Source: Polycladomyces zharkentensis
GTDB taxonomy: Bacteria; Bacillota; Bacilli; Thermoactinomycetales; JIR-001
DNA length: 64,000 nt
Reading direction: 5' to 3'
Assembly (NCBI RefSeq): GCF_016938855.1
Contig: NZ_JAFHAP010000008.1
Location: forward strand, 124,280-188,279
Both the position numbers and the translations under genes were made by a program. The notes under the pieces were generated by a model. It worked only from the letters and a program-made list of their open reading frames with translations. It was not told the origin of the DNA and did no database searches. Below, piece by piece: positions 1 through 64,000 of the stretch (its first letter is position 1; every line of letters begins with the position of its first letter).

Positions 1-185
1 AGGTTGAACCATTCATCCATCTTATCACTTGCTTCGATGAAATGGCGGTAAGCCGATGTCGTGATGCAAAATCCAGGAGGAACGGGGAATCCCGCTTTTG
101 TCATCTCTCCCAGATTTGCTCCTTTCCCGCCGACCATAGGCAAGCTGTGGCGATCGATCTCATCGAAATACTGAACATATTTCAT
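1..185 (-). CDS. pps: Phosphoenolpyruvate synthase, N-terminal fragment (runs off the window)
   Basis: Only the first 61 codons are present; the gene continues beyond position 1. Read on the minus strand from ATG at 185, the protein begins [10 protein letters not shown] and continues with [14 protein letters not shown] and a GFPVPPGF segment. This is the characteristic start of the PEP/pyruvate-binding ATP-grasp domain of PEP synthase and pyruvate,phosphate dikinase. The family converts pyruvate plus ATP to PEP in gluconeogenesis. A purine-rich ribosome site (GGAAGTGAAAGG) precedes the ATG. Rifampicin phosphotransferases share this domain, so the exact family member cannot be fixed from 61 residues. 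Confidence 0.85.
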
Positions 186-282
186 GACCTTTCACTTCCT
201 TTTCAAACAAGTAGGGACCAAAGCTCCACGACTTCACGCGCTGTTCGATACGGACACAATCCGTGACACTGAAGTAGAGGGA

Positions 283-300
283 GGTGCCCAGTCGGGCACC
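283..300. other. Short perfect hairpin downstream of the ABC exporter operon
   Basis: A 7-bp perfect stem (GGTGCCC/GGGCACC) with a 4-nt loop lies in the 172-bp gap between the PEP synthase start and the end of the ABC permease gene. No T tract follows on either strand, so it may only be a weak 3' end or a processing structure. Confidence 0.3.
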
Positions 301-357
301 ATCATGAGTGCCAGCAGGGAATGAACAGGATCGTTTTTCGGAACGCCATCTGCCTCG

Positions 358-1161
358 TCACAATGACAAATCTCGCCGGCGGAAAACCATCGTCGCAATG
401 AGGAACAGCACCATCGCGGTAAAGCCCAAACCTGCCGCTATCCACAAAATGTCTTCTTCTCCCCGTGCGAGACGTGCCGGTTCATACAGGCTGAACAACG
501 TCCAGTTCCGGAGCCAATCCAGTTTTTCACCCAGTTTACCGGCAAAGTCCATCGCATAGAACAGGATGGTCACTGTTGCCGACCAGGATACCGCCTTCTT
601 TTCATCGTCAAACAGGCACGAAAACAGGAAGCTGTATGCGCCGATCACAGAAAAAAACAGGAAACAGACCAGATTCAGTTCCATGTAGTCTGACCGATTC
701 AAGGCGGGTTGATCCAGCAGCCAGGTATCTCCCGCGATCCCGCCGAGAAAGGTGAACAGGTTGATCAGCCCGAGCCCCGTGATGAAAAATGCGACTTGCG
801 TCAGGATGAGCCGTGACCGGGACAACGGCGTTGACAGCAGAAATGCCATGGACCCCCGGTCGACATGCCGAGCCACCAGCCGGGTCGGGATCACCACGCT
901 GTACACCATCAGCAGGATCAGATACAGGAAGGAGTGGTACTCAACAGCGATAAAATCGTTCAAACGCTGTACACCGGCCTCAATTCCCAACACTTTCATC
1001 ATCTCTTCCGGCATTTTCTTCAGCAATTCATTCATGTCTCCGGGATTCAAGCTGGGATAGATGGAAACAATCATCAGCACATAAAGAAACGACCCGATCG
1101 CCATCGCTGCCAATGTCTTGCCGTGCAACCGCCACATTGCCCGGTACAGCGCAAGGTTCAT
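358..1161 (-). CDS. ABC-2 type transporter permease
   Basis: A 267-residue membrane protein with about six hydrophobic segments: near residues 14-36, one in the SFLYLILLMVYSVV stretch, three central ones, and a last one ending in the basic tail RRRDLSL. The pattern is that of ABC-2 exporter permeases, with an extracellular loop after TM1. The gene overlaps the upstream ATPase gene by 4 nt (ATGA), so the two are translationally coupled and should form one exporter. Substrate is unknown; drugs, lipids or peptides are usual for the family. It lies in the operon controlled by the c-di-AMP riboswitch. The family call is firm and the substrate is open. Confidence 0.85.
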   Translation of the reverse strand: MNLALYRAMWRLHGKTLAAMAIGSFLYVLMIVSIYPSLNPGDMNELLKKMPEEMMKVLGIEAGVQRLNDFIAVEYHSFLYLILLMVYSVVIPTRLVARHVDRGSMAFLLSTPLSRSRLILTQVAFFITGLGLINLFTFLGGIAGDTWLLDQPALNRSDYMELNLVCFLFFSVIGAYSFLFSCLFDDEKKAVSWSATVTILFYAMDFAGKLGEKLDWLRNWTLFSLYEPARLARGEEDILWIAAGLGFTAMVLFLIATMVFRRRDLSL

Positions 1162-2045
1162 CGTTCGTTCGCCTCCCGTCGTTCATAGTAGTGCATAAAG
1201 ATTTCTTCGAGATCCATCTCTCTGTGTTCCAAATGGCGCACATCCACATCGCCCAGAGCGCGGATCAGGGGATTCAGATCACCTTGTACCTCGATTTCAA
1301 CCGTGGTTGCTCCCCGGCGGACCACACTGAGCCCGGCCTGAATCAATCGGTCGATGTCCGATTTTCTTCCCAGCGTCACAACAAACGCTTTCCGCTGCTC
1401 ACTGCGCAATTCCTGGACGGATTTCACAGCGATCAGCCGTCCTTTCCGGATGATGCCGACCCGGTCTGCCGTGCGCTCGATCTCCGGAAACTGATGAGAG
1501 GACATGAAAATCGTTTTTCCTCGCTTTTTTTCTTCCAGAATCAATTCCACAAACCCCCGTTGCATCAGGGGATCCAAACCGGAGGTGGGTTCGTCCAGGA
1601 TCAAAATCTCCGGATCATGCATGAATGCGGCCACAATGGCCAGTTTTTGTTTCATTCCCTTGGACATTTTTCGGATCGGGACTCGGGGGTCCAGTTCCAG
1701 TCGCTCCAGCAGCTCATTCCTTCTGTCATCCTTCTGTCCACGGAGTCCCGCCATCAAATCCAAGAAACCGGTACCGTCCAGTCCTTCAAACATGGCGATC
1801 TCCCCCGGGAGATAACCGGTGACTTTTTGAATCTTGTCCGATTCATTCCAGCAGTCCATGCCCCCGATCTCCGCTTTGCCCTCATCCTGTCTCATAAAAC
1901 CCATCAAGTGACGAATCGTAGTGGATTTTCCCGCACCGTTTGGTCCGAGATAACCGAATACTTCACCCCGATTCACTTCAAGGGTGAGATCAAAAATTCC
2001 CTTTTCACCCGGAAACCGTTTGGTCAATCCATGAATCCGTATCAT
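1158..2045 (-). CDS. ABC transporter ATP-binding protein
   Basis: A 295-residue cytoplasmic ATPase that should power the adjacent ABC-2 permease. Walker A GPNGAGKST is at residues 34-42, the signature-like MSKGMKQK at 127-134, and Walker B EILILDEP near 146-153 followed by TSGLDP. The last 80 residues form a C-terminal extension typical of the CcmA/DrrA-type exporter subfamily. The start ATG at 2045 overlaps the stop of a possible 19-codon mini-ORF, and an AGAGGAGG-type ribosome site lies just upstream. Expression is probably set by the riboswitch and terminator upstream on the same strand. Confidence 0.9.
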   Translation of the reverse strand: MIRIHGLTKRFPGEKGIFDLTLEVNRGEVFGYLGPNGAGKSTTIRHLMGFMRQDEGKAEIGGMDCWNESDKIQKVTGYLPGEIAMFEGLDGTGFLDLMAGLRGQKDDRRNELLERLELDPRVPIRKMSKGMKQKLAIVAAFMHDPEILILDEPTSGLDPLMQRGFVELILEEKKRGKTIFMSSHQFPEIERTADRVGIIRKGRLIAVKSVQELRSEQRKAFVVTLGRKSDIDRLIQAGLSVVRRGATTVEIEVQGDLNPLIRALGDVDVRHLEHREMDLEEIFMHYYERREANER

Positions 2046-2158
2046 GATCGAGCCTCCTCTCCGCCTTTCCGGCGATAAAAATCATCCGTAACGTCCATCA
2101 TGGTGTCTTTCTTTCGCCATCGCCATTCTTGAGCGTAAAAGCTTCCCGTCACCAACAG

Positions 2159-2195
2159 AAAAAGCCACGAGAAGGGTGTCTTCCCGTGGCTTTTT
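2159..2195 (-). terminator. Intrinsic terminator between c-di-AMP riboswitch and ABC operon
   Basis: A strong hairpin with stem AAAAAGCCACG/CGTGGCTTTTT and a G/C-rich loop. On the minus strand it ends in a T run. It sits between the riboswitch aptamer and the ABC genes, so it is the likely expression platform: ligand binding would favour termination. Its A/T flanks make it potentially bidirectional. Confidence 0.8.
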
Positions 2196-2239
2196 GAGCA
2201 CAGCAAAAACAGCCGTGCTGCCGCACGATTCCACTCCCC

Positions 2240-2411
2240 CTCTCACAACGCTTACGAGGTTAGCTGACGGATTCGGGTGGCTGAGAGTCACCCTACCCGG
2301 GCATTAACCCGGGATTCACCCCATGCAGTCCGTGACCGATTCGCCACAGCCTGCGGTTGGTTCCCCCGCTCCCGCGTATCGCGGGATTCAGCGATTTACG
2401 AGGATGTATTT
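2240..2411 (-). promoter_or_regulatory. ydaO/yuaA-type c-di-AMP riboswitch
   Basis: Read on the minus strand, the segment shows the ordered conserved blocks of this class: CGCTGAATC near the 5' end, GAGCGGGGGAACCAA, GGGGTGAATCCC, then AGGGTGACTCTCAGC, CCCGAATCCGTCAGCTAACC and CGTAAGCG. These match the known ydaO/yuaA core. Known members bind cyclic di-AMP and turn expression off, usually in front of cell-wall hydrolase, ion- or osmolyte-transport genes. Here the first genes after its terminator encode an ABC-2 exporter. Confidence 0.9.
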
Positions 2412-2721
2412 TATTTTTAAATCGAGCTCATCATACTCCTCCGACCACCTGATGTAAAGTGTCATTTTTCATCAAAAAGGAATGAAATACCGTCATGTGA
2501 CCCGATCCGTTTGATGGGAGATCCATTTCTCTTCTGTTTACTCCCCCTGACGAAATCCGTCGGGCAAATCCTTTTCAAACCATATTCCCGGATACAGGTT
2601 GATCATGAGGAATGACGAAGTGCGAAAAGATGTATGGATACGGCACTCGCAGTTGGGGCGGACTGCACCGTGTTCGTACAGTTGAGACCGCTCCTCATTG
2701 TTGATCGGGGTGAAACAGACG

Positions 2722-2750
2722 TTGTTCGGTCCGTTGGGGAGTGTTACAAT
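2722..2750 (+). promoter_or_regulatory. SigA-type promoter of mutS
   Basis: TTGTTC (2722-2727) and TACAAT (2745-2750) are separated by exactly 17 bp and lie 47 bp before the mutS start. The arrangement makes mutS the first gene of the mutSL operon. The 300 bp between the riboswitch and this promoter holds no other gene that I can recognise. Confidence 0.7.
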
Positions 2751-2796
2751 AGACCGTACGAAACAACGACTCTTACCGTTCGGAGGGTGTCCTGTT

Positions 2797-5421
2797 TTGG
2801 CCAAATATACGCCGATGATGGAACAGTACTTATCGATTAAGGCAGAGTATCCGGATGCCTTTTTATTTTTCCGTTTGGGCGATTTTTACGAGATGTTTTT
2901 TGAGGATGCAAAAAAAGCAGCCGAAGAGCTGGAAATTACGCTGACCTCACGCGACGGCGGGAAAGAACGGGTACCGATGTGCGGTGTGCCGTATCATTCC
3001 GCCGAGGCGTACATTGAGCGATTGATCGAAAAAGGATACAAAGTCGCGATCTGTGAACAGGTGGAGGACCCCAAAGCGGCCAAAGGCGTGGTCAAACGCG
3101 AAGTGGTTCGCGTGATCACACCGGGAACGGTCATTGAGGAAAAAATGCTGGCCGACAAAGAGAACAACTTTTTGGTGGCGCTCGCTACCGATGGCCGTGC
3201 GCATGCGTTGGCGGCCGGGGATCTTTCCACCGGTGAATGGTACGTGACCCAGTTGGAAGGGTCATTGGACCGGCTGATGGATGAAACCGGTGCATACCGA
3301 CCACGGGAAGTGCTGCTCGACCCCGCATTGGCCGGGGATCGTCACTTCCAAAAGCGGCTTGGCATGCGGTTGGGATGTCTGTTCACCCCAATGACCGAGG
3401 AGAAACTGGGGAACGCCGGTGAACTGGAAGCGGCATTGGCCCAGCAATTTCCATCGGCAAAAGAGGTGTTCACGACAGCGCTTTTGGTCCGGGCTGGCGG
3501 GATGTTGCTTCGCTATCTGCAAGATACGCAGAAGCGATCCCTGCGGCATCTCAATCGGGTTCGACGGTATGATGCCCGCCAGTTCATGATTCTGGACGAA
3601 GCGGCCCGGCGCAATCTGGAACTGACCGCTACGTTAAAGGACGGTCGGCGTCAAGGATCGTTGCTCTGGTTGCTGGATCAGACGGCGACCGCGATGGGGA
3701 GCCGGATGTTGCGCCAATGGTTGGACAAGCCGTTGGTGAACAAAGAGGCGATCGAGGAACGGCAGGACGCGGTACAGGCGTTTCTGGACGACCTGCTGTT
3801 ATTGGAGGAAGTCCGGGAACGATTGAAGGAAGTGTATGATCTGGAGCGATTGGCTGCCAGGATCGCGTATGGTTCGGCCAATGCCCGGGAATTGCAAGCG
3901 CTTCGCCGTTCGCTGGAGGCGCTTCCCGCATTGCGGCAGGTGTTGGCCCGGGTGGATTGCCCGCCGCTTCGGATGATGGGCGAACATATGGATGTGTGCG
4001 CAGATGTGGCGGAGCTGATCGCCAGGGCGATCGAGGATGATCCCCCCGTTTCGGTCAAAGAGGGCGGCTTGATCCGGGAAGGTTATCATCCCCATTTGGA
4101 TCGGCTGCGTACGGCGCAACGGGAAGGGAAGAACTGGATCACCCAGTTGGAGCGTCGCGAGCGGGAAGCGACGGGCATCAAGTCGCTCAAAGTGGGTTAC
4201 AACAAGGTATTCGGTTACTATATCGAGGTGACCAAGGCCAATCTTCGCCATTTGCCGGAAGGTCGATATGAACGGAAACAGACCTTGGCCAACGCGGAGC
4301 GGTTTATCACGCCGGAGCTGAAGGAAAAGGAACAGTTGATTCTGGAAGCGGAAGAAAAGTCGGTGGAATTGGAGTACCAGCTGTTCACCGAGGTCCGCGA
4401 ACAAGTGGCCCGGCAGATTCCGCGGTTGCAAAAGCTTGCCGAACAAGTGGCGCGGTTGGATGCGTTGCAATCGCTTGCCGCCGTGGCCGACCGCTACGGA
4501 TATGTCCGTCCGGTCATCCGCACGGACGGTCGCTTGCGAATCGAAGCGGGGCGGCATCCGGTGGTGGAGGCGGCCAACCGGGAGGAGCCGTTCGTGGCCA
4601 ACGACGCGGATATGGACCCGGAGGACCGCCAGATCTTGCTGATCACCGGTCCCAACATGGCCGGAAAAAGCACCTATATGCGCCAGGTGGCCCTGATCAC
4701 GTTGATGGCGCAAATCGGCAGCTTCGTTCCCGCGAAGCGAGCGGAAACCCCCATCGTGGACCGGATCTTTACACGGATCGGTGCGGCGGACGATCTGGTC
4801 GGGGGCCGGAGCACGTTTATGGTGGAGATGGCGGAGACGTGTCAGGCGCTCACCCAGGCGACGAAACAAAGCTTGATCCTGCTGGACGAAGTGGGACGCG
4901 GTACCTCTACATACGACGGCATGTCTCTTGCCCATGCGATCGTGGAATACATCCACGATCATGTGGGGGCAAAAACTTTGTTCTCCACCCACTATCATGA
5001 ACTGACCCGGCTGGAGGAAACGCTTCCCCGGGTGGTGAATGTGCACGCCCGATGCGTGGAGAAAGACGGAAAAGTGGTCTTTCTCCACCGGATCGAACCG
5101 GGGCGTGCTGACCGCAGTTACGGGATTCAAGTGGCTGAGCTGGCCGGATTGCCGCCGGAAGTGATCCGTCGGGCCAAAGTGATTTTGGACCAGCTGGAGG
5201 GGCAGTCGGAAACGGCCGCCACGGTTCAGCAGTTGGAGTTGTTCCCGACCGTTCCCGAACCGGAGACGCGAAAGGAAAAGGTCCCCGAACCGGAATTGAG
5301 TGAGACGGAGCGGGAAGTGCTGAAGGAACTGGCCGAGTGGGATCTGATGGGTTCCACCCCCCTGGACGCGATGCAGTTGATCCACCGTCTGCAACAACGG
5401 CTGAGATCCAGCCGGGTGTAG
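2797..5421 (+). CDS. mutS: DNA mismatch repair ATPase MutS
   Basis: Recognises mispaired bases and small loops and recruits MutL. The protein is 874 residues from the TTG at 2797, preceded by the ribosome site CGGAGGGTG. This start gives the normal N-terminus LAKYTPMMEQYL, with the mismatch-reading motif FYEMFFEDA close behind (Phe-X-Glu, FYE). The frame is open further upstream but the sequence there is not MutS-like. Domains in order are mismatch recognition, connector, core/lever and clamp, then the ATPase with Walker A GPNMAGKST near residue 618 and DEVGRGTST near 696. The length is typical. It is followed by mutL 12 bp later. Confidence 0.97.
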   Translation: MAKYTPMMEQYLSIKAEYPDAFLFFRLGDFYEMFFEDAKKAAEELEITLTSRDGGKERVPMCGVPYHSAEAYIERLIEKGYKVAICEQVEDPKAAKGVVKREVVRVITPGTVIEEKMLADKENNFLVALATDGRAHALAAGDLSTGEWYVTQLEGSLDRLMDETGAYRPREVLLDPALAGDRHFQKRLGMRLGCLFTPMTEEKLGNAGELEAALAQQFPSAKEVFTTALLVRAGGMLLRYLQDTQKRSLRHLNRVRRYDARQFMILDEAARRNLELTATLKDGRRQGSLLWLLDQTATAMGSRMLRQWLDKPLVNKEAIEERQDAVQAFLDDLLLLEEVRERLKEVYDLERLAARIAYGSANARELQALRRSLEALPALRQVLARVDCPPLRMMGEHMDVCADVAELIARAIEDDPPVSVKEGGLIREGYHPHLDRLRTAQREGKNWITQLERREREATGIKSLKVGYNKVFGYYIEVTKANLRHLPEGRYERKQTLANAERFITPELKEKEQLILEAEEKSVELEYQLFTEVREQVARQIPRLQKLAEQVARLDALQSLAAVADRYGYVRPVIRTDGRLRIEAGRHPVVEAANREEPFVANDADMDPEDRQILLITGPNMAGKSTYMRQVALITLMAQIGSFVPAKRAETPIVDRIFTRIGAADDLVGGRSTFMVEMAETCQALTQATKQSLILLDEVGRGTSTYDGMSLAHAIVEYIHDHVGAKTLFSTHYHELTRLEETLPRVVNVHARCVEKDGKVVFLHRIEPGRADRSYGIQVAELAGLPPEVIRRAKVILDQLEGQSETAATVQQLELFPTVPEPETRKEKVPEPELSETEREVLKELAEWDLMGSTPLDAMQLIHRLQQRLRSSRV

Positions 5422-5433
5422 GGAGGGCCGAAG

Positions 5434-7308
5434 ATGGGAAAGATCCGCATTTTGGACGATCATTTGGCCAACCAGATCGCGGCGGGAGAAGTGGTGGAGC
5501 GACCGGCATCCGTGGTGAAAGAGCTGGTGGAAAACGCGATCGATGCGGAGGCGGACCGGATCGCGGTTGAGTTGGAGGAAGGCGGTATCCGCTCGATCCG
5601 CGTTTCCGACAACGGTTGCGGCATGGACCGGGAGGATGCGAAACTGGCTTTCGCCCGGCATGCCACCAGCAAAATTCGCCGGGAGCGGGATCTGTTCGCG
5701 ATCCGCACGTTGGGTTTTCGCGGAGAGGCACTGCCCAGCATCGCTTCCGTATCCCGTCTGACTCTGACCACCCAGGACGGATCAGACCAACCCGCCACCC
5801 GGCTCAAGCTGGAAGGGGGCGAAATGGTCTCGATTGAGGAAACGTCCCGTTCCCGGGGAACGGATGTGCGGGTGGAAGACCTGTTTTACAATACGCCGGC
5901 TCGTTTGAAATACCTGAAAACCGTCAACACTGAGGTTAGTCACGTGGCCGATGTGATCGGCCGATTGGCGCTGGCACATCCGAATCGGGCATTTTCGCTC
6001 CGCCACAACCGACGTGAATTGTTCCGGACACCCGGCGACGGGAAATTGATTCACGTCATCCATGCCTTGTACGGAAAACAAGTGGCGTCCCACATGGTGC
6101 AAGTGGAAGCGGAAGATCCGGATTTCCGCCTGACGGGGTTGGTGGCCCGTCCCGAGGTGACCCGGTCCAACCGTTCGTATTTGTCCATCATTCTGAACGG
6201 ACGCTATATCCGCAGTGTTCCATTGGTACAGGCGGTATTGCAAGCGTATGAAACGCTGTTGCCGGTGGGGCGTTATCCGATCGGTGTGTTGTGCGTGGAG
6301 ACGGACCCCAAACTGGTGGATGTCAATGTGCACCCCGCCAAGCTGGAAGTGCGCATCAGCAAGGAAAAAACGCTGTACGACCTGATCGTGCAGTCGGTTC
6401 ACCAGGCATTGCACCGGCAAGTGCTTGTCCCCAAGGTGGAAAAAAAGACGGGCGGTCCGACGGTGCGAAAAACGCAAGTGGTGCAGGAACGGTTGTCCTT
6501 TGACCGGCCAGCAGAGCGGCCGCGATCGGATGAGTATCCGTCATTGTCACGTCCGATAAGGGAAGACCGGGTAAACGAGCCGCCTTCCAGGCCAGAGAGG
6601 ACGGAATCCGTTTCCCGCGCCGGTTTGACCGGGCAAAAGGCGGTTCCGGATCGGTTGTCGGTTCAATCGCGGGAAAAACCGGAGCAATCGCCGACGGTCG
6701 CCGAGCAGGAATCGGAGGAGAACTCCCGTTTTCCGATGATGGAACCGTTGACGCAAGTTCACGGCACTTACATCGTGGCGCAATCGGAAGACGGTTTCTA
6801 TTTGATTGACCAACATGCGGCACATGAACGGATTTACTATGAACGCTTCCTCCGCCGTATGAAAGAGACCGATCCCGAGCAACAACCCCTGTTGGTGCCG
6901 ATGACGGTGGAATGCACACTGGCCGAGGCGGAAACGATCCGAAGCAAGCTGGATGATTTGCGCGCAATCGGTTTGGAAGTGGAACCCTTTGGGGGAACCA
7001 CGTTTCTCGTGCGCTCACACCCGCGTTGGTTTCCCGACGGACAGGAGGAGGCGATCATCCGCGAGATCGTCGATTGGCTCAAGGAGCACGGTCGGGTGGA
7101 TACGGTTCGCCTCCGGGACGCCAGTGCCAAGCTGATGGCGTGCAAAGCGGCGATCAAGGCCAACCGCCACCTGCGGCGGGAGGAGATGGAACGATTGCTC
7201 GAGGAGTTGGGGGCATGCGCCAATCCGTTCACTTGTCCGCATGGCAGACCGATTCTCGTGCATTTTTCCACCTATGAAATCGAAAAGATGTTTAAGCGGG
7301 TGATGTGA
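5434..7308 (+). CDS. mutL: DNA mismatch repair protein MutL
   Basis: A 624-residue matchmaker between MutS and downstream repair. The N-terminal GHKL ATPase shows ELVENAIDAEAD near residue 30, DNGCGM near 62 and GFRGEAL near 94. A low-complexity Pro/Glu/Arg-rich linker spans about residues 335-430. The C-terminal dimerisation domain carries DQHAAHERIYYE near 459, an ACKAAI motif and a final CPHGRP. These are the metal-binding motifs of MutL endonucleases from bacteria lacking MutH. An RBS (GGAGGG) precedes ATG 5434. The downstream methyltransferase starts one base after its stop. Confidence 0.97.
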   Translation: MGKIRILDDHLANQIAAGEVVERPASVVKELVENAIDAEADRIAVELEEGGIRSIRVSDNGCGMDREDAKLAFARHATSKIRRERDLFAIRTLGFRGEALPSIASVSRLTLTTQDGSDQPATRLKLEGGEMVSIEETSRSRGTDVRVEDLFYNTPARLKYLKTVNTEVSHVADVIGRLALAHPNRAFSLRHNRRELFRTPGDGKLIHVIHALYGKQVASHMVQVEAEDPDFRLTGLVARPEVTRSNRSYLSIILNGRYIRSVPLVQAVLQAYETLLPVGRYPIGVLCVETDPKLVDVNVHPAKLEVRISKEKTLYDLIVQSVHQALHRQVLVPKVEKKTGGPTVRKTQVVQERLSFDRPAERPRSDEYPSLSRPIREDRVNEPPSRPERTESVSRAGLTGQKAVPDRLSVQSREKPEQSPTVAEQESEENSRFPMMEPLTQVHGTYIVAQSEDGFYLIDQHAAHERIYYERFLRRMKETDPEQQPLLVPMTVECTLAEAETIRSKLDDLRAIGLEVEPFGGTTFLVRSHPRWFPDGQEEAIIREIVDWLKEHGRVDTVRLRDASAKLMACKAAIKANRHLRREEMERLLEELGACANPFTCPHGRPILVHFSTYEIEKMFKRVM

Positions 7309-7309
7309 G

Positions 7310-8089
7310 ATGTTGGTGACCACGTCTTTTCATCCGCATGCCGGACAAAGGGAAGAGGCGCGGCATCTGGCCCGTCGGCTGGGTGTGCCCTACGTCGACC
7401 GGGAGCGTTTTCCCCTGGCGGAGTTGATGGAGCGAAACGGTGCCGATTCCGCAGTGGTGGTGACGCGGGAGGGATGGCACTGGGAAGATCGCGAAGGGCG
7501 GCAGTTCTTTTTTCACCCCAACATGTCCGTCCCGCGGATCAAACAACTGCGACAGGGAAACCCCGACCCGTTGGTGACCGTCAGCGGGATGCAACCCGGA
7601 GACCGGGTGTTGGACTGCACATTGGGGATGGGAGCAGATGCCGTCGTCTCCGCCTTCGTCACCGGGCAAACCGTGACCGGCTTGGAAAGTCAGCCGGTCA
7701 TTGCCGAACTGGTGGCCCACGGTCTGAAAACATATCCGGCGAAAAACGAGGAATTGAAAAAGGCGATGCGTTCCATTGAAGTGGTTTGTACCGATTATCG
7801 GGAGTTTTTGCCGCAATGTGCGGAGCGCTCATACGATATCATTCTGTTTGATCCCATGTTCCGCGAAACGGTACGCGCATCCAGCGGAGTTCAGCCGCTT
7901 CGTCTGCTGGCCAATCTGGACCCGCTGGACCCGGAGACGGTTCGTCACGCGGTTCGGGTGGCCCGCAAGGCGGTTGTGCTGAAAGAGCGGCCGCAAAGCG
8001 GCGAGTTTGAACGATTGGGATTCGACATCGTGAAACAATCCGCCCGTTTCGCACTGGGTGTGATCCGGGTCGAAGGAGGGAGGGGATGA
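7310..8089 (+). CDS. Class I SAM-dependent methyltransferase, RsmJ-like
   Basis: A 259-residue cytoplasmic protein. The SAM-binding segment is RVLDCTLGMGADA at about residues 98-110, followed by TGLESQPV, and the catalytic-side motif is IILFDPMF near 179. This matches the SAM_MT family that includes the 16S rRNA guanine-N2 methyltransferase RsmJ, though the N-terminal 90 residues are divergent. It sits inside the mutL-miaA operon, starts immediately after mutL and overlaps miaA by 4 nt, so translation is coupled. An RNA substrate is likely given the miaA/hfq neighbourhood, but this is inference. Confidence 0.8.
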   Translation: MLVTTSFHPHAGQREEARHLARRLGVPYVDRERFPLAELMERNGADSAVVVTREGWHWEDREGRQFFFHPNMSVPRIKQLRQGNPDPLVTVSGMQPGDRVLDCTLGMGADAVVSAFVTGQTVTGLESQPVIAELVAHGLKTYPAKNEELKKAMRSIEVVCTDYREFLPQCAERSYDIILFDPMFRETVRASSGVQPLRLLANLDPLDPETVRHAVRVARKAVVLKERPQSGEFERLGFDIVKQSARFALGVIRVEGGRG

Positions 8090-9021
8090 AAGAGAAAGCG
8101 GATTTGCTCGTCATCGTGGGGCCGACGGCGGTGGGCAAAACGGCGCTCAGCTTGAAGCTGGCCGAGTCGTTTCGCGGAGAGATCATCTCCGGCGATTCGA
8201 TGCAGGTATACCGGTACATGGACATCGGTACCGCCAAGGCGACGCCGGCCGAACGGGCGCGTGTCCCTCATCATATGATCGACATCGTCGATCCGGACTA
8301 TCCGTTTTCCGTGGATGAATTCCAGCGGATGGTAAAAGCGAAGATCCGTGAGATCCAGGTCCGCGGAAATCTGCCGATGCTGGTCGGGGGGACGGGATTG
8401 TATGTACAATCCGTCACCCACGGGTATCAGCTGCCCGGTGTGAAGGAAGACCCGGCCTTTCGGGAGGAGATGCATCGTTTGGCGGATGAACAGGGCAACG
8501 AAGCCCTGCACCGGCGATTGGCGAAGGTGGACCCGGAAACGGCGAAACGCCTGCATCCCAATGACAGACGTCGCATCATCCGTGCGCTGGAGGTATTTCA
8601 TGCCAAAGGGGTTCCATTTTCCCATTTGCAAAAGCAGGAAGGTTCCCTGTACAATACATTGTGGATTGGCCTGACGATGCCACGGGAGCAGTTGTATGAG
8701 CGCATCAACCGGCGCGTGGATCAAATGATGGCCGACGGTTTGGTGGAAGAGGTGAAACGGTTGCGGGCGCTCGGTTACCGGGGTGACCTGACCTCCATGC
8801 AGGCGTTGGGATACAAGGAAATTCAGCAGTATCTCGACGGACATTTGACACTGGAGGAAGCAGTCGAGGCGATCAAGCGGGGGACGCGCAAATTTGCCAA
8901 ACGACAGCTCTCTTGGTTCCGGCGTCTGAAAGAAATCCGTTGGTTTGACGTGACCCGCCCGGGCTTCACGGAAGAAATTCATCAGGTTGTAGCAGGAAAG
9001 TTCCCTGGTTACAGCGAATAG
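8086..9021 (+). CDS. miaA: tRNA dimethylallyltransferase MiaA
   Basis: Transfers the dimethylallyl group to N6 of adenosine 37 in tRNAs reading UNN codons. The 311-residue protein has the P-loop GPTAVGKTALS at residues 10-20, the tRNA/isoprenoid site motif DSMQVYRYMDIGTAK near 36, and the GGTGLYVQS segment near 104. The start ATG overlaps the stop of the preceding methyltransferase (ATGA), with AGGAGGGAGGGG as ribosome site. The miaA-hfq order is conserved in many bacteria. Confidence 0.96.
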   Translation: MKEKADLLVIVGPTAVGKTALSLKLAESFRGEIISGDSMQVYRYMDIGTAKATPAERARVPHHMIDIVDPDYPFSVDEFQRMVKAKIREIQVRGNLPMLVGGTGLYVQSVTHGYQLPGVKEDPAFREEMHRLADEQGNEALHRRLAKVDPETAKRLHPNDRRRIIRALEVFHAKGVPFSHLQKQEGSLYNTLWIGLTMPREQLYERINRRVDQMMADGLVEEVKRLRALGYRGDLTSMQALGYKEIQQYLDGHLTLEEAVEAIKRGTRKFAKRQLSWFRRLKEIRWFDVTRPGFTEEIHQVVAGKFPGYSE

Positions 9022-9060
9022 AGTAAACTAATGCCAAAACGTACATAGGAGGTACGGACT

Positions 9061-9312
9061 TTGAAACAATCCATCAACATTCAAGATACGTTTCTCAACC
9101 AAATCCGCAAAGAAGCGGTCCCTGTTACCATCTATCTCATAAACGGTTTCCAGCTTCGCGGAGTCGTACGGGGCTTCGATAATTTCACAATCGTGATTGA
9201 CAGCGACGGTAAACAACAGATGGTCTATAAACACGCGATTTCCACTTTTACGCCGGCACGTCCGGTCTCTTTGCAACAACCGCAAGCCGAAGAGGCCGGT
9301 AAAGAAGCATAA
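9061..9312 (+). CDS. hfq: RNA chaperone Hfq
   Basis: An 83-residue Sm-like RNA-binding protein. It shows the Sm1 region [11 protein letters not shown] with [15 protein letters not shown], and the Sm2 motif YKHAIST near residues 56-62. The start is TTG at 9061 with an AGGAGGT ribosome site 7 bp upstream. The acidic, glutamine-rich tail ([12 protein letters not shown]) is short, as in Gram-positive Hfq. A strong terminator follows, ending the mutS-to-hfq transcript. Confidence 0.95.
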
Positions 9313-9326
9313 TACCGCCTCCCACA

Positions 9327-9367
9327 GAAACAACCGAGCGCACAACCCGCTCGGTTGTTTCATTTTT
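9327..9367 (+). terminator. Intrinsic terminator after hfq
   Basis: Perfect 14-bp stem (GAAACAACCGAGCG/CGCTCGGTTGTTTC) with a 7-nt loop, followed by ATTTTTG. Confidence 0.9.
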
Positions 9368-9435
9368 GTCCTTCACCAAATGCTGGGCTCCTGCGTATAT
9401 ATATGGAGCCGAATCGACCATAAGAGGTGACAAAC

Positions 9436-10407
9436 ATGAGCAGGCGGGTCATCACAAGAGAAACCAACCGGATTCAGGTGGTACTGGACTATGACTCGGA
9501 TCGGGAAGGGTCGTCAGCGGCAACCGTTACCGATGTGATGGCGGATGCGATCGATCAACCGGAACATCTTCCCCTGCGTCGGTGCCTCGATGATTTGGAT
9601 CGACTGGTAGGACTCAAGCGGGTCAAAGCATTCATCCATGAGATCTACGCTTGGCTGGAAGTGGGACGTCGGCGGATGGCGGCGGGGTTGTCGGCGGAAC
9701 AGCAAGTGCTTCACATGATTTTCACAGGCAATCCGGGAACCGGAAAGACAACCGTGGCCCGTATCATGAGCCAACTGTTCAAGGAAATGGGTGTATTGGA
9801 CAAAGGGCATTTGGTTGAAGTGGAACGGGCGGATTTGGTGGGGGAGTATATCGGCCATACGGCACAAAAAACGCGGGAGCATATCAAACAGGCGCTGGGA
9901 GGGATTTTGTTCATTGACGAGGCATATTCCCTGGCGCGCGGAGGGGAAAAAGATTTCGGCAAAGAGGCGATTGATACGCTGGTAAAAGCGATGGAGGACC
10001 ACAAAAACGAATTTGTTCTCATTTTGGCCGGTTATTCAATGGAGATGGACCGGTTTATCCATTCCAACCCCGGTTTGCCGTCCCGGTTCCCGATTCATCT
10101 GGATTTCCCCGATTTCACCATCGATGAGCTGGTTGACATCGCGGACCGAATGGCAAAAGAAAGGCAATACCGGCTGTCCAATCCCGCCAAGGAAAAGTTG
10201 CGTCGTCATTTGCTCAAGGAGATGCGCTCGACGCACCCGTTCGGCAATGCCCGCTATGTTCGGAATCTGGTGGAACAAGCGATTCGGTTGCAAGCGGTTC
10301 GCCTGTTGAACGCACGCTATCCCACTCGGGATGATTTGATGTCCATCCGTGCGGAGGATCTCCGGTTTGCGCAAACTTCTTCCCCCACTTTTTCGTGGTA
10401 TACTTAA
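9436..10407 (+). CDS. spoVK: Stage V sporulation protein K, AAA+ ATPase (CbbX/SpoVK family)
   Basis: A 323-residue AAA+ ATPase needed in B. subtilis for spore maturation. Walker A GNPGTGKTT is at about residues 98-106 and Walker B ILFIDEAYSL near 158. The sensor/arginine region NPGLPSRFP follows near 210, and the C-terminal lid includes NARYVRNLVEQAI. I prefer ATG 9436 because AAGAGGTG lies 7 bp upstream; an in-frame GTG at 9427 overlaps that ribosome site. The TATATATATGG stretch just upstream may be part of a sporulation promoter but is not a clear match. The hfq-spoVK-hflX order is as in other Bacillales. Confidence 0.93.
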   Translation: MSRRVITRETNRIQVVLDYDSDREGSSAATVTDVMADAIDQPEHLPLRRCLDDLDRLVGLKRVKAFIHEIYAWLEVGRRRMAAGLSAEQQVLHMIFTGNPGTGKTTVARIMSQLFKEMGVLDKGHLVEVERADLVGEYIGHTAQKTREHIKQALGGILFIDEAYSLARGGEKDFGKEAIDTLVKAMEDHKNEFVLILAGYSMEMDRFIHSNPGLPSRFPIHLDFPDFTIDELVDIADRMAKERQYRLSNPAKEKLRRHLLKEMRSTHPFGNARYVRNLVEQAIRLQAVRLLNARYPTRDDLMSIRAEDLRFAQTSSPTFSWYT

Positions 10408-10486
10408 CATGGTTGTCAAATTTCCGCAAACCGGGGAGAGAGGATGAGGGACGATCGGAGAGGTCGAATCCAGGGAAAAAGCGATA

Positions 10487-11722
10487 TTGGTCGGTTGCGG
10501 GTCCAAACGGGACGAATGGGAGGTCCGTTCCTCCCTGGAGGAGTTGTCCCGTTTGGCCGATACGGCCCGCGCCGAGGTGGTGGCCACTTTTGTCCAATTT
10601 CGGGACAAGGTGGATCCGGCCTGGTTCATCGGGCGCGGGAAAGCGGAAGAAATCGCGCGGGAAGCGGAAGAGCAAACGGTTGATCTCGTCGTATTCGACC
10701 GGGAGTTGACGCCGGCGCAATTGCACAATCTGGAACGGTTGATCCCCTGCAAGGTGATTGACCGCACCCAGTTGATTCTCGATATATTCGCCATGCGGGC
10801 CCGGACAAAAGAAGGGCGTCTGCAGGTGGAACTGGCACAACTGCAATACTTGCTGCCGCGCCTTTCGGGGCGGGGAAGGGAGCTGTCCCGTTTGGGCGGC
10901 GGGATCGGCACACGGGGTCCGGGGGAGACCCAACTGGAAACGGACCGACGTCACATCCGACGACGCATCCGCGATATTCGGCGCGAGTTGGAACAGGTGA
11001 AAAAACATCGGGCGCTGCATCAGTCCCGACGCCGAAAAAACGAAATTTTGCAGGTGGCGCTTGTCGGGTATACCAATGCGGGGAAATCCACGTTGCTCAA
11101 CCGGCTGACCGCTTCGGACGTGTTGGCCGAAGACCGTTTGTTCGCCACATTGGACCCGACTTCCCGGGCGTTGCCGTTGCCTTCGGGGGAAACGGTGCTG
11201 CTGACGGACACCGTCGGTTTTATCCGGCACCTGCCGCACCAGTTGGTCGCGGCATTTCACTCCACATTGGAGCAGGTAAAAGAGGCCGATTTGCTGTTGC
11301 ATGTAGTGGATATGAGTCATCCGGAAGCACAGGAACAAATCGAGGTAGTGGAATCGGTTTTGGAGGAGTTGGGAGCGTCTCACTTACCGGTGTTGTTGGT
11401 GTTCAACAAAGCAGACCGGGTGGCGGAAGCGCCATTGTTGGCGCCCGGTCGGGATACGATCGCCATCAGCGCATTTTCTGACAGGGACTTGGAACACTTG
11501 GTGCGCGCCATCGATGCAAGGCTGTATGAGACGGCCGTCATCGGGCGGGCGGAGATCCCTGCGGAGAAAGGGGATTGGCTGGCTTTGCTCCACAGTCGGG
11601 CACAGGTACAGGAAACGGAAATGGACGGTTCATGCCTCAGCATTACCTTTCGCATGCCCAAGCGGCGCTTTGATCGGCTTCCACCTGATTTACTGTCGCA
11701 AATTCAAATTCTGTCAATGTAG
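10487..11722 (+). CDS. hflX: Ribosome-associated GTPase HflX
   Basis: A GTPase that splits stalled or hibernating 70S ribosomes. The protein has the N-terminal nucleotide-binding domain, the RLGGGIGTRGPGETQLE glycine-rich linker, then the G domain: G1 GYTNAGKST near residue 194, G3 DTVGF with IRHLPH, G4 NKAD, and G5-like ISAFS. The TTG at 10487 gives 411 residues but cuts into the conserved ...KAILVG beginning of the family. The correct frame extends upstream to a TGA at 10445 without an ATG, GTG or TTG. A good ATG with GGGGAGAGG upstream lies at 10444 in another frame, so the true start is uncertain. Confidence 0.92.
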   Translation: MVGCGSKRDEWEVRSSLEELSRLADTARAEVVATFVQFRDKVDPAWFIGRGKAEEIAREAEEQTVDLVVFDRELTPAQLHNLERLIPCKVIDRTQLILDIFAMRARTKEGRLQVELAQLQYLLPRLSGRGRELSRLGGGIGTRGPGETQLETDRRHIRRRIRDIRRELEQVKKHRALHQSRRRKNEILQVALVGYTNAGKSTLLNRLTASDVLAEDRLFATLDPTSRALPLPSGETVLLTDTVGFIRHLPHQLVAAFHSTLEQVKEADLLLHVVDMSHPEAQEQIEVVESVLEELGASHLPVLLVFNKADRVAEAPLLAPGRDTIAISAFSDRDLEHLVRAIDARLYETAVIGRAEIPAEKGDWLALLHSRAQVQETEMDGSCLSITFRMPKRRFDRLPPDLLSQIQILSM

Positions 11723-11737
11723 AAGTGGTGTGGTAGA

Positions 11738-13003
11738 GTGGACAAGTATTTGAAGCATGCAGAGGTCATCCAAAACTGGGCGCTTCGCGCAGAGGAGAAG
11801 ATCGCGCGGCGTCTTATGGAAATCGAACGCGTGGTGGAAGAAAACCAATGGCGCGTATTGACCGCTTTCCGTGAGGAAGGCGTCGCCGAATATCATTTGC
11901 ACGATTCCACCGGATACGGTTACGACGATCTGGGACGCACCGCGCTGGAATCGATATTTGCCAACGTGTTTGGGGCAGAAGCGGCACTCGTCCGCCCGCA
12001 TATTGTTTCGGGCACACATGCGATTGCCGCTTGCCTGTTTGGTGTGCTCCGGCCGGGTGACGAATTGTTGTACATCACCGGCCAACCGTACGATACATTG
12101 CATCAGGTGATCGGCACAGGGCGGGACGGTTCCGGTTCGCTGGCCGACTACGGCATCCATTACCGCTTTGTTCCGTTGTTGCCGGGCGGAGAAGTGGATG
12201 AGGAGGGTGTGCGGCGGGCGATCAACGAGCGGACGCGCATGATCGGTATCCAACGGTCTCGCGGATATACGGATCGCCCCTCGTTCACGGTGGAGCAAAT
12301 AGCCGGCATGGTTCGGTTGGTTCGGTCCCTGGCACCCGATGCTGTGATTTTTGTGGACAATTGTTACGGCGAGTTTGTGGAAACGAAGGAGCCGACGCAT
12401 GTCGGAGCCGATTTGATCGCCGGATCGCTTATCAAAAACCCCGGTGGCGGCTTGGCCAAATCAGGCGGTTACATTGCCGGGAAAAAAGAGTGGGTGGAGC
12501 GTGCCGCCGCCCGATTGGTGGCACCGGGTATTCGAGCGGAAGGCGGTGCCACACACGGGTATTTGCGCGATTACTTCCAAGGGTTGTTTTTGGCGCCGCA
12601 TGTGGTGGGGGAAGCATTGAAAGGAGCGGTGTTCGCGGCGGCCGTACTGGAGGAGGCAGGCTTTTCGACGGACCCCGGATGGGATTCGCCGCGGACGGAC
12701 ATCATCCAGCAGATCCGATTCGGCAACCCGGAAGCGTTGATCGCGTTTTGCCGGGGCATTCAGGCGGCATCCCCGATTGATGCCCATTTGCGGCCCGAAC
12801 CGGCGCCGATGCCCGGTTACGATGATCCGGTGATCATGGCTGCGGGCACATTTGTTCAGGGGGCGAGTATCGAGTTGTCCGCCGACGGTCCGCTCCGGCC
12901 TCCCTATGTGGGATTCATGCAGGGCGGACTGACGTATGCGCATGTGAAAATCGGGATTTTGACGGCGTTGGATCACATTTTGGATATCAGGAGTGAAGGA
13001 TAA
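11738..13003 (+). CDS. ynbB: Methionine gamma-lyase family protein (YnbB, aluminium-resistance-like)
   Basis: A 421-residue PLP-dependent enzyme of the Cys/Met metabolism fold, in the subfamily annotated from B. subtilis ynbB. The conserved HDSTGYGYDD segment lies at about residues 53-62 and RPHIVSGTHAI near 86. The likely cofactor region is DNCYGEFVE, followed by LIAGSLIKNPGGG, whose lysine is the candidate Schiff-base residue. The start is GTG 11738 with only a weak ribosome site (GTGGTGTGGTAGA). It lies directly downstream of hflX, a conserved pairing. The physiological substrate is not established for the subfamily. Confidence 0.88.
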   Translation: MDKYLKHAEVIQNWALRAEEKIARRLMEIERVVEENQWRVLTAFREEGVAEYHLHDSTGYGYDDLGRTALESIFANVFGAEAALVRPHIVSGTHAIAACLFGVLRPGDELLYITGQPYDTLHQVIGTGRDGSGSLADYGIHYRFVPLLPGGEVDEEGVRRAINERTRMIGIQRSRGYTDRPSFTVEQIAGMVRLVRSLAPDAVIFVDNCYGEFVETKEPTHVGADLIAGSLIKNPGGGLAKSGGYIAGKKEWVERAAARLVAPGIRAEGGATHGYLRDYFQGLFLAPHVVGEALKGAVFAAAVLEEAGFSTDPGWDSPRTDIIQQIRFGNPEALIAFCRGIQAASPIDAHLRPEPAPMPGYDDPVIMAAGTFVQGASIELSADGPLRPPYVGFMQGGLTYAHVKIGILTALDHILDIRSEG

Positions 13004-13004
13004 C

Positions 13005-13505
13005 ATGGACACAGTGGGACATGTGTTGGTTTGGGTATTGATCGTCGCTTGTTTTCTGGTCGGCTTCGTCGGACTGTTCATCTCGGTATTGCCGGAGACG
13101 GTGGCAGTGGTGGCCGGGTTTGTCCTGTATCATTTTCTGATCGATTCCGATGCGCTGGGTTGGCCGTTTTGGACGGGTGTCATTCTCCTCACTGTCTTCA
13201 GCATGTTGATCGATTATATCGCGGGAGGGATTGCCGCCCGGAAATACGGAGCGTCCAAATGGGCGACTTGGGCGGCGATCATCGGAACGATTGTGTTTCC
13301 CATTCTGCTCGGTCCCCTGGGATTGATCGGGCTGATCTTCGGCCCGTTTGTGGCGGTGGTGCTGGTCGAACTCTTGCAACGCAAACCGTTCGGCCAGGCG
13401 GTACGCGCCGGATTCGGCACATGGGTGGGGATGATCAGTGGCATCTTTTTCAAAGGTTTGATCATGGTGGCGATGATTGTCTGGTTCCTGATCTTGGTGT
13501 TTTGA
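13005..13505 (+). CDS. DUF456 family membrane protein
   Basis: A 166-residue hydrophobic protein with four to five membrane segments and glycine-rich turns. A central stretch (DYIAGGIAARKYGASKWATW) matches the DUF456 family. No function is established for the family. I chose ATG 13005, one base after the ynbB stop, with AGGAG/GAAGGA upstream; an overlapping GTG at 12993 is possible but has no ribosome site. It is probably cotranscribed with ynbB. Confidence 0.85.
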   Translation: MDTVGHVLVWVLIVACFLVGFVGLFISVLPETVAVVAGFVLYHFLIDSDALGWPFWTGVILLTVFSMLIDYIAGGIAARKYGASKWATWAAIIGTIVFPILLGPLGLIGLIFGPFVAVVLVELLQRKPFGQAVRAGFGTWVGMISGIFFKGLIMVAMIVWFLILVF

Positions 13506-13541
13506 GGAGGCTGAAAGAAGCACTTCCGGGAGTGTGGAAAC

Positions 13542-14519
13542 ATGGCCAACATCAGACAGATCGCTGAAATGGCCGGTGTGTCAGTGGCGACGGTATCGCG
13601 CGTATTGAACAACCGGCCGTATGTGAGCGAGGAAAAGCGAAAAGCCGTGATGAAAGCTGTCCGGGAGTTGAACTATAAACAAAACATTCATGCCATCCAT
13701 CTCAAAACGGGAAAGACTCACACAGTCGGTGTGATTCTCCCGTTTGTCAACCATCCCTACTTCGGGGCGATTCTGGAAGGGATTGCAAGTGAAGCGCTGA
13801 AGGCGAACCATCGTTTGATCGTGTGTCAAACCAACTATGATCCCGATGAGGAAATCGGGTTGCTGGAATCGCTCAAAATGAAGCAGATGGATGGTGTCAT
13901 TATTTGTTCCAAAGCTGCGGATTGGGAACGCATCGAACCGTACGCGGTTCACGGTCCGATCGTTGCTTGTGAAGATACGGGCGACAAGGACATCTCATCG
14001 GTATATATCGATCATTACGGCGGTTTTATGACGGGGATGCGGTATCTGATCGAGAAAGGGCACCGTCGCATCGGTTATTGTATCGGGCGCGGACACAGCT
14101 TCAACAGTCGAAACCGAAAACGGGCCTTTCGGGACGCGTTGGAACAAATCGGTGAGATCCCCCGCAGGGAGTGGATGTTTGAGCAGTGTTTGACCATCGA
14201 AGACGGGGTGCGGGTTGTGCATGATTTGTCCAAAATGGAGGAGCGCCCTTCGGCGTTGTTGGTTTCATCTGATCTGGTGGCCGCGGGCATCATCATGGAG
14301 GCCCGCCGCCGGGGCTGGCGAATCCCGGGAGATTTGGCGGTGATGGGATTTGACAATCTTCCGATCGCACAAGTATTGGATTTGTCTACGATCGAACACC
14401 CTGGACGCCGAATGGGCGAGTGCGCTTTTCGCCTGTTGCTGTCCGGAATCGGGAAAGAACGGCCGGAACCGGAGCGCATCGAACTTCCCTACCGGTTGAT
14501 CGAGCGGGGAACGGTATGA
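13542..14519 (+). CDS. LacI-family transcriptional regulator (DegA/CcpA-like)
   Basis: A 325-residue repressor. The N-terminal helix-turn-helix reads IRQIAEMAGVSVATVSRVLN at residues 4-23, followed by the hinge helix region and a periplasmic-binding-protein-like effector domain (VGVILPFVNHPYFGAIL; later VMGFDN and STIEHPGRRMG). A sugar or other small effector is expected from the family but cannot be named. The gene stands alone between the DUF456 gene and the convergent symporter gene, so its target is not obvious from context. The DegA-like N-terminus is the closest resemblance I can see. Confidence 0.9.
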   Translation: MANIRQIAEMAGVSVATVSRVLNNRPYVSEEKRKAVMKAVRELNYKQNIHAIHLKTGKTHTVGVILPFVNHPYFGAILEGIASEALKANHRLIVCQTNYDPDEEIGLLESLKMKQMDGVIICSKAADWERIEPYAVHGPIVACEDTGDKDISSVYIDHYGGFMTGMRYLIEKGHRRIGYCIGRGHSFNSRNRKRAFRDALEQIGEIPRREWMFEQCLTIEDGVRVVHDLSKMEERPSALLVSSDLVAAGIIMEARRRGWRIPGDLAVMGFDNLPIAQVLDLSTIEHPGRRMGECAFRLLLSGIGKERPEPERIELPYRLIERGTV

Positions 14520-14533
14520 GATGAGATGCCGAC

Positions 14534-14583
14534 AAAAAAAGCCGTTACCGTGTCGGATTATGTCCGGCTGGTAACGGCTTTTG
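14534..14583. terminator. Bidirectional terminator between convergent lacI-type and symporter genes
   Basis: The outer stem pairs AAAAGCCGTTACC with GGTAACGGCTTTT, with A and T tracts on the respective sides, so it can serve both convergent genes. Confidence 0.85.
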
Positions 14584-14628
14584 TATCGTAACGGTTCGCA
14601 AGGCTTGTCCTTTGATTTGGCGAGTCGT

Positions 14629-15900
14629 TCACGCCGCTTGCTTCACTTCTTCCCAATAGGCTTCCGCTTGTTTATCATTGTACTGTTTCTCCCATTTGGA
14701 CATCACGATGGCCGCCAGCGAGTTGCCGCAGACGTTGACTGCCGTCCGGGCCATGTCCATCAAACGATCAACACCGGCGATGAAGGCCAATCCTTCCACC
14801 GGCAATCCCATCGCACCCAGCGTAGCCAGGAGTACGACGAAGGAGACGCCCGGTACGCCGGCGATCCCTTTGGAGGTGACCATCAGCGTCAAGAGCAAGG
14901 TAATTTGTTCTCCCACCGACAGATCGATGCCATACATTTGCGCGATAAAGATGGCCGCAATCGCCTGATACAGCGTGGAGCCGTCCAGGTTGAACGAATA
15001 GCCGGTCGGGATGACGAAGGATGTGATGGCTTTCGGACAGCCGAATTTCTCCATCTTCTCCATCAGCTTCGGCAATACCGTTTCCGAGCTGGCGGTGGAA
15101 TAGGCCAAGATCAGCTCATCCTTCAGAATGCGGATGATCCGGAAGATGCTCGTACCGACGATTTTGGCTGTCACGCCCAGCACGACCAAAACGAAGAAAA
15201 TCATCGATGCGTACACGAGCAACACCAATTTGCTCAGCGGTATCAACGAATCCACGCCGAATTTGGAGACGGTAACCCCGATCAGGGCAAACACGCCGAA
15301 CGGCGCAAATTTCATGACCTGGTTGGTCACGTAGAACATCGCTTCAGCAGTTCCCTGGAAGAACCTCAACACCGGTTTTCCTTTGTCTCCGATGGCCGCC
15401 ACACCCAATCCGAACAGTACGGAAAAGAAAATGATGGACAGCATGTGGCCTTCCGCCAGGGAGGTAAACAGGTTTTCCGGTACGATGTTGACGAAAGTAT
15501 CGGCAAAGCCGTGATCTTCCACTTCTTTGGTAGTATCCACATATTTTTGGATATCTTCCTTATGCAGCGATTTCATGTCCACGCCGGCGCCGGGCTGGAA
15601 CACATTTGCAGCGAGCAGTCCGATGATCAGCGCGACAGTGGTGATGATTTCGAAATACAAGAGCGTTTTCCCGCCCAATTTTCCTAATTTTTTAATGTCT
15701 CCGACACCTGCGACGCCAACGACCAAGCTGGAGATGACGATCGGGATCACGATCATTTTGATCAGCCGAATGAAGATATCGCCGATCGGTTTCAGATATT
15801 GTTCGACGGCAGGGTTGCCATAAAAAACGGCGCCTACCGTTATACCCAAAATCAATCCGATCAAGATTTGCCACGCGAGTCCCAATTTCCCTTTTGCCAT
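14629..15900 (-). CDS. gltP: Dicarboxylate/amino acid:cation symporter (DAACS family)
   Basis: A 423-residue secondary transporter for glutamate, aspartate or C4-dicarboxylates driven by H+ or Na+. It opens with MAKGKLGLAWQILIGLILG and has about eight membrane helices plus re-entrant loops. The serine-rich re-entrant loop is ASSETVLP near residue 278, followed by the substrate-binding segments PTGYSFNLDGS near 311, GIAGVPG and VDRLMDMARTAVNVCGN near 378. The ribosome site on the minus strand is GGGAGGG. It sits beside glnRA and has its own promoter. Substrate preference between glutamate and C4-acids is not resolved; the symbol is by analogy. Confidence 0.9.
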   Translation of the reverse strand: MAKGKLGLAWQILIGLILGITVGAVFYGNPAVEQYLKPIGDIFIRLIKMIVIPIVISSLVVGVAGVGDIKKLGKLGGKTLLYFEIITTVALIIGLLAANVFQPGAGVDMKSLHKEDIQKYVDTTKEVEDHGFADTFVNIVPENLFTSLAEGHMLSIIFFSVLFGLGVAAIGDKGKPVLRFFQGTAEAMFYVTNQVMKFAPFGVFALIGVTVSKFGVDSLIPLSKLVLLVYASMIFFVLVVLGVTAKIVGTSIFRIIRILKDELILAYSTASSETVLPKLMEKMEKFGCPKAITSFVIPTGYSFNLDGSTLYQAIAAIFIAQMYGIDLSVGEQITLLLTLMVTSKGIAGVPGVSFVVLLATLGAMGLPVEGLAFIAGVDRLMDMARTAVNVCGNSLAAIVMSKWEKQYNDKQAEAYWEEVKQAA

Positions 15901-15968
15901 ATTCTCACCCTCCCGTTTGTCGACATGGTTGTGCTTCTTGGGTCAAAAAATGTTGCACACAATACAAC

Positions 15969-15997
15969 ATATTAGATCAATTTCAGCTTTCAATCAA
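15969..15997 (-). promoter_or_regulatory. SigA-type promoter of the symporter gene
   Basis: On the minus strand TTGATT (15992-15997) and TAATAT (15969-15974) are 17 bp apart, about 70 bp before the symporter start. Confidence 0.6.
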
Positions 15998-16100
15998 GCG
16001 AGGGGCCTTCATTCCCCCTTCCATACAGGTACTGGCATGTGATAAGGTGGGATTACAAGGCAGGAGAACGCTCCGAACAAAAAAGCGATCCGTTGATTTA

Positions 16101-16117
16101 TGTCATTTTTTCTAACA
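16101..16117. promoter_or_regulatory. GlnR/TnrA box upstream of glnRA
   Basis: The 17-bp site TGTCATTTTTTCTAACA fits the GlnR/TnrA consensus TGTNA-N7-TNACA at every fixed position. It ends 4 bp before the -35 hexamer of glnR, matching the upstream operator of the B. subtilis glnRA operon. A second, degenerate half-site arrangement overlaps the -35 region. It should bind the product of the next gene when nitrogen is in excess. Confidence 0.85.
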
Positions 16118-16121
16118 CCCA

Positions 16122-16150
16122 TTGACAAATGAAATTGACACGAATACAAT
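16122..16150 (+). promoter_or_regulatory. SigA promoter of glnRA
   Basis: TTGACA (16122-16127) and TACAAT (16145-16150) with a 17-bp spacer, directly downstream of the GlnR box. Confidence 0.8.
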
Positions 16151-16184
16151 AGCAGTAAAGTCAAGCAAGAGAGGAGGCGCCCAC

Positions 16185-16574
16185 ATGCGAGATGAGATCC
16201 GTAGGAACATGCCTTTGTTTCCCATGGGCATCGTGACAAAATTGACGGAACTCACTCCGCGGCAGGTGCGCTACTACGAGCAACAAGGTTTGATCCGACC
16301 CGCTCGGACAAAAGGAAATCAACGCCTGTTTTCCTTCAATGACGTAGATCGCCTGTTGCAAATCAAAAGCTTGATGGAAAAAGGCGTGAACGTGGCCGGC
16401 GTCAAGGAAGTGTTATTGAAACAGGCGGCGGAATCGGCACAGCCATCCAAAGAGAAACGTCGTCACGACATCACGGATGCCGAATTGCGCAAATTGTTGA
16501 AACGGCAACTGTCTGAGTTGCGTCCGGGTCAAGCGCATTTGATCCAAGGAGAACTTTCCCGGTTTTTCCACTGA
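16185..16574 (+). CDS. glnR: Nitrogen-responsive MerR-family repressor GlnR
   Basis: A 129-residue MerR-type regulator of nitrogen metabolism, activated as a repressor through feedback-inhibited glutamine synthetase. The winged helix shows MGIVTKLTELTPRQVRYYEQ near the start, then GLIRPARTKGNQRLFS and the dimerisation helix. The C-terminal tail, which in B. subtilis autoinhibits dimerisation, is present. The ATG at 16185 follows AGAGGAGGCG; an earlier in-frame ATG at 16122 lies inside the promoter and is rejected. It forms an operon with glnA 54 bp downstream. Confidence 0.95.
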   Translation: MRDEIRRNMPLFPMGIVTKLTELTPRQVRYYEQQGLIRPARTKGNQRLFSFNDVDRLLQIKSLMEKGVNVAGVKEVLLKQAAESAQPSKEKRRHDITDAELRKLLKRQLSELRPGQAHLIQGELSRFFH

Positions 16575-16628
16575 TGCGATCAAGCCATCTGGCTTACCAT
16601 AAACACACCAGAAAAAGGAGCGTTCTCT

Positions 16629-17966
16629 ATGCCTCGATTCACACGTGAAGACATTTTGAAGTCTGTAGAAGAGAACAACGTCCAGTATATCCGTCTTCAG
16701 TTCACGGATCTGTTGGGCACGATCAAAAACGTGGAAATCCCGCGCAGTCAGCTGGAAAAAGCGCTGGACAACAAAATGATGTTTGACGGTTCTTCGATTG
16801 AAGGGTTTGTGCGGATTGAAGAATCCGATATGTACCTGTATCCGGATCTGGACACGTGGGTGATTTATCCGTGGAGCTCGGGGTCTGAAGGGAAAGTGGC
16901 CGGACTCATTTGTGATATTTATCTGCCGGATGGCAATCCGTTCCCGGGAGACCCGCGCGGCATCCTGAAAAAAGTGCTGAGAGAAGCCGAAGAAATGGGC
17001 TTCACTTCGTTCAACGTCGGTCCGGAACCGGAGTTCTTCCTCTTCAAAACCAACGAAAAAGGCGAACCGACGATGGATCTGAATGATAACGGCGGTTATT
17101 TCGACTTGGCCCCCCTGGATCTGGGCGAAAACTGCCGTCGTGACATCGTCGTGACGCTGGACAAGATGGGCTTCGAAGTGGAAGCTTCCCACCACGAAGT
17201 GGCACCCGGTCAACATGAGATAGACTTCAAATACGCCAACGCGGTGCGGGCGGCCGACAATATTCAGATCTTCAAACTGGTGGTGAAAAACATCGCCCGC
17301 CGTTACGGTCTGCATGCAACCTTTATGCCGAAACCGCTGTTTGGTGTGAACGGTTCCGGTATGCACTGCCACCAATCCCTGTTCCGGGGCAATGAAAACG
17401 CCTTTTACGATGAAAACGACGAGCTGGGTCTGAGCGAAACCGCACGTTATTTCCTGGCCGGTATTTTGAAACACGCCCGTGCCTTTGCGGCGATCACCAA
17501 CCCGTTGGTCAACTCTTACAAACGGTTGGTGCCGGGGTATGAAGCTCCTTGCTACGTGGCTTGGTCTCCGAAAAACCGCAGTCCGTTGGTGCGCGTACCG
17601 GCTTCCCGCGGTTTGAGCACCCGGATCGAAGTGCGCAACCCGGACCCGTCCGCCAACCCGTATCTGGCTTTGGCGGTCATGCTGAAAGCCGGTCTGGACG
17701 GTATCAAAAACAAATTGCCGCTTCCGCCGCAAACAGACCGCAATATTTACGTCATGGACGAAGAAGAACGTCGGGAAGCGGGCATCGAATCCTTGCCGGC
17801 CACGCTGAAAGAAGCGTTGGAAGAGCTGAAAAAAGATCCGGTTATCTGCGATGCGCTCGGCGAACATGCCTTGGCCCACTTCATCGAAGCCAAAGAAATC
17901 GAGTGGGATATGTTCCGCACGCAAGTTCATCCTTGGGAGCGCGAACAATACCTGTCTCTGTACTGA
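16629..17966 (+). CDS. glnA: Glutamine synthetase, type I
   Basis: A 445-residue enzyme making glutamine from glutamate, ammonia and ATP. The length and the lack of an adenylylation-loop insertion fit the GSI-alpha class of Firmicutes, which is controlled by feedback inhibition. Motifs: FDGSSIEGF near residue 55, the [11 protein letters not shown] segment with metal-binding glutamates, [12 protein letters not shown] near 240, the ATP loop [13 protein letters not shown] near 298, and [16 protein letters not shown] near 333. AAAAAGGAG precedes the ATG. It is cotranscribed with glnR and followed by a strong terminator. Confidence 0.97.
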
Positions 17967-17972
17967 GCCGAC

Positions 17973-18015
17973 AAAAAAGGCACCTCCTGCGACCGTGCAG
18001 GGGGTGCCTTTTTTT
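17973..18015 (+). terminator. Intrinsic terminator after glnA
   Basis: Stem AAAAAGGCACCTCCTGC paired with GCAGGGGGTGCCTTTTT, ending in a run of seven T. Confidence 0.9.
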
Positions 18016-18085
18016 GATGAACTTTATCCGAAAAAACTAGACATCGGGAAGGAGTTCGATTAGGATTAATAGTGTGACCATTTAC

Positions 18086-18100
18086 TGATAATGATTTTCA
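18086..18100. promoter_or_regulatory. Putative Fur box
   Basis: TGATAATGATTTTCA is a 7-1-7 inverted repeat with one mismatch from the Firmicute Fur/Zur-type half-site TGATAAT. It directly precedes a siderophore-permease remnant and the ABC ATPase, where iron control would be expected. Confidence 0.55.
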
Positions 18101-18210
18101 AATTCATCGTATGCGTGCAGGGGTTGACGCGCAATCCGCTGACGCTGTTCAGCGTGTTGGGCGTTTCCTCCTGCACCAGCTTAAATGGACGGACATCGAG
18201 GATTCCCTGA
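18091..18210 (+). pseudogene. Remnant of a FecCD-family siderophore ABC permease
   Basis: A 39-codon frame begins at ATG 18091 inside the Fur box and reads into VQGLTRNPLTLFSVLGVSS. This is the strongly conserved segment of FecCD/BtuC-type permeases (QGLxRNPLxxPxxLGVSSGA). The following glycine/alanine is lost and the frame ends 12 codons later. Nothing else of the roughly 330-residue permease remains, so most of one or two permease genes has been deleted. The remnant joins the regulatory region almost directly to the ATPase gene 21 bp downstream. Confidence 0.8.
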
Positions 18211-18231
18211 TGGATTGAGGAGGGTGTAAAC

Positions 18232-19059
18232 ATGAACGAAACACATTTCTGTGTCCGGGATCTGTCGTTGGCGTACGGAAAAAAACGAATCATTGAAACA
18301 CTCAACATCGACATCCCCATCGGTCACATCACGGCGCTGATCGGTCGCAACGGTTCCGGCAAATCGACCCTGCTCAAGGCGATGGCACGGCTGATTCAAC
18401 CGCAGGGAGGGGCCGTCTATCTCGATGGCAAAGCGATTCATGAGATGCCGACGCGGGAAGTGTCCCGTCGTCTCGCCATCTTGCCGCAACATACCCAATC
18501 TCCCGAAGGGATGACAGTGGAAGAGCTGGTATGGCACGGACGATTTCCACATCAGTCAGTTTGGGGAGGCAGGCGCAAGGAAGACCGTCAAATCGTCCAA
18601 TGGGCGATGGAGATGACGGGTGTGGCGGAATGGGCTGACCGTCCGCTCTCCTCTCTGTCCGGAGGCCAGCGGCAACGGGCGTGGATCGCCATGGCACTCG
18701 CGCAAAAAACGCCGCTGTTGTTGTTGGATGAACCGACGACGTATCTGGATTTGGCCTATCAGATTGATTTGCTGGATCTGTTGAAACGGTTGAATGAAAC
18801 GGAAGGAATCACTGTCGTCATGGTTCTGCATGATATCAACCAGGCGGCACGCTATGCCCATCGACTGATCGCGCTTCAAGACGGCAAGGTGGTCGCACAG
18901 GGTACACCGTCATCCGTGATCACCCCGCAAACCATTGAATCCGTCTTTGGCATTCAGGCCAAAGTGATTGCCGACCCCGTGACGGGTCACCCGATGTGTA
19001 TCCCTCTCACTACCGCGACCAGAGAGGATACGCAACAACCCATGGCACTGGGGCAATAG
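18232..19059 (+). CDS. Iron-siderophore ABC transporter ATP-binding protein (FecE/FhuC type)
   Basis: A 275-residue ATPase of the ferric siderophore/cobalamin importer family. Walker A GRNGSGKST lies at about residues 37-45, LPQHTQSPEGMTVEELVWHGR is typical of FecE/FhuC (quoted as landmark near residue 84), the signature is LSGGQRQR near 142, and Walker B is LLLLDEPTTYLD near 163. AGGAGGGTG precedes ATG 18232. Its permease partners are missing apart from the remnant just upstream. It must therefore work with permeases encoded elsewhere, as YusV does in B. subtilis, or be obsolete. Confidence 0.9.
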   Translation: MNETHFCVRDLSLAYGKKRIIETLNIDIPIGHITALIGRNGSGKSTLLKAMARLIQPQGGAVYLDGKAIHEMPTREVSRRLAILPQHTQSPEGMTVEELVWHGRFPHQSVWGGRRKEDRQIVQWAMEMTGVAEWADRPLSSLSGGQRQRAWIAMALAQKTPLLLLDEPTTYLDLAYQIDLLDLLKRLNETEGITVVMVLHDINQAARYAHRLIALQDGKVVAQGTPSSVITPQTIESVFGIQAKVIADPVTGHPMCIPLTTATREDTQQPMALGQ

Positions 19060-19551
19060 AAGGCGGACTGAAAAATAAGCCGGAGGGTTGGAGAACATGG
19101 GGTGAGCGGGATGACTCGTGATGAACGAAATCCCTGCTGGCGCCACCGAAAACGGTGAAAACGCTGTTGGTGCTGCACCCGTTTTCGGGGGACAGGTATC
19201 GGCGTTGATCGATGAAGCGCTGCCATGACAGCGATGAGACATTGCAAACAACCGGTAGTAACTCGTCGATCGACTCGGTGGATTTCACAAGCCCGGCGCG
19301 TTTGGGTGACATTTGACCATGGAATCATTTGTCACCTGGACGGGAAACGCTTTGATGGAAGTGTATGGTGGAAGTCGTTTCGAAGATTCGTGACCGGTGA
19401 GAAGAATCTGACCACCACTTCGTTCATTACCGGCGGTGATCGACAAAAGCAAGCCCATGGCGATTCACGCCTGTCATACCGGAAACAGACAAAGAAAAGC
19501 GTCCTCATCAAAGCCGCGATTCATCGCCAACAACGATTGAGTGAAAAAATC

Positions 19552-19579
19552 CGCTGCGAAAGATGCGCAGCGTTTTTTT
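19552..19579 (+). terminator. Intrinsic terminator in the gene-poor stretch
   Basis: Stem CGCTGCG/CGCAGCG with a 7-nt loop, followed by seven T. It is well placed to end a transcript that has since lost its gene. Confidence 0.7.
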
Positions 19580-19593
19580 ACGATTAAAATAAT

Positions 19594-19617
19594 ATAAACA
19601 AGTTTGCTGCACAAACC
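19594..19617 (+). repeat. 24-bp dispersed repeat, copy 1
   Basis: ATAAACAAGTTTGCTGCACA is shared almost exactly with 37585-37608 and 40815-40838, always on the + strand and in intergenic DNA. The other two copies begin the leader of a germinant-receptor gene. This copy has no such gene behind it. Confidence 0.65.
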
Positions 19618-19718
19618 ATATGTATACTCCTGCCCATCATGCTAGCCGTCACGACGCCAAGAAAACCGACGGGTTACGCGATGTTTCCCGGTTTTTGCCG
19701 AACGGTGAACCGGTTTCA

Positions 19719-19748
19719 TTGACTGCCCCGATTTGATGGTTGTATAAT
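19719..19748 (+). promoter_or_regulatory. SigA-type promoter of asnS
   Basis: TTGACT (19719-19724) and a consensus TATAAT (19743-19748), spaced by 18 bp, end 33 bp before asnS. There is no T-box leader. Confidence 0.7.
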
Positions 19749-19781
19749 GAACGAAGTCGATGAAATGATGGAGGTTGGCGA

Positions 19782-21074
19782 ATGGTGTTAACCATGATTC
19801 GGGATATCGCCGCCCATGTTGGAAAAGAAGTGAAGTTGGGCGGATGGCTTTATAATAAACGATCCAGCGGTAAGATTCAGTTTCTGCAGATTCGTGACGG
19901 TTCCGGCGTGATTCAAGGCGTTTTGGTAAAAAGTCAAGTCTCCCCGGAAGTGTGGGAGAAGGCGAACCGGTTGACACAAGAGAGTTCCTTGTATGTGCAG
20001 GGCACGGTTCGCAAGGACGACCGGGCTCCCAGCGGATACGAGTTGGACGTGACTGACGTCGACATCATCCAGGTGGCGGACGAATATCCGATCTCACTGA
20101 AAGAACACGGAGTCGAATTCCTGATGGACCATCGCCATCTGTGGATTCGCACTCCGCGGCAACAAGCGATTCTGCGGATTCGTGCGGAAATCATCCGCGC
20201 GATTCAGGACTATCTGAACCACAACGGGTTTACGCTGGTGGACCCGCCGATCTTAACACCGTCTTCCTGTGAAGGAACGACAACGCTCTTTCACACCAAA
20301 TATTTCGATGAAGATGCCTATTTGACGCAGAGTGGGCAGCTGTATTTGGAAGCGGCCGCGATGGCGCTGGGACGGGTGTATTCATTCGGTCCGGCGTTCC
20401 GTGCGGAAAAATCCAAAACACGGCGCCACCTGATTGAGTTTTGGATGATCGAACCGGAAATGGCGTTCGTCGACCACGAAGGGAACATGAAGATCCAGGA
20501 GGAATTGGTATCCCACGTGGTACAGCACGTCCTGAACCAATGTCGGCGGGAACTGGAAACCATCGGTCGCGACATCGCGCCTTTGGAAAGGGTGAAACCG
20601 CCTTTTCCGAGGATTACTTATGATGAAGCGGTGGAATTGTTAAAGAAGGAAGGATTTGAGTTTGAGTGGGGCGAAGATTTCGGAGCACCCCATGAAACCA
20701 AAATCGCCGAGAGTTTCGATCGCCCGGTGTTCATCACCCACTATCCCACGGAGATCAAGGCATTTTACATGAAACCCGATCCCAACCGGCCGGAAGTCGT
20801 GCTGGGAGCGGATTTGATCGCACCGGAAGGCTATGGGGAAATCATCGGAGGCAGTCAACGGATCGACGATCCCCAACTGCTGGAACAGCGATTCCAAGAA
20901 CACAACTTGCCGCGTGAGGCGTACCAATGGTACATGGATCTTCGTAAATACGGCACCGTCCCGCATTCCGGATTCGGTCTGGGATTGGAACGGACGGTAG
21001 CCTGGATTTGCGGTTTGGATCATGTTCGTGAAACGATTCCGTTCCCGCGGATGTTGAACCGATTGTATCCGTAA
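19782..21074 (+). CDS. asnS: Asparagine-tRNA ligase
   Basis: Charges tRNA-Asn. The 430-residue protein has the N-terminal OB-fold anticodon-binding domain ([21 protein letters not shown]) and the class II catalytic core. Motif 2 is the [21 protein letters not shown] region near residue 207 and motif 3 is [10 protein letters not shown] near 401. The HPTE-like loop, HYPTEIKAF, distinguishes AsnRS/AspRS members, and the overall sequence fits AsnRS. GGAGGTTGG precedes ATG 19782. A terminator follows. Confidence 0.95.
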
Positions 21075-21081
21075 ATAACGA

Positions 21082-21115
21082 GAAATGGCGGTCTGTTGGG
21101 CCGCCATTTCGTTTC
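21082..21115 (+). terminator. Intrinsic terminator after asnS
   Basis: Perfect 10-bp stem GAAATGGCGG/CCGCCATTTC with a short T-rich tail. Confidence 0.75.
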
Positions 21116-21148
21116 CCCGGCAGTAACTTGATGAGAGGTGGAAGAAAC

Positions 21149-21874
21149 ATGGATCGAAAGCGGTCGCCGCACACCGCGCTCGTCCAGATGTTGCAGGAAG
21201 GGTCCATTTCTTTACCGGTCGTGTTGTTCACCCAGTACAAACGGTTGGGCCTTTCCGAAGGGGAAGTGATGCTGCTCATTCACATCATGTTGTATCAGGA
21301 AAAGGAAGGGAAGTCCTTCCCGACGGTAAGCGAGCTGGAAGAGCGGATGAGTGTGTCGGCGGACCAAGTCGTTCGGTGGCTCCAATCCCTGGTACGCGGT
21401 GGCTTTTTGTCCATAGACGAAGAAGTGACGGAGAACGGAATTCACAGTGAACGGTATTCCACCAGACCACTGTTGCAACAATTGGCCGCCGCTTATTTGG
21501 AAGGCGAGGTCCCCGATATGACGGAAGAGGAGGGAGAGGAAGACGTTTACGGACGACTGTTTCAAACGTTTGAGCAAGAGTTCGGGCGTCCGTTGTCGCC
21601 GATGGAGTGTGAAACATTGTCCCATTGGATTGACCAGGATGGTTATTCCACCGAGCTGATCCTGGCGGCTCTGCGGGAGGCGGTTTTCAGCAACAAATTG
21701 AATTTCCGTTACATTGACCGTATATTGTTGGAGTGGCAACGCAACCGGATTCAAACGCCCGAAGAAGCAATCGAGTATGCCAAAAAGTTTCACCAAAAGG
21801 GCGTGCTGTACCAATCAACGCCTCACCAGAAAAAGGACGGGTTTTCGTTTTACAACTGGGTAAACCAGAATTAA
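21149..21874 (+). CDS. dnaD: DnaD-family primosomal protein
   Basis: A 241-residue replication-initiation and restart protein. It has an N-terminal winged-helix domain (residues about 20-105, with FPTVSELEERMSVSADQVVRWLQSL) and a C-terminal DnaD/DnaB2 domain (YGRLFQTFEQEFGRPLSPMEC near 137, then the YIDRILLEWQRNRI segment). The start at ATG 21149 follows GAGAGGTGG; ATGs at 21128 and 21131 lack such a site. The asnS-dnaD order is as in B. subtilis, but the usual next gene nth is replaced here by a spore-coat-type fusion gene. Confidence 0.92.
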   Translation: MDRKRSPHTALVQMLQEGSISLPVVLFTQYKRLGLSEGEVMLLIHIMLYQEKEGKSFPTVSELEERMSVSADQVVRWLQSLVRGGFLSIDEEVTENGIHSERYSTRPLLQQLAAAYLEGEVPDMTEEEGEEDVYGRLFQTFEQEFGRPLSPMECETLSHWIDQDGYSTELILAALREAVFSNKLNFRYIDRILLEWQRNRIQTPEEAIEYAKKFHQKGVLYQSTPHQKKDGFSFYNWVNQN

Positions 21875-21878
21875 CCTC

Positions 21879-21920
21879 AAAATAGACAGAAGCCATGCGG
21901 CTTTTGTCTATTTTGTTTTT
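21879..21920 (+). terminator. Intrinsic terminator after dnaD
   Basis: Stem AAAATAGACA-AAGCC paired with GGCTT-TGTCTATTTT around a 4-nt loop, then a T-rich tail. Confidence 0.8.
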
Positions 21921-21987
21921 TATAGACGAATGTTTACGTTCCTTTTGCCCCTTCGGCATACACATATAGGGACAGGAGGGGAGCGGG

Positions 21988-24234
21988 ATGACATATGACG
22001 TAGGTATTTTGGTAAATCGGTACATTTTTCGTCAATGCCTTTTGGGTAAATCCCCCTATGAGTCTTTCGCCCTGTATGACCGGTTTGCCAGGCGCGAAGG
22101 GCTGCGTGCCGTATTTTTCTCTCTGGAGGATATCGCATTTGATGACTTGTCGGTGCGCGCACATATCTGGAAGGGACCGGGTAACTATCAAATTCGTCGG
22201 ATTCCCCTGCCAACGGTGATTCATAATCGTGTGCGGCCCACATCACGCGAGGCACAGGGACGCTTATTCCGCTTGCGTACCCTGCCTTTCACGCAACTCT
22301 TCAATGCTAACAACCGAATGAATAAATGGTTCATGTACGACTGTCTGAAACATGACTCCGAACTGGTTCAGCATTTGCCTGAAACGGCCAGACTGACTCC
22401 AGAAACCGCGATATCGTTTTTGAAAAAGCACGGTTCCGTCTATATCAAACCGACCAACAAAAGTTTGGGGATCGGTTTGGTACGATTGGATCCGTTGAGG
22501 GATGAGGAAATCTGGGTGGCGTCCACTCCTTACCGATTCAGAAGGACGTTGTATTCAATACCTGAGCTGAAGGCGTTTATCAGCAGACTTGGCCGGAAAG
22601 GGGAAACCATCGTGCAGCAGCCGGTTTCACTTTCCCGTATAGGCGAGCGACCCATCGATCTGCGGGTGGCCGTTCAACGCGATCGGCAAGGAAAGTGGCA
22701 AGTATCGGGGATCGTCGCACGTGTGGGTCCTGAACACGGTATCGCGACCAATGTGGCTGTGGGTGGCCGGGCGGTACCGCTCAAGTCAGTTTATTCCCAA
22801 TTCGAAGGGTTGTGCCCGCTTCCCAGGTTGAAAGAGCAAATCGAACGGATCGTGTTACAAGCGGCGGAACGATTGTCAGAAAAGATACCGGGAATGGCCG
22901 ATCTCGGTTTTGATGTGGGTGTGGATCAAAAGGGACATTTGTGGATCATCGAGGTGAATGGCCGCGATTTGCGCATTACGTTTCGCCAAGCCCAGGAATG
23001 GGGACAATGGCATGAAACGTTTGCCAAACCCATGGAATATGCCGGTTGGCTGTTGCGACAGCAGCCGCATATACAACCGCCCAAACCGACGGTAGCATGG
23101 TTGACACCCGGCTCCCTCCCGGTGACACCCGATGGAGGCGGATCGGTGGAGACATGTGTACGCGAAATATTGCCGCATTTGGCCGAGACACATCAAGTGT
23201 ACCTGATTGGAAAAAACATCCAAACGGAACACGCATTGTGCGTTCCATGTCGAGCCGACCATTCGCAATGTTATCTCAAGGAAGCGATTGGTCATCTGAG
23301 ACGCTTACGCCCGCAGTTGATTCACATCGATAACCGTCCGGCGTATGTCCGACAGGTCCGGTCGGCATGTCCGGATGCCCGCATTACGTTGTATCTTCAT
23401 TCGGAGACGTATGCGACACCGCCGATGATGGACAAAAATTCATTGCGAAAGAGTATCCGGTTGGCAGACCGGGTGATGACGAACAGCCGCTTCATGGCCC
23501 AATGGTTGTACCGGCTATTTCCACGAATGGCAGACAAGGTGACAGTTGTGCCGCTGGGCGTCAATCTGGAGAGATTCCCTCCCATCGGCGACCCTGATGT
23601 ACTGCGCCAACGCATCGAGCTCCGAAAAACCATGGGTCTGGAAGAGAAAAAGGTGATTTTATATGTTGGCAGGGTCATCGAACAAAAGGGACTGGCATTT
23701 TTACTCCGCGCCTTACCGATCATTCGACAAAAACATCCGGATACTGCATTGGTGATTGTCGGCAGCAGTCGCTACGGCCGTCATGTGGAAACACCTTATG
23801 CAAAAGAAATTCAGGAACAGATCCGCTCATTGAAAGAGGACGTTCATTGGATTCCCCACGTCCCGCATACGGAAGTGCCGCGATATTATCAGATGGCCGA
23901 TGTATTGGTAACCCCGTCCATCGGACCGGAAGCGTTTTGTTTGGTCAATGTGGAAGGGATGGCAACCGGTTTGCCTGTCGTATCGGTAAAAACGGGAGGT
24001 ATTTCGGAGGTGGTGGAGGACGGCGTATCCGGTATTCTCGTTACCAAAAATTATCTGGCCAAACGTTTGGCCCGGGCTTGCATCGATTTGTTCGATCACC
24101 CGCACAAGATGGAGCAATTGAGCCAGGCCGCCCGAAAGCGTGTGGAGGACCACTATCGATGGGAATTGGTGGCCGAGCGCTTCCAAACCGTTTTCCAACA
24201 ACTCATGCAAACGACCATCGATGCAACCGGTTGA
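21988..24234 (+). CDS. YheC/YheD-like ATP-grasp protein fused to a GT4 glycosyltransferase
   Basis: A 748-residue two-domain protein. Residues 1-355 resemble the endospore-coat-associated YheC/YheD ATP-grasp family (LFNANNRMNKWFMYDCL, YIKPTNKSLGIGLVRL, then an IIEVNGRDLRITF metal/ATP segment near 313). Residues 365-740 are a group 1 (GT4) glycosyltransferase: TPDGGGSVETCV donor-domain start, NSRFMAQWLY, VPLGVNLERFP, ILYVGRVIEQKGL near 552, and the E-X7-E segment GPEAFCLVNVEGMATGLPVVS near 652. No signal peptide is visible. GGACAGGAGGGGAG precedes the ATG. The combination suggests a coat-glycan assembly enzyme; the acceptor is unknown. The gene stands alone. Confidence 0.85.
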   Translation: MTYDVGILVNRYIFRQCLLGKSPYESFALYDRFARREGLRAVFFSLEDIAFDDLSVRAHIWKGPGNYQIRRIPLPTVIHNRVRPTSREAQGRLFRLRTLPFTQLFNANNRMNKWFMYDCLKHDSELVQHLPETARLTPETAISFLKKHGSVYIKPTNKSLGIGLVRLDPLRDEEIWVASTPYRFRRTLYSIPELKAFISRLGRKGETIVQQPVSLSRIGERPIDLRVAVQRDRQGKWQVSGIVARVGPEHGIATNVAVGGRAVPLKSVYSQFEGLCPLPRLKEQIERIVLQAAERLSEKIPGMADLGFDVGVDQKGHLWIIEVNGRDLRITFRQAQEWGQWHETFAKPMEYAGWLLRQQPHIQPPKPTVAWLTPGSLPVTPDGGGSVETCVREILPHLAETHQVYLIGKNIQTEHALCVPCRADHSQCYLKEAIGHLRRLRPQLIHIDNRPAYVRQVRSACPDARITLYLHSETYATPPMMDKNSLRKSIRLADRVMTNSRFMAQWLYRLFPRMADKVTVVPLGVNLERFPPIGDPDVLRQRIELRKTMGLEEKKVILYVGRVIEQKGLAFLLRALPIIRQKHPDTALVIVGSSRYGRHVETPYAKEIQEQIRSLKEDVHWIPHVPHTEVPRYYQMADVLVTPSIGPEAFCLVNVEGMATGLPVVSVKTGGISEVVEDGVSGILVTKNYLAKRLARACIDLFDHPHKMEQLSQAARKRVEDHYRWELVAERFQTVFQQLMQTTIDATG

Positions 24235-24509
24235 CCGGATTCATGTCAACAAAGTTGCTATTATGCGTGTGATGAGGTCGTGGCCGCCGTGACGCGACCG
24301 CAAGTGGCGGGTACGGACGAAGGAGAAAGCGAAGCGGAGTCGGCTGTGACAAGTGCAATCGGTGCGCTGATTGCAACAAGGTGCCGCGATCTCTGTAATT
24401 CAACTGGAACGGATTTGGGTAGTATGGAGTTGAGAAGTGCGAAAAACACTGCTTTGACGGGAAATTTGGACCCACTACCCGAAATTTCGGGAGGTTCAAT
24501 TTCCCCGAT

Positions 24510-24542
24510 AATCCTCTCCACATTGTGGAGGGGATTTTTTGG
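24510..24542 (+). terminator. Intrinsic terminator downstream of the ATP-grasp/glycosyltransferase gene
   Basis: Stem AATCCTCTCCACA/TGTGGAGGGGATT followed by six T. The 275 bp between the gene end and this hairpin shows no recognisable gene. Confidence 0.75.
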
Positions 24543-24551
24543 TCGTTCGAA

Positions 24552-24568
24552 TGTAAGAAAAATTGACA
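24552..24568. promoter_or_regulatory. GlnR/TnrA box 1 upstream of the ammonium transporter
   Basis: TGTAAGAAAAATTGACA fits TGTNA-N7-TNACA at all fixed positions. Its centre is about 52 bp before the expected transcription start, the position used for TnrA activation in B. subtilis. Confidence 0.75.
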
Positions 24569-24576
24569 TAAAAGTA

Positions 24577-24605
24577 TTGATCTCTGCCCCTGTTCGTGTT
24601 AATAT
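24577..24605 (+). promoter_or_regulatory. SigA-type promoter of the ammonium transporter
   Basis: TTGATC (24577-24582) and TAATAT (24600-24605) separated by 17 bp, lying between two GlnR/TnrA boxes. Confidence 0.6.
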
Positions 24606-24625
24606 ACATAATCAAAGAAAGGTTA

Positions 24626-24642
24626 TGTCAGGAAAATTAACA
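24626..24642. promoter_or_regulatory. GlnR/TnrA box 2 in the ammonium transporter leader
   Basis: TGTCAGGAAAATTAACA is a second perfect TGTNA-N7-TNACA site, about 15 bp downstream of the predicted start point and 16 bp before the start codon. This position would block elongation when bound. Confidence 0.75.
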
Positions 24643-24658
24643 CAAGGGGTGGGCGAAC

Positions 24659-25960
24659 ATGTCGGTACCTTTGTTGTTGGATACAGTGTGGGTGTTGTTG
24701 GCTGCACTTTTGGTTATTTTCATGCAAGTCGGATTCGCGCTGTTGGAGGCAGGCTCCGCTCATTTGAAACATGCGGGGCATATCGCCAGCAAACAATTGA
24801 TCAGTTTTGCCACGGCTTCATTGTTTTTCTGGGCTTTTGGCTATGCAGTGACATTCGGGGCCGGAAATGAGTGGTTCGGCACGAGCGGTTGGTTCCTGTC
24901 GCTGCCTGATGAGAAAGGAAAGATCCCCGTGGAGGTTCTTTACCTGTTCCAGCTTTCTTTCGCTGCGGTGTCACTCGCAATCGCATGGGGAGGATTTGCC
25001 GAGCGGGCGAAATTGATCGTATATCTCTTGTTCGGTGCACTTTATACCTCCGTCGTTTATCCGGTGGTTGGGCACTGGATTTGGGGCGGCGGTTGGTTGA
25101 GCGAGCTCGGGGCACAAGATTTCGCCGGTTCGACGGTGGTGCACCTGCAAGGCGGGATCGCTGCACTGATCGCCACGCTGTTGCTCAAACCGCGGATCGG
25201 CAAATACGGGCCGGACGGTAATCCCAAAACGATGCAGGGACACAATCCCGTTTTCATCACAGTGGGTGCGATGATCATCTGGCTGGGTTGGTTCGGTTTC
25301 AACGCGGGGAGCACACTGGGAACGAAAGACGGATTTTTCGGATATGTGGCGTTGACGACCAACCTGGCGGCTGCGGCGGGGGTTTTGAGCGCTTGGCTCG
25401 CAGTTTATGCGATGACCAAAAAAGCGGATATTCCGTCTATCGCCAACGGTGCGTTGGCGGCATTGGTGGCCATCACGGCGGCATGTGCGTTTGTTGAGCC
25501 ATGGGCGGCTGTGGTGATCGGGGCCGTCGCGGGTGCGATGAGTGTCTGGACGGCGGTTGCGATTGAGCGGATGGGGGTCGACGATCCGATCGGAGCATTT
25601 TCCGTGCACGGTTTGGCTGGAATCTGGGGCACGCTTTCCACCGGTTTCTTCGCTGCACCACATTTGGTGGAGTACACCGGCATTGGACGTCCGGGATTGT
25701 TTTACGGCGGCGGATGGACCCAATTGGGTGTGCAAGCACTGAGCGTGTTGGTGGCGGCGGTGTACGTGGCTGTGGTTTCCTGGGCGATTCTGTGGGTCAT
25801 GGATCAACTGTTCGGTCTGCGCATCAGCAAAGAAGAGGAAATCAAAGGTCTGGACCGGAGCGAACATGGCATTGAGCCTGAAGCCGTACCGCAAGAAGCA
25901 TCCGCTGCGGGTAAACCTGCAACGGCTCTCCGGGCTTCTGCAGCCGGGGAGGCGATTTGA
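24659..25960 (+). CDS. amtB: Ammonium transporter (Amt family)
   Basis: A 433-residue membrane protein with about eleven helices. The N-terminus LLLDTVWVLLAALLVIFMQ leads into GFALLEAGSAHLKHAG. Family landmarks include WGGFAERAKL, the GGWLSELGAQDFAGSTVVHL region containing the first conserved pore Asp/His area, NAGSTLGTKDG, and HGLAGIWGTLSTG with the second pore histidine. The cytoplasmic tail is long and Ala/Glu-rich. A glnB/glnK partner, usual next to amt, is absent here. Two GlnR/TnrA boxes flank its promoter, so it should be induced by nitrogen limitation. Confidence 0.93.
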   Translation: MSVPLLLDTVWVLLAALLVIFMQVGFALLEAGSAHLKHAGHIASKQLISFATASLFFWAFGYAVTFGAGNEWFGTSGWFLSLPDEKGKIPVEVLYLFQLSFAAVSLAIAWGGFAERAKLIVYLLFGALYTSVVYPVVGHWIWGGGWLSELGAQDFAGSTVVHLQGGIAALIATLLLKPRIGKYGPDGNPKTMQGHNPVFITVGAMIIWLGWFGFNAGSTLGTKDGFFGYVALTTNLAAAAGVLSAWLAVYAMTKKADIPSIANGALAALVAITAACAFVEPWAAVVIGAVAGAMSVWTAVAIERMGVDDPIGAFSVHGLAGIWGTLSTGFFAAPHLVEYTGIGRPGLFYGGGWTQLGVQALSVLVAAVYVAVVSWAILWVMDQLFGLRISKEEEIKGLDRSEHGIEPEAVPQEASAAGKPATALRASAAGEAI

Positions 25961-26181
25961 TCACCGGAGTGTGTCTGGTGAATATTGTCCACACCAGGTT
26001 CGCTTCACCTTCGCCCTGCCGGGAAGCGGATGATGCTTGCTCCGACCCGGAGCGCGGGTCGCGGGCAAAGTACGCTTCGCTAAGAAAAAGTTGCCCGCGA
26101 TTTCATCCCTGCGATCCCGGTCTTCGCTCGGCCGGGCTTGGTTGGTCGCTCACCTGGGAAAACATTTGCTCCCTCGCGGAT
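25961..26181. other. Intergenic stretch between amt and the IS relic
   Basis: No gene is recognised. A 10-bp perfect inverted repeat (TCGCGGGCAA at 26059-26068 and TTGCCCGCGA at 26091-26100) is the only clear structure. It lacks a T tract and may be a weak amt terminator. Confidence 0.4.
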
Positions 26182-26662
26182 TTACAGAAAAAGCCGTCTG
26201 AAAGCCCACGGCGACCATAGGAAGTACCCTAGGGGTATTTGAATCGTGGGATGAAAGGCGGAGTTGCTCGGTATCCCCTTTTGGGGATGGTAAGAGCAAC
26301 CAATTTGTTGTATAATCGAACGTATGAGCGGTGCTCATCCACTGGTAGTGGGCATGTTCCTGTGTACGTCATGGTATGAGGTTCCAGTGGCGAACAAATC
26401 TCTCCCACTGGGTAAAACCATGAGAGTGAGGCAAAAAGAACTAGCGTACTGGTAATACCACGGGCACTTCCGTTGGTCGCAGGTACGCCGCCCATGTGGG
26501 TACATGTGCCCGGTGGCGCAGAACCATATGGGACGGGGTGATGACACCCCCCTAGCTTGAGGGTTGCCCGAAACAGAAATGGACTGAGGGCGCTAACCAC
26601 TCAAGAATCCCACGGCGACCATAGGGAGTGCCTGTGGTACTTTAGCCGTGTGGAGTGTCAAC
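26182..26662 (+). mobile_element. Relic of an IS200/IS605-type right end with an omega-RNA-like non-coding segment
   Basis: The last 54 bp (26609-26662) form an imperfect palindrome ending in GTGTCAAC, which recurs at 37402-37440 with about 36 of 39 bases identical. A core of 24 bp starting CCCACGGCGACCATAGG occurs twice in direct orientation (26205-26228 and 26609-26632), 404 bp apart. The first copy is preceded by TTTACAGAAAAAG, which also precedes the 37.4-kb copy and looks like the last codons of a tnpB-type gene. The 380 bp between the cores is rich in short hairpins, has no credible protein frame, and resembles the guide-RNA scaffold region at the 3' end of such elements. No tnpA or tnpB is present. 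Confidence 0.55.
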
Positions 26663-26711
26663 AGACACGCTCTCATACAAAAATTCAGAGGTCACCACAT
26701 CACAGGCACAA

Positions 26712-26753
26712 ACAACCGGCATCCTGTACGTCAAAGAATCAGGTGCCGGTTGT
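26712..26753 (-). terminator. Probable terminator of dhaKLM
   Basis: On the minus strand ACAACCGGCA pairs with TGCCGGTTGT, extended by a CCTG/CAGG pairing after a bulge, and is followed by TTTG. The T tract is short. Confidence 0.45.
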
Positions 26754-26830
26754 CCCTTTCAAGCCCGACTCATTTTGTTTTCAGGATGCGAGCGATTGGA
26801 GGGGGTACTGCATACGGACCCGGGTACCTT

Positions 26831-27226
26831 TCATTTTTTCGTCAGTGATTTTGCCTCAAGTGTTACCTTGATTACTTTTTCCAAGGTACTGCCGCATCCT
26901 GACTCCACAACTGCCACATAGGCTCCTTCCACCAATGGAGCGTCTGCGATATGAACCTTTGTGATGTGATCTTCCGCCAGTTGTTCCAACGCCAATTCGG
27001 TATTGATGAGCGCGCTGCCGAGGTCAAAGAAGACAATAACGCCTTTATCGGAATAAACAGACTTGATGGCGTTTTGTATCTGATCTACACTTGTACCAAT
27101 TTCCCCCTCATCCGTCCCCCCTGCCAAGGCGATCGGAACATGAGGATTCACCTGGGAAAGCAGTTGTTTTAAGCCTTTGACCAACTCATGACTGTGTGAA
27201 ACAAGAACAACACCCACATATTCCAC
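26831..27226 (-). CDS. dhaM: PTS-dependent dihydroxyacetone kinase, phosphotransferase subunit DhaM
   Basis: A 131-residue EIIA-mannose-like protein that carries phosphate from HPr to DhaL-bound ADP. The start is GTG 27226, giving VEYVGVVLVSHSHELVKG with the phosphorylatable His at residue 11. AAAGGAGAT precedes it; the frame is open further upstream, but that part overlaps dhaL and is not family-like. LAGGTDEGEIGTSVDQI and VIVFFDLGSALINTELAL are conserved landmarks. This is the short Gram-positive form, lacking the HPr and EI domains of E. coli DhaM. It is the last gene of dhaKLM. Confidence 0.92.
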   Translation of the reverse strand: MEYVGVVLVSHSHELVKGLKQLLSQVNPHVPIALAGGTDEGEIGTSVDQIQNAIKSVYSDKGVIVFFDLGSALINTELALEQLAEDHITKVHIADAPLVEGAYVAVVESGCGSTLEKVIKVTLEAKSLTKK

Positions 27227-27254
27227 TATTTCATATCTCCTTTTTCGTCCTCGG

Positions 27255-27875
27255 TCAGTTTTCAGGAAGGATTGAGCACAGGGTTTCAAATAATAGGTAA
27301 GAGGAAACGGCGCCAGGGTCCAAATGTCCGATTGATCTTTTCCCCAAAAAGGAAGCACGCCCTTTCTTGGCTTCCAATCCCTTCGTGTTTTCCATTTGTT
27401 CTCTTGCATAGGAAATCAATTTTCGTATATTGAGCGTGTTTCCGCTTTGTTGGATATACTTGGTGACCGGTTCCCAAACATCCAGCATGGTTTTGTCGCC
27501 AACCTGCGATTTCCCCCTCAGCTTGATGCCGTTGACGGATTCTTGCAAGGCTTGGCCCAGTTCACTGATTGTGATCCCCTGTTTTCCTTTCAATACCTGC
27601 CCCGCTTTGATGAAAGCAGTCCCATATAACGGACCGGAAGCGCCTCCAACTTTTGAAACAAGCGTCATTCCAATATCTTGAAACAACTTCCCGATATCGT
27701 CATAGGCAGTCTGATGTATTTTATTGATTACCTCTTTGAAACCTCTGGTCATGTTGATTCCGTGATCCCCGTCGCCGATCGCTTGATCAAGCTGTGTAAG
27801 ATATTCCTTCTGCTTGTCTATTTGGGCATTCAATGCTTCCATCCATTTGATGATGTGCTCAGATTGAATCAACAC
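27255..27875 (-). CDS. dhaL: Dihydroxyacetone kinase ADP-binding subunit DhaL
   Basis: A 206-residue protein holding the ADP coenzyme that is rephosphorylated by DhaM. The Mg-ADP site is DQAIGDGDHGINMTRGF at residues about 30-46, with the three conserved aspartates. GGASGPLYGTAFIKAG near 76 and DKTMLDVWEPV near 123 are further signatures, and the C-terminal GRASFLGKRSIGHLDPGA is the usual end of the family. It is transcribed between dhaK and dhaM. Its codons are more A/T-rich than those of the housekeeping block. Confidence 0.95.
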   Translation of the reverse strand: MLIQSEHIIKWMEALNAQIDKQKEYLTQLDQAIGDGDHGINMTRGFKEVINKIHQTAYDDIGKLFQDIGMTLVSKVGGASGPLYGTAFIKAGQVLKGKQGITISELGQALQESVNGIKLRGKSQVGDKTMLDVWEPVTKYIQQSGNTLNIRKLISYAREQMENTKGLEAKKGRASFLGKRSIGHLDPGAVSSYLLFETLCSILPEN

Positions 27876-27890
27876 GTGTGTACCCCCTCG

Positions 27891-28886
27891 TTATTTCTTC
27901 CAAGCGATCGTATCCGCAGGTGCTTCCAACAGCTCAATCAGTTGATCATCCAGTTTTAGGAGTGTGATAGAACATCCAGCCATTTCAATCGCTGTCATAT
28001 ATTCACCCACATAAGTATCGTAAACGGAGATATTCCTGTTTTTTAAGATTTGAGAAACTTTTTTATTCAGAATGTATAGTTCCATCAACGGGGTTCCTCC
28101 AAGACCGTTGATCATGACCGCTACTTGATCGCCGGAGATTAATTTCATATCGTCGAGTATACGGGATAACAAGATTTCTGCGATCTCATCGGCTGTAGCT
28201 ACGGCGGTTCGGTGAGTACCAGGTTCCCCATGAATTCCGATGCCAATTTCCATTTCCGTTTCACCAATTTCAAAACTGGGTTTTCCGGCGGCGGGAACGG
28301 TACAAGGAGTGAATGCGACGCCCATGCTTCGAACGTGCTGAATCACCTTGTTCGCCACCTGTTCCACTTCTTTCAGAGAAGCACCTTTTTCGGCAAGTGC
28401 TCCGGCTATTTTGTGAACAAAAACCGTTCCTGCTATTCCCCTGCGTCCCGTTGTATATGTACTGTTCTCAACGGCAACATCATCATTGACAATGACTTTG
28501 GCAACCTGAATCCCTTCAGCCTCTGCCAGCTCAGCAGCCATCTCAAAATTCATCAGATCCCCGGAGTAGTTTTTGATGATTAACAGCACCCCGTTGCCGG
28601 TATCAACGGCTTTGATGGCTTCAAGAATCTGATCCGGTGTCGGGGAAGTAAAGACTTCTCCTGCTACGGCTGCATCGAGCATCCCCGCTCCAACATATCC
28701 GGCATGAGACGGTTCATGTCCGCTTCCGCCCCCGCTGACCAAAGCAACCTTTCCTTGAGACGGAGCATGAGCGCGAATTAAAACATTGGTTCCCGGCAGG
28801 TTTTTCAGTTTGTCGGGATGGGCGAAAACCATACCGTCAATCATGTCGCGTACCACTTGTTCAGGGTTGTTGATCAACTTCTTCAA
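27891..28886 (-). CDS. dhaK: Dihydroxyacetone kinase substrate-binding subunit DhaK
   Basis: A 331-residue protein binding dihydroxyacetone covalently as a hemiaminal. The catalytic histidine is His219 in [11 protein letters not shown], close to His218 of E. coli. [16 protein letters not shown] near 51 is the substrate-pocket loop. I chose TTG 28886, giving [12 protein letters not shown] with AGAAAGG about 10 bp upstream; an alternative TTG at 28895 is too close to that site. It is the first gene of dhaKLM, with a promoter and a palindromic operator-like site upstream. It feeds glycolysis by making dihydroxyacetone phosphate from PEP-derived phosphate. Confidence 0.94.
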
Positions 28887-29047
28887 GAGAATCAATCCTT
28901 TCTTCCTTATTTCATAATTTACAAAAAAATTTACCGATAAACAAGCGCGCGATTTCCACGGTCTTCATGTAAAATGGAGGTAGCAAGTAGGTTGATCATC
29001 TCTTTGGTGTCCGGTATTCCCTTCACTGTTTCTGATGCAGAAACACT

Positions 29048-29072
29048 ATTGAAAAAATAATTATTTTTCAAT
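29048..29072. promoter_or_regulatory. Palindromic operator-like site of dhaKLM
   Basis: A 25-bp near-perfect palindrome with arms ATTGAAAAA and TTTTTCAAT around a TAATTA-type centre. It overlaps the expected transcription start just downstream of the dhaK -10 element, so it is well placed for a repressor. No dha regulator gene lies nearby. Confidence 0.6.
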
Positions 29073-29077
29073 ATATT

Positions 29078-29105
29078 ATTATATCATACAACATTTTAAG
29101 ATCAA
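29078..29105 (-). promoter_or_regulatory. SigA-type promoter of dhaKLM
   Basis: On the minus strand TTGATC (29100-29105) and consensus TATAAT (29078-29083) with a 16-bp spacer. The leader to dhaK is about 180 nt. Confidence 0.6.
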
Positions 29106-29230
29106 CGATTCCTTATGCCGGCTTTTCAAACGGATGATATTGCAAATCCATACAGAAGTTGTACGGAAAGGAGGGATGGGGCGGATTCCCACAACGAAAA
29201 CCGTGGGTTTTTCCACCGCCCGTACTTTCC

Positions 29231-31831
29231 ATGAAAATCAATCAAAACTGGAAGATTCAATGGTTTGAACCGGGACAGGCCAATGAGCTTGAGGTCGCAG
29301 ATCCCGATTACATCGATCACTTCTGGATTTCCGCCAAGGTCCCCGGGGATGTTCATTCGACGCTCATCGAGAAAAAGATCATTGACGATCCTTTCGTCGG
29401 TCATAACGATATAAAATGTCGCTGGGTCGAAGAGAAAGTTTGGTGGTACCGCACCGAATTTGATTTTGACGAGAAGATCAAACCGGAGGAGCGCCTGTAT
29501 CTGATTTTTGAGGGTCTCGATACGTTTGCGACGATCTATTTGAACGGGATCGAACTGGGGAGCACGGAAAACATGTTCATCGCCCATACGTTCGACGTGA
29601 CGCGGGAAATCCGCGGGGGGCGCAACGTGCTGGCCGTCAAATTCGATCCCGTTTCCCTTCGCGTGAAAGGGAAACGACAGGATTTTTGGTCCGGCTTCAG
29701 CAAGGAACGGATCTGGGTAAGGAAAGCGCAGATGAACTTCGGCTGGGATTGGGGACCGCGTCTCGTGACAGTCGGCATTTGGCAAGACGTACGCCTGGAG
29801 AAGAAACGTTTCGCCAAGCTGGAAAGCGTGTTTGCGCGCACACTGGCGATCGGGGAAAACAAAGCCACTGTCGCCATCGATGTGGAAGTGGATGATTTTG
29901 GACAAAACGCCAACGGGATCGGTTCCGCTGCATTCCTTCCCACTTCGCACGACACGTTTGAGGTGGAGGTGAGCCTGACTTGCGACGATTGCCGGGGCGA
30001 ACATGAAGGGGGACAAAATGAACGTGTTGTACAAAGAACCCATTTAAACGGAACATCTGCTCACCTGATCCTCGAGGTGAAAGAGCCCAGACTGTGGTGG
30101 ACACACGATCTGGGAACACCCCATCTCTACCGCTTGGAAGTAACATTGTTCAAGGACGGCGAAGCGATCGACCGATATGAGCAAGATTTCGGCATTCGCA
30201 TGCTCGAGGTGCGGCGTACCGACGAGAAAGGAAACGCCCGGTTTACGTTCGTTTTGAACGGTGTGGAACTGTTTGCCAAAGGTGCGAACTGGATCCCGGT
30301 GGACAGTTTTATCGGTGCGGCACCCGATTCCCGGTACGTTCATTTGATCCGGCTTGCGCGTGAGGCGAATATGAACATGTTGCGCGTGTGGGGCGGCGGG
30401 ATCTATGAAAAAGATGTCTTTTATCGGGAGTGTGACCGGCAAGGAATCCTCGTTTGGCAGGACTTTATGTTCGCCTGCGCGTTGTATCCCGATTTTAACC
30501 GCAATTTCATGGCCAACGTGCGCGAAGAGATTGCCCGGGTGGTCAAGCGGTTACGTAACTACGCCTGCGTCGCTCTCTGGTGCGGCAACAACGAGAATGA
30601 CTGGATCTACGAACAGATGAAGGCGTCGGGGGAAATCACCACCCCGTTCTACGGGGAAAAAATTTATCACGAGCTGATCCCGCAAATGTTGGCGGAACTC
30701 GATCCCACGCGCCTGTACTGGCCCAGCTCCCCTTATGGCGGAAACGACCACAATTCCGCGGAGGAAGGGGATCGCCACAATTGGCAAGTGTGGCACGGCA
30801 AGGTTGAGCCGCGCAAGTTCGGGGAAATACCGCGCGTCGATTACAGCGTGGAAGGCGTGTCTTTCAAGAACTTCAAAAAAGATACGGCGAAATTCGTCAG
30901 TGAATTCGGCATGCACGCCGCAGCGAACCGCTATACGTTGGAACGCAATATTCCTCAAGGGAAGTTTTTCTGGGGAAGCGACGAGTTGGCATATCGCAAC
31001 AAAGATGATCATCACCAGAAAGGAATCCTGTTGATGGAAGGGTACACCGGCGTACCCCGCAACCTCGAAGAGTACTTGAATTTTTCCATGTTAACGCAGG
31101 GGGAGGGATTGAAATACGGGATTGAACATTACCGAAGGCACAAACCTTCAACCAGCGGCGCATTGTTCTGGCAACTGAACGATTGCTGGCCGGGGACGAG
31201 CTGGTCTGTTATCGACTATTATCTGCTGCCGAAGGCGGGTTACTACTATGCGAAAAAATGCTTCCATCCCGTGCTGTATACTTTGGATCACGAGTCGGGG
31301 GAAGCGTTGCATGTGTGGGTCGTCAACGATCGGTTGGAAGATTTGCAGGATACCGTTTCGTTGCACGTGTACGACTTTGACGGAAAGCCGGTATTTTCCC
31401 GGGAGATGGCGGTTCAGGTTTCTGCTAACGTTTCTGTGCGGGTTGCCCGGTTTACGGAGGAAGAAATGTTACAAGGTCATCCCGCGAACCGGGTGGTCGT
31501 TTGTTTGCGTTCCGTGCGGGGAGTCACACCGGAGAACTTCTATTATTTGCGCGATCAAAAGGAGCTGGGGTTGCCGGAGACGACGCTGCGCGTGAGGGTG
31601 GATGAAAAGCGGCAATGTGTGACGGTCTTTTCGGAGCGGTTGGCCCGTTTCGTCAAAATCGAGCTTCCCGGGGACATGCTGACGTTCAGCGACAATTATT
31701 TCGATCTGTTACCGGGAATGTCCCGGACGATTCAAATTGATCATCTGGAAGGGAAGAAAGTGGCTTTCGACGGATTGAGGGTTTCCGCGCTGAACGTGTC
31801 CCGCACGCAATATGAGCAAGAAATCGGTTGA
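29231..31831 (+). CDS. Beta-mannosidase, glycoside hydrolase family 2
   Basis: Hydrolyses terminal beta-mannosyl residues. The 866-residue protein has the N-terminal GH2 sugar-binding jelly roll (VPGDVHSTLIEKKIIDDP, WWYRTEFDF), Ig-like domains and a TIM barrel. The acid/base glutamate is Glu455 in WCGNNEND and the nucleophile is Glu558 in FVSEFGMH. FGWDWGPRLVTVGIW is typical of mannosidases rather than galactosidases. No signal peptide is seen, so it is cytoplasmic. ATG 29231 gives the natural MKINQNWKI start but has no ribosome site; an in-frame TTG at 29159 would add 24 residues. It ends before the mannitol operon. Confidence 0.9.
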   Translation: MKINQNWKIQWFEPGQANELEVADPDYIDHFWISAKVPGDVHSTLIEKKIIDDPFVGHNDIKCRWVEEKVWWYRTEFDFDEKIKPEERLYLIFEGLDTFATIYLNGIELGSTENMFIAHTFDVTREIRGGRNVLAVKFDPVSLRVKGKRQDFWSGFSKERIWVRKAQMNFGWDWGPRLVTVGIWQDVRLEKKRFAKLESVFARTLAIGENKATVAIDVEVDDFGQNANGIGSAAFLPTSHDTFEVEVSLTCDDCRGEHEGGQNERVVQRTHLNGTSAHLILEVKEPRLWWTHDLGTPHLYRLEVTLFKDGEAIDRYEQDFGIRMLEVRRTDEKGNARFTFVLNGVELFAKGANWIPVDSFIGAAPDSRYVHLIRLAREANMNMLRVWGGGIYEKDVFYRECDRQGILVWQDFMFACALYPDFNRNFMANVREEIARVVKRLRNYACVALWCGNNENDWIYEQMKASGEITTPFYGEKIYHELIPQMLAELDPTRLYWPSSPYGGNDHNSAEEGDRHNWQVWHGKVEPRKFGEIPRVDYSVEGVSFKNFKKDTAKFVSEFGMHAAANRYTLERNIPQGKFFWGSDELAYRNKDDHHQKGILLMEGYTGVPRNLEEYLNFSMLTQGEGLKYGIEHYRRHKPSTSGALFWQLNDCWPGTSWSVIDYYLLPKAGYYYAKKCFHPVLYTLDHESGEALHVWVVNDRLEDLQDTVSLHVYDFDGKPVFSREMAVQVSANVSVRVARFTEEEMLQGHPANRVVVCLRSVRGVTPENFYYLRDQKELGLPETTLRVRVDEKRQCVTVFSERLARFVKIELPGDMLTFSDNYFDLLPGMSRTIQIDHLEGKKVAFDGLRVSALNVSRTQYEQEIG

Positions 31832-31844
31832 TATCCTTTCGGTT

Positions 31845-31871
31845 GAAGGCACGCGATACGCGTGCCTTTTT
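31845..31871 (+). terminator. Intrinsic terminator after the beta-mannosidase gene
   Basis: Stem AAGGCACGCG/CGCGTGCCTT with a 3-nt loop and five T. Confidence 0.85.
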
Positions 31872-31926
31872 GTCCGTTTTTAAAAGATGTCAATAACCAA
31901 TATGACAATATGATGTTAAAATCTTG

Positions 31927-31955
31927 TTGAGATCGTATTGAAAACGCTTTACTAT
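31927..31955 (+). promoter_or_regulatory. Promoter of the mtl operon overlapped by a cre-like site
   Basis: TTGAGA (31927-31932) and TACTAT (31950-31955) are 17 bp apart. Within the spacer and -10, TTGAAAACGCTTTAC (31938-31952) differs by one base from the CcpA catabolite-response consensus core TGAAAACGCTTTCA. CcpA repression of mannitol use is therefore likely. The leader is about 120 nt. Confidence 0.6.
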
Positions 31956-32083
31956 ACAGGTGAAGAGACATCTGTCCACATGTGCACAGGATAGGAACAG
32001 TGAATCTTCATTTTTAAAATGGTCAACAATTTACTCTTTTTTGTCGTTATCAATCGACCGGAATCAACGGGAGGGGAATTGTC

Positions 32084-33547
32084 ATGAATACAAACGGAAA
32101 TACGTTCCCGCCCCTGGCTTCTGCTGGTGAGGACGCAAAATCATTGAAAGTGAAGATTCAGCGGTTTGGCAGTTACTTGAGCGGCATGATCATGCCGAAT
32201 ATCGGTGCGTTCATCGCCTGGGGGTTGATTACCGCCTTGTTTATCCCTACCGGCTGGCTGCCAAATGAACATTTGGCAAAGCTGGTCGAGCCGATGATCA
32301 CGTATCTGTTGCCCTTGTTGATCGGCTTCACCGGTGGGAGAATGGTTTATGATATACGGGGTGGTGTCGTCGGTGCTGCCGCTACGATGGGGGTGATCGT
32401 CGGAACGGATATTCCCATGTTCTTGGGCGCGATGATCATGGGCCCCCTCGGCGGGTTTACCATTAAAAAATTTGACGACCTGATCCGCGGAAAGGTTCGG
32501 TCCGGTTTCGAAATGCTCATCAATAACTTTTCCGCGGGGATTATCGCCGCGATTTTGACAATTCTCGCCTACCAGGCGATCGGCCCCGTCGTTTTGGCGT
32601 TGAACAAAACGTTTGCTGCCGGGGTGGAAGCCATCGTCAACGCAGGACTCTTGCCTTTGGCGAACATTTTCATCGAACCCGGAAAGATTCTCTTTTTGAA
32701 CAATGCGATCAACCATGGAATTTTGAGTCCGCTGGGGGTTGAACAAGCGGCGAAAACGGGAAAATCGATCCTCTTTTTGCTTGAAACGAACCCAGGACCG
32801 GGTCTTGGCATTTTGCTTGCGTACTGGCTGTTTGGCAGAGGGATGGCAAAGCAATCGGCTCCTGGGGCGGCCGTCATCCATTTCTTTGGGGGCATTCATG
32901 AGATCTATTTTCCCTATATCCTGATGAAACCCTTGTTGATCCTGGCCGTCATCGCGGGCGGTGTGAGCGCAGTATTCACCTTCACATTGTTCCATGCCGG
33001 TCTGGTGGCCGTGCCTTCTCCCGGAAGCATTTTTGCCTTGTTGGCGATGACGCCGAAAGGGAACTATCCGGGTGTATTGGCGGGTGTCATCGTCGGTGCG
33101 GTCGTCTCGTTCCTCGTCGCTTCCCTCATCTTGAAGCGGAGTAAAGGGGATGGAAATGAGGAAGACTTGCTGAAAGCGACGGCAAAGATGGAAGAAATGA
33201 AAGGGAAGAAAAGTGAAGCCGTCGAAACTTTGGTGGGTTCTTTCGCGAAAGCGGAAGTGAAAAAAGTCGTTTTCGCCTGCGATGCGGGAATGGGTTCCAG
33301 CGCGATGGGGGCTTCAATCTTGCGCAATAAGATGCAGAAGGCCGGCCTCGACATCGAAGTGACAAACACCTCGATCAACGAGTTGCCGCAAGACGCAGAT
33401 ATCGTGATTACCCACAAGGATCTGACAGAGCGGGCGAAAGCAAAATTGCCGCAGGCGACCCACATTTCCGTCGAAAACTTCTTGAACAGCCCGAAATACG
33501 ACGAACTGGTGGAACGTTTGAAAAATCATGCGGATGAAACATCGTGA
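32084..33547 (+). CDS. mtlA: PTS mannitol transporter subunit IICB
   Basis: Takes up mannitol and phosphorylates it to mannitol 1-phosphate. The 487-residue protein has the EIIC membrane domain (residues about 25-360; landmarks [62 protein letters not shown]). The C-terminal EIIB domain carries phosphorylatable Cys399 in [12 protein letters not shown]. The EIIA domain is separate (mtlF, two genes downstream). GGGAGGGG precedes ATG 32084. Gene order mtlA-mtlR-mtlF-mtlD matches Geobacillus stearothermophilus. Confidence 0.96.
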
Positions 33548-33567
33548 GAAACAAGAATCAGCTGTGA

Positions 33568-33588
33568 GCGGTCCCCGTGCGGGGCCGC
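33568..33588 (+). other. Hairpin between mtlA and mtlR
   Basis: GCGGTCCCC pairs with CGGGGCCGC around a GTG loop, in the 58-bp gap. There is no T tract, so it is more likely an mRNA stabiliser or attenuator of downstream expression than a terminator. Confidence 0.5.
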
Positions 33589-33605
33589 CATTGGAGTGAT
33601 CTGCC

Positions 33606-35735
33606 ATGTACGTATCAGCGAGAGAACGGCAAATCCTGCAACTGTTACTCAACCAAGAAGATATAATGACGGTCAAGGAGATCGCGGCTGAGGTTCAGGT
33701 GAGCGAAAGAACGGTTCACCGGGATCTGAAAAACGTGGAAGACATTTTAGAGTCGTTCGGTCTCTCGCTGGAAAAAAGAACGGGAATCGGGATCAAGATC
33801 AGCGGTCCCACCGAAAAAAAGAAAGAACTGGAGTTTTTCCTCTACAATGCATCACATTCCGAGTTTACGCCGGAAGAAAGGCAAACGATCATTTTATGTA
33901 CGCTGTTGGCGTCGGAAGAACCGGTCAAGCTCGTCGCCCTGGCGAACGAATTGAACGTGACGGTGGCGACGGTCAGCCACGACTTGACGAAAATAAACGA
34001 CTGGTTGGCGTCGTTTCATCTTTCTCTCATTCGCAAGCGGGGTTACGGCGTGCAAGTCACCGGTTCAGAGATGGACAAACGCAAGGCAATCAGCAGCCTG
34101 ATCGTGGAAAACATGACGGAAGTGGATTTGCTGGCGTACCTTCGTGATCAAATTCAAAGAAAATCAGCTCAGCGGGTGAAAACGGTCTCCGAACATTTGC
34201 TCGGGTTTGTGGATAAAGAAAAACTGATGATCGCGGAAAAAGCGGTGGAGGAAATCAGAGACGAACTGCCGTATGCCCTGTCGGACAGTGCGTATATCGG
34301 CCTCGTCGTCCACCTCGCGCTCGCCCTCGAGCGGCTGCGGAAAAGCGAACAGATCGATATGGACCCGCACTCTCTCGAGACTTTGAAAAAAACGGGAGAA
34401 TATCAAATCGCGTCAGGAATCATTGACAAGTTGCGCAAAGCATTGGACCTGGAGATCCCGGAAGCGGAAATCGGCTATATCGCCATGCATTTGAAAGGGG
34501 CGAAGCTGAGAAACGCGCTGGATCTTGATCCGGAAGACGTCAATTTTCTCCTCGCGTTGCGGGCAAGGGATTTGATCGACTACGTGAGCGAACGAACGAA
34601 CGTTGACTTGCGGGCAGACCAATCCTTATTCCAAGGACTGGTCACCCATTTGCAACCTGCGATTTACCGGATTAAGAAGAAGATGGGAATTCACAACCCG
34701 TTGCTGGAAGAAATCAAACGGGATTACGGCGAATTATGCACGATTGTCAGAGCGGGTGTGGAAAAAGTTTTCCCCGCTCTGTCCATCCCGGAGGAGGAGA
34801 TCGGGTATCTCGTTTTGCATTTCGCTTCCAGCCTCGAACGAATGAACGAGCCAAAGGAACTTCACGCTTTGATCATTTGTTCCAGTGGCATCGGCTCTTC
34901 GAAGATGCTGGCGACAAGGATCAGAAAGGAACTTCCGGAAATCAAACGGTTGCACTACGCGTCGGTCTTTGACTTGACATCGATCAACCTCGACGATTAT
35001 GACGTGATCATCTCTACGATCCCCTTGGCGGGTTTTGCAAAGGAGTATGTCCTGGTCAACCCGATGCTGACGGAGAACGATGTGAAAAACATCCGTGACT
35101 GGATACACGGACGACGGCCGAAACGGCGCAGAAACAACACATCTGTCAACAGGACTTCTGTTCGTGAAGAGGAAGCGTCAACCGGGGTGTCAGGAGAGAG
35201 GACCCGGACATGCCGCATTCCTTTCCAGGATATTCACGAATACTCCGGGATCATCAGCACTGTCCTGGAAGGCTTTCGGCTGACGATCTGCGAGAATCCA
35301 CAAGGGATCGAGGATGTGCTGAGGGCCGCTTGTTGCGATTTGCAGCGACGGGGAGTCATCGAGCACCCGGAGGCGGTAACCGAAGCTTTGCTGGAACGAC
35401 AACGGATGCGGGGACTCGGCATTCCGGGTTCTTCCCTCGCTTTGTTCCATACAAGAAGCCCGTATGTGCGCAAACCGTCTTTTACGATCTGGGGATGGAC
35501 GACTCCCCTGGCAATCCGGGCAATGGATGATACACAGACGTGGACGAGAAATCTGTTGCTCATGCTCTCACCTGAAACAGCTTCGAAAAAAGCGTTGGAA
35601 GTGTTGAGTCACATCAGCGCGCTGATCATCGAAAGCGAAGAGAGCATGGCATTATTCGACTCGCAAGACCAAGAAGCAATCGCCTCGTACCTCAACGAAA
35701 GATTTCAACAGTTTTTAAGGGATAAGTTGGAGTGA
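33606..35735 (+). CDS. mtlR: Mannitol operon activator MtlR (BglG-type, PRD-containing)
   Basis: A 709-residue transcriptional activator whose activity is set by PTS phosphorylation. The N-terminal DNA-binding domain contains QVSERTVHRDLKNVE near 33, followed by a second winged helix and two PRDs (histidines in VVHLALALERL and AMHLKGAKLRN). An EIIB-Gat-like domain has Cys425 in IICSSGIGSSKM, and a C-terminal EIIA-Mtl-like domain has His615 in SLALFHTRSP. All expected phosphorylation sites are present. The gene sits between mtlA and mtlF and starts with ATG 33606 after a GGAGTG site. Confidence 0.94.
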   Translation: MYVSARERQILQLLLNQEDIMTVKEIAAEVQVSERTVHRDLKNVEDILESFGLSLEKRTGIGIKISGPTEKKKELEFFLYNASHSEFTPEERQTIILCTLLASEEPVKLVALANELNVTVATVSHDLTKINDWLASFHLSLIRKRGYGVQVTGSEMDKRKAISSLIVENMTEVDLLAYLRDQIQRKSAQRVKTVSEHLLGFVDKEKLMIAEKAVEEIRDELPYALSDSAYIGLVVHLALALERLRKSEQIDMDPHSLETLKKTGEYQIASGIIDKLRKALDLEIPEAEIGYIAMHLKGAKLRNALDLDPEDVNFLLALRARDLIDYVSERTNVDLRADQSLFQGLVTHLQPAIYRIKKKMGIHNPLLEEIKRDYGELCTIVRAGVEKVFPALSIPEEEIGYLVLHFASSLERMNEPKELHALIICSSGIGSSKMLATRIRKELPEIKRLHYASVFDLTSINLDDYDVIISTIPLAGFAKEYVLVNPMLTENDVKNIRDWIHGRRPKRRRNNTSVNRTSVREEEASTGVSGERTRTCRIPFQDIHEYSGIISTVLEGFRLTICENPQGIEDVLRAACCDLQRRGVIEHPEAVTEALLERQRMRGLGIPGSSLALFHTRSPYVRKPSFTIWGWTTPLAIRAMDDTQTWTRNLLLMLSPETASKKALEVLSHISALIIESEESMALFDSQDQEAIASYLNERFQQFLRDKLE

Positions 35736-35775
35736 AGAGGAGCAAAAGGAGCATTTTAGGGGGAGGAGACAAACG

Positions 35776-36213
35776 ATGACGAAACCGATCCTTTCCGAAG
35801 ATACGATTATGCTGAACGCAAAGGTGAATGACAAGGAAAGCGCGATTCAACTTGCCGGCCAATTGCTGGTGGACAATGGTTTTGTCGAGGAAGCGTATAT
35901 CGAGAAGATGCTGGAAAGAGAAACGGTGACGTCCACCTATATCGGCAATCATGTGGCGATTCCCCACGGTACGGAAGATGCCAAGAGAGTGGTGAAAGCA
36001 TCCGGAATTTCGATCGTGCAGATCCCGGAAGGCGTCGATTTTGGCGGAAACAATGTGGCGAAGCTCGTTATCGGGATCGCCGGAAAAGACGATGAACATT
36101 TGCAGATTCTCTCCAAAATCGCCATTGTGTGTTCCGAACCGGAAAATGTAGAAAAAATAGTAAACTCAAAAACGAAGGAAGAACTTCTTTCGTTTTTTGC
36201 AGAGGTGAACTGA
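35776..36213 (+). CDS. mtlF: PTS mannitol transporter subunit IIA
   Basis: A 145-residue EIIA domain passing phosphate from HPr to Cys399 of MtlA. The active-site histidine is His64 in NHVAIPHGTEDAK. GGGGGAGGAG precedes ATG 35776. Its stop is 1 bp before the mtlD start, so the two are tightly coupled. Confidence 0.95.
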   Translation: MTKPILSEDTIMLNAKVNDKESAIQLAGQLLVDNGFVEEAYIEKMLERETVTSTYIGNHVAIPHGTEDAKRVVKASGISIVQIPEGVDFGGNNVAKLVIGIAGKDDEHLQILSKIAIVCSEPENVEKIVNSKTKEELLSFFAEVN

Positions 36214-36214
36214 G

Positions 36215-37396
36215 ATGTTGGCCGTACATTTTGGAGCAGGCAATATCGGGAGAGGATTTATCGGCGCCTTGCTGGCACAGTCCAGATACGAAGTATGTTT
36301 CATTGACATCAACGATGCGCTGGTCGAAGCGTTAAACCATAAGCAGTCGTATCGCCTCGTAAAAGCGGGAGAGACACGAGAAGAATCAGAGATCGATCAC
36401 GTCTGGGCGATCAATAGCCGGACGGACAGAGAAAAGGTCGTGGCGACGATTGCGCGCGCTGATCTGGTGACAACGGCCGTGGGGGCAAATGTGCTGCCAC
36501 TGATCGCGGATCTCATCGCTGAGGGCCTGCAAAAAAGGATCAGTGAAACGGAAAAACCGCTGAACGTCATCGCATGCGAAAACATGATTGCCGCCAGTTC
36601 TCTCCTGCGGGAAAACGTGTACAAACACGTGACGGAACAAGAAAAAGGGGTGTTTGCGCAGCGTTTCGGATTTCCTGACGCCGCTGTCGACTGCATCGTC
36701 CCCAACCAGACGCATGACGATCCTCTCACTGTCGCTGTCGAGCCTTATCACGAATGGATCGTTGATGGAACCAAGGTCAAGGGGGAACTGCCACCTGTAC
36801 GGGGCATGAAATGCGTGGACGATTTAACCCCCTATCTGGAGAGGAAATTGTACACTGTAAATACGGGTCATGCGATCACTGCTTACCTGGGATATGCCTG
36901 TGGGTATCCCACGATCAAAGCAGCGATCGACGATCCGTTTATCAGGGAAATTGTGCAAAAGGCCCTTGGTGAGACGGGATCGTTACTCATCGATAAATAT
37001 GGCTTTGCTCCTGAAGAGCATGCCGCCTATATCACAAAGATCATTGACCGTTTCCAAAATCCGTATATCTCTGATGATGTGACGCGCGTTGCCCGCTCGC
37101 CGATTCGCAAACTCGGAGCGAACGATCGCTTGGTCGGCCCTGCCCGCCAGCTGCTTGCCCGGGGACAGAAACCGGAAAACCTGGCGCTCGGCATCGCTGC
37201 CGCTTTGGCTTATGACTATGAAGGTGACAATGAAGCGGTACAATTGCAGCAGACGATCGCCCGTACAGGAATCGATGGTGCCCTTTGTGAATACGCTGGC
37301 CTTTCCCGGGAAGACGAACTCGTACAGCTGGTCTTGGAACAGGGACGCCGGTTAAAGGAAGTTTTACAGAAAAAGTCGCCAGAAAGCCTAAGGTGA
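36215..37396 (+). CDS. mtlD: Mannitol-1-phosphate 5-dehydrogenase
   Basis: Oxidises mannitol 1-phosphate to fructose 6-phosphate with NAD+. The 393-residue protein has the Rossmann motif HFGAGNIGRGFIG at residues 5-17, a polyol-dehydrogenase core (VDCIVPNQ, KLYTVNTGHAITAYLGY with the catalytic Lys/Asn/His helix) and normal length up to about residue 380. The last ten codons (LQKKSPESLR) coincide with sequence shared with the IS relic at 26.2 kb. The natural 3' end appears to have been replaced by insertion-element DNA, adding a short foreign tail without obvious damage to the fold. Confidence 0.93.
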   Translation: MLAVHFGAGNIGRGFIGALLAQSRYEVCFIDINDALVEALNHKQSYRLVKAGETREESEIDHVWAINSRTDREKVVATIARADLVTTAVGANVLPLIADLIAEGLQKRISETEKPLNVIACENMIAASSLLRENVYKHVTEQEKGVFAQRFGFPDAAVDCIVPNQTHDDPLTVAVEPYHEWIVDGTKVKGELPPVRGMKCVDDLTPYLERKLYTVNTGHAITAYLGYACGYPTIKAAIDDPFIREIVQKALGETGSLLIDKYGFAPEEHAAYITKIIDRFQNPYISDDVTRVARSPIRKLGANDRLVGPARQLLARGQKPENLALGIAAALAYDYEGDNEAVQLQQTIARTGIDGALCEYAGLSREDELVQLVLEQGRRLKEVLQKKSPESLR

Positions 37397-37440
37397 CCAT
37401 CGTGAGTGTCTGTGGTACTTTAGCCGTGTGAAGTGTCAAC
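37363..37440 (+). mobile_element. IS200/IS605-type right-end relic fused to mtlD
   Basis: It starts with TTTACAGAAAAAG inside mtlD and ends in the palindrome and GTGTCAAC terminus shared with 26624-26662 (about 36 of 39 bases). Compared with the 26-kb copy it lacks the 404-bp middle segment. Orientation is the same, so the two relics form direct repeats around the dhaKLM-mannosidase-mtl block. Confidence 0.55.
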
Positions 37441-37584
37441 ATGTCATTCGTCGCGAAGGGCTGAAAGAAACACTGTCGTTCAAGAGAGTATGAAAAAATC
37501 AATCTCGAACAAGTTCCATTTGACGGCTGTTACCTCACGCCAAGCCGGGAGAGGAGCAGTCCATTTTTTTAGGTTTATTATAGA

Positions 37585-37608
37585 ATAAACAAGTTTGCAA
37601 CACAAACA
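37585..37608 (+). repeat. 24-bp dispersed repeat, copy 2 (start of a duplicated ger leader)
   Basis: ATAAACAAGTTTGCAACACA matches copies at 19594 and 40815. It is followed at 37626-37650 by a hairpin with stem ATTCCATCT/AGATGGAAT, the counterpart of the hairpin in the leader at 40858-40882. Confidence 0.65.
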
Positions 37609-37676
37609 ACTAAAACAATAAGTGCATTCCATCTGTCCAGGAGATGGAATCGAACTGAGTGTTAAGTTGTCATCGC

Positions 37677-37766
37677 ATGATTTTGGAGCAATTGGGCACG
37701 TTGAAAAAGAACAGACGAGGGGAGCGGGTAGAAAAGGAAGACCAAGTCAGGACTGGTGGCGTTTAG
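37677..37766 (+). pseudogene. Truncated duplicate of the gerA-type gene start
   Basis: The 29-codon frame begins MILEQLGTLKKNRRG, matching MTLGQLGTLKKNRRG at the start of the germinant-receptor gene at 40909. At DNA level the segment around 37686-37720 is nearly identical to 40918-40952, and similarity resumes faintly after a roughly 25-bp gap, then stops. The frame ends at TAG 37764. With the preceding repeat and hairpin, this is a truncated copy of the receptor leader and first codons. From 37767 to 37917 I see no further gene. Confidence 0.75.
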
Positions 37767-37917
37767 CAATTGTATCAAAAAGGTTTTACAGTGCTGCGGT
37801 TCGAGTTTCTGCGGCCGGAGGCCGGAGGATTCTTTTGATTGGATTCTGTTGATTATTGGGGCTTTTTTCCCCTATCGGTACTCATGCTGGGGGATTGGCC
37901 CCGTTCTTTTTTTACTT

Positions 37918-39291
37918 TTACATCAACGGAACTTGTGCGATATCGGCCGATACTTGATCCATGGCGACGAGATCCTGTTTGTCCACGTCCTGTAGGCGTG
38001 TTTTTCCCAAAGCAATTGTAGCCAGTTTCATTTCCTCCACCGAGGATTGCAATAACTGTTTCACATATTTTGCAGCCTTTTCCACATCCAGTTGTTCGGA
38101 CAGATCCGCATCATACCATACCACTTCTGTAGGAGGTTCCCACGGAAGGGCCTTTTGACTTCCCTGGAGGTGGGAGGCGGCGAAAAGAACGATAGAACCG
38201 AGGGCAACAGCATCCGCTCCCAAAGCAAGCGCTTTGAGAAAATCTCCCGGTGTGGACAATCCGCCGGAGACGATGATACTTACTTCGTCTTTTTTCTTCT
38301 TTTTTTCCAGAAACTCGACCGCTCGGCACAGCCCGATCACTGTTGGCAGGCCAAAATCGTCCTGAAGGATGGGAGGAGTTCCTTTCGTTGCCGCCTGTGC
38401 ACCGTCCAACGTGATGAAATCCACCCCAGCGTAAATAGCGATTTCCAGGTCTTCTTCGATTCTGCCGGGTATCATCTTCATTCCGATCGGAACTCCATCC
38501 GTCAACCTTCGCAATTTATCAACAAGCTTTCTCCAGTCGTGTTTCCGGGTGACTCCCGGCATCCGGCTGTGAATCTCAGCTGTATCACCCGGGGATAGTC
38601 CCATCAATTGCATTGCCCGTCCTTTCAAATGAATGGAGGGCACTTGACTGGGAGCGGGACCCGATGACCCTTGTCCGATGTGAATCTCGATCATATCCGC
38701 TTGCTTCAGAATCTCCGGATCTTTGGCCCATTTGGCCCGGCTGTACTGTATTACCATTTTGTCAGCATAGTGACGTTCTTCTGGGAGGAATGGACCTTCC
38801 CCAGAGTTCGTCGCTGTCCCCGCCATCGATGCTCCCTTGGCCAGTGCTATTTTTAACCGTTCACTTACAGCCAACCCGTATGCCATCCCGGTGATCATTA
38901 AGGGGATGTCCAACTCCAACGGGCGTTTTGCACAGGGCCCGATCACGGTACGCGTGTCGACCTGGATCTTTTCTTTTGTCGGCAAATCAGCCATTTGGGA
39001 TGGCAAAAACATCAGTCCCTGAAAGTGAGGCATTGGTTTGGGGCTACCGAGAGGCCGCTTCACCAAAACACCGCTCTCCGCCCGCATACCGTTTTCCACG
39101 ATGATTTGCGGATGGATGCGCCGAGCAAGTGACACCATCTCCCATAGGTTCATGGAATATGGGTCTGTTTCGATGATTCGGATGGCCTTTCGCCACAGTC
39201 GTTGGATTAAAGGGCGGGTAAAAACCAAAACCATCCCCGCCAAGAGAGTGACAGCCGACGAGGTACCGAGTGCAACCCAGAAAAAAGTCAT
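37918..39291 (-). CDS. FMN-binding glutamate-synthase-family protein, membrane-anchored (paralogue 1)
   Basis: A 457-residue protein with one N-terminal membrane helix (about residues 5-27), then a domain like the FMN-binding barrel of glutamate synthase. Landmarks: FEGLMFLPSQ-type segment (here FQGLMFLPSQ) near 90, GEGPFLPEER near 158, VKFITLDGAQAATKGTP-like segment (VDFITLDGAQAATKG) near 275, DDFGLPT, and VSGGLSTPGDFLKALALGADAVALG near 333 (a phosphate-binding loop). It lacks the amidotransferase domain and I find no clear 3Fe-4S cysteine cluster, so glutamate formation is unproven. It is divergent to its paralogue at 39403. Confidence 0.85.
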   Translation of the reverse strand: MTFFWVALGTSSAVTLLAGMVLVFTRPLIQRLWRKAIRIIETDPYSMNLWEMVSLARRIHPQIIVENGMRAESGVLVKRPLGSPKPMPHFQGLMFLPSQMADLPTKEKIQVDTRTVIGPCAKRPLELDIPLMITGMAYGLAVSERLKIALAKGASMAGTATNSGEGPFLPEERHYADKMVIQYSRAKWAKDPEILKQADMIEIHIGQGSSGPAPSQVPSIHLKGRAMQLMGLSPGDTAEIHSRMPGVTRKHDWRKLVDKLRRLTDGVPIGMKMIPGRIEEDLEIAIYAGVDFITLDGAQAATKGTPPILQDDFGLPTVIGLCRAVEFLEKKKKKDEVSIIVSGGLSTPGDFLKALALGADAVALGSIVLFAASHLQGSQKALPWEPPTEVVWYDADLSEQLDVEKAAKYVKQLLQSSVEEMKLATIALGKTRLQDVDKQDLVAMDQVSADIAQVPLM

Positions 39292-39402
39292 TTTTTACTC
39301 CTTTACAACTCTCTTTATTATCCATTTATTAATATCCGTTTGAACGGAAAAAATAATCATCATCAAAACAAGCAAACTTTGCGATTAGAATGGATGATGA
39401 CC

Positions 39403-40800
39403 ATGAATGTTTTTTGGTTGACTTTTCTCGCTACGTTGGCAGTGACCATCACGATATTGTTGCTCTTTTTCGTTTCATATCGCTTTCTTTTCAAAAAAAT
39501 GGCCGGTCGTATCATTCGATTGATTTTAACGGAAACCTACTCCAAAAATATTTGGGAACTGATTTCGTCAGGCATGTTGCGTTTTAAACCGCAAAAAATT
39601 GTCGAAATGGCGTTGCGGGCGGAGGAAAAGGAGGGAATCGTCAGGTCGCTGGGAAGTCCGAAAAAGATGGTCGGTTTTGAGGGTTTGATGTTTTTGCCGG
39701 CACAGTTGGCGGTGATGCCGACCAAAGAAGATTACCATATACAGACTAAAACCGTAATCGGACCTCGTGCTGAGCGTCCGCTTCAATTGGAGATCCCTCT
39801 TCTGATCGGGGGAATGGGTGCCGGTACGGGAGTCAGTGAGCGCATAAAATTGGCGATTGCCAAGGGAGCAACCGCAGCGGGAACCGCTACGAATACCGGT
39901 GATGGCCCTTTTTTGCCTGAAGAGAGAAAATGGGCCGACAAACTTGTTGTACAGTACAGCCAAGCCGGGTGGATCCGGGATCCTCAAGAGCTCGAACAAG
40001 CGGATATGATTGAGATCCGTGTGGGAAGCGGTGCCTCGGCGGGAATATCCTATGAATCCCCTCTTCAACGGATGTCAGAAGCCTCAAGGCAGTGGAAGGG
40101 TCTTCAACCTGGGGGACCCGCCCGCATTCGTTCCCGTATTCCTGGTGTTGATCGACCGGAAAACTGGCGGGAGCTCGTGGCAAATCTACGGGAAATGACA
40201 GGGGGTGTTCCCATCGGAGTGAAACTGGTTCCCTCCCGAGTTGAAGAGGATATCGAATGCGCCTTGGATGCTGATGTCGACTTCATAACGATCGACGGGG
40301 CACAAGCGGGAATCAAGGAGTCGGCACCGATCCTGCAGGACGATTTCGGTCTACCCACCCTCCGCGGTTTGGTCCGGACTGTGAAGGTTTTGAGGGAGAA
40401 ACGGGCTCTTCAACGGGTAAGCGTTATTGTTTCCGGAGGATTGTACACTCCAGGAGACTACCTGAAAGCGATTGCGCTGGGGGCAGATGCCGTGGCTTTG
40501 GGTACCACGGTTCTGCTTGCAGCGATACATACCCAAATCACCAAAGTGCTTCCCTGGGAGCCACTCTCCCAATTGGCCTGGGCTGAGGGTGATTTTGCGA
40601 ATCGTTTGGACGTGGAGAAGGCGGCACGAAACGTGGCCAACCTACTTCGATCATCAGTGGAGGAAATGAAAATCGCCGTTACATGTCTGGGGAAAAAAGC
40701 AATACATGAAGTCAATCAAGATGATCTTGTTGCATTGGACCCGTTTACAGCTCGCATAGCTGAAGTTCCCTTGGCTTATGAAAGATCTTCAGGATCCTAA
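39403..40800 (+). CDS. FMN-binding glutamate-synthase-family protein, membrane-anchored (paralogue 2)
   Basis: A 465-residue protein clearly paralogous to the divergent neighbour. It shares the N-terminal membrane helix, FEGLMFLPAQ, GDGPFLPEERKWADK, VDFITIDGAQAGIKESAP, DDFGLPTLRGL and SGGLYTPGDYLKAIALGADAVALG. I chose ATG 39403, which aligns with the start of the paralogue; in-frame starts at 39340, 39394 and 39397 are also possible and none has a strong ribosome site. The barrel should bind FMN and an amino- or keto-acid-like substrate. It ends 14 bp before the leader of the germinant-receptor operon, so a link to spores is possible but unproven. Confidence 0.85.
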   Translation: MNVFWLTFLATLAVTITILLLFFVSYRFLFKKMAGRIIRLILTETYSKNIWELISSGMLRFKPQKIVEMALRAEEKEGIVRSLGSPKKMVGFEGLMFLPAQLAVMPTKEDYHIQTKTVIGPRAERPLQLEIPLLIGGMGAGTGVSERIKLAIAKGATAAGTATNTGDGPFLPEERKWADKLVVQYSQAGWIRDPQELEQADMIEIRVGSGASAGISYESPLQRMSEASRQWKGLQPGGPARIRSRIPGVDRPENWRELVANLREMTGGVPIGVKLVPSRVEEDIECALDADVDFITIDGAQAGIKESAPILQDDFGLPTLRGLVRTVKVLREKRALQRVSVIVSGGLYTPGDYLKAIALGADAVALGTTVLLAAIHTQITKVLPWEPLSQLAWAEGDFANRLDVEKAARNVANLLRSSVEEMKIAVTCLGKKAIHEVNQDDLVALDPFTARIAEVPLAYERSSGS

Positions 40801-40814
40801 TTTTGCCTTAAAAA

Positions 40815-40908
40815 ATAAACAAGTTTTCAGCACAAGCCATCATAAACCAACAAATGAATCCCATCTTCAGGGAGAGTGGGATCAATCCGAGGATTCAGGG
40901 GGTATTGC
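40815..40908 (+). promoter_or_regulatory. Leader of the germinant-receptor operon with repeat copy 3 and hairpin
   Basis: The 24-bp repeat (40815-40838, ATAAACAAGTTTTCAGCACA) is followed by a hairpin at 40858-40882 whose stem ATCCCA/TGGGAT differs from the 37.6-kb copy (ATTCCA/TGGAAT) by a compensated T-A to C-G change. This suggests an RNA or operator structure kept under selection. I could not identify a clear SigG promoter. Confidence 0.5.
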
Positions 40909-42492
40909 ATGACTTTGGGGCAGTTGGGCACGCTGAAAAAGAACAGACGAGGGGGGAATGATGTGCTTTTTTTTCGGTCGGGCAGAAACAGAAGACGTAA
41001 AAAACAGTTACCGAAACGGGAAAAGCAACCCGTCTATCCAACGTTGGAGGAAAATCTCCGGTTTGTACAAGAGATGTTGTTTCATACCAACGATCTCAAG
41101 CATCGGACCGTCACGTTTCAGGGAAAACAACTACTGATTCTGTATTTGGAATCAATGTCTGACACGGAGCGCATTGAAAAAGAAATCCTTTTCCCGATCG
41201 TTCACGAAAAGGAGGGGGATGTTCAGGATGTGGTCACTGACGCACATGTCGAAAAACAAGAGGATTTGAGGACCGCTGTCGACAAGCTGGTACAGGGACA
41301 AGCCGTCATAATCTTGGAGGGGGATACGGTTTGTTATGTGGTGGATACCCGTACTTCACACAATCGCGGGATAGAAGAACCGGACAACGAACGGGTGGTA
41401 CGCGGTGCGCACAATGGATTTATCGAGAATTTAACGGTCAATTTGTATCAGTTGCGCGCGCGGATCGAGAACCGTCATCTTGTTGTTCGCTACTACACCG
41501 TCGGAAAAGAAACGAAAACAAAAATCGCGATCATCTATATGGAAAACCTGGCCAACCCTGATTTGATCCAAGAAGTGGATAAACGAATCCGCTCGATCTC
41601 CACCGACACCATATTGAATCCGGGATTTATCCAGGAATTCATGGAGGATGATCCGTGGTCTCCGTTTCCCCAAAGTTTGAACACGGAACGTCCCGACCGG
41701 GCAATGGCTCATTTGATGGAAGGTCGTGTGGTGTTGTTGTCCGAGGGAGACCCAACAGCGCTGATCATGCCTGTGACATTGTTCGCGTTTTATCAATCAC
41801 CAGATGACTTCCACACCCGGTGGTGGGTTGGTACATTTGTGCGGATGATCCGCTTTGCCAGTTTTTTGTTGGCATTTCAATTGCCGGCCATCTATATCGC
41901 GGTTGTTTCGTTTCACGCTGAAGTGTTGCCGGTAGACTTGGTGTACACCATCAAAGCGTCATTGGACAAAGTCCCGTATCCACCCATATTGGAAGCGTTT
42001 TTGATGGAGCTGGCGCTGGAGCTGATTCGCGAAGCGGGGATTCGGCTGCCCAGTCCCGTCGGTCAGACGATCGGTATTGTCGGCGGTTTGGTGATGGGGG
42101 ACGCCGTCGTTCGTGCGGGATTGGTTTCCTACACCATGGTTATTGTCGTGGCGCTGACCGCCATTTCGTCTTTTGTGGTGCCGTCCAACGAAATGAGCAC
42201 GTCCATACGGTTCCTTCGATTTCCATTGATGATCGCGGCGTCTATGTTCGGTTTTGTCGGGATCGTATTCGGGACGATGGCGGTGTTGATCCATCTCACC
42301 AAATTGACGTCGTTTGGAACGCCTTATTTTGCTCCAGCCGCTCCGATGCGGTTGAAGGATATGAAAGATACGATATTGCGCATGCCCATTTGGAAGATGA
42401 ATCAACGACCGCATGATCCGCACCCACAGCGGAAGAAGCAGGAAGATGACAGCTCCAGAAGGTGGAAAAAGGATGATCAAGGAAAGCAGTAG
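40909..42492 (+). CDS. Spore germinant receptor subunit A (GerA family)
   Basis: A 527-residue inner-membrane subunit of a nutrient germinant receptor. A soluble N-terminal domain is followed by the conserved membrane core: GFIENLTVNLYQLRARI near 178, PDRAMAHLMEGRVVLLSEGDPTALIMPVT near 268, FHTRWWVG and then helices including LPVDLVYTIKASLDKVPYPP-type segments near 350. The Arg/Lys-rich tail after residue 495 is normal. ATG 40909 follows CAGGGGG and is conserved in the truncated duplicate; GTG 40963, after GAGGGGGG, is an alternative start. The A-B-C order with overlaps is typical of gerA, gerB and gerK operons. Confidence 0.93.
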   Translation: MTLGQLGTLKKNRRGGNDVLFFRSGRNRRRKKQLPKREKQPVYPTLEENLRFVQEMLFHTNDLKHRTVTFQGKQLLILYLESMSDTERIEKEILFPIVHEKEGDVQDVVTDAHVEKQEDLRTAVDKLVQGQAVIILEGDTVCYVVDTRTSHNRGIEEPDNERVVRGAHNGFIENLTVNLYQLRARIENRHLVVRYYTVGKETKTKIAIIYMENLANPDLIQEVDKRIRSISTDTILNPGFIQEFMEDDPWSPFPQSLNTERPDRAMAHLMEGRVVLLSEGDPTALIMPVTLFAFYQSPDDFHTRWWVGTFVRMIRFASFLLAFQLPAIYIAVVSFHAEVLPVDLVYTIKASLDKVPYPPILEAFLMELALELIREAGIRLPSPVGQTIGIVGGLVMGDAVVRAGLVSYTMVIVVALTAISSFVVPSNEMSTSIRFLRFPLMIAASMFGFVGIVFGTMAVLIHLTKLTSFGTPYFAPAAPMRLKDMKDTILRMPIWKMNQRPHDPHPQRKKQEDDSSRRWKKDDQGKQ

Positions 42493-43570
42493 GATCACCC
42501 AAGGACAATTATTTTTTTACATGATCCAGGCCCAGGTCGGGATCGGCATCATGTCGTTGCCCCATGATGTGCACGCCGTGGCCAAAGGTGGTGCCTGGAT
42601 TTCCATTTTAATCGGCGGTGTTGTTGTTCAGTTGGCCATTTTGGTCATGTGGGCATTGTGCAAGCGGTTTCCCAATCTGACGATGTTTGAGTATTTGCCT
42701 AAGATTTTCGGAAAGTGGATCGGCGGTTTCTTCAATTTCGCCTATATTATTTTCTTCATTTTGATGGCCACGTTGGTACTCGTGCTATTCGAGAGTTTAA
42801 TTAATAAATGGGTTTTCCCCTTGACACCAAGGTGGGCGGTGTTGGCGCTCATCGTAATGACCAGCGTGTATTTGGTCATCGAAAGTTTGCGGACAATCAC
42901 ACGGTTCTACGTCTTTGTCTCCGTCTTGATTGTGTTGATCGTGTTGATCGCGTTGAATGCTTTTACCATCGCCGACTTCACTTACATGTTTCCGATTACC
43001 GAAGCGGGTTGGGGAAAAATCTTTCTCGGTTCCAACAAAGTGATTGTTTCTCTCCTGGGATTTGAGATGCTGTTGGTTGTTTATCCTTTCGTGGAGGGAA
43101 AAGCGGACGGAAAATTGAAAGCGGCTTCCGCGGGCAATGCATTTACCACTTTGTTGTACAGTTTTCTGGTATTTATCGCATTGATCGTGTTCAGTCCCAT
43201 GGAAATGGCGATGATTCCGGAACCCATTCCGTATATGTTGAAAGCTTTTTCGTTCAGGGTGGTGGAACGGTTGGACTTGCTTTTTTTGTCCATCTGGACG
43301 GTGATCGTGGCCACGTCGTACATGAATTATCTGTTTTTGGCTGCCAACGGTTTCGGTCATTATTTTCATCGCGGCAATCACCGCACGGCTGTTTATTATA
43401 CGGCGATCATCAGTTACATCCTGGCGCTGATCCCTCAAAGTCCCGATGGAATCGAATTCCTGACCCAAATCGTGTCGTGGGCAAGTTATGCCTTCGTCTA
43501 TGGATTGCCTGTGCTGTTTTTATTGATTTCCTTGGTCTTTCGAAAACGGGAAAAGGGGAAAACGGCATGA
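42473..43570 (+). CDS. Spore germinant receptor subunit B (GerB family permease)
   Basis: A 365-residue membrane protein of the amino acid/polyamine/organocation superfamily, with ten helices. It is thought to bind the germinant. ITQGQLFFYMIQAQVGIGIMSLP near the start is the GerB signature. ATG 42473 follows GAAGGTGG and overlaps the gerA-type gene by 20 nt. Its own stop overlaps the next start by 4 nt, so the three subunits are coupled. Confidence 0.93.
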   Translation: MIKESSRITQGQLFFYMIQAQVGIGIMSLPHDVHAVAKGGAWISILIGGVVVQLAILVMWALCKRFPNLTMFEYLPKIFGKWIGGFFNFAYIIFFILMATLVLVLFESLINKWVFPLTPRWAVLALIVMTSVYLVIESLRTITRFYVFVSVLIVLIVLIALNAFTIADFTYMFPITEAGWGKIFLGSNKVIVSLLGFEMLLVVYPFVEGKADGKLKAASAGNAFTTLLYSFLVFIALIVFSPMEMAMIPEPIPYMLKAFSFRVVERLDLLFLSIWTVIVATSYMNYLFLAANGFGHYFHRGNHRTAVYYTAIISYILALIPQSPDGIEFLTQIVSWASYAFVYGLPVLFLLISLVFRKREKGKTA

Positions 43571-44682
43571 GTAAGTGGCGGAACTCCATCGTGTTAATCC
43601 TTTTAATCATGATACTCCCCGGATGTTGGGATATGGAATTCATTAAAGACGCCCGGTTGATCTACGCTACCGGTTTTGATTTGTTGCCCGGCGGGCAATT
43701 CAAGCTTACGGTTACGATACGTGACTCGATCGAAACCGGTGGTGGAACCGAGCAACACAATACGATTATGGAATCGGTCGCTCGTACCACGCGGGAGAAC
43801 CGTGATCTGATGCAATCGATGGTTTCGGGGAAACTCAGTGTATACAAAATCCGTGTGCACCTATTGGGGGAAAGTGTGGCCAAGAAAAATATCTTTCCTT
43901 TCATGGACGTCTTGTACCGGGATCCCAAAAGCGCTTTGAATGCGCGAGTATGCGTTGTGGAGGGAAATGCCAATGAGTTGCTCCGATTAAATAAAGTGGG
44001 AGTCACCTATATCGGAGAAACGGTGGATGAAATGATTTCAGGCGAAGAACAAATGACCGTCGTTCCCAAAGAGAATCTCGGTTCCATCGCTCCGGTGATG
44101 TGGGATCATGGACAGGATTTCACTCTCCCCATGGTCAAAAAGACAGCGAAAAATGTGAAGGTGACGGGCACGGCATTGTTCCACGGACACCATATGACAG
44201 GAAAGCTGAACCGTCAGGAATCGACGTTGATGTTGTTGATGGCCGGTCGAAAAGCGGATACGGCCAGGTTGACCATTCCGGTGGATCAAAAACAGAACCC
44301 CCAAGTGGCCAATTTCATCACGTTCGACGTCAACAAGGCCAAACCCAAAATGAAGGTGACGGTCAAACCAGGAAATCGGATCGATGTGGATTTTCCCATG
44401 AAGCTGACCGTGTCGGCCGTGGAATATCCATTGGGTGAACTGTCGCAAAAAGCCGTCGTCCAAAAATTGAACAAACAGTTATCCGCCATTCTCACCGCCC
44501 GTTCACAGCAAGTCATTCAAAAGCTGCAACGGGCCAATTGCGACGTGTTTGGGATCGGGCGTCATCTGATTGCGTTTCACCATGATACCTGGAAACAATT
44601 GCATTGGAAGACGGATTACCGTAAGGTGCGGTTTCACCCGCGCGTCCAGGTGGAGATCATCGGGAGCGGAATTTTGAATTGA
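43567..44682 (+). CDS. Spore germinant receptor subunit C (GerC family lipoprotein)
   Basis: A 371-residue lipoprotein with signal peptide MSKWRNSIVLILLIMILPGC; the lipobox LPGC places the modified cysteine at residue 20. The conserved CWDMEFIKDARLIYATGFD start and a C-terminal domain ending near the FHPRVQVEIIGSGIL segment match GerAC/GerBC/GerKC proteins. ATG 43567 overlaps the gerB-type stop (ATGA). It anchors on the outer face of the inner spore membrane and is required for receptor function. A terminator follows directly. Confidence 0.93.
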   Translation: MSKWRNSIVLILLIMILPGCWDMEFIKDARLIYATGFDLLPGGQFKLTVTIRDSIETGGGTEQHNTIMESVARTTRENRDLMQSMVSGKLSVYKIRVHLLGESVAKKNIFPFMDVLYRDPKSALNARVCVVEGNANELLRLNKVGVTYIGETVDEMISGEEQMTVVPKENLGSIAPVMWDHGQDFTLPMVKKTAKNVKVTGTALFHGHHMTGKLNRQESTLMLLMAGRKADTARLTIPVDQKQNPQVANFITFDVNKAKPKMKVTVKPGNRIDVDFPMKLTVSAVEYPLGELSQKAVVQKLNKQLSAILTARSQQVIQKLQRANCDVFGIGRHLIAFHHDTWKQLHWKTDYRKVRFHPRVQVEIIGSGILN

Positions 44683-44715
44683 AAAGCACACCCTTTGATC
44701 GGGTGTGCTTTTTCT
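44681..44715. terminator. Bidirectional terminator between gerC-type gene and the MurF-like gene
   Basis: Stem GAAAAGCACACCC/GGGTGTGCTTTTTC with a 7-nt loop and A/T tracts on both sides, placed between convergent genes. Confidence 0.85.
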
Positions 44716-44719
44716 TATA

Positions 44720-46108
44720 TCAGCCTTTTTTTAACTTCCGAATGACTTTCTCCAAGTGCATCTTTCTGGATGCTTTGAAGTAGATGACGGCATTGTCGGG
44801 CAACTGTTTCAGATGCCGCAACAGTGGAGCGATTGAATGATAATGGAACACTTTTTTGGGGTCCATCCCTTTTTTGATGGCGGATTGGGCGATGAGTCTG
44901 GCATATTTCCCCACGGTGATCAGTTGGGTCAAAGGAAGATGAGCCGCGATCCATCCGACTTGTTGATGTGCGGATCGGGTCAAATGTCCCAGTTCCAACA
45001 TATCCCCCAGAACGGCAACATGCGGTCGTTTTGCTTCCCATTCACGAAACGATTTCAATCCGGCTACCATCGCCGAAGGATTGGCATTCCAAGCATCATT
45101 GATCAACCATCGGTTGCGCGATCCCTTGACCAGTTGCATGCGCATCCGGGGTGGTCGGAACACCGCCAGCCCTTTTCGGATCTGCTCAATGGGAATGCCG
45201 AGAGATCTGGCGACGCCGATCGCCGCCAATGCATTGTAAACGTTGTGCCTGCCGATCGCCGGGATAAAAAAAGGTACGCTTTTCCCGTCGAAACAAGCAG
45301 TGAAGACCAAACCGTTGGTGCGTTGCTCGATGTCTTTGGCCCGAATGTCCGCAATGTTTTTGATGCCGAACGTGTACACTTTCCCTGAAAAGTTTCGTGT
45401 GCTTAACTTGCGTGAACGCTCATTGTCAGCATTGAGCCACAAGATTCCCTTCGGATTCATGCCGTCGATCAGTTCTTGTTTGGCGCGAACGATGGTGTCA
45501 AGATTCCCCAAACTGCCCACGTGCGCTTCTCCCACATTGGTGACGACGCCAATATCGGGACGGACAATGCGGCATTGTCGGGCGATGTTGTTGAGCGATT
45601 TCATGCCCATTTCCAGTACCAGGTATTCATGTCTCGGGGAAAGGCGGGTCAAATAGGAGGGGAGATACGTAAAAGTGTTGAGGTTGCCCATTGTTTTGAC
45701 GATCGGTTTTTTCTGTGACAAGATGGCAGACACCATTTCCGTTGTGGTGGATTTGCCCGCACTTCCAGTAATCCCGACCACTTTGACAGCCGCTTGCTTC
45801 CAGTTCCACATTGCCAATCTCCAAAAGGCAACATACGGTTCTCTCACACTGATGACAGCGGTAGACAGGGGAACGGACAAGGCGGACACCGATGAGGGAA
45901 TTACCACAGCTCTGGGTCCGACCCGACGAATGGCGTTCAATTGGTCGGTCCGCGATTTTTTGATTGAGAAGAAATACAGATGCTCGGCACGCAGGTATTT
46001 GGGTTTACCGTAATTGGCCGACGACAACAACAGATCTTTTTTACCGCGAATCAGCGTGCCATCGACGATATTCAGCAATTGGCCCAACGTGATGAATTTC
46101 GTCGTCAA
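44720..46108 (-). CDS. MurF-like amide ligase 1 (UDP-MurNAc-tripeptide:D-Ala-D-Ala ligase family)
   Basis: A 462-residue Mur ligase. The MurF-like N-terminal domain begins TKFITLGQLLNIVDG, the ATP loop GITGSAGKSTTTEM is near residue 110, and LEMGMKSLNNIARQC, TNVGEAHVGSLGN and NDAWNANPSAMVAGLKSF follow. All catalytic landmarks of MurF are present. The start is uncertain: TTG 46108 is closest to the family start and abuts GGGGAGGGA, while ATG 46135 has no ribosome site. The gene is antisense to a dTDP-rhamnose cluster rather than in a division-wall cluster, and a paralogue lies at 51.3 kb. A role in spore peptidoglycan or coat peptide linkage is inference. Confidence 0.85.
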   Translation of the reverse strand: MTTKFITLGQLLNIVDGTLIRGKKDLLLSSANYGKPKYLRAEHLYFFSIKKSRTDQLNAIRRVGPRAVVIPSSVSALSVPLSTAVISVREPYVAFWRLAMWNWKQAAVKVVGITGSAGKSTTTEMVSAILSQKKPIVKTMGNLNTFTYLPSYLTRLSPRHEYLVLEMGMKSLNNIARQCRIVRPDIGVVTNVGEAHVGSLGNLDTIVRAKQELIDGMNPKGILWLNADNERSRKLSTRNFSGKVYTFGIKNIADIRAKDIEQRTNGLVFTACFDGKSVPFFIPAIGRHNVYNALAAIGVARSLGIPIEQIRKGLAVFRPPRMRMQLVKGSRNRWLINDAWNANPSAMVAGLKSFREWEAKRPHVAVLGDMLELGHLTRSAHQQVGWIAAHLPLTQLITVGKYARLIAQSAIKKGMDPKKVFHYHSIAPLLRHLKQLPDNAVIYFKASRKMHLEKVIRKLKKG

Positions 46109-46488
46109 TCCCTCCCCTGGGGACGGTTGTTCCATGGATTGGCGCGTGTCATTCCATATCGCCCCCACCGCCTTCCCGGCCTGTTCCAACTGTATCTCTT
46201 GAAAGACGCAATCCAAGGTCGCTTACAACCGAGAGGCACAGGGGATGGCAAAGTACATCGCCTTCGGGGCTCATCACACCCCTGACTGAACCGTTCCCAC
46301 CTTACTGATGCCCTATATTCTATGCCCATTCGGTCGATTGGCGAACAGGCGGATACCCATTTTCCACACAGGCGGAAATGATGGACACAGTTGGGCTTTC
46401 GCCCGTACGAGGCACCTCCGGTGAGAATACCATGGTGAGAGATAAAAGGCGGTCGCGGTGAGAAGACGCCGGGGAGGGATGGAACGGC
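46109..46488. promoter_or_regulatory. Divergent control region between MurF-like gene 1 and rfbA with a GerE-like site
   Basis: The 380-bp region has no convincing gene. On the minus strand AAATGGGTATCC (46351-46362) fits the B. subtilis GerE consensus RWWTRGGYNNYY at every position. TATATTCTA at 46315-46323 is one base from the SigK -10 form CATANNNTA. A similar GGATACCCCATTTTCC occurs at 54836-54851 before the APS kinase gene. These sites fit late mother-cell control but have not been tested. Confidence 0.4.
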
Positions 46489-47232
46489 ATGAAAGGGATC
46501 GTTTTGGCAGGCGGAACGGGTTCCCGTTTGTTTCCGCTGACCAAGGTAACCAACAAACATTTGTTGCCGGTCGGACAATATCCGATGATCTATCATCCAA
46601 TCTCCAAAATGGTGGAGTGCGGCATCCGCAATTTGTTGATCGTGACGGGTGTTGAGCACATGGGGGATGTCGTGCGCCTGTTGGGCAGCGGTACCGAGTG
46701 GGGGGTACAGTTCACTTACAAGGTGCAGGATCAACCAGGCGGGATCGCACAAGCGCTGGGGATGGCCGAAGATTTCGTTGACGGTGATCGGATGCTGGTT
46801 CTGTTGGCGGACAACATTTTCGAAGACGATTTGTCGCCTTATGTTCGCGCTTTCGAACGCCAACCCGCAGGAGCCAAATTGCTGCTCAAAGAAGTGGCCC
46901 ACCCGGAGAGGTTTGGTGTGGCGGAGCTGAGCGGGGATCGCATTGTGTCCATTGAGGAAAAGCCGCGTGTTCCCAAAAGCAGTTATTGCGTGACGGGTAT
47001 TTATCTGTATGATGCCCAGGTGTTTGACTTCATCCGGCGTTTGTCCCCTTCCGATCGGGGAGAACTGGAAATCACGGATGTGAACAACCTCTACATTCAA
47101 CACAGCATCCTCACGTACGACATCCTGCGCGGATGGTGGACTGACGCGGGAACACCCGCATCACTCTTGAGAGCCAACCAACTGTCCCGAGGGATCCGGT
47201 TGAATACCCGGTCAAGGGGGAGCGGAACATGA
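46489..47232 (+). CDS. rfbA: Glucose-1-phosphate thymidylyltransferase
   Basis: Makes dTDP-glucose from dTTP and glucose 1-phosphate, the first step to dTDP-L-rhamnose. The 247-residue protein has the nucleotide-binding start GIVLAGGTGSRLFPLTKVTNKHLLPV, then QDQPGGIAQALGMAEDF near 80 and LLADNIFEDDL near 105. This is the short form, about the size of B. subtilis SpsI, lacking the C-terminal helices of longer RmlA enzymes. GGGGAGGGA precedes ATG 46489. It overlaps rfbB by 4 nt and opens an rfbABDC operon. Confidence 0.94.
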   Translation: MKGIVLAGGTGSRLFPLTKVTNKHLLPVGQYPMIYHPISKMVECGIRNLLIVTGVEHMGDVVRLLGSGTEWGVQFTYKVQDQPGGIAQALGMAEDFVDGDRMLVLLADNIFEDDLSPYVRAFERQPAGAKLLLKEVAHPERFGVAELSGDRIVSIEEKPRVPKSSYCVTGIYLYDAQVFDFIRRLSPSDRGELEITDVNNLYIQHSILTYDILRGWWTDAGTPASLLRANQLSRGIRLNTRSRGSGT

Positions 47233-48236
47233 GTCGAACCATATTGGTGACCGGTGGAGCGGGGTTTATCGGGAGCCATTATATCCGTTATCTGATCCAG
47301 TATCACCCGGATGTGGACGTGATCAACGCCGACGCACTGCGTTACTCCGCCAACTTGCTCAATTTGGCGGAGGTCGCGGATCATCCCCGATACCGGTTCG
47401 TTCATGTGGATTTGGCGGACCAGGCGGCGGTGGAGCGGTTATTTCAGCGCAAGATCGACGAAGTCATTCATTTTGCCGCGGAATCGCATGTCGATCGCAG
47501 CATCGAAGGAGCGGAGGTGTTCATCCGGTCCAATATCATCGGTACGTACCACCTGTTGGAAGCAGTCAAAAAGGCCGGCGTTGAAAAAATGGTGCATATT
47601 TCCACCGATGAGGTATATGGCAGTTTCCCGACAGGACGGGCACATGAACATTCCCCTCTTGCCCCCAGCAACCCGTATTCCGCCACCAAGGCCTCGTCCG
47701 ATCTTTTGTGCCAGTCTTACGTGAACACCTATGGATTACCGGTGGTCATCACACGTTGCACCAACAATTATGGCCCCAACCAATATCCCGAAAAACTGAT
47801 CCCGTGCTTGATCCTTCGCGCTCTTGAAAACCGGCCGCTCCCGATCTACGGAGACGGGTCCCAGGAACGGGACTGGATTCATGTGTGGGATCACTGTGTG
47901 GCCATCGATCGGGTCAGACGGCACGGCAAAGCGGGGGAGGTGTATCACATCGGTGCCGAACACACCATCACCAATCTGGAGGTGGCCAAGCGGATCTGCA
48001 CCCTGCTCGGCAAACCACATTCTTTGATTCAACATGTGGACGACCGGCCCGGACATGATACCCGCTATTCGCTGGATACGTCAAAAATCCGTGAGGAGTT
48101 GGGATGGCGGCCGATGATCCCGTTTGATCGGGGACTCAAAGAGACGGTCGAATGGTACCGCAGGCGGCAGGATTGGTGGGAAGCTGTCCGTTCCAAGGTA
48201 TATCGTCGGCCAATGGAAGGAGGGGAGTGGCGGTGA
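47229..48236 (+). CDS. rfbB: dTDP-glucose 4,6-dehydratase
   Basis: A 335-residue short-chain dehydrogenase/reductase, second step of dTDP-rhamnose synthesis. Rossmann motif VTGGAGFIGSHYIRY near residue 7; catalytic STDEVYGSF near 123 and YSATKASSD near 152; TRCTNNYGPNQYPEKLIP near 180 is the family landmark. It corresponds to B. subtilis SpsJ. It overlaps both neighbours by 4 nt. Confidence 0.95.
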   Translation: MSRTILVTGGAGFIGSHYIRYLIQYHPDVDVINADALRYSANLLNLAEVADHPRYRFVHVDLADQAAVERLFQRKIDEVIHFAAESHVDRSIEGAEVFIRSNIIGTYHLLEAVKKAGVEKMVHISTDEVYGSFPTGRAHEHSPLAPSNPYSATKASSDLLCQSYVNTYGLPVVITRCTNNYGPNQYPEKLIPCLILRALENRPLPIYGDGSQERDWIHVWDHCVAIDRVRRHGKAGEVYHIGAEHTITNLEVAKRICTLLGKPHSLIQHVDDRPGHDTRYSLDTSKIREELGWRPMIPFDRGLKETVEWYRRRQDWWEAVRSKVYRRPMEGGEWR

Positions 48237-49090
48237 ACATCCTGGTAACGGGCGCAGGCGGACAACTGGGGCGTGATGTGGTCCGCGTGTTGGGAGAACA
48301 GCATGAGGTGAAGGGATATACCCGTGCGCAATGGGATGTGACCGATGAGGCCATCACCTGGAAAATCCTCACGAATACCCGGCCGGATGTCGTGGTTCAT
48401 TGTGCGGCCCATACCGACGTGGACCGCAGTCAGACTGATACGGCGGAGGCGCACCGGGTCAACGGACGAGCCACGCGTCAACTGGCATCCGCATGCGGCA
48501 TCCTGGGAGTACGTCTGGTGTATATCAGTACGGATTATGTATTTGACGGCAAGAAAGAGGACGGTTATACGGAATTGGACCGTCCCCGTCCCATCAATGT
48601 CTACGGTCGCACCAAACGGTTGGGTGAACGATGGGTGCAAAGATGTTGTCCCCAGCACATGATCCTGCGCACCTCTTGGCTGTACGGCACGCATGGGCGC
48701 AATTTCCTGTCCGCCGTTCTCTCCCAGGCAAAACAAGGCGGACCGCTTCATGTGGTGAACGATCAACGGGGCTGTCCGACCTACACAAGACATTTGGCAC
48801 AAATGATCGATCGGCTGATCCGCTTGCAGGCGCAAGGGACCTTTCACACGGCTCATACGGGTTCCTGCACCTGGTACCAATTTGCTGCTGCGATCCTGCA
48901 ACACGCCGGTTATACCGACATTGACCTGCAACCCATCTCAACCGCGGCATTGGATCGTCCCGCTCCCCGTCCTGCAGTGTCTGTTTTGCACTCCGTGCGC
49001 ATTCCCAAACTGGGACTCTCACCCATGCCGGATTGGCGGGAGGGTTTGGCGGCCTATTTCCGGGATCGACAGGAGGGGGAAGAGACATGA
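48233..49090 (+). CDS. rfbD: dTDP-4-dehydrorhamnose reductase
   Basis: A 285-residue NADPH-dependent reductase forming dTDP-L-rhamnose. It starts at GTG 48233 (VNILVTGAGGQLGRDVVR), with AAGGAGGGGAG upstream and GTGA overlap with rfbB; the open frame further upstream lies inside rfbB. Motifs: HCAAHTDVDRSQTD near 64, YISTDYVFDG near 99, and YGRTKRLGER near 126 with the catalytic Tyr/Lys. It corresponds to SpsK. Confidence 0.94.
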   Translation: MNILVTGAGGQLGRDVVRVLGEQHEVKGYTRAQWDVTDEAITWKILTNTRPDVVVHCAAHTDVDRSQTDTAEAHRVNGRATRQLASACGILGVRLVYISTDYVFDGKKEDGYTELDRPRPINVYGRTKRLGERWVQRCCPQHMILRTSWLYGTHGRNFLSAVLSQAKQGGPLHVVNDQRGCPTYTRHLAQMIDRLIRLQAQGTFHTAHTGSCTWYQFAAAILQHAGYTDIDLQPISTAALDRPAPRPAVSVLHSVRIPKLGLSPMPDWREGLAAYFRDRQEGEET

Positions 49091-49542
49091 TCGACGGTGT
49101 GGTATTTCAAAAACTGGAAAAATATTGCGATGACCGCGGCACGTTTATGGAGATTGTACGGGAAGACCAGCATTTGTTACGCCGTTTCGGACAAATGTCG
49201 GTATCGATGTCCTATCCGGGTGTGATCAAGGCGTTTCACTATCATCGGGAGCAGGACGACTTGTGGTATTTCGTTTCAGGCAACGCACAAGTGGTGTTGC
49301 ACGATCTTCGGGAAACGTCCCCCACCTGTCGGCAGACGGATGTCTATTACATGGGGGAGGAGAATCCTTCCGTCCTGCTGATCCCCAAAGGCGTGGCCCA
49401 CGGTTACCGCGTGTTGGGAAACCGACCGGCGGTGATCGTATATTTGACAACCCATGCTTACAATCGGGAACAACCGGACGAGGAGCGTTTGCCCTGGAAC
49501 GATCCCGACATCGGATTTGATTGGACGACCCGTTTCCGGTGA
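49087..49542 (+). CDS. rfbC: dTDP-4-dehydrorhamnose 3,5-epimerase-type cupin
   Basis: A 151-residue cupin, third step of dTDP-rhamnose synthesis. The DDRGTFMEIVRED start, SMSYPGVIKAFHYHREQDDLWYF near 38 with the catalytic His pair region, and LIPKGVAHGYRVLG near 99 fit the family, though it is shorter and more divergent than classical RmlC, as is B. subtilis SpsL (similar size). ATG 49087 overlaps rfbD by 4 nt. The reaction order needs its product before RfbD acts. Confidence 0.88.
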   Translation: MIDGVVFQKLEKYCDDRGTFMEIVREDQHLLRRFGQMSVSMSYPGVIKAFHYHREQDDLWYFVSGNAQVVLHDLRETSPTCRQTDVYYMGEENPSVLLIPKGVAHGYRVLGNRPAVIVYLTTHAYNREQPDEERLPWNDPDIGFDWTTRFR

Positions 49543-49607
49543 CGCGGGAAAAGGTGCGTTCCGCTTGATGGATGGACCGTACACGCCAACAGGCAGGAGG
49601 TGTTGCC

Positions 49608-50522
49608 ATGGATGTCTGGATTATACCCGATGCGTGGGTTGACCGGGATGCTTCCCCGGCATTCCCCCCCGTCGGCCGGGACCGGGACTCTGTCCGCGTG
49701 ACGCTTGAGAAGCTGGATGATTGGGGACAAAAGGACCAAGTGACGGCCACCGTAAGCACTGCGCCGGTTCGAATTCATGTTCCTTTTCGTCTGTGGGATC
49801 ATCGGTTGATCCGACGTTTGCGCAAACAGCAACCACAGGCCCATTTCGTGTTTTATGCGGCGGAACTGTCAAAGCACTTGCCGTTGCGGGGAAAAGGCGA
49901 CCAATTATGCGTTCCGTCTTTTTACCTGCGCAACCAATACCGGAAACGGCATGGTCTTTCAAAAGCGGCGATTCGCGTTTGTCACCCGGCCGTCGTCGTG
50001 GAGACCCCGCACCGCTGGGATGGGGAAGGCATGCGCATGAGGACGGCCGAGCGCCGTGAGCGGGGATGGCAGAAGCGGAACGTGTTGTTGGTGGATGTCT
50101 CCCAAGCCACCAACGTGCAACGTTCGCTTCTGAAGAAGGAATTATCGGTTTCACGAAATCGGTTCCCGTCACTGGTGGTGCATACAGTGTTCCGGCCGAC
50201 GCCATTTGGCGAACGATGTCCGCTGTATCTTGCCGCCGATTGGTTGTTGACCGTGTCCGCTTCCACCCGGTCCCTGTGTCCGATGCATGCCGAGGCGATG
50301 GCGACCGGCCTGCCCATTGTAACATTTGATCTGGGCGACCACGGGGAATGGGTACGACACGCGCATAACGGCTTGGTGCTGCATTTGGCACACTGGCGCG
50401 CCGAATGGCGACGGTACCTCGCCGAACTGTTGGCCGTCCCGGAATGGACCCGGGATCTCGGGAAAAATGCCCGTGCGATTGCCGAGCGGTATTTGATACC
50501 GAAAACAGAAGGAGGGATGTAA
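49608..50522 (+). CDS. Glycosyltransferase, GT4-like
   Basis: A 304-residue protein whose C-terminal half has the GT-B donor-binding signature CPMHAEAMATGLPIVTFDLGD near residue 224, with the two conserved glutamate-region positions, then NGLVLHL. The N-terminal acceptor half (WIIPDAWVDRD, HVPFRLWDHRLIRRLRKQ) is not one I recognise. ATG 49608 follows AGGAGGTG at ideal spacing; the earlier in-frame ATG at 49572 has none. It is downstream of rfbC and 2 bp before the GT2 gene, so a rhamnosyl or glycan-chain transferase is likely. Acceptor unknown. Confidence 0.75.
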   Translation: MDVWIIPDAWVDRDASPAFPPVGRDRDSVRVTLEKLDDWGQKDQVTATVSTAPVRIHVPFRLWDHRLIRRLRKQQPQAHFVFYAAELSKHLPLRGKGDQLCVPSFYLRNQYRKRHGLSKAAIRVCHPAVVVETPHRWDGEGMRMRTAERRERGWQKRNVLLVDVSQATNVQRSLLKKELSVSRNRFPSLVVHTVFRPTPFGERCPLYLAADWLLTVSASTRSLCPMHAEAMATGLPIVTFDLGDHGEWVRHAHNGLVLHLAHWRAEWRRYLAELLAVPEWTRDLGKNARAIAERYLIPKTEGGM

Positions 50523-50524
50523 GG

Positions 50525-51307
50525 GTGGGACAAACACCAACCACCACCATTATCATCCCTTCACGCAACCAGCGGCATACCACGCTCCAATGTTTGCAGT
50601 GCATCCGTCAGTATACCACATCCCCATTGGAGATCATCGTCGTGGACAACGGTTCGACAGACGGGACGGCGGAAGCGCTGGCCAGCCTGCCGGAAGTTCG
50701 TCTGATCCGCAACGACCATAACCGCGGTTTTGCGGCTGCGGTCAATCAAGGTATCCGATCCGCCAACGGCACCCATATCGTATTGCTCAACAATGATACG
50801 TTGCCTTCCCATCGATGGTTGGCAAACCTGTTGACCGTTTTGCGGTCCGATGCACGAATCGGTTTGGTGGGTCCGTTATCCAACCGCGTCATTCCGGAAC
50901 AAAAAGTACGCATTCGGTTTCCCACAGCTGAAGCGATGCATGCATTTTGCCGGAAATTTCATCGCAGAAGCGATCCGGCCAAATGGCGAAACTCCCCGCG
51001 ATTGTCCGGTTTCTGTCTGGCGTTTCAAGCCGGATTGGTCGAGCGAATCGGGTTGCTGGATGAACGGTTCGGTGTGGGCACGTATGAAGATGACGATTAT
51101 TGCTATCGGGCGCGATTGTCCGGTTACCGTTGTGTCATCGCGGGGGATACTTATGTGCACCATTTGGGCAGTCGGACGTTCCGGAAAAGGGGAAGGGAGG
51201 AGTTTCAGAAAATCCTGGCACAGAACCGACGGTATTTCACCGCCAAATGGGGGATTGCGCCGGAGGTGGCGGCCAGAGGGACTCTGTACAACATCATCCC
51301 CAAATGA
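50525..51307 (+). CDS. Glycosyltransferase family 2 (rhamnosyltransferase-like)
   Basis: A 260-residue GT-A enzyme. TTTIIIPSRNQRHTTLQCL begins the fold; VVDNGSTDGTAEAL near 42, NRGFAAAVNQGIRSANGTHIVLLNNDTLP near 67-96 provides the DXD-type metal site (NND), and GTYEDDDYCYRARLSGY near 198 carries the catalytic-base region. It resembles WbbL/rhamnosyltransferase-type GT2 proteins. The start is GTG 50525 with AAGGAGGGATG upstream; the open frame before it lies in the preceding gene. It is the likely last gene of the rfbABDC operon. Confidence 0.88.
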   Translation: MGQTPTTTIIIPSRNQRHTTLQCLQCIRQYTTSPLEIIVVDNGSTDGTAEALASLPEVRLIRNDHNRGFAAAVNQGIRSANGTHIVLLNNDTLPSHRWLANLLTVLRSDARIGLVGPLSNRVIPEQKVRIRFPTAEAMHAFCRKFHRRSDPAKWRNSPRLSGFCLAFQAGLVERIGLLDERFGVGTYEDDDYCYRARLSGYRCVIAGDTYVHHLGSRTFRKRGREEFQKILAQNRRYFTAKWGIAPEVAARGTLYNIIPK

Positions 51308-51326
51308 TGGGAAGCTCCATCCGTCA

Positions 51327-52790
51327 TTACCGCTTTTTCCGACGTCTTGCCATGCCAGCACCTTTTGCCCGTTTGGCACGTTGCCCGTTTGGAAGCGCTT
51401 TGCCCGGTCGGTCGCCTTTGGGAGGACGCAGTTTTTTGACCAGGGTTTCCAGATGAACGTTATGTGATGCTTTGAAATACAGAATGGCGCCTGCCGGCAC
51501 ACTTTGGAGAATATACTGATACGCCTGGGCTTGGTTGTTGAAACTGGCGATCCGGTTTCTTGGATAACCGTGGTCGGCCGCGCCGGCGGCGATATGGCTG
51601 GCCAGTGATCCGATGGTGATCAGACGGGTGGGGTTCAGTCTGGCGACGGCTTGGCCCACTCTGCGATGACCGGGTACACTCAATGTGCCCAAAGCCGACA
51701 TGTTCCCCAATACGGCCACAGTGGGGCGACCGCCGCTGATCTGTTTCAGTACGTGCAATCCGGCGACCATGGCAGTCGGGTTGGCATTGTACGCATCGTT
51801 GATCAGCAGGAAGTTTCGAATGCCCCGTAACCGCTGCAACCGCATATACGGGACGGGAAAACGGCTCAACCCTCTCTGAATGGACGCTGTCGGCACCTTC
51901 ATGATGCGGGCCACGGCGATGGCGGCCAATGCGTTGTACACGTTGTGTTTTCCCCAAGTCGGGATTTCGTAAGAAACACCGTTTACGAGAAACCGCATGC
52001 CTCTCGTCGTGTATTGGATATGGGTGGCTCGGATGTGGGCGGGTTGCTGGATGCCAAAGGTAAGAATCCGACCTTGAAACCGGTTGAGACGGAGCTTTCT
52101 GGATCCCGGATCGTCGGCGTTGATAATCAGGGTTCCTCCCGGCCGGATGCCGTCCACCAACTCCTGTTTGGCTCGCACCACATTGTCGAGTGAGTTGCCC
52201 AAACTGCCCACATGCGCTTCGCCCACGTTGGTGACCACACCGATGGAGGGTTTGGCATACTGGCACTGCTTCCGAATGTTTCCCAGGCTGGCCATGCCCA
52301 TTTCCAGTACGACGGCCTGGTGGTGGCTGCCGAGATTCATCAGGTTGTACGGCAGGGCTTGCGCAACATTGTAATTGGCATAGGATTTGAGAACCCGATA
52401 TTTTTGCATGAGAATGGAGGCGAGCATTTCCTTGGTCGTCGTTTTTCCCGCACTTCCCGTCACCCCGATGAACACGGCCCGCGATTGATTACGTTGCCAT
52501 CGTGTCAGTTCCCACAATCCCCGATACACGTGGGGGGTGACGATCAATCGGTGATGCGCCGGGATCAGTGATTCCCAACGCGGAGGAGCCACTACGGCAG
52601 TACACGATTTTTGACGGAGAGCGGCCAGTTGCCTGGCCAGTCTCTGATCAGTATGCATGAAATACACGACGCCTGGCCGAATCTGACTCGTTTGTCCATA
52701 CACTGCGTGTTTCACAGGTGTGCGCGGATTTCCGCGTTTCAGTCTTCCGCCTACGATTTGTGCCAATTTTCCCAGTGTGATAGAAAACAA
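51327..52790 (-). CDS. MurF-like amide ligase 2 with basic C-terminal tail
   Basis: A 487-residue Mur ligase paralogous to that at 44.7 kb. It begins FSITLGKLAQIVGG, has the ATP loop GVTGSAGKTTTKEM near residue 109, LEMGMASLGNIRKQCQ, TNVGEAHVGSLGNSLDNVVRAK-type segment near 205 and NDAYNANPTAMVAGLHVL near 331. The last 35 residues are strongly basic (KLRPPKGDRPGK and ARRRKKR), which the first paralogue lacks; they could bind nucleic acid or polyanion. The start is TTG 52790, with AGGTG upstream. It is convergent with the GT2 gene and divergent from the CgeB-like gene. Confidence 0.85.
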   Translation of the reverse strand: MFSITLGKLAQIVGGRLKRGNPRTPVKHAVYGQTSQIRPGVVYFMHTDQRLARQLAALRQKSCTAVVAPPRWESLIPAHHRLIVTPHVYRGLWELTRWQRNQSRAVFIGVTGSAGKTTTKEMLASILMQKYRVLKSYANYNVAQALPYNLMNLGSHHQAVVLEMGMASLGNIRKQCQYAKPSIGVVTNVGEAHVGSLGNSLDNVVRAKQELVDGIRPGGTLIINADDPGSRKLRLNRFQGRILTFGIQQPAHIRATHIQYTTRGMRFLVNGVSYEIPTWGKHNVYNALAAIAVARIMKVPTASIQRGLSRFPVPYMRLQRLRGIRNFLLINDAYNANPTAMVAGLHVLKQISGGRPTVAVLGNMSALGTLSVPGHRRVGQAVARLNPTRLITIGSLASHIAAGAADHGYPRNRIASFNNQAQAYQYILQSVPAGAILYFKASHNVHLETLVKKLRPPKGDRPGKALPNGQRAKRAKGAGMARRRKKR

Positions 52791-52912
52791 ATCGGTTCAC
52801 CTCGTCATTTACGGTGATCTTGTCTTATAGTATGAAGGTTGTTTTGTTCCGTGTTAGACATGTGCTGTCCTTGAAGAGAAAATAGTAGAAACGTACAGGG
52901 AGGGGGTTGCAG

Positions 52913-54829
52913 ATGAGGGGGGTGTACGTATCCACCTCCGTACGGAACCCGTTCGGTTTTTTGGACCGCGAAGTGGTGCGGGCATTACGACGAGTGGGGG
53001 TGGAGGTGGTATGCGTCTCCCCCGGTCCCGGCTTTCCCTCCACACTCGCCCGGGCGGTACGGATGCACCGACCGCATTTCATATTGGCCATGCTCGGATG
53101 TCGTCTGAAAGAGGCCGATTTACATGCCATTCGACGAGTTCCGGTGCCAACCGCCGTTTGGTATACGGACGACCCCTATGCCGTCGACGATTCGTTGCGT
53201 ACATGCCGCTTTTTTGATGTCGTTTTCACCAACGAACGGACTTGCGTGAGCGTCTATCGGCGGCACGGTTGTCCAAACGTGGTCCATTTGCCTTTGGCTG
53301 CACCTTACCCCGCTTATGCCCCCCGACGGACCTTCTTTGATTATGGGAGTCGGATTTGCCTGTTGGGTTCCGCTTTCGACAATCGCCTGGCTGCAGTGCG
53401 AAAACTGATGCCGTTTCTGAGCGAACATCCGACCCGATTGATCGGTCCCGGTTGGCGACGGGCGTTGAAAGGACAACGCAGCGGGAACATCCGAACGCTG
53501 GATCGTTGGGTATCTCCGGTGGAAGCATGCCGCTATTACAACGGGGCGGATATCGTTATCAATGTTCACCGTTCACCGTTGGATCGGCATCTGGGTCAAA
53601 ACCGCCGCGGCATCGGTGCGCGCACCCCCAACAACCGGACATTTGAAATCGCGGCGTGTGCCACATTTCAGTTGACCGACAAGCGGGACGGTCTGGCTGA
53701 ACTGTATGAACCCGGACGTGAGATCCATCATTACGAGACGCTGGAGGAATGCCGCTCGCTCATCGACTATTATCTTCGAAAGGATGAAGAGCGCGATCGC
53801 ATGGCATGTCGGGCGTATGAACGAACGTTGCGCGAACATTTGTACGAACATCGGATGATCGCCATTTTGCGATACCTGTTTCCACGGCGTTCGTTTCGTT
53901 TTCGGGCGGAAACCGGGGTGGAGACGGCGACGGCGGGAAAAAGCAGCTGGCATCTCACCGGTGAAATGACCCGGTTACCGGGAGCGGGTGGCCGGTTTGT
54001 GCTGATTTGTCCGGAACACGAATCCGCGGCGCCCGATACGATCCGTCAGTGGTTGATGTACGCCGAGGGGGATTCCGGGATCGGGATGCTGTATCCCGGT
54101 TCCGATCTCCCCCAATGGACCACCTCGCAAACCGCGACGGGAACCGTTGCATTGGTGCGTCGTGCCGTCTTCCGGCGAGCCGTGCAGACCGGATGCAGGA
54201 ACCTGGCATCACTGGCGGCGTTTTGCCGAAGGCACGGCAAGCGGATCATCAGTGTGGGTCGGGGATCGGAGGAGAACGGCAATCTCGAACACGAAGAGCG
54301 ACCGGAAGAATTGGCCCACCCGGGGGAAATGATGCGATCCGCCCTGCGGGAACGGATCGCATGTGCCGTGGTTGCTTTGACGAAACCTACACCATTTGTT
54401 TCTCCGCCTGCTTGGATGCCCGATGCGATGCGCGGGTCGATCGGGGTATTGGGATTGCCCACGGTGGAGGAGGAGCGTTGGCGGGATTGGCTCAAAGCGT
54501 GCCAACCGACAGGCATGCAAGTGATGACGGTCCATTCGCTTCGTCAATCGCTTTTGGGCGGAACGTCGCGAGCCTTATTGAAATCCCGGCCGGTTCATGT
54601 CGTGGTCGCGCCATCCCGCCGATCAGAAGCGGCGTCAACGATCAGCCGCGGATACTGCATCGCCCGTGTCACCTTCTTGCAACCCGGAAGCACGGCCGAA
54701 CAGCTCAGGGATACCATCTGCCGATCTCAGGCCAGTTGGGTGTGGTTGTTTGTTTCCCCCTCCCGAGCGTTGTACCTGGCTCCGTTGCTGGCGCGCGAAT
54801 GTTACCGATCGGTGATCGCCCTTTGCTGA
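52913..54829 (+). CDS. CgeB-like glycosyltransferase with long uncharacterised C-terminal extension
   Basis: A 638-residue protein. Residues 1-345 match the CgeB/DUF3880 spore-maturation glycosyltransferase pattern: AVWYTDDPYAVDD near 90, VFTNERTCVSVYRRHGC, ICLLGSAFDNRL near 154, YYNGADIVINVHRS near 207 and NNRTFEIAACATFQLTDKRDGL near 240. Residues 345-638 match nothing I know; they are basic and include VALTKPTPFVSPPAW and VSPSRALYLAPLL. ATG 52913 follows GGGAGGGGG. B. subtilis CgeB acts at the outermost spore layer. The paralogue at 58.6 kb lacks the extension. The extension could be a second, degenerate transferase domain. Confidence 0.78.
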   Translation: MRGVYVSTSVRNPFGFLDREVVRALRRVGVEVVCVSPGPGFPSTLARAVRMHRPHFILAMLGCRLKEADLHAIRRVPVPTAVWYTDDPYAVDDSLRTCRFFDVVFTNERTCVSVYRRHGCPNVVHLPLAAPYPAYAPRRTFFDYGSRICLLGSAFDNRLAAVRKLMPFLSEHPTRLIGPGWRRALKGQRSGNIRTLDRWVSPVEACRYYNGADIVINVHRSPLDRHLGQNRRGIGARTPNNRTFEIAACATFQLTDKRDGLAELYEPGREIHHYETLEECRSLIDYYLRKDEERDRMACRAYERTLREHLYEHRMIAILRYLFPRRSFRFRAETGVETATAGKSSWHLTGEMTRLPGAGGRFVLICPEHESAAPDTIRQWLMYAEGDSGIGMLYPGSDLPQWTTSQTATGTVALVRRAVFRRAVQTGCRNLASLAAFCRRHGKRIISVGRGSEENGNLEHEERPEELAHPGEMMRSALRERIACAVVALTKPTPFVSPPAWMPDAMRGSIGVLGLPTVEEERWRDWLKACQPTGMQVMTVHSLRQSLLGGTSRALLKSRPVHVVVAPSRRSEAASTISRGYCIARVTFLQPGSTAEQLRDTICRSQASWVWLFVSPSRALYLAPLLARECYRSVIALC

Positions 54830-54891
54830 GGACGGATACCCCATTTTCCAACCTGATGGGCATCCGGGCGTTTCCAGCCCTTCCAGACAGG

Positions 54892-54900
54892 CATATAGTA
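54892..54900 (+). promoter_or_regulatory. Putative SigK -10 element before the APS kinase gene
   Basis: CATATAGTA fits CATANNNTA exactly, 24 bp before the ATG, but the AC expected about 16 bp upstream is not seen. The preceding 54836-54851 segment resembles the GerE-like site near 46.35 kb. Confidence 0.35.
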
Positions 54901-54923
54901 ACCCCGAGACGGGAGGGTGACCC

Positions 54924-55475
54924 ATGGGATCAAAAGGTGTGACTGTCTGGTTAACCGGCTTGTCCGGATCAGGCAAGACGACCATCGCCAAAATGGCGGA
55001 AGCCAAACTGAACCAGCGCGGACAACCCGTTCAACTGTTGGACGGGGATACGGTTCGGGAACGATTGAACAAAGATTTGGGGTTTTCCAAAGCGGACCGT
55101 TTTACGCAGGTGGAACGGGTGACTTATGTGGCTGAACTGTTGACATATCACGGCATCATCGTATTGGCCGCGCTCATTTCACCGTATCGGGAGATACGAG
55201 CGTATGCCCGTCGTCATATCCCATCTTTTGTCGAAGTTTATGTCCGATGCCCGTTGGAAGAATGCGCGAGACGGGACGTGAAAGGATTGTACGCCCGTGC
55301 CTTTCGGGGGGAAATTCCGCAATTCACCGGTGTGAGCGATCCCTACGAAGAGCCGGAGAACCCCGAACTGATCTTGGATACACAACGGGAGACCGTGGAT
55401 GAGAGTGTGGAAAAACTGCTTCGATACTTGGAGAGACAGGGATATATTTTGCCAATGGAAGGGGAGGGAGCGTGA
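54924..55475 (+). CDS. cysC: Adenylylsulfate (APS) kinase
   Basis: Phosphorylates adenosine 5'-phosphosulfate to PAPS, the universal sulfuryl donor. The 183-residue protein has the P-loop TGLSGSGKTT at about residues 11-20, DGDTVRERLNKDLGFSKADR near 39-58, ISPYREIRAYAR near 88 and CPLEECARRDVKGLYARA near 109. GGGAGGGTGA precedes ATG 54924. No sulfate adenylyltransferase, PAPS reductase or sulfite reductase lies nearby, so sulfate assimilation is not the obvious role. Its setting among glycan genes suggests supply of PAPS for sulfation, but no sulfotransferase is recognised here. Confidence 0.9.
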   Translation: MGSKGVTVWLTGLSGSGKTTIAKMAEAKLNQRGQPVQLLDGDTVRERLNKDLGFSKADRFTQVERVTYVAELLTYHGIIVLAALISPYREIRAYARRHIPSFVEVYVRCPLEECARRDVKGLYARAFRGEIPQFTGVSDPYEEPENPELILDTQRETVDESVEKLLRYLERQGYILPMEGEGA

Positions 55476-56902
55476 AAACGAAAAAAGTGATGGTGATCGG
55501 GCTGGATTGCGCCGCGCCGGAATTGGTGTTTGAACGATGGACCGATGAGTTGCCCCATTTAAAGCGACTGATTTACAGCGGCGTTTCCGGACGTCTGCGG
55601 AGTACCGATCCGCCGATCACCGTACCGGCATGGGCCTCGATGGTAACCAGCAAGGATCCCGGACAATTGGGGTTTTACGGGTTTCGCAACCGTGTCCGTT
55701 ATGGATATGGAGGAAACCGGATCGTGGACAGCACGGATCTGCGTGAACCGACTGTTTGGGACATTCTGGGGAAACACGGACTGCGCTCCATCGTCATCGG
55801 CGTGCCGCCATCCTATCCACCCAAGCCGATCCGCGGCTGTCTGATCTCTTGTTTCCTTACACCGGATCGGTCATATCCACACACCTTTCCGGCCAAGCTG
55901 GCGAAGGAAATCGAGCGGGAAGTGGGAGCATACCAATTCGACGTGGACAATTTCCGTACCCATGATGTAGGGTCACTGTTGGAGCGAATCTATGAGATGA
56001 CACGTATCCGTTTTGCCACGGCACGCTATTTGATTCAAAACAAACCATGGGATTTCTTTATGATGGTCGAAATGGGGACGGACCGGATTCATCACGCGTT
56101 CTGGCACTACATGGATGAGCAGCACGTATTGTACCGTTCTTCCCCGTACAAAGACGCCATTCGGGAGTATTACCGGTTTGTGGATCGCGAGATCGGACAG
56201 TTACTGGAACTCGTCGACGACGATACTGTCGTGATGGTAGTATCCGATCATGGCGCCAAACGGATGGACGGCGGTTTCTGTATCAACGAATGGCTGATCC
56301 GGCAGGGACTCTTGAAGCTGAAAAAACCCGTGAACCAACCCACACCGCTCACCCCCGAACTGGTTGATTGGAAACAGACACGCGCATGGGGCTACGGCGG
56401 CTATTACGGACGGTTGTGTATCAATGTAAAGGGACGGGAACCGCACGGGATCGTACCGCGTTCCCGGTATGAGTGGCTGCGAAATCGGATTGTACGAGAG
56501 TTGCGTACAATGAAGGACGAAAAAGGGAATCCGTTCAAGACACGGGTGATCAAACCGGAGAGGAAGTATGTCGTCACACGCAACATCCCGCCGGATCTCT
56601 TGATCTATTTCGGTGATCTGTATTGGCGGTCAGTGGGAAGTGTCGGTATGGGCAGCTTGTTCGTGTATGAAAACGACACGGGACCCGACGGAGCCAATCA
56701 TGATTATGAAGGGATTTTCATCGCCGCCAAAAAAGGAGCGCCCGTCAGAGATGAACCGCGTGCCCTGAACAGGTTGCACCTGATGGACGTCGCACCGACA
56801 ATCTTGCGCGAATTCGGTATTCCGCGGAGAAAGGGGATGCAGGGAAAAACGATACCCATCCGTTTGGGGCCACATCCCGACATCAAAAAAACCCGCCCGT
56901 GA
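55472..56902 (+). CDS. Alkaline-phosphatase-superfamily phosphodiesterase (type I nucleotide pyrophosphatase-like)
   Basis: A 476-residue metal-dependent hydrolase or transferase. The first metal Asp is in VMVIGLDCAAP near residue 12, the Thr50 nucleophile is in DPPITVPAWASM, MGTDRIHHAFWHYMDEQH near 191 and VVSDHGAKRMDGGFCINEWL near 253 supply the other metal ligands. No signal peptide is seen. GTG 55472 overlaps the cysC stop (GTGA), so the two genes are coupled. Coupling to APS kinase may mean it handles PAP/PAPS-like nucleotides or a phosphate/sulfate-modified glycan. The family call is firm, the substrate is inference. Confidence 0.82.
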   Translation: MKTKKVMVIGLDCAAPELVFERWTDELPHLKRLIYSGVSGRLRSTDPPITVPAWASMVTSKDPGQLGFYGFRNRVRYGYGGNRIVDSTDLREPTVWDILGKHGLRSIVIGVPPSYPPKPIRGCLISCFLTPDRSYPHTFPAKLAKEIEREVGAYQFDVDNFRTHDVGSLLERIYEMTRIRFATARYLIQNKPWDFFMMVEMGTDRIHHAFWHYMDEQHVLYRSSPYKDAIREYYRFVDREIGQLLELVDDDTVVMVVSDHGAKRMDGGFCINEWLIRQGLLKLKKPVNQPTPLTPELVDWKQTRAWGYGGYYGRLCINVKGREPHGIVPRSRYEWLRNRIVRELRTMKDEKGNPFKTRVIKPERKYVVTRNIPPDLLIYFGDLYWRSVGSVGMGSLFVYENDTGPDGANHDYEGIFIAAKKGAPVRDEPRALNRLHLMDVAPTILREFGIPRRKGMQGKTIPIRLGPHPDIKKTRP

Positions 56903-56920
56903 CGGTGGGTTTTTTTGATG
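56881..56920. terminator. Bidirectional terminator between convergent AP-superfamily genes
   Basis: Stem CATCAAAAAAACCC paired with GGGTTTTTTTGATG with an interrupted G/C middle; A7 and T7 tracts serve both strands. Confidence 0.85.
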
Positions 56921-56930
56921 TGTGAGGGGT

Positions 56931-58280
56931 TCAATATCCCAACTCACTCAGACGTTTCTTCACTTTTTCCTCTTCTGCCGCCGTTTGTCTGTGCAGGCGC
57001 ACTTTCACTCCGCGGGACAGGGGGTCCTTTCGCTTGTATTTTGTCAACTTGAGTCGAATCCACCGGGTCATGTTGGCATGCAGTCGTTTGGCCACTTTGG
57101 GGGCGCGTTGTATGAGATTTTTCGTTTCTTTCGGGTCCAGCTTCAGGTTGTACAGTTCATACCGCGGATTGCCGTAGACGTCCGGTTCCAGCGACTGAAT
57201 CAGTTTCCAATGCGGTGTCCGAATGCTCCGTTTCAACTGCCAGTTGGCCTCGCATGAAATGGCGAAGGGGCGTACGTTTTTCGCTTTTCCTTTGATTGTG
57301 GGAACCATGGAAAATCCGTCCAACGGTTGGATGTGTCGCGGTATGGGGATGCCGGCGATGTCGAGAATGGTGGGCAGGAGGTCGGCATGCTGGACAAGGT
57401 CGGGAATGCGTCGTTGGGCGGGTAGCTTGGCAGGGCAGGAGAGGATGAGCGGAACATGGATGGTGGGTTCGTACAAACCGTGGTGATCATAGTAAATGCG
57501 GTGTTCTCCCAAGCTTTCACCGTGATCGGATACCAGGATGACAAGGGTATTTTCCCATATCCCCCAATCTCTCAAATGCGATACCAATTGACCGACGGCA
57601 TCGTCCGCCTGGCTGACGGCGGCATCGTACAATTCATTGATATGTTGAGGATTGTTGATCTCTTTGCTCCAACGACGGATGAAGCTCCACAGCGGCTCCC
57701 GAAGAACGGTGTTCAACCCGGGTGCCTGTTGGAGCTGTCGGGGAGAGCGGACATGCATCCGGCTGAAAGACGGTTGCGGCAAATAGGGAAAATGCGGGTC
57801 CCAGTAATGAACAAACAAGAACCAGTCTTTTTCCCGTCTGTGATTTTGCAACCAACCGAGCGCGTGTCGGTTGATTTCATGTGCAGGTACGGTGAGATGG
57901 GTTTTTCCTGGTCCGGCAGGATCGATATATGTCTGGTATCCCTGTTTGAACCACGGGTTGAACTTGCCGGTGATGCGCGTATTGCAGTCGACGGCGGCCG
58001 TTCGGTAGCCATTTTTTTTCAGGATCTGGCTCAGGGGAATGAGCCGGGAAGAGATGGTAGTCGGCTTCATATTGACGATACCGTGTTGGTAGGGAGATTT
58101 TCCGGTCATCATCGTGACAAAAGAGCTTTGGGTCACATTGTTTTCTGCGATGCAACGTTCAAACAGTACACCGTTCTTTGCAAGCTGATCGATATGCGGG
58201 GTCATGTTGGGTTTGTTGTAACCGTAACAACCGAGACGATCAGCACGCAACGTATCGATGGCGATCATCAGAATCTTCAC
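56931..58280 (-). CDS. Sulfatase-like hydrolase/transferase with Thr at the nucleophile position
   Basis: A 449-residue alkaline-phosphatase-superfamily protein. It starts MKILMIAIDTLRADRLGCYG (metal Asp9) and has VSDHGESLGEHRIYYDHHGLYEPT-type second metal site near 255 (key residues DHG and H). The sulfatase signature C/S-X-P-S-R is replaced: TQSSFVTMMTG at residues 50-60 puts Thr50 where formylglycine would form and lacks the Pro and Arg. It is thus unlikely to be a formylglycine sulfatase; phosphodiesterase or phospho-/glycerophosphotransferase action is more likely. No signal peptide is obvious. It is convergent with the other AP-superfamily gene. Confidence 0.83.
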   Translation of the reverse strand: MKILMIAIDTLRADRLGCYGYNKPNMTPHIDQLAKNGVLFERCIAENNVTQSSFVTMMTGKSPYQHGIVNMKPTTISSRLIPLSQILKKNGYRTAAVDCNTRITGKFNPWFKQGYQTYIDPAGPGKTHLTVPAHEINRHALGWLQNHRREKDWFLFVHYWDPHFPYLPQPSFSRMHVRSPRQLQQAPGLNTVLREPLWSFIRRWSKEINNPQHINELYDAAVSQADDAVGQLVSHLRDWGIWENTLVILVSDHGESLGEHRIYYDHHGLYEPTIHVPLILSCPAKLPAQRRIPDLVQHADLLPTILDIAGIPIPRHIQPLDGFSMVPTIKGKAKNVRPFAISCEANWQLKRSIRTPHWKLIQSLEPDVYGNPRYELYNLKLDPKETKNLIQRAPKVAKRLHANMTRWIRLKLTKYKRKDPLSRGVKVRLHRQTAAEEEKVKKRLSELGY

Positions 58281-58625
58281 ACGGGATCACCTGCCTTTGA
58301 GCCTGTCAGCCAACATCTGACCCGTCAACGAGCAGGGTGTCTGCTCAGTCTGATTGATGCGGCAAACAGTTTGCGTATTGTGACTTGGCCGGGAAACGGT
58401 TCGTTCTTTCTCTTGTTCTCAGTCAGGCAGACGGGCCGGCATCTCCCTATAGCGTATGATAGGACCGGAAAGCGGGTTCCACTCCCGCACCAAACGGGCG
58501 GATCAACGGAGGGACAGGACAAACGAGGGTTTTTCCAAGGGAGCCGAACGGGACCGAGGCGGACCAAATATAATGGTGTAGTCGCGCATCCTCTTACAGA
58601 AAGGGGAGGAAGGGCAAGAATCCCT
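58281..58625 (+). promoter_or_regulatory. Control region of the second CgeB-like gene with a SigK-like promoter
   Basis: The 345 bp hold no other recognisable gene. AC (58431-58432), a 16-bp spacer and TATAGCGTA (58449-58457) resemble the SigK pattern AC-N16/17-CATANNNTA with one mismatch. The leader would be about 165 nt. GGAGGAAGGG lies before the start codon. Confidence 0.35.
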
Positions 58626-59660
58626 ATGCGTTTATTCTATGTTTCTTCCGGTTGCGGGTTTCACTTTCAACACTACTTGTCCGATGAAGACGAAAACATC
58701 ATCAGCGCTTTTCGGGAGATTGCCAAAACCACACCGGATTTCCACTTTGATACGTTTCTTCTCCAACGGGAACCGCTGAAGCGGCTGTCGACAAAACTGG
58801 CTTCCTTTCGCCCCGATTTTATTTTGGTTTTTCGTGGTTATCGCTTACCAACTGCCGCCGTCCAACAACTTCGCAAATTTCGGGTGCCCTTCGGGATCTG
58901 GGTGGTGGATGATCCGTATCGACTGAAGACACACGAACAACTGGTGAAACCGTATCCGTTCGTGTTTACGCAGGATTCCGGCAGTGTATCCTTTTACCGA
59001 AGCATGGGGAAAAAGGCGTTCCATCTCCCTTTGGCCGTCAACCCGGCCAAGTACCGTCCGGTCAGGGTACCATCCAAATACCGGTCCGATATTTGCTTTG
59101 TGGGAAGCGCGTTTCCCGTTCGGTTGCATTTTTTCGATCAGATGACGCCGTTCTTACTGAAAAAACGGTTTATTATCATCGGTCAATGGTGGGAGCGGTT
59201 GAAAAACTATCACAAGCTGAAGCACCGCATCCGCAATCAACCCATCCCGCCGTCGGAAGTGGTCAAATACTACAGCGGTGCCAAGATCGTACTCAACATC
59301 CATCGCACCCATAACGATCGGCGGGATAACCATCGCAACCTCCCCGCCTATTCTCCCAACAACCGAACGTTTGAGATTGCGGCCTGCCGCTCTTTCCAAC
59401 TGCTCACCTGCCGTCGGGATCTCAAGCGGTTTTACGTACCGGGACAGGAGATGGTCTGTTTCCAAAACATCCAGGATCTCAAACGGAAAATCAACTACTA
59501 TCTCTCACATGACGACGAGCGAAAACGGATCGCGGTCAAATCCTATCAACGCACGCTGCGGGATCACACCTATCACGTGCGTCTTCGCTATTTGCTCCAT
59601 CTGCTGGATCAACATCTTGGAGGAAGGGCGAAAGTGGCGAAGTCGGATCGGATTCCGTGA
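58626..59660 (+). CDS. CgeB-like spore-maturation glycosyltransferase
   Basis: A 344-residue protein of the CgeB/DUF3880 type. IWVVDDPYRLKTHEQL near 94, FVFTQDSGSVSFYRSMGKK, ICFVGSAFPVRL near 157, YYSGAKIVLNIHRTHNDRR near 215 and NNRTFEIAACRSFQLLTCRRDL near 244 align one-to-one with the 52.9-kb paralogue, but the protein ends at the normal length. ATG 58626 gives RLFYVSSGCGFHFQHYL; the much longer open frame upstream is antisense to the sulfatase-like gene and not real. A terminator follows. Confidence 0.83.
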   Translation: MRLFYVSSGCGFHFQHYLSDEDENIISAFREIAKTTPDFHFDTFLLQREPLKRLSTKLASFRPDFILVFRGYRLPTAAVQQLRKFRVPFGIWVVDDPYRLKTHEQLVKPYPFVFTQDSGSVSFYRSMGKKAFHLPLAVNPAKYRPVRVPSKYRSDICFVGSAFPVRLHFFDQMTPFLLKKRFIIIGQWWERLKNYHKLKHRIRNQPIPPSEVVKYYSGAKIVLNIHRTHNDRRDNHRNLPAYSPNNRTFEIAACRSFQLLTCRRDLKRFYVPGQEMVCFQNIQDLKRKINYYLSHDDERKRIAVKSYQRTLRDHTYHVRLRYLLHLLDQHLGGRAKVAKSDRIP

Positions 59661-59669
59661 TCATATAAC

Positions 59670-59702
59670 AAGCCGTCTCCTGATCAAGGAGACGGCTTTG
59701 AT
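59670..59702 (+). terminator. Intrinsic terminator after the CgeB-like gene
   Basis: Stem AAGCCGTCTCCT/AGGAGACGGCTT with a 5-nt loop, then TTGATTT. Confidence 0.85.
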
Positions 59703-60157
59703 TTCTGTTTGATGCGCTTTTTTTATCTTCGGGACTGAACAATCGCTTCGAGTGCCTGCACGATATCCCGTTCGATCGCACGCTTTTTTGGTGCGGAACG
59801 TTCCCAGCGACAGTTCGCTCTCATGATGATGAAACAGCATTACAACAAAAAAGCGTGGTTTTAGCCTGCCATGAAAATAAAAGGGGGCCTAAACGCCAAA
59901 ATATCGGCCGAAAGTTCAATGATTCACACACCTCATTTTGTGCGATTTTTCGTATAATTGTATTATACGGGGTTTTACCGGCATTTTCTGAATTGATCAA
60001 AAGGGTACCGACTTAGCGAGAGGGCTGAAGCCTTTCATTGTCCGACGCTCCTTTCATCTCAACCCAAAGGGCCGGGTTTTCCCGCTCGTTCTTTATCATT
60101 GGAGAACCGGGAAAAAGAGATTGACGATCGGGATTTTACTTGGTAAGGGGATGGACG
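59703..60157 (+). promoter_or_regulatory. Promoter region of the sigma-54 activator gene
   Basis: A 450-bp gap without a firm gene. TTGTGC (59938-59943) and TATTAT (59961-59966), 17 bp apart, are a plausible SigA promoter; TATAAT at 59953 is an alternative -10. A 33-codon minus-strand frame (59723-59824) is present but has no ribosome site. Confidence 0.45.
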
Positions 60158-61909
60158 ATGGCTGAGAAACTTCACGATTGGAAGCATCTTTGGCACCAAA
60201 CACCCTGCCCCATGGCAGTTGTGGATGACTCGGGGATGATCCGCTACGGAAACCGAGAGTTGCTCCAACTGGTGGAACAGAAAAATCCGGATGGTCGATC
60301 CTGGGATTCGTTCATTCAGGCAACTTCCTCAAGGGAACATCCCGGACTTCAACAGATCGACGGCGAGAGATACAGGGTTCGTTACGGTGTGCTGGATGAA
60401 CCGAAGGGTTGGCGTCTTTACTTGTTGGAAAAGGTCTCCACTGAAGGACATGCTCCTCTGCCGTCGCCCAACGAATTGGATTTGGACACGCTCATTGAAA
60501 ACTCCTATGACTGTATCTACATTACGGACCATAACGGGATCACGCTCCATACAAACTCAGCGATTGAAAGACTGACGGGAATTCCAAAGGAGTATTATAT
60601 CGGGAAAGACGTTCGGTATCTGGAAAAAAGGGGCATATTGAAAAAGTCTGTGACGCTGGAAGTGTTGAAAACAGGAAAAACCGTCAGCACGGTACAGGCC
60701 AATAAACGAGGGAAAGTGCTCATCATTACGGGGAATCCGGTCTTTGACAACGAGGGCCGGGTTGTACGGGTGATTACCAATATCCGGGATGTGACCGAAT
60801 TAAATCGCCTCCGGGATGAACTGGACGAAACGCGCAAGCTGTCGGAGCGATACCGGAATGAACTGTCCGAACTGAGGAAGTTATGCCTGAAAGAAGAACC
60901 CTCCATTGTGATGAACGATGTGGCCATGCAGCAGGCCTATCATCTGGCAATGAAAGTGGCCGCTACTGACGCGACGGTTTTGCTGTTGGGGGAATCCGGC
61001 GTGGGCAAAGAAGTTTTCGCTCAGATGATCCATAAAAACAGCAACCGATATGAAAGCGGTTCCTTTATTACCGTTAATTGCGGCGCGATCCCGAAGGAAC
61101 TGATCGAATCCGAATTGTTCGGGTACGAGGGAGGTGCCTTCACCGGAGCCCGAAAAAAAGGGAAACCGGGAATGTTCGAGTTGGCCGAGAATGGAACCCT
61201 GTTTTTGGATGAAATCGGGGAGCTCCCTCTGGAGATGCAAGTAAAGCTCCTGCGCGTGATTCAGGAAAAAAAGGTCCGAAGAGTGGGGGGGACACGGTCC
61301 GTTCAAGTCAACGTGAGAATCATTGCGGCAACGAACCGCGATTTAAAAGAAATGGTGAAAAAAGGAGCGTTCAGGGAGGACCTGTATTACAGGATCAGCG
61401 TGGTTCCAATTGAAATCCCTCCCCTCCGACGGCGAAAAAACGACATTAAACCGTTGCTGATTCACTTTCTGGACAAGTTTAACCGTAAATACCGCAAGTC
61501 GTGTTATTTTGTCCAAGACGTTTTCGAGAAACTTCAGGAATACGAGTGGCCGGGAAATGTCCGGGAGCTGGCCAATATGGTGGAACGGCTGGTCATCACC
61601 TGTCCGGAGGATGCGATTCGACCGGAATATATTCCGGAAATACGGGAAAATCAAAACGTTGAATCCCGCGGCGGACGATCCCGGGAGATTGTACCGGAGA
61701 TCAACGGGGAAATCTACAACCTGTCGGGCTTCAACCGTTCCTTTCAATCTTTGAACGACTTCCTCTCGCACCTGGAGCGCGAGATTTTGGCCGAAGCCTA
61801 TGAACGGTTCCACAGTTCTTATCAGGTGGCGCAACATTTGGGAATCAGCCAGTCCACAGCCATGCGGAAGGCTTACAAATACGGTATCAGAGAAAGAAGT
61901 TCCTCTTAA
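60158..61909 (+). CDS. Sigma-54-dependent activator with PAS domain and Fis-type HTH
   Basis: A 583-residue enhancer-binding protein. The N-terminal 250 residues hold PAS-like sensor domains (PMAVVDDSGMIRYGNRELL; YDCIYITDHNGITLHTNSAIERLTGI). The AAA+ domain has Walker A LLGESGVGKE near 277, the sigma-54 contact motif GAFTGA near 326, Walker B GTLFLDEIGELP near 346, and an ARDLY-type sensor region. The C-terminal HTH (SYQVAQHLGISQSTAMRKAYKYGI) is of the Fis/TyrR type. ATG 60158 follows TAAGGGGATGG. It lies upstream of a sigma-54 promoter and acyl-CoA genes, its likely target; the PAS ligand is unknown. Confidence 0.93.
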   Translation: MAEKLHDWKHLWHQTPCPMAVVDDSGMIRYGNRELLQLVEQKNPDGRSWDSFIQATSSREHPGLQQIDGERYRVRYGVLDEPKGWRLYLLEKVSTEGHAPLPSPNELDLDTLIENSYDCIYITDHNGITLHTNSAIERLTGIPKEYYIGKDVRYLEKRGILKKSVTLEVLKTGKTVSTVQANKRGKVLIITGNPVFDNEGRVVRVITNIRDVTELNRLRDELDETRKLSERYRNELSELRKLCLKEEPSIVMNDVAMQQAYHLAMKVAATDATVLLLGESGVGKEVFAQMIHKNSNRYESGSFITVNCGAIPKELIESELFGYEGGAFTGARKKGKPGMFELAENGTLFLDEIGELPLEMQVKLLRVIQEKKVRRVGGTRSVQVNVRIIAATNRDLKEMVKKGAFREDLYYRISVVPIEIPPLRRRKNDIKPLLIHFLDKFNRKYRKSCYFVQDVFEKLQEYEWPGNVRELANMVERLVITCPEDAIRPEYIPEIRENQNVESRGGRSREIVPEINGEIYNLSGFNRSFQSLNDFLSHLEREILAEAYERFHSSYQVAQHLGISQSTAMRKAYKYGIRERSSS

Positions 61910-61949
61910 GTCAATTTCGGTTTATAAACCGAAATTGACTTATTTTTTG
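61908..61949 (+). terminator. Intrinsic terminator after the sigma-54 activator gene
   Basis: A perfect 17-bp inverted repeat (arms beginning AAGTCAATTTCGG and ending CCGAAATTGACTT) followed by ATTTTTTG. Confidence 0.9.
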
Positions 61950-62006
61950 ACTTATATGGAGATGAATGATGCCCCCCCTTTTTGGGGTGTTTGGGGAAAC
62001 GTCATG

Positions 62007-62021
62007 TGGCATGGCTTTTGC
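62007..62021 (+). promoter_or_regulatory. Sigma-54 (-24/-12) promoter
   Basis: TGGCATGGCTTTTGC has GG and GC exactly 10 bp apart and matches the TGGCAYR-N4-TTGC consensus at every fixed position. It is the only such site I found, lies 100 bp after the activator gene and 30 bp before the thiolase remnant. Confidence 0.85.
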
Positions 62022-62050
62022 GTGAAAAAGGGAGCGGGAGGTGCGAAACG

Positions 62051-62340
62051 GTGAGAGGTTGCTGGATAGTCGGAGCGGGCAGGTTTGACGATGGACGAAA
62101 TTGACTTGGTCGAATTGAACGAGGCTTTTGCCGCCCAGGCGGTGGTGTGCATGCGCGAATGAAACATACCCACAGAAAAATGCCATGTGAACGGTGGTCC
62201 CATTGCGATCGGCCCCCATTGGGAAGCACGCGGTTTTCTACTGTACGAGATGAAACGCCGCCAAGTCCGTTATGGATTGGTGACCATGTGCATCGGAGTG
62301 GGACAAGGAATCGCCATCATTGTGGAACGAATAGAAAGTG
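62051..62340 (+). pseudogene. Acetyl-CoA acetyltransferase (thiolase), deleted and with a nonsense codon
   Basis: GTG 62051, with a GGGAGGTG ribosome site, begins [12 protein letters not shown], the usual thiolase N-terminus. About 280 residues are then missing. From 62091 in another frame the C-terminal part reads [17 protein letters not shown] (active-site NEAF motif), then TGA at 62160-62162 where Trp is expected (RE-W-NIPTEK), then HVNGGPIAIG and RYGLVTMCIGVGQGIAIIVER. The catalytic HP of the NGGAIALGHP motif is also scrambled, and the nucleophile Cys lay in the deleted part. The gene cannot make thiolase. Confidence 0.88.
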
Positions 62341-62349
62341 AAAGGAGGG

Positions 62350-62478
62350 AGGATCGGTATCGGCGGTGCGGGAGTGATGGGGAGGGAGATTGTTTGGGTG
62401 AAGACCGGACAGGGCGTTTACCGGTACGATGAGCGGGGACGGCGCATTCCCTGCAAAGAAGAAGAGCTTGCAAAGTGA
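62350..62478 (+). pseudogene. 3-hydroxyacyl-CoA dehydrogenase remnant with internal deletion
   Basis: A 42-codon frame reads RIGIGGAGVMGREI, the NAD-binding start of 3-hydroxybutyryl-CoA dehydrogenase (I-G-V-I-G-A-G-V-M-G). It then jumps to VKTGQGVYRYDERGRRI, the C-terminal KTGxGFYxY landmark. Roughly 260 residues between are gone, in frame. The stop at 62476 overlaps the start region of the acyl-CoA dehydrogenase gene. Confidence 0.82.
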
Positions 62479-62489
62479 GGGTGAGCGTA

Positions 62490-63638
62490 TTGGAACTTGT
62501 GGTCAAACCCGAAATCCGGCAGCTGCAGACAGTGGTCAGGGATTTTGTGAAGGAAGTGGTCGAACCGGTCGCGCAGATGATTGAAGAAGAAGACCGTATT
62601 CCTGAGGATGTCGTGGAGCAAGCAAAGGAACTGGGATTGTTCGGTCTTTCCATTCCCGAGGAATACGGTGGGTTGGGCCTGAATATGACGGAGAAGTGCC
62701 TTTTGTTGGAGGAACTCGGAAAAACCCATAACGGTTTCACCAGTCTCATCGGCGCTCACACCGGTATCGGAACCGTCGGAATCGTGGAGTTGGGAACGGA
62801 AGAACAGAAGCAGCGGTTCCTGCCGAAAATGGCGACGGGAGAATGGATCGGTGCGTTTGCTCTGTCCGAACCCGAGGCGGGATCGCATGCGGCCAACCTG
62901 CGCACCCGTGCTGAACGCAAGGGGGATTGCTATGTGCTAAACGGGATGAAACACTTTATCACCAACGGTCCGGAAGCCCGTGTGATCACCGTCATGGCCA
63001 GTACCGATCCCGCCAAGGGTGCCAAGGGGATCACCTCCTTTTTGGTGGAAAGTGATTTCCCGGGGTTCAGTCGAGGTCCGTCGGATGTGAAAATGGGACT
63101 ACGTGGTTCCCACACCTGCCAGTTGTTTTTCGAGGAATGCGAGGTGCCGGTGGCAAACCGCCTGGGAGCGGAGGGAGAAGGGTATGTTAACGCATTGAAA
63201 ATCCTGGCCAACGGTCGGGCCTCACTGGCCGCCCGCTGCCTGGGGTCTTGCGAGAAATTGTTGGAACTTTCCATGGATTACGCCATGCAGCGGAAACAAT
63301 TCGGAAAACCCATCTTTGAGAATCAGGCCATCCAACACATGTTGGCGGACATGTATCTGGAGATTGAAACGTTGAGGAGCTTTTTGTATCGGGTGACTGC
63401 CATGGTGGATCAGGGGAAGAAAGTCATCAAGGAATCGGCGGCGGTGAAATTGTATGCTTCGGAGGTGTACAATCGCATCGCGGATCGGGCGGTACAGATT
63501 TTCGGCGGAATGGGTTACATGAAAGAGTTTCCGGTGGAGCGGTTTTACCGGGACGCCCGAATTACGCGGATCTATGAAGGGACGTCGGAAATTCAGCGCA
63601 ACATCATTGCCGCGCAATTGAAGAAGGAATACGTCTGA
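62490..63638 (+). CDS. Acyl-CoA dehydrogenase
   Basis: FAD-dependent oxidation of acyl-CoA to enoyl-CoA, passing electrons to electron-transfer flavoprotein. The 382-residue protein is intact. ALSEPEAGSHAANLRTRAE near 131 is the family signature 1, FITNGPEARVITVMAS the FAD-side strand, RKQFGKPIFENQAIQHMLADM near 269, and QIFGGMGYMKEFPVERFYRDARI near 334, with IYEGTSEIQRNIIA including the catalytic-base Glu. TTG 62490 follows GAGGGTGAG and is preferred; in-frame GTGs at 62475 and 62481 are alternatives. The genes on either side are broken. Confidence 0.92.
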   Translation: MELVVKPEIRQLQTVVRDFVKEVVEPVAQMIEEEDRIPEDVVEQAKELGLFGLSIPEEYGGLGLNMTEKCLLLEELGKTHNGFTSLIGAHTGIGTVGIVELGTEEQKQRFLPKMATGEWIGAFALSEPEAGSHAANLRTRAERKGDCYVLNGMKHFITNGPEARVITVMASTDPAKGAKGITSFLVESDFPGFSRGPSDVKMGLRGSHTCQLFFEECEVPVANRLGAEGEGYVNALKILANGRASLAARCLGSCEKLLELSMDYAMQRKQFGKPIFENQAIQHMLADMYLEIETLRSFLYRVTAMVDQGKKVIKESAAVKLYASEVYNRIADRAVQIFGGMGYMKEFPVERFYRDARITRIYEGTSEIQRNIIAAQLKKEYV

Positions 63639-63655
63639 TGGGGAGGAACAAAAAG

Positions 63656-64000
63656 ATGCCGGCCATCCGACAATTCGTCTCCGGGTCTGCCTTCGTCGGC
63701 AGGGCAGCCCGAGGAACGGGGATGTGGTCAACGTGGGGATCGTTGCTGTTGGATGAGCCGTTTCCGGGGAGCAAATCCGGTCATTGATATACAAGCCGGG
63801 GTTTGATTGATGAGATCGAGCAGTACGAGAAACTGACCATTGCTGTGGTCAACGGTTATTCGTTGGGGGGAGGATGTGAGTTGACCATGGCATGCGATCT
63901 GCGGATTGCACAGGAAAATGCCAAGTTGGCTTTCCGGAGCTCAGTTTGTCCATTATTCCGGGAGCGGGCGGAACCCAGCGGTTGGCTCGCCTGGTGGGAT
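63656..64000 (+). pseudogene. Enoyl-CoA hydratase, 5'-degraded and frameshifted (runs off the window)
   Basis: ATG 63656 follows GGGGAGG, but the first 45 codons are not recognisable apart from a possible SAFV segment, and the frame stops. From about 63802 the product is clear: [19 protein letters not shown], then [21 protein letters not shown]. At about 63926 the frame shifts by one base; the other frame continues with [20 protein letters not shown], the [15 protein letters not shown] landmark. A single missing base in an expected AKFGFPEL explains this. The 3' end lies outside the window. Confidence 0.85.

Follow-up and report, generated by a model that had tools for sequence, protein, structure and literature searches.

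Positions 26182 to 26662 of a 64,000-nucleotide stretch of the Polycladomyces zharkentensis genome (the window; coordinates refer to it, on the forward strand unless stated otherwise) hold a hairpin-rich segment that raises the question of what a guide-like RNA might be doing in an element with no protein gene of its own. A first-pass annotation of the sequence had placed here a 404-bp unit inside the right end of an IS200/IS605-type element, and had suggested an omega-RNA scaffold left without its TnpB nuclease, a tandem RNA unit or a small passenger element. The explanation we favor, with a probability of about 0.75 on the sequence comparisons described below, is that the segment is a satellite of IS605 elements that carries its own omega-RNA, is moved by TnpA and is maintained by TnpB in trans. 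Its sole product would be an RNA of ~340 nt composed of a 5′ structured domain, here called R1, and an omega-RNA that takes the flanking DNA as its guide; the use in trans and the role of R1 are the parts of this reading that we infer.

Boundaries of the mobile unit and its insertion next to TTAC

The mobile unit spans 476 bp (26186–26661), with TTAC on its 5′ side and TCAA as its 3′ end. A search of the P. zharkentensis genome yielded 53 BLAST pieces representing about 25 copies, many of them decayed or truncated. Near-full copies of 480 bp align end to end with 26181–26661 and have unrelated flanks, and full-length copies elsewhere are at most 99% identical. In intact copies, AGAAA or a similar sequence comes after TTAC (or a variant), and the last bases are TCAA. 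Most copies have TTAC itself, and empty sites in congeners reveal no target duplication. For example, congener G001 lacks the element at the window site, where it reads GCTCCCTCGCGGATTTAC^CCGACACTC. Uninterrupted congener sites were also found for copies L061, L062 and L005, with a rougher one for L006. Because the ends are shared, the flanks are unrelated and the congener sites are empty, the unit can be placed at 26186–26661, inserted 3′ of TTAC without duplication. The tetranucleotide itself (26182–26185), the presumed TAM, stays outside the element, as indicated by a left boundary that is conserved across copies and by the empty site in G001 (GGATTTAC^CCGACAC).

The left end contains two hairpins, GCCGTCTGAAAGCCCACGG ... 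TCGTGGGATGAAAGGCGG (26193–26261), kept in standalone and tnpB-bearing copies, and GTTGCTC ... GAGCAAC (26263–26300), kept in the family. Subterminal hairpins at both ends are common to relatives that carry tnpA and tnpB (L121 and L119) and to L080. The right end of IS608 is itself TCAA, as in the present element. The two also have their target in common, which for IS608 is TTAC (PMC8612924). No credible tnpB ORF was found within the element. By these sequence features, the segment is a complete non-autonomous IS200/IS605 (IS608-like) mobile element without tnpA or tnpB. The similarity to IS200/IS605-type ends seen by the first-pass annotation holds up, since the ends match those of TnpB-type elements. 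Its 404-bp figure is likewise correct as a repeat spacing, but the whole unit is 476 bp long with left and right ends of its own. A passenger element was thus a sound suggestion as far as non-autonomous mobility goes, although with other boundaries, and a tandem RNA unit is not supported.

The 404-bp spacing is the start-to-start distance between two copies of a 27-bp direct repeat that are 89% identical (26202–26228 and 26606–26632). Recombination between these left and right repeats would delete exactly 404 bp and leave forms of 76 bp (480 − 404 = 76). Copy comparison reveals such a compact derivative at 37364–37439, in which a left-end arm is fused to the right end between TTAC and TCAA, and the same form occurs at L066 (2819–2894) and L088 (1141–1216). 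The compact relic that had been noted at mtlD is this 76-bp copy, equivalent to the element minus one repeat-to-repeat deletion. The repeats had also been described as direct copies of a 24-bp core. The repeat is real, but the "core" is a palindromic micro-insert of 24 or 26 bp, CGACCAYAGGRAGTGCCYGTGGTA, that sits in hairpin loops and has a third, inverted copy. The 26-bp form lies in the left-end loop (26212–26237), where the insert length is 0 or 26 in most parsable copies. A 24-bp form lies in the right-end hairpin loop (26616–26639), where the right-end length is about 20 or 44 among copies. The inverted 24-bp copy (26456–26479, reverse strand) occupies the loop of the first omega-RNA hairpin and is missing in L004 and in the tnpB-linked L080 and L119. 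The left-end and right-end lengths come from a pattern-based table used for these two alone, its matches in the omega-RNA loop being wrong.

Most copies either have the micro-insert in full, at precisely 24 or 26 bp, or lack it altogether; of the orthologous insertions L080 and L101, the latter carries one in its left-end loop and the former does not. The micro-insert occupies two further places in the L037/L130 copy, and right ends belonging to other TnpB families contain it as well, with 61 matches in the P. zharkentensis genome versus 0 for a reversed control, and it is present in 11 of the 42 genomes of the order. It behaves like a very small mobile hairpin. Several IS605-type RNAs have it in their loops and junctions, in both orientations (in the window and in L037, L130, L146–L162 and L205–L234).

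The omega-RNA scaffold and the R1 domain

Folded as RNA, the segment (349 nt) reaches −149.7 kcal/mol, with z = −4.9 relative to shuffles, in agreement with the many local hairpins noted earlier. Its 3′ half (26444–26661), which comprises a scaffold and the right-end hairpin, is common to standalone and tnpB-linked copies. In a mixed alignment of both kinds (n = 14), standard pairs fill 98.0% of the base-pair cells, and both sides have changed in 75 cells, compared with 24 in shuffles and 1–4 when the pairing partner is slid. A pseudoknot joins GACAC in a loop (26543–26547) to GTGTC (26655–26659), which adjoins AA and the guide. The two strands covary in register, swapping jointly to GAGAC/GTCTC (counts 12/0/0/17, p = 2e-8, related copies not being independent). 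Sequence, covariation, the pseudoknot and homology to tnpB-linked copies together identify the 3′ half as a TnpB-type omega-RNA with a Cas12-type pseudoknot.

Established models do not recover this RNA: Rfam searches at the gathering score (window, L080, L294 and L295) and at relaxed thresholds gave no credible match, including to the HEARO and IS605 RNA families. Our scaffold covariance model (R2) matches standalone and tnpB-linked copies, and in the window it aligns to 26470–26661 with 127.5 bits (E = 6e-32). The earlier suggestion of an omega-RNA scaffold without TnpB is therefore close for the 3′ half, but the segment is not a single leftover: it is one member of a conserved family of many copies, which have a further RNA domain that tnpB-bearing copies lack.

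The extra domain, R1, is about 120–135 nt long, lies upstream of the scaffold and occupies the place of tnpA–tnpB. In the window it spans 26324–26442 and forms five helices; the R1 covariance model matches 26315–26449 with 147.9 bits. Covariation again supports the structure, with 93.7% of cells paired and 48 double-change cells, versus 15 in shuffles and at most 11 with slid partners. R1 occurs in standalone copies only and was missing at all 13 of the tnpB-linked loci scanned; the matches within L119, L129 and L247 represent separate standalone copies nearby. Wherever both models were run, R1 stands immediately 5′ of the scaffold, except in truncated copies such as L102. This comparison of loci shows that R1 and tnpB are mutually exclusive and that R1 is fused to an omega-RNA. 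A TATAAT-like −10 box just 5′ of the RNA (26311–26316) is conserved among 29 copies listed together; a strict consensus scan for promoters and terminators gave no match and no consensus −35.

R1 does not resemble anything we could find in the resources consulted. Two divergent copies (window and L133) gave no credible Rfam match to R1 at gathering or relaxed E-values, phage and viral sequence collections left it unmatched, and no description was found in the literature searched, most of it open access. Stops interrupt all six frames of R1 in most copies, consistent with the earlier statement that the segment holds no credible protein. We also considered a remnant of tnpA or tnpB and rejected it, as nucleotide similarity to autonomous interiors is at chance level and translated matches are short and chance-like.

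Most likely, R1 takes over the role that tnpB mRNA otherwise plays on the 5′ side of the omega-RNA, by supplying its own promoter, 5′ stability or processing, or TnpB capture. We further propose, tentatively and at slightly less than even odds, that R1 plus omega-RNA constitutes a class of chimeric RNA in Bacillota that has not been described before. R1 would be its dedicated module (a promoter-proximal stabilizer, a TnpB recruiter or a processing signal) and would enable an element without protein to use TnpB retention in trans. Both the type of guide RNA and the type of element are familiar. In the resources searched, whose literature was mostly open access, we found no conserved omega-RNA element that lacks protein genes and includes an additional RNA domain.

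Relatives with tnpB and distribution of the family

Copies of tnpB with matching ends had been named as something to look for, and relatives bearing tnpA or tnpB do share the scaffold and ends. In L121 (G018) and L119 (G029), these left and right ends enclose tnpA and tnpB, and L080, in the P. zharkentensis genome, and its orthologue L101 in G001 carry a full-length tnpB with a tnpA remnant. The latter two (L080, 4110–5162) place a full-length tnpB at one locus in two species with tnpA deleted. Between their tnpB genes, 7 codons differ synonymously and 5 non-synonymously, which hints weakly at purifying selection on tnpB. The TnpB protein P0001 (351 aa) has Pfam matches to OrfB_IS605 and Cas12f1-like_TNB, and its alignment with solved Cas12f/TnpB chains takes in the RuvC and zinc-ribbon motifs. 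Because these chains are the best matches of the TnpB clade, the scaffold may serve guide design.

R1 has 25 matches in the P. zharkentensis genome, where a single TnpB of this clade (351 aa) is full length. Y1 TnpA is present there only as fragments, which makes present mobility in this genome doubtful. Its copies were probably mobilized at an earlier time, or else by a TnpA that is not in the assembly. By covariance model, R1 with omega-RNA occurs in 19 of the 42 genomes of the order, and R1 in one more among the rest of 399 genomes sampled from the class; a pattern scan gives the carriers as Shimazuella, Thermoflavimicrobium and Paenactinomyces. A related TnpB (E below 1e-30 and at least 65% identity, fragments counted) is found in 15 of the 19 R1-positive genomes versus 2 of the 23 R1-negative ones (Fisher p = 4e-6, with genomes taken as independent of phylogeny). 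The R1-positive genomes without a close TnpB are G016, G017, G022 and G025.

Much diverged R1 and omega-RNA also occur together, without an adjacent tnpB, on plasmids of Bacillus subtilis and B. velezensis and on one plasmid of B. carboniphilus. The B. velezensis plasmid with a standalone copy has a full tnpA–tnpB element elsewhere. Inspection by eye of the B. carboniphilus copy shows that its two inner helices still pair, with both partners altered in most of their base pairs. The pair counts given above leave out these plasmid copies, in which alignment A3 had placed one helix one column off. The standalone elements on the plasmids (L295, 2155–2630; L297; L296, 1920–2335) are unannotated.

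How the element may persist

A satellite maintained in trans could operate as follows. Transcription would start just after the TATAAT box at 26311, and TnpA of a related element would peel and paste the satellite, while a related TnpB would load the satellite omega-RNA in trans. TnpB could then cut the empty donor site, recognized as TTAC plus guide, and repair from a sister copy would restore the element. If this is true, TnpB/omega-RNA systems have protein-free satellites that carry their own guide RNA and rely on a shared nuclease. Guides per nuclease could then exceed estimates based on tnpB counts, since the P. zharkentensis genome has about 25 matches to R1 for a single full-length related TnpB. 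R1 also raises the question of what an omega-RNA needs at its 5′ end when it is not cut from a tnpB mRNA.

Alternatively, the DNA ends alone might matter for TnpA, as in a passive MITE-like element, in which case the internal RNA would be a silent relic of an old omega-RNA together with unrelated filler. The MITE-like spread and decayed copies, the ends-only forms of 76 bp at three loci and the negative consensus promoter scan are all in keeping with this possibility. However, internal helices distant from the ends show compensatory changes in different genera and on the Bacillus plasmids, the register of the pseudoknot is perfectly kept, and passive filler would not be expected to retain R1. 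We therefore regard a passive element as unlikely.

TnpB-derived RNA-guided repressors exist in general, and a full-length TnpB is present in this genome, so that single copies might have been retained to guide TnpB, or a dead homologue, in the regulation of neighbors such as amt/dha, as the first-pass annotation had proposed. This is very improbable, because the guide is merely the flank of the insertion site and, with its TAM, matches only its own site within the 64-kb window. Moreover, a congener has an empty site, copies lie at unrelated loci and the full-length TnpB retains its RuvC motifs. Slightly less probable still is an IStron or other self-splicing intron with a ribozyme as the 5′ domain: IStrons do join structured RNA to an IS605- or IS607-type element and can lose both ORFs (PMC4227781), but here a guide-RNA scaffold is fused instead, R1 is only about 120–135 nt, and Rfam searches with two divergent copies (window and L133), even at relaxed E-values, returned nothing credible, group I and group II introns included.

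The satellite that we propose has several partial counterparts. It resembles ISDra2 in its right-end omega-RNA, its guide in the flank and its stems and pseudoknot (PMC8612924, PMC10097598); the pseudoknot near the guide is described as a conserved feature of every Cas12 guide RNA (PMC10097598). Unlike IS608 and ISDra2, it lacks tnpA and tnpB, its scaffold is preceded by R1, and no tnpB 3′ end overlaps this scaffold. Non-autonomous elements that keep only IS605-type ends and are mobilized in trans are familiar as PATEs or IS200/IS605 MITEs. The present element is likewise non-autonomous with IS605-type ends, but differs by its conserved internal covarying omega-RNA and R1. Stand-alone IscB omega-RNAs, such as those of Ktedonobacter racemifer, are guide RNAs without an adjacent nuclease gene that are presumed to be used in trans. 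In this they are alike, although the IscB/HEARO scaffold is unrelated, and we know of no R1-like fusion among them. The term palindrome-associated transposable elements (PATEs) occurs in PMC3119063.

By homology to the ISDra2 reRNA (PMC8612924), the presumed guide would be the flanking DNA at 26662–26681. The host site is nested in another dispersed repeat, about 215 bp long, and lies ~12 bp from the right terminus of that repeat, whose other copies run uninterrupted through the junction. Because the insertion lies so near that terminus, the guide begins in the repeat and runs on into unique DNA. The repeat (25966–26185 plus about 26662–26673) has dozens of copies in the genus and apparent inverted termini, GTGTCTGGT...ACCAGACAC. 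Elsewhere in the window, a c-di-AMP (ydaO/yuaA) riboswitch (Rfam RF00379, 100.6 bits) lies at 2235–2403 on the reverse strand.
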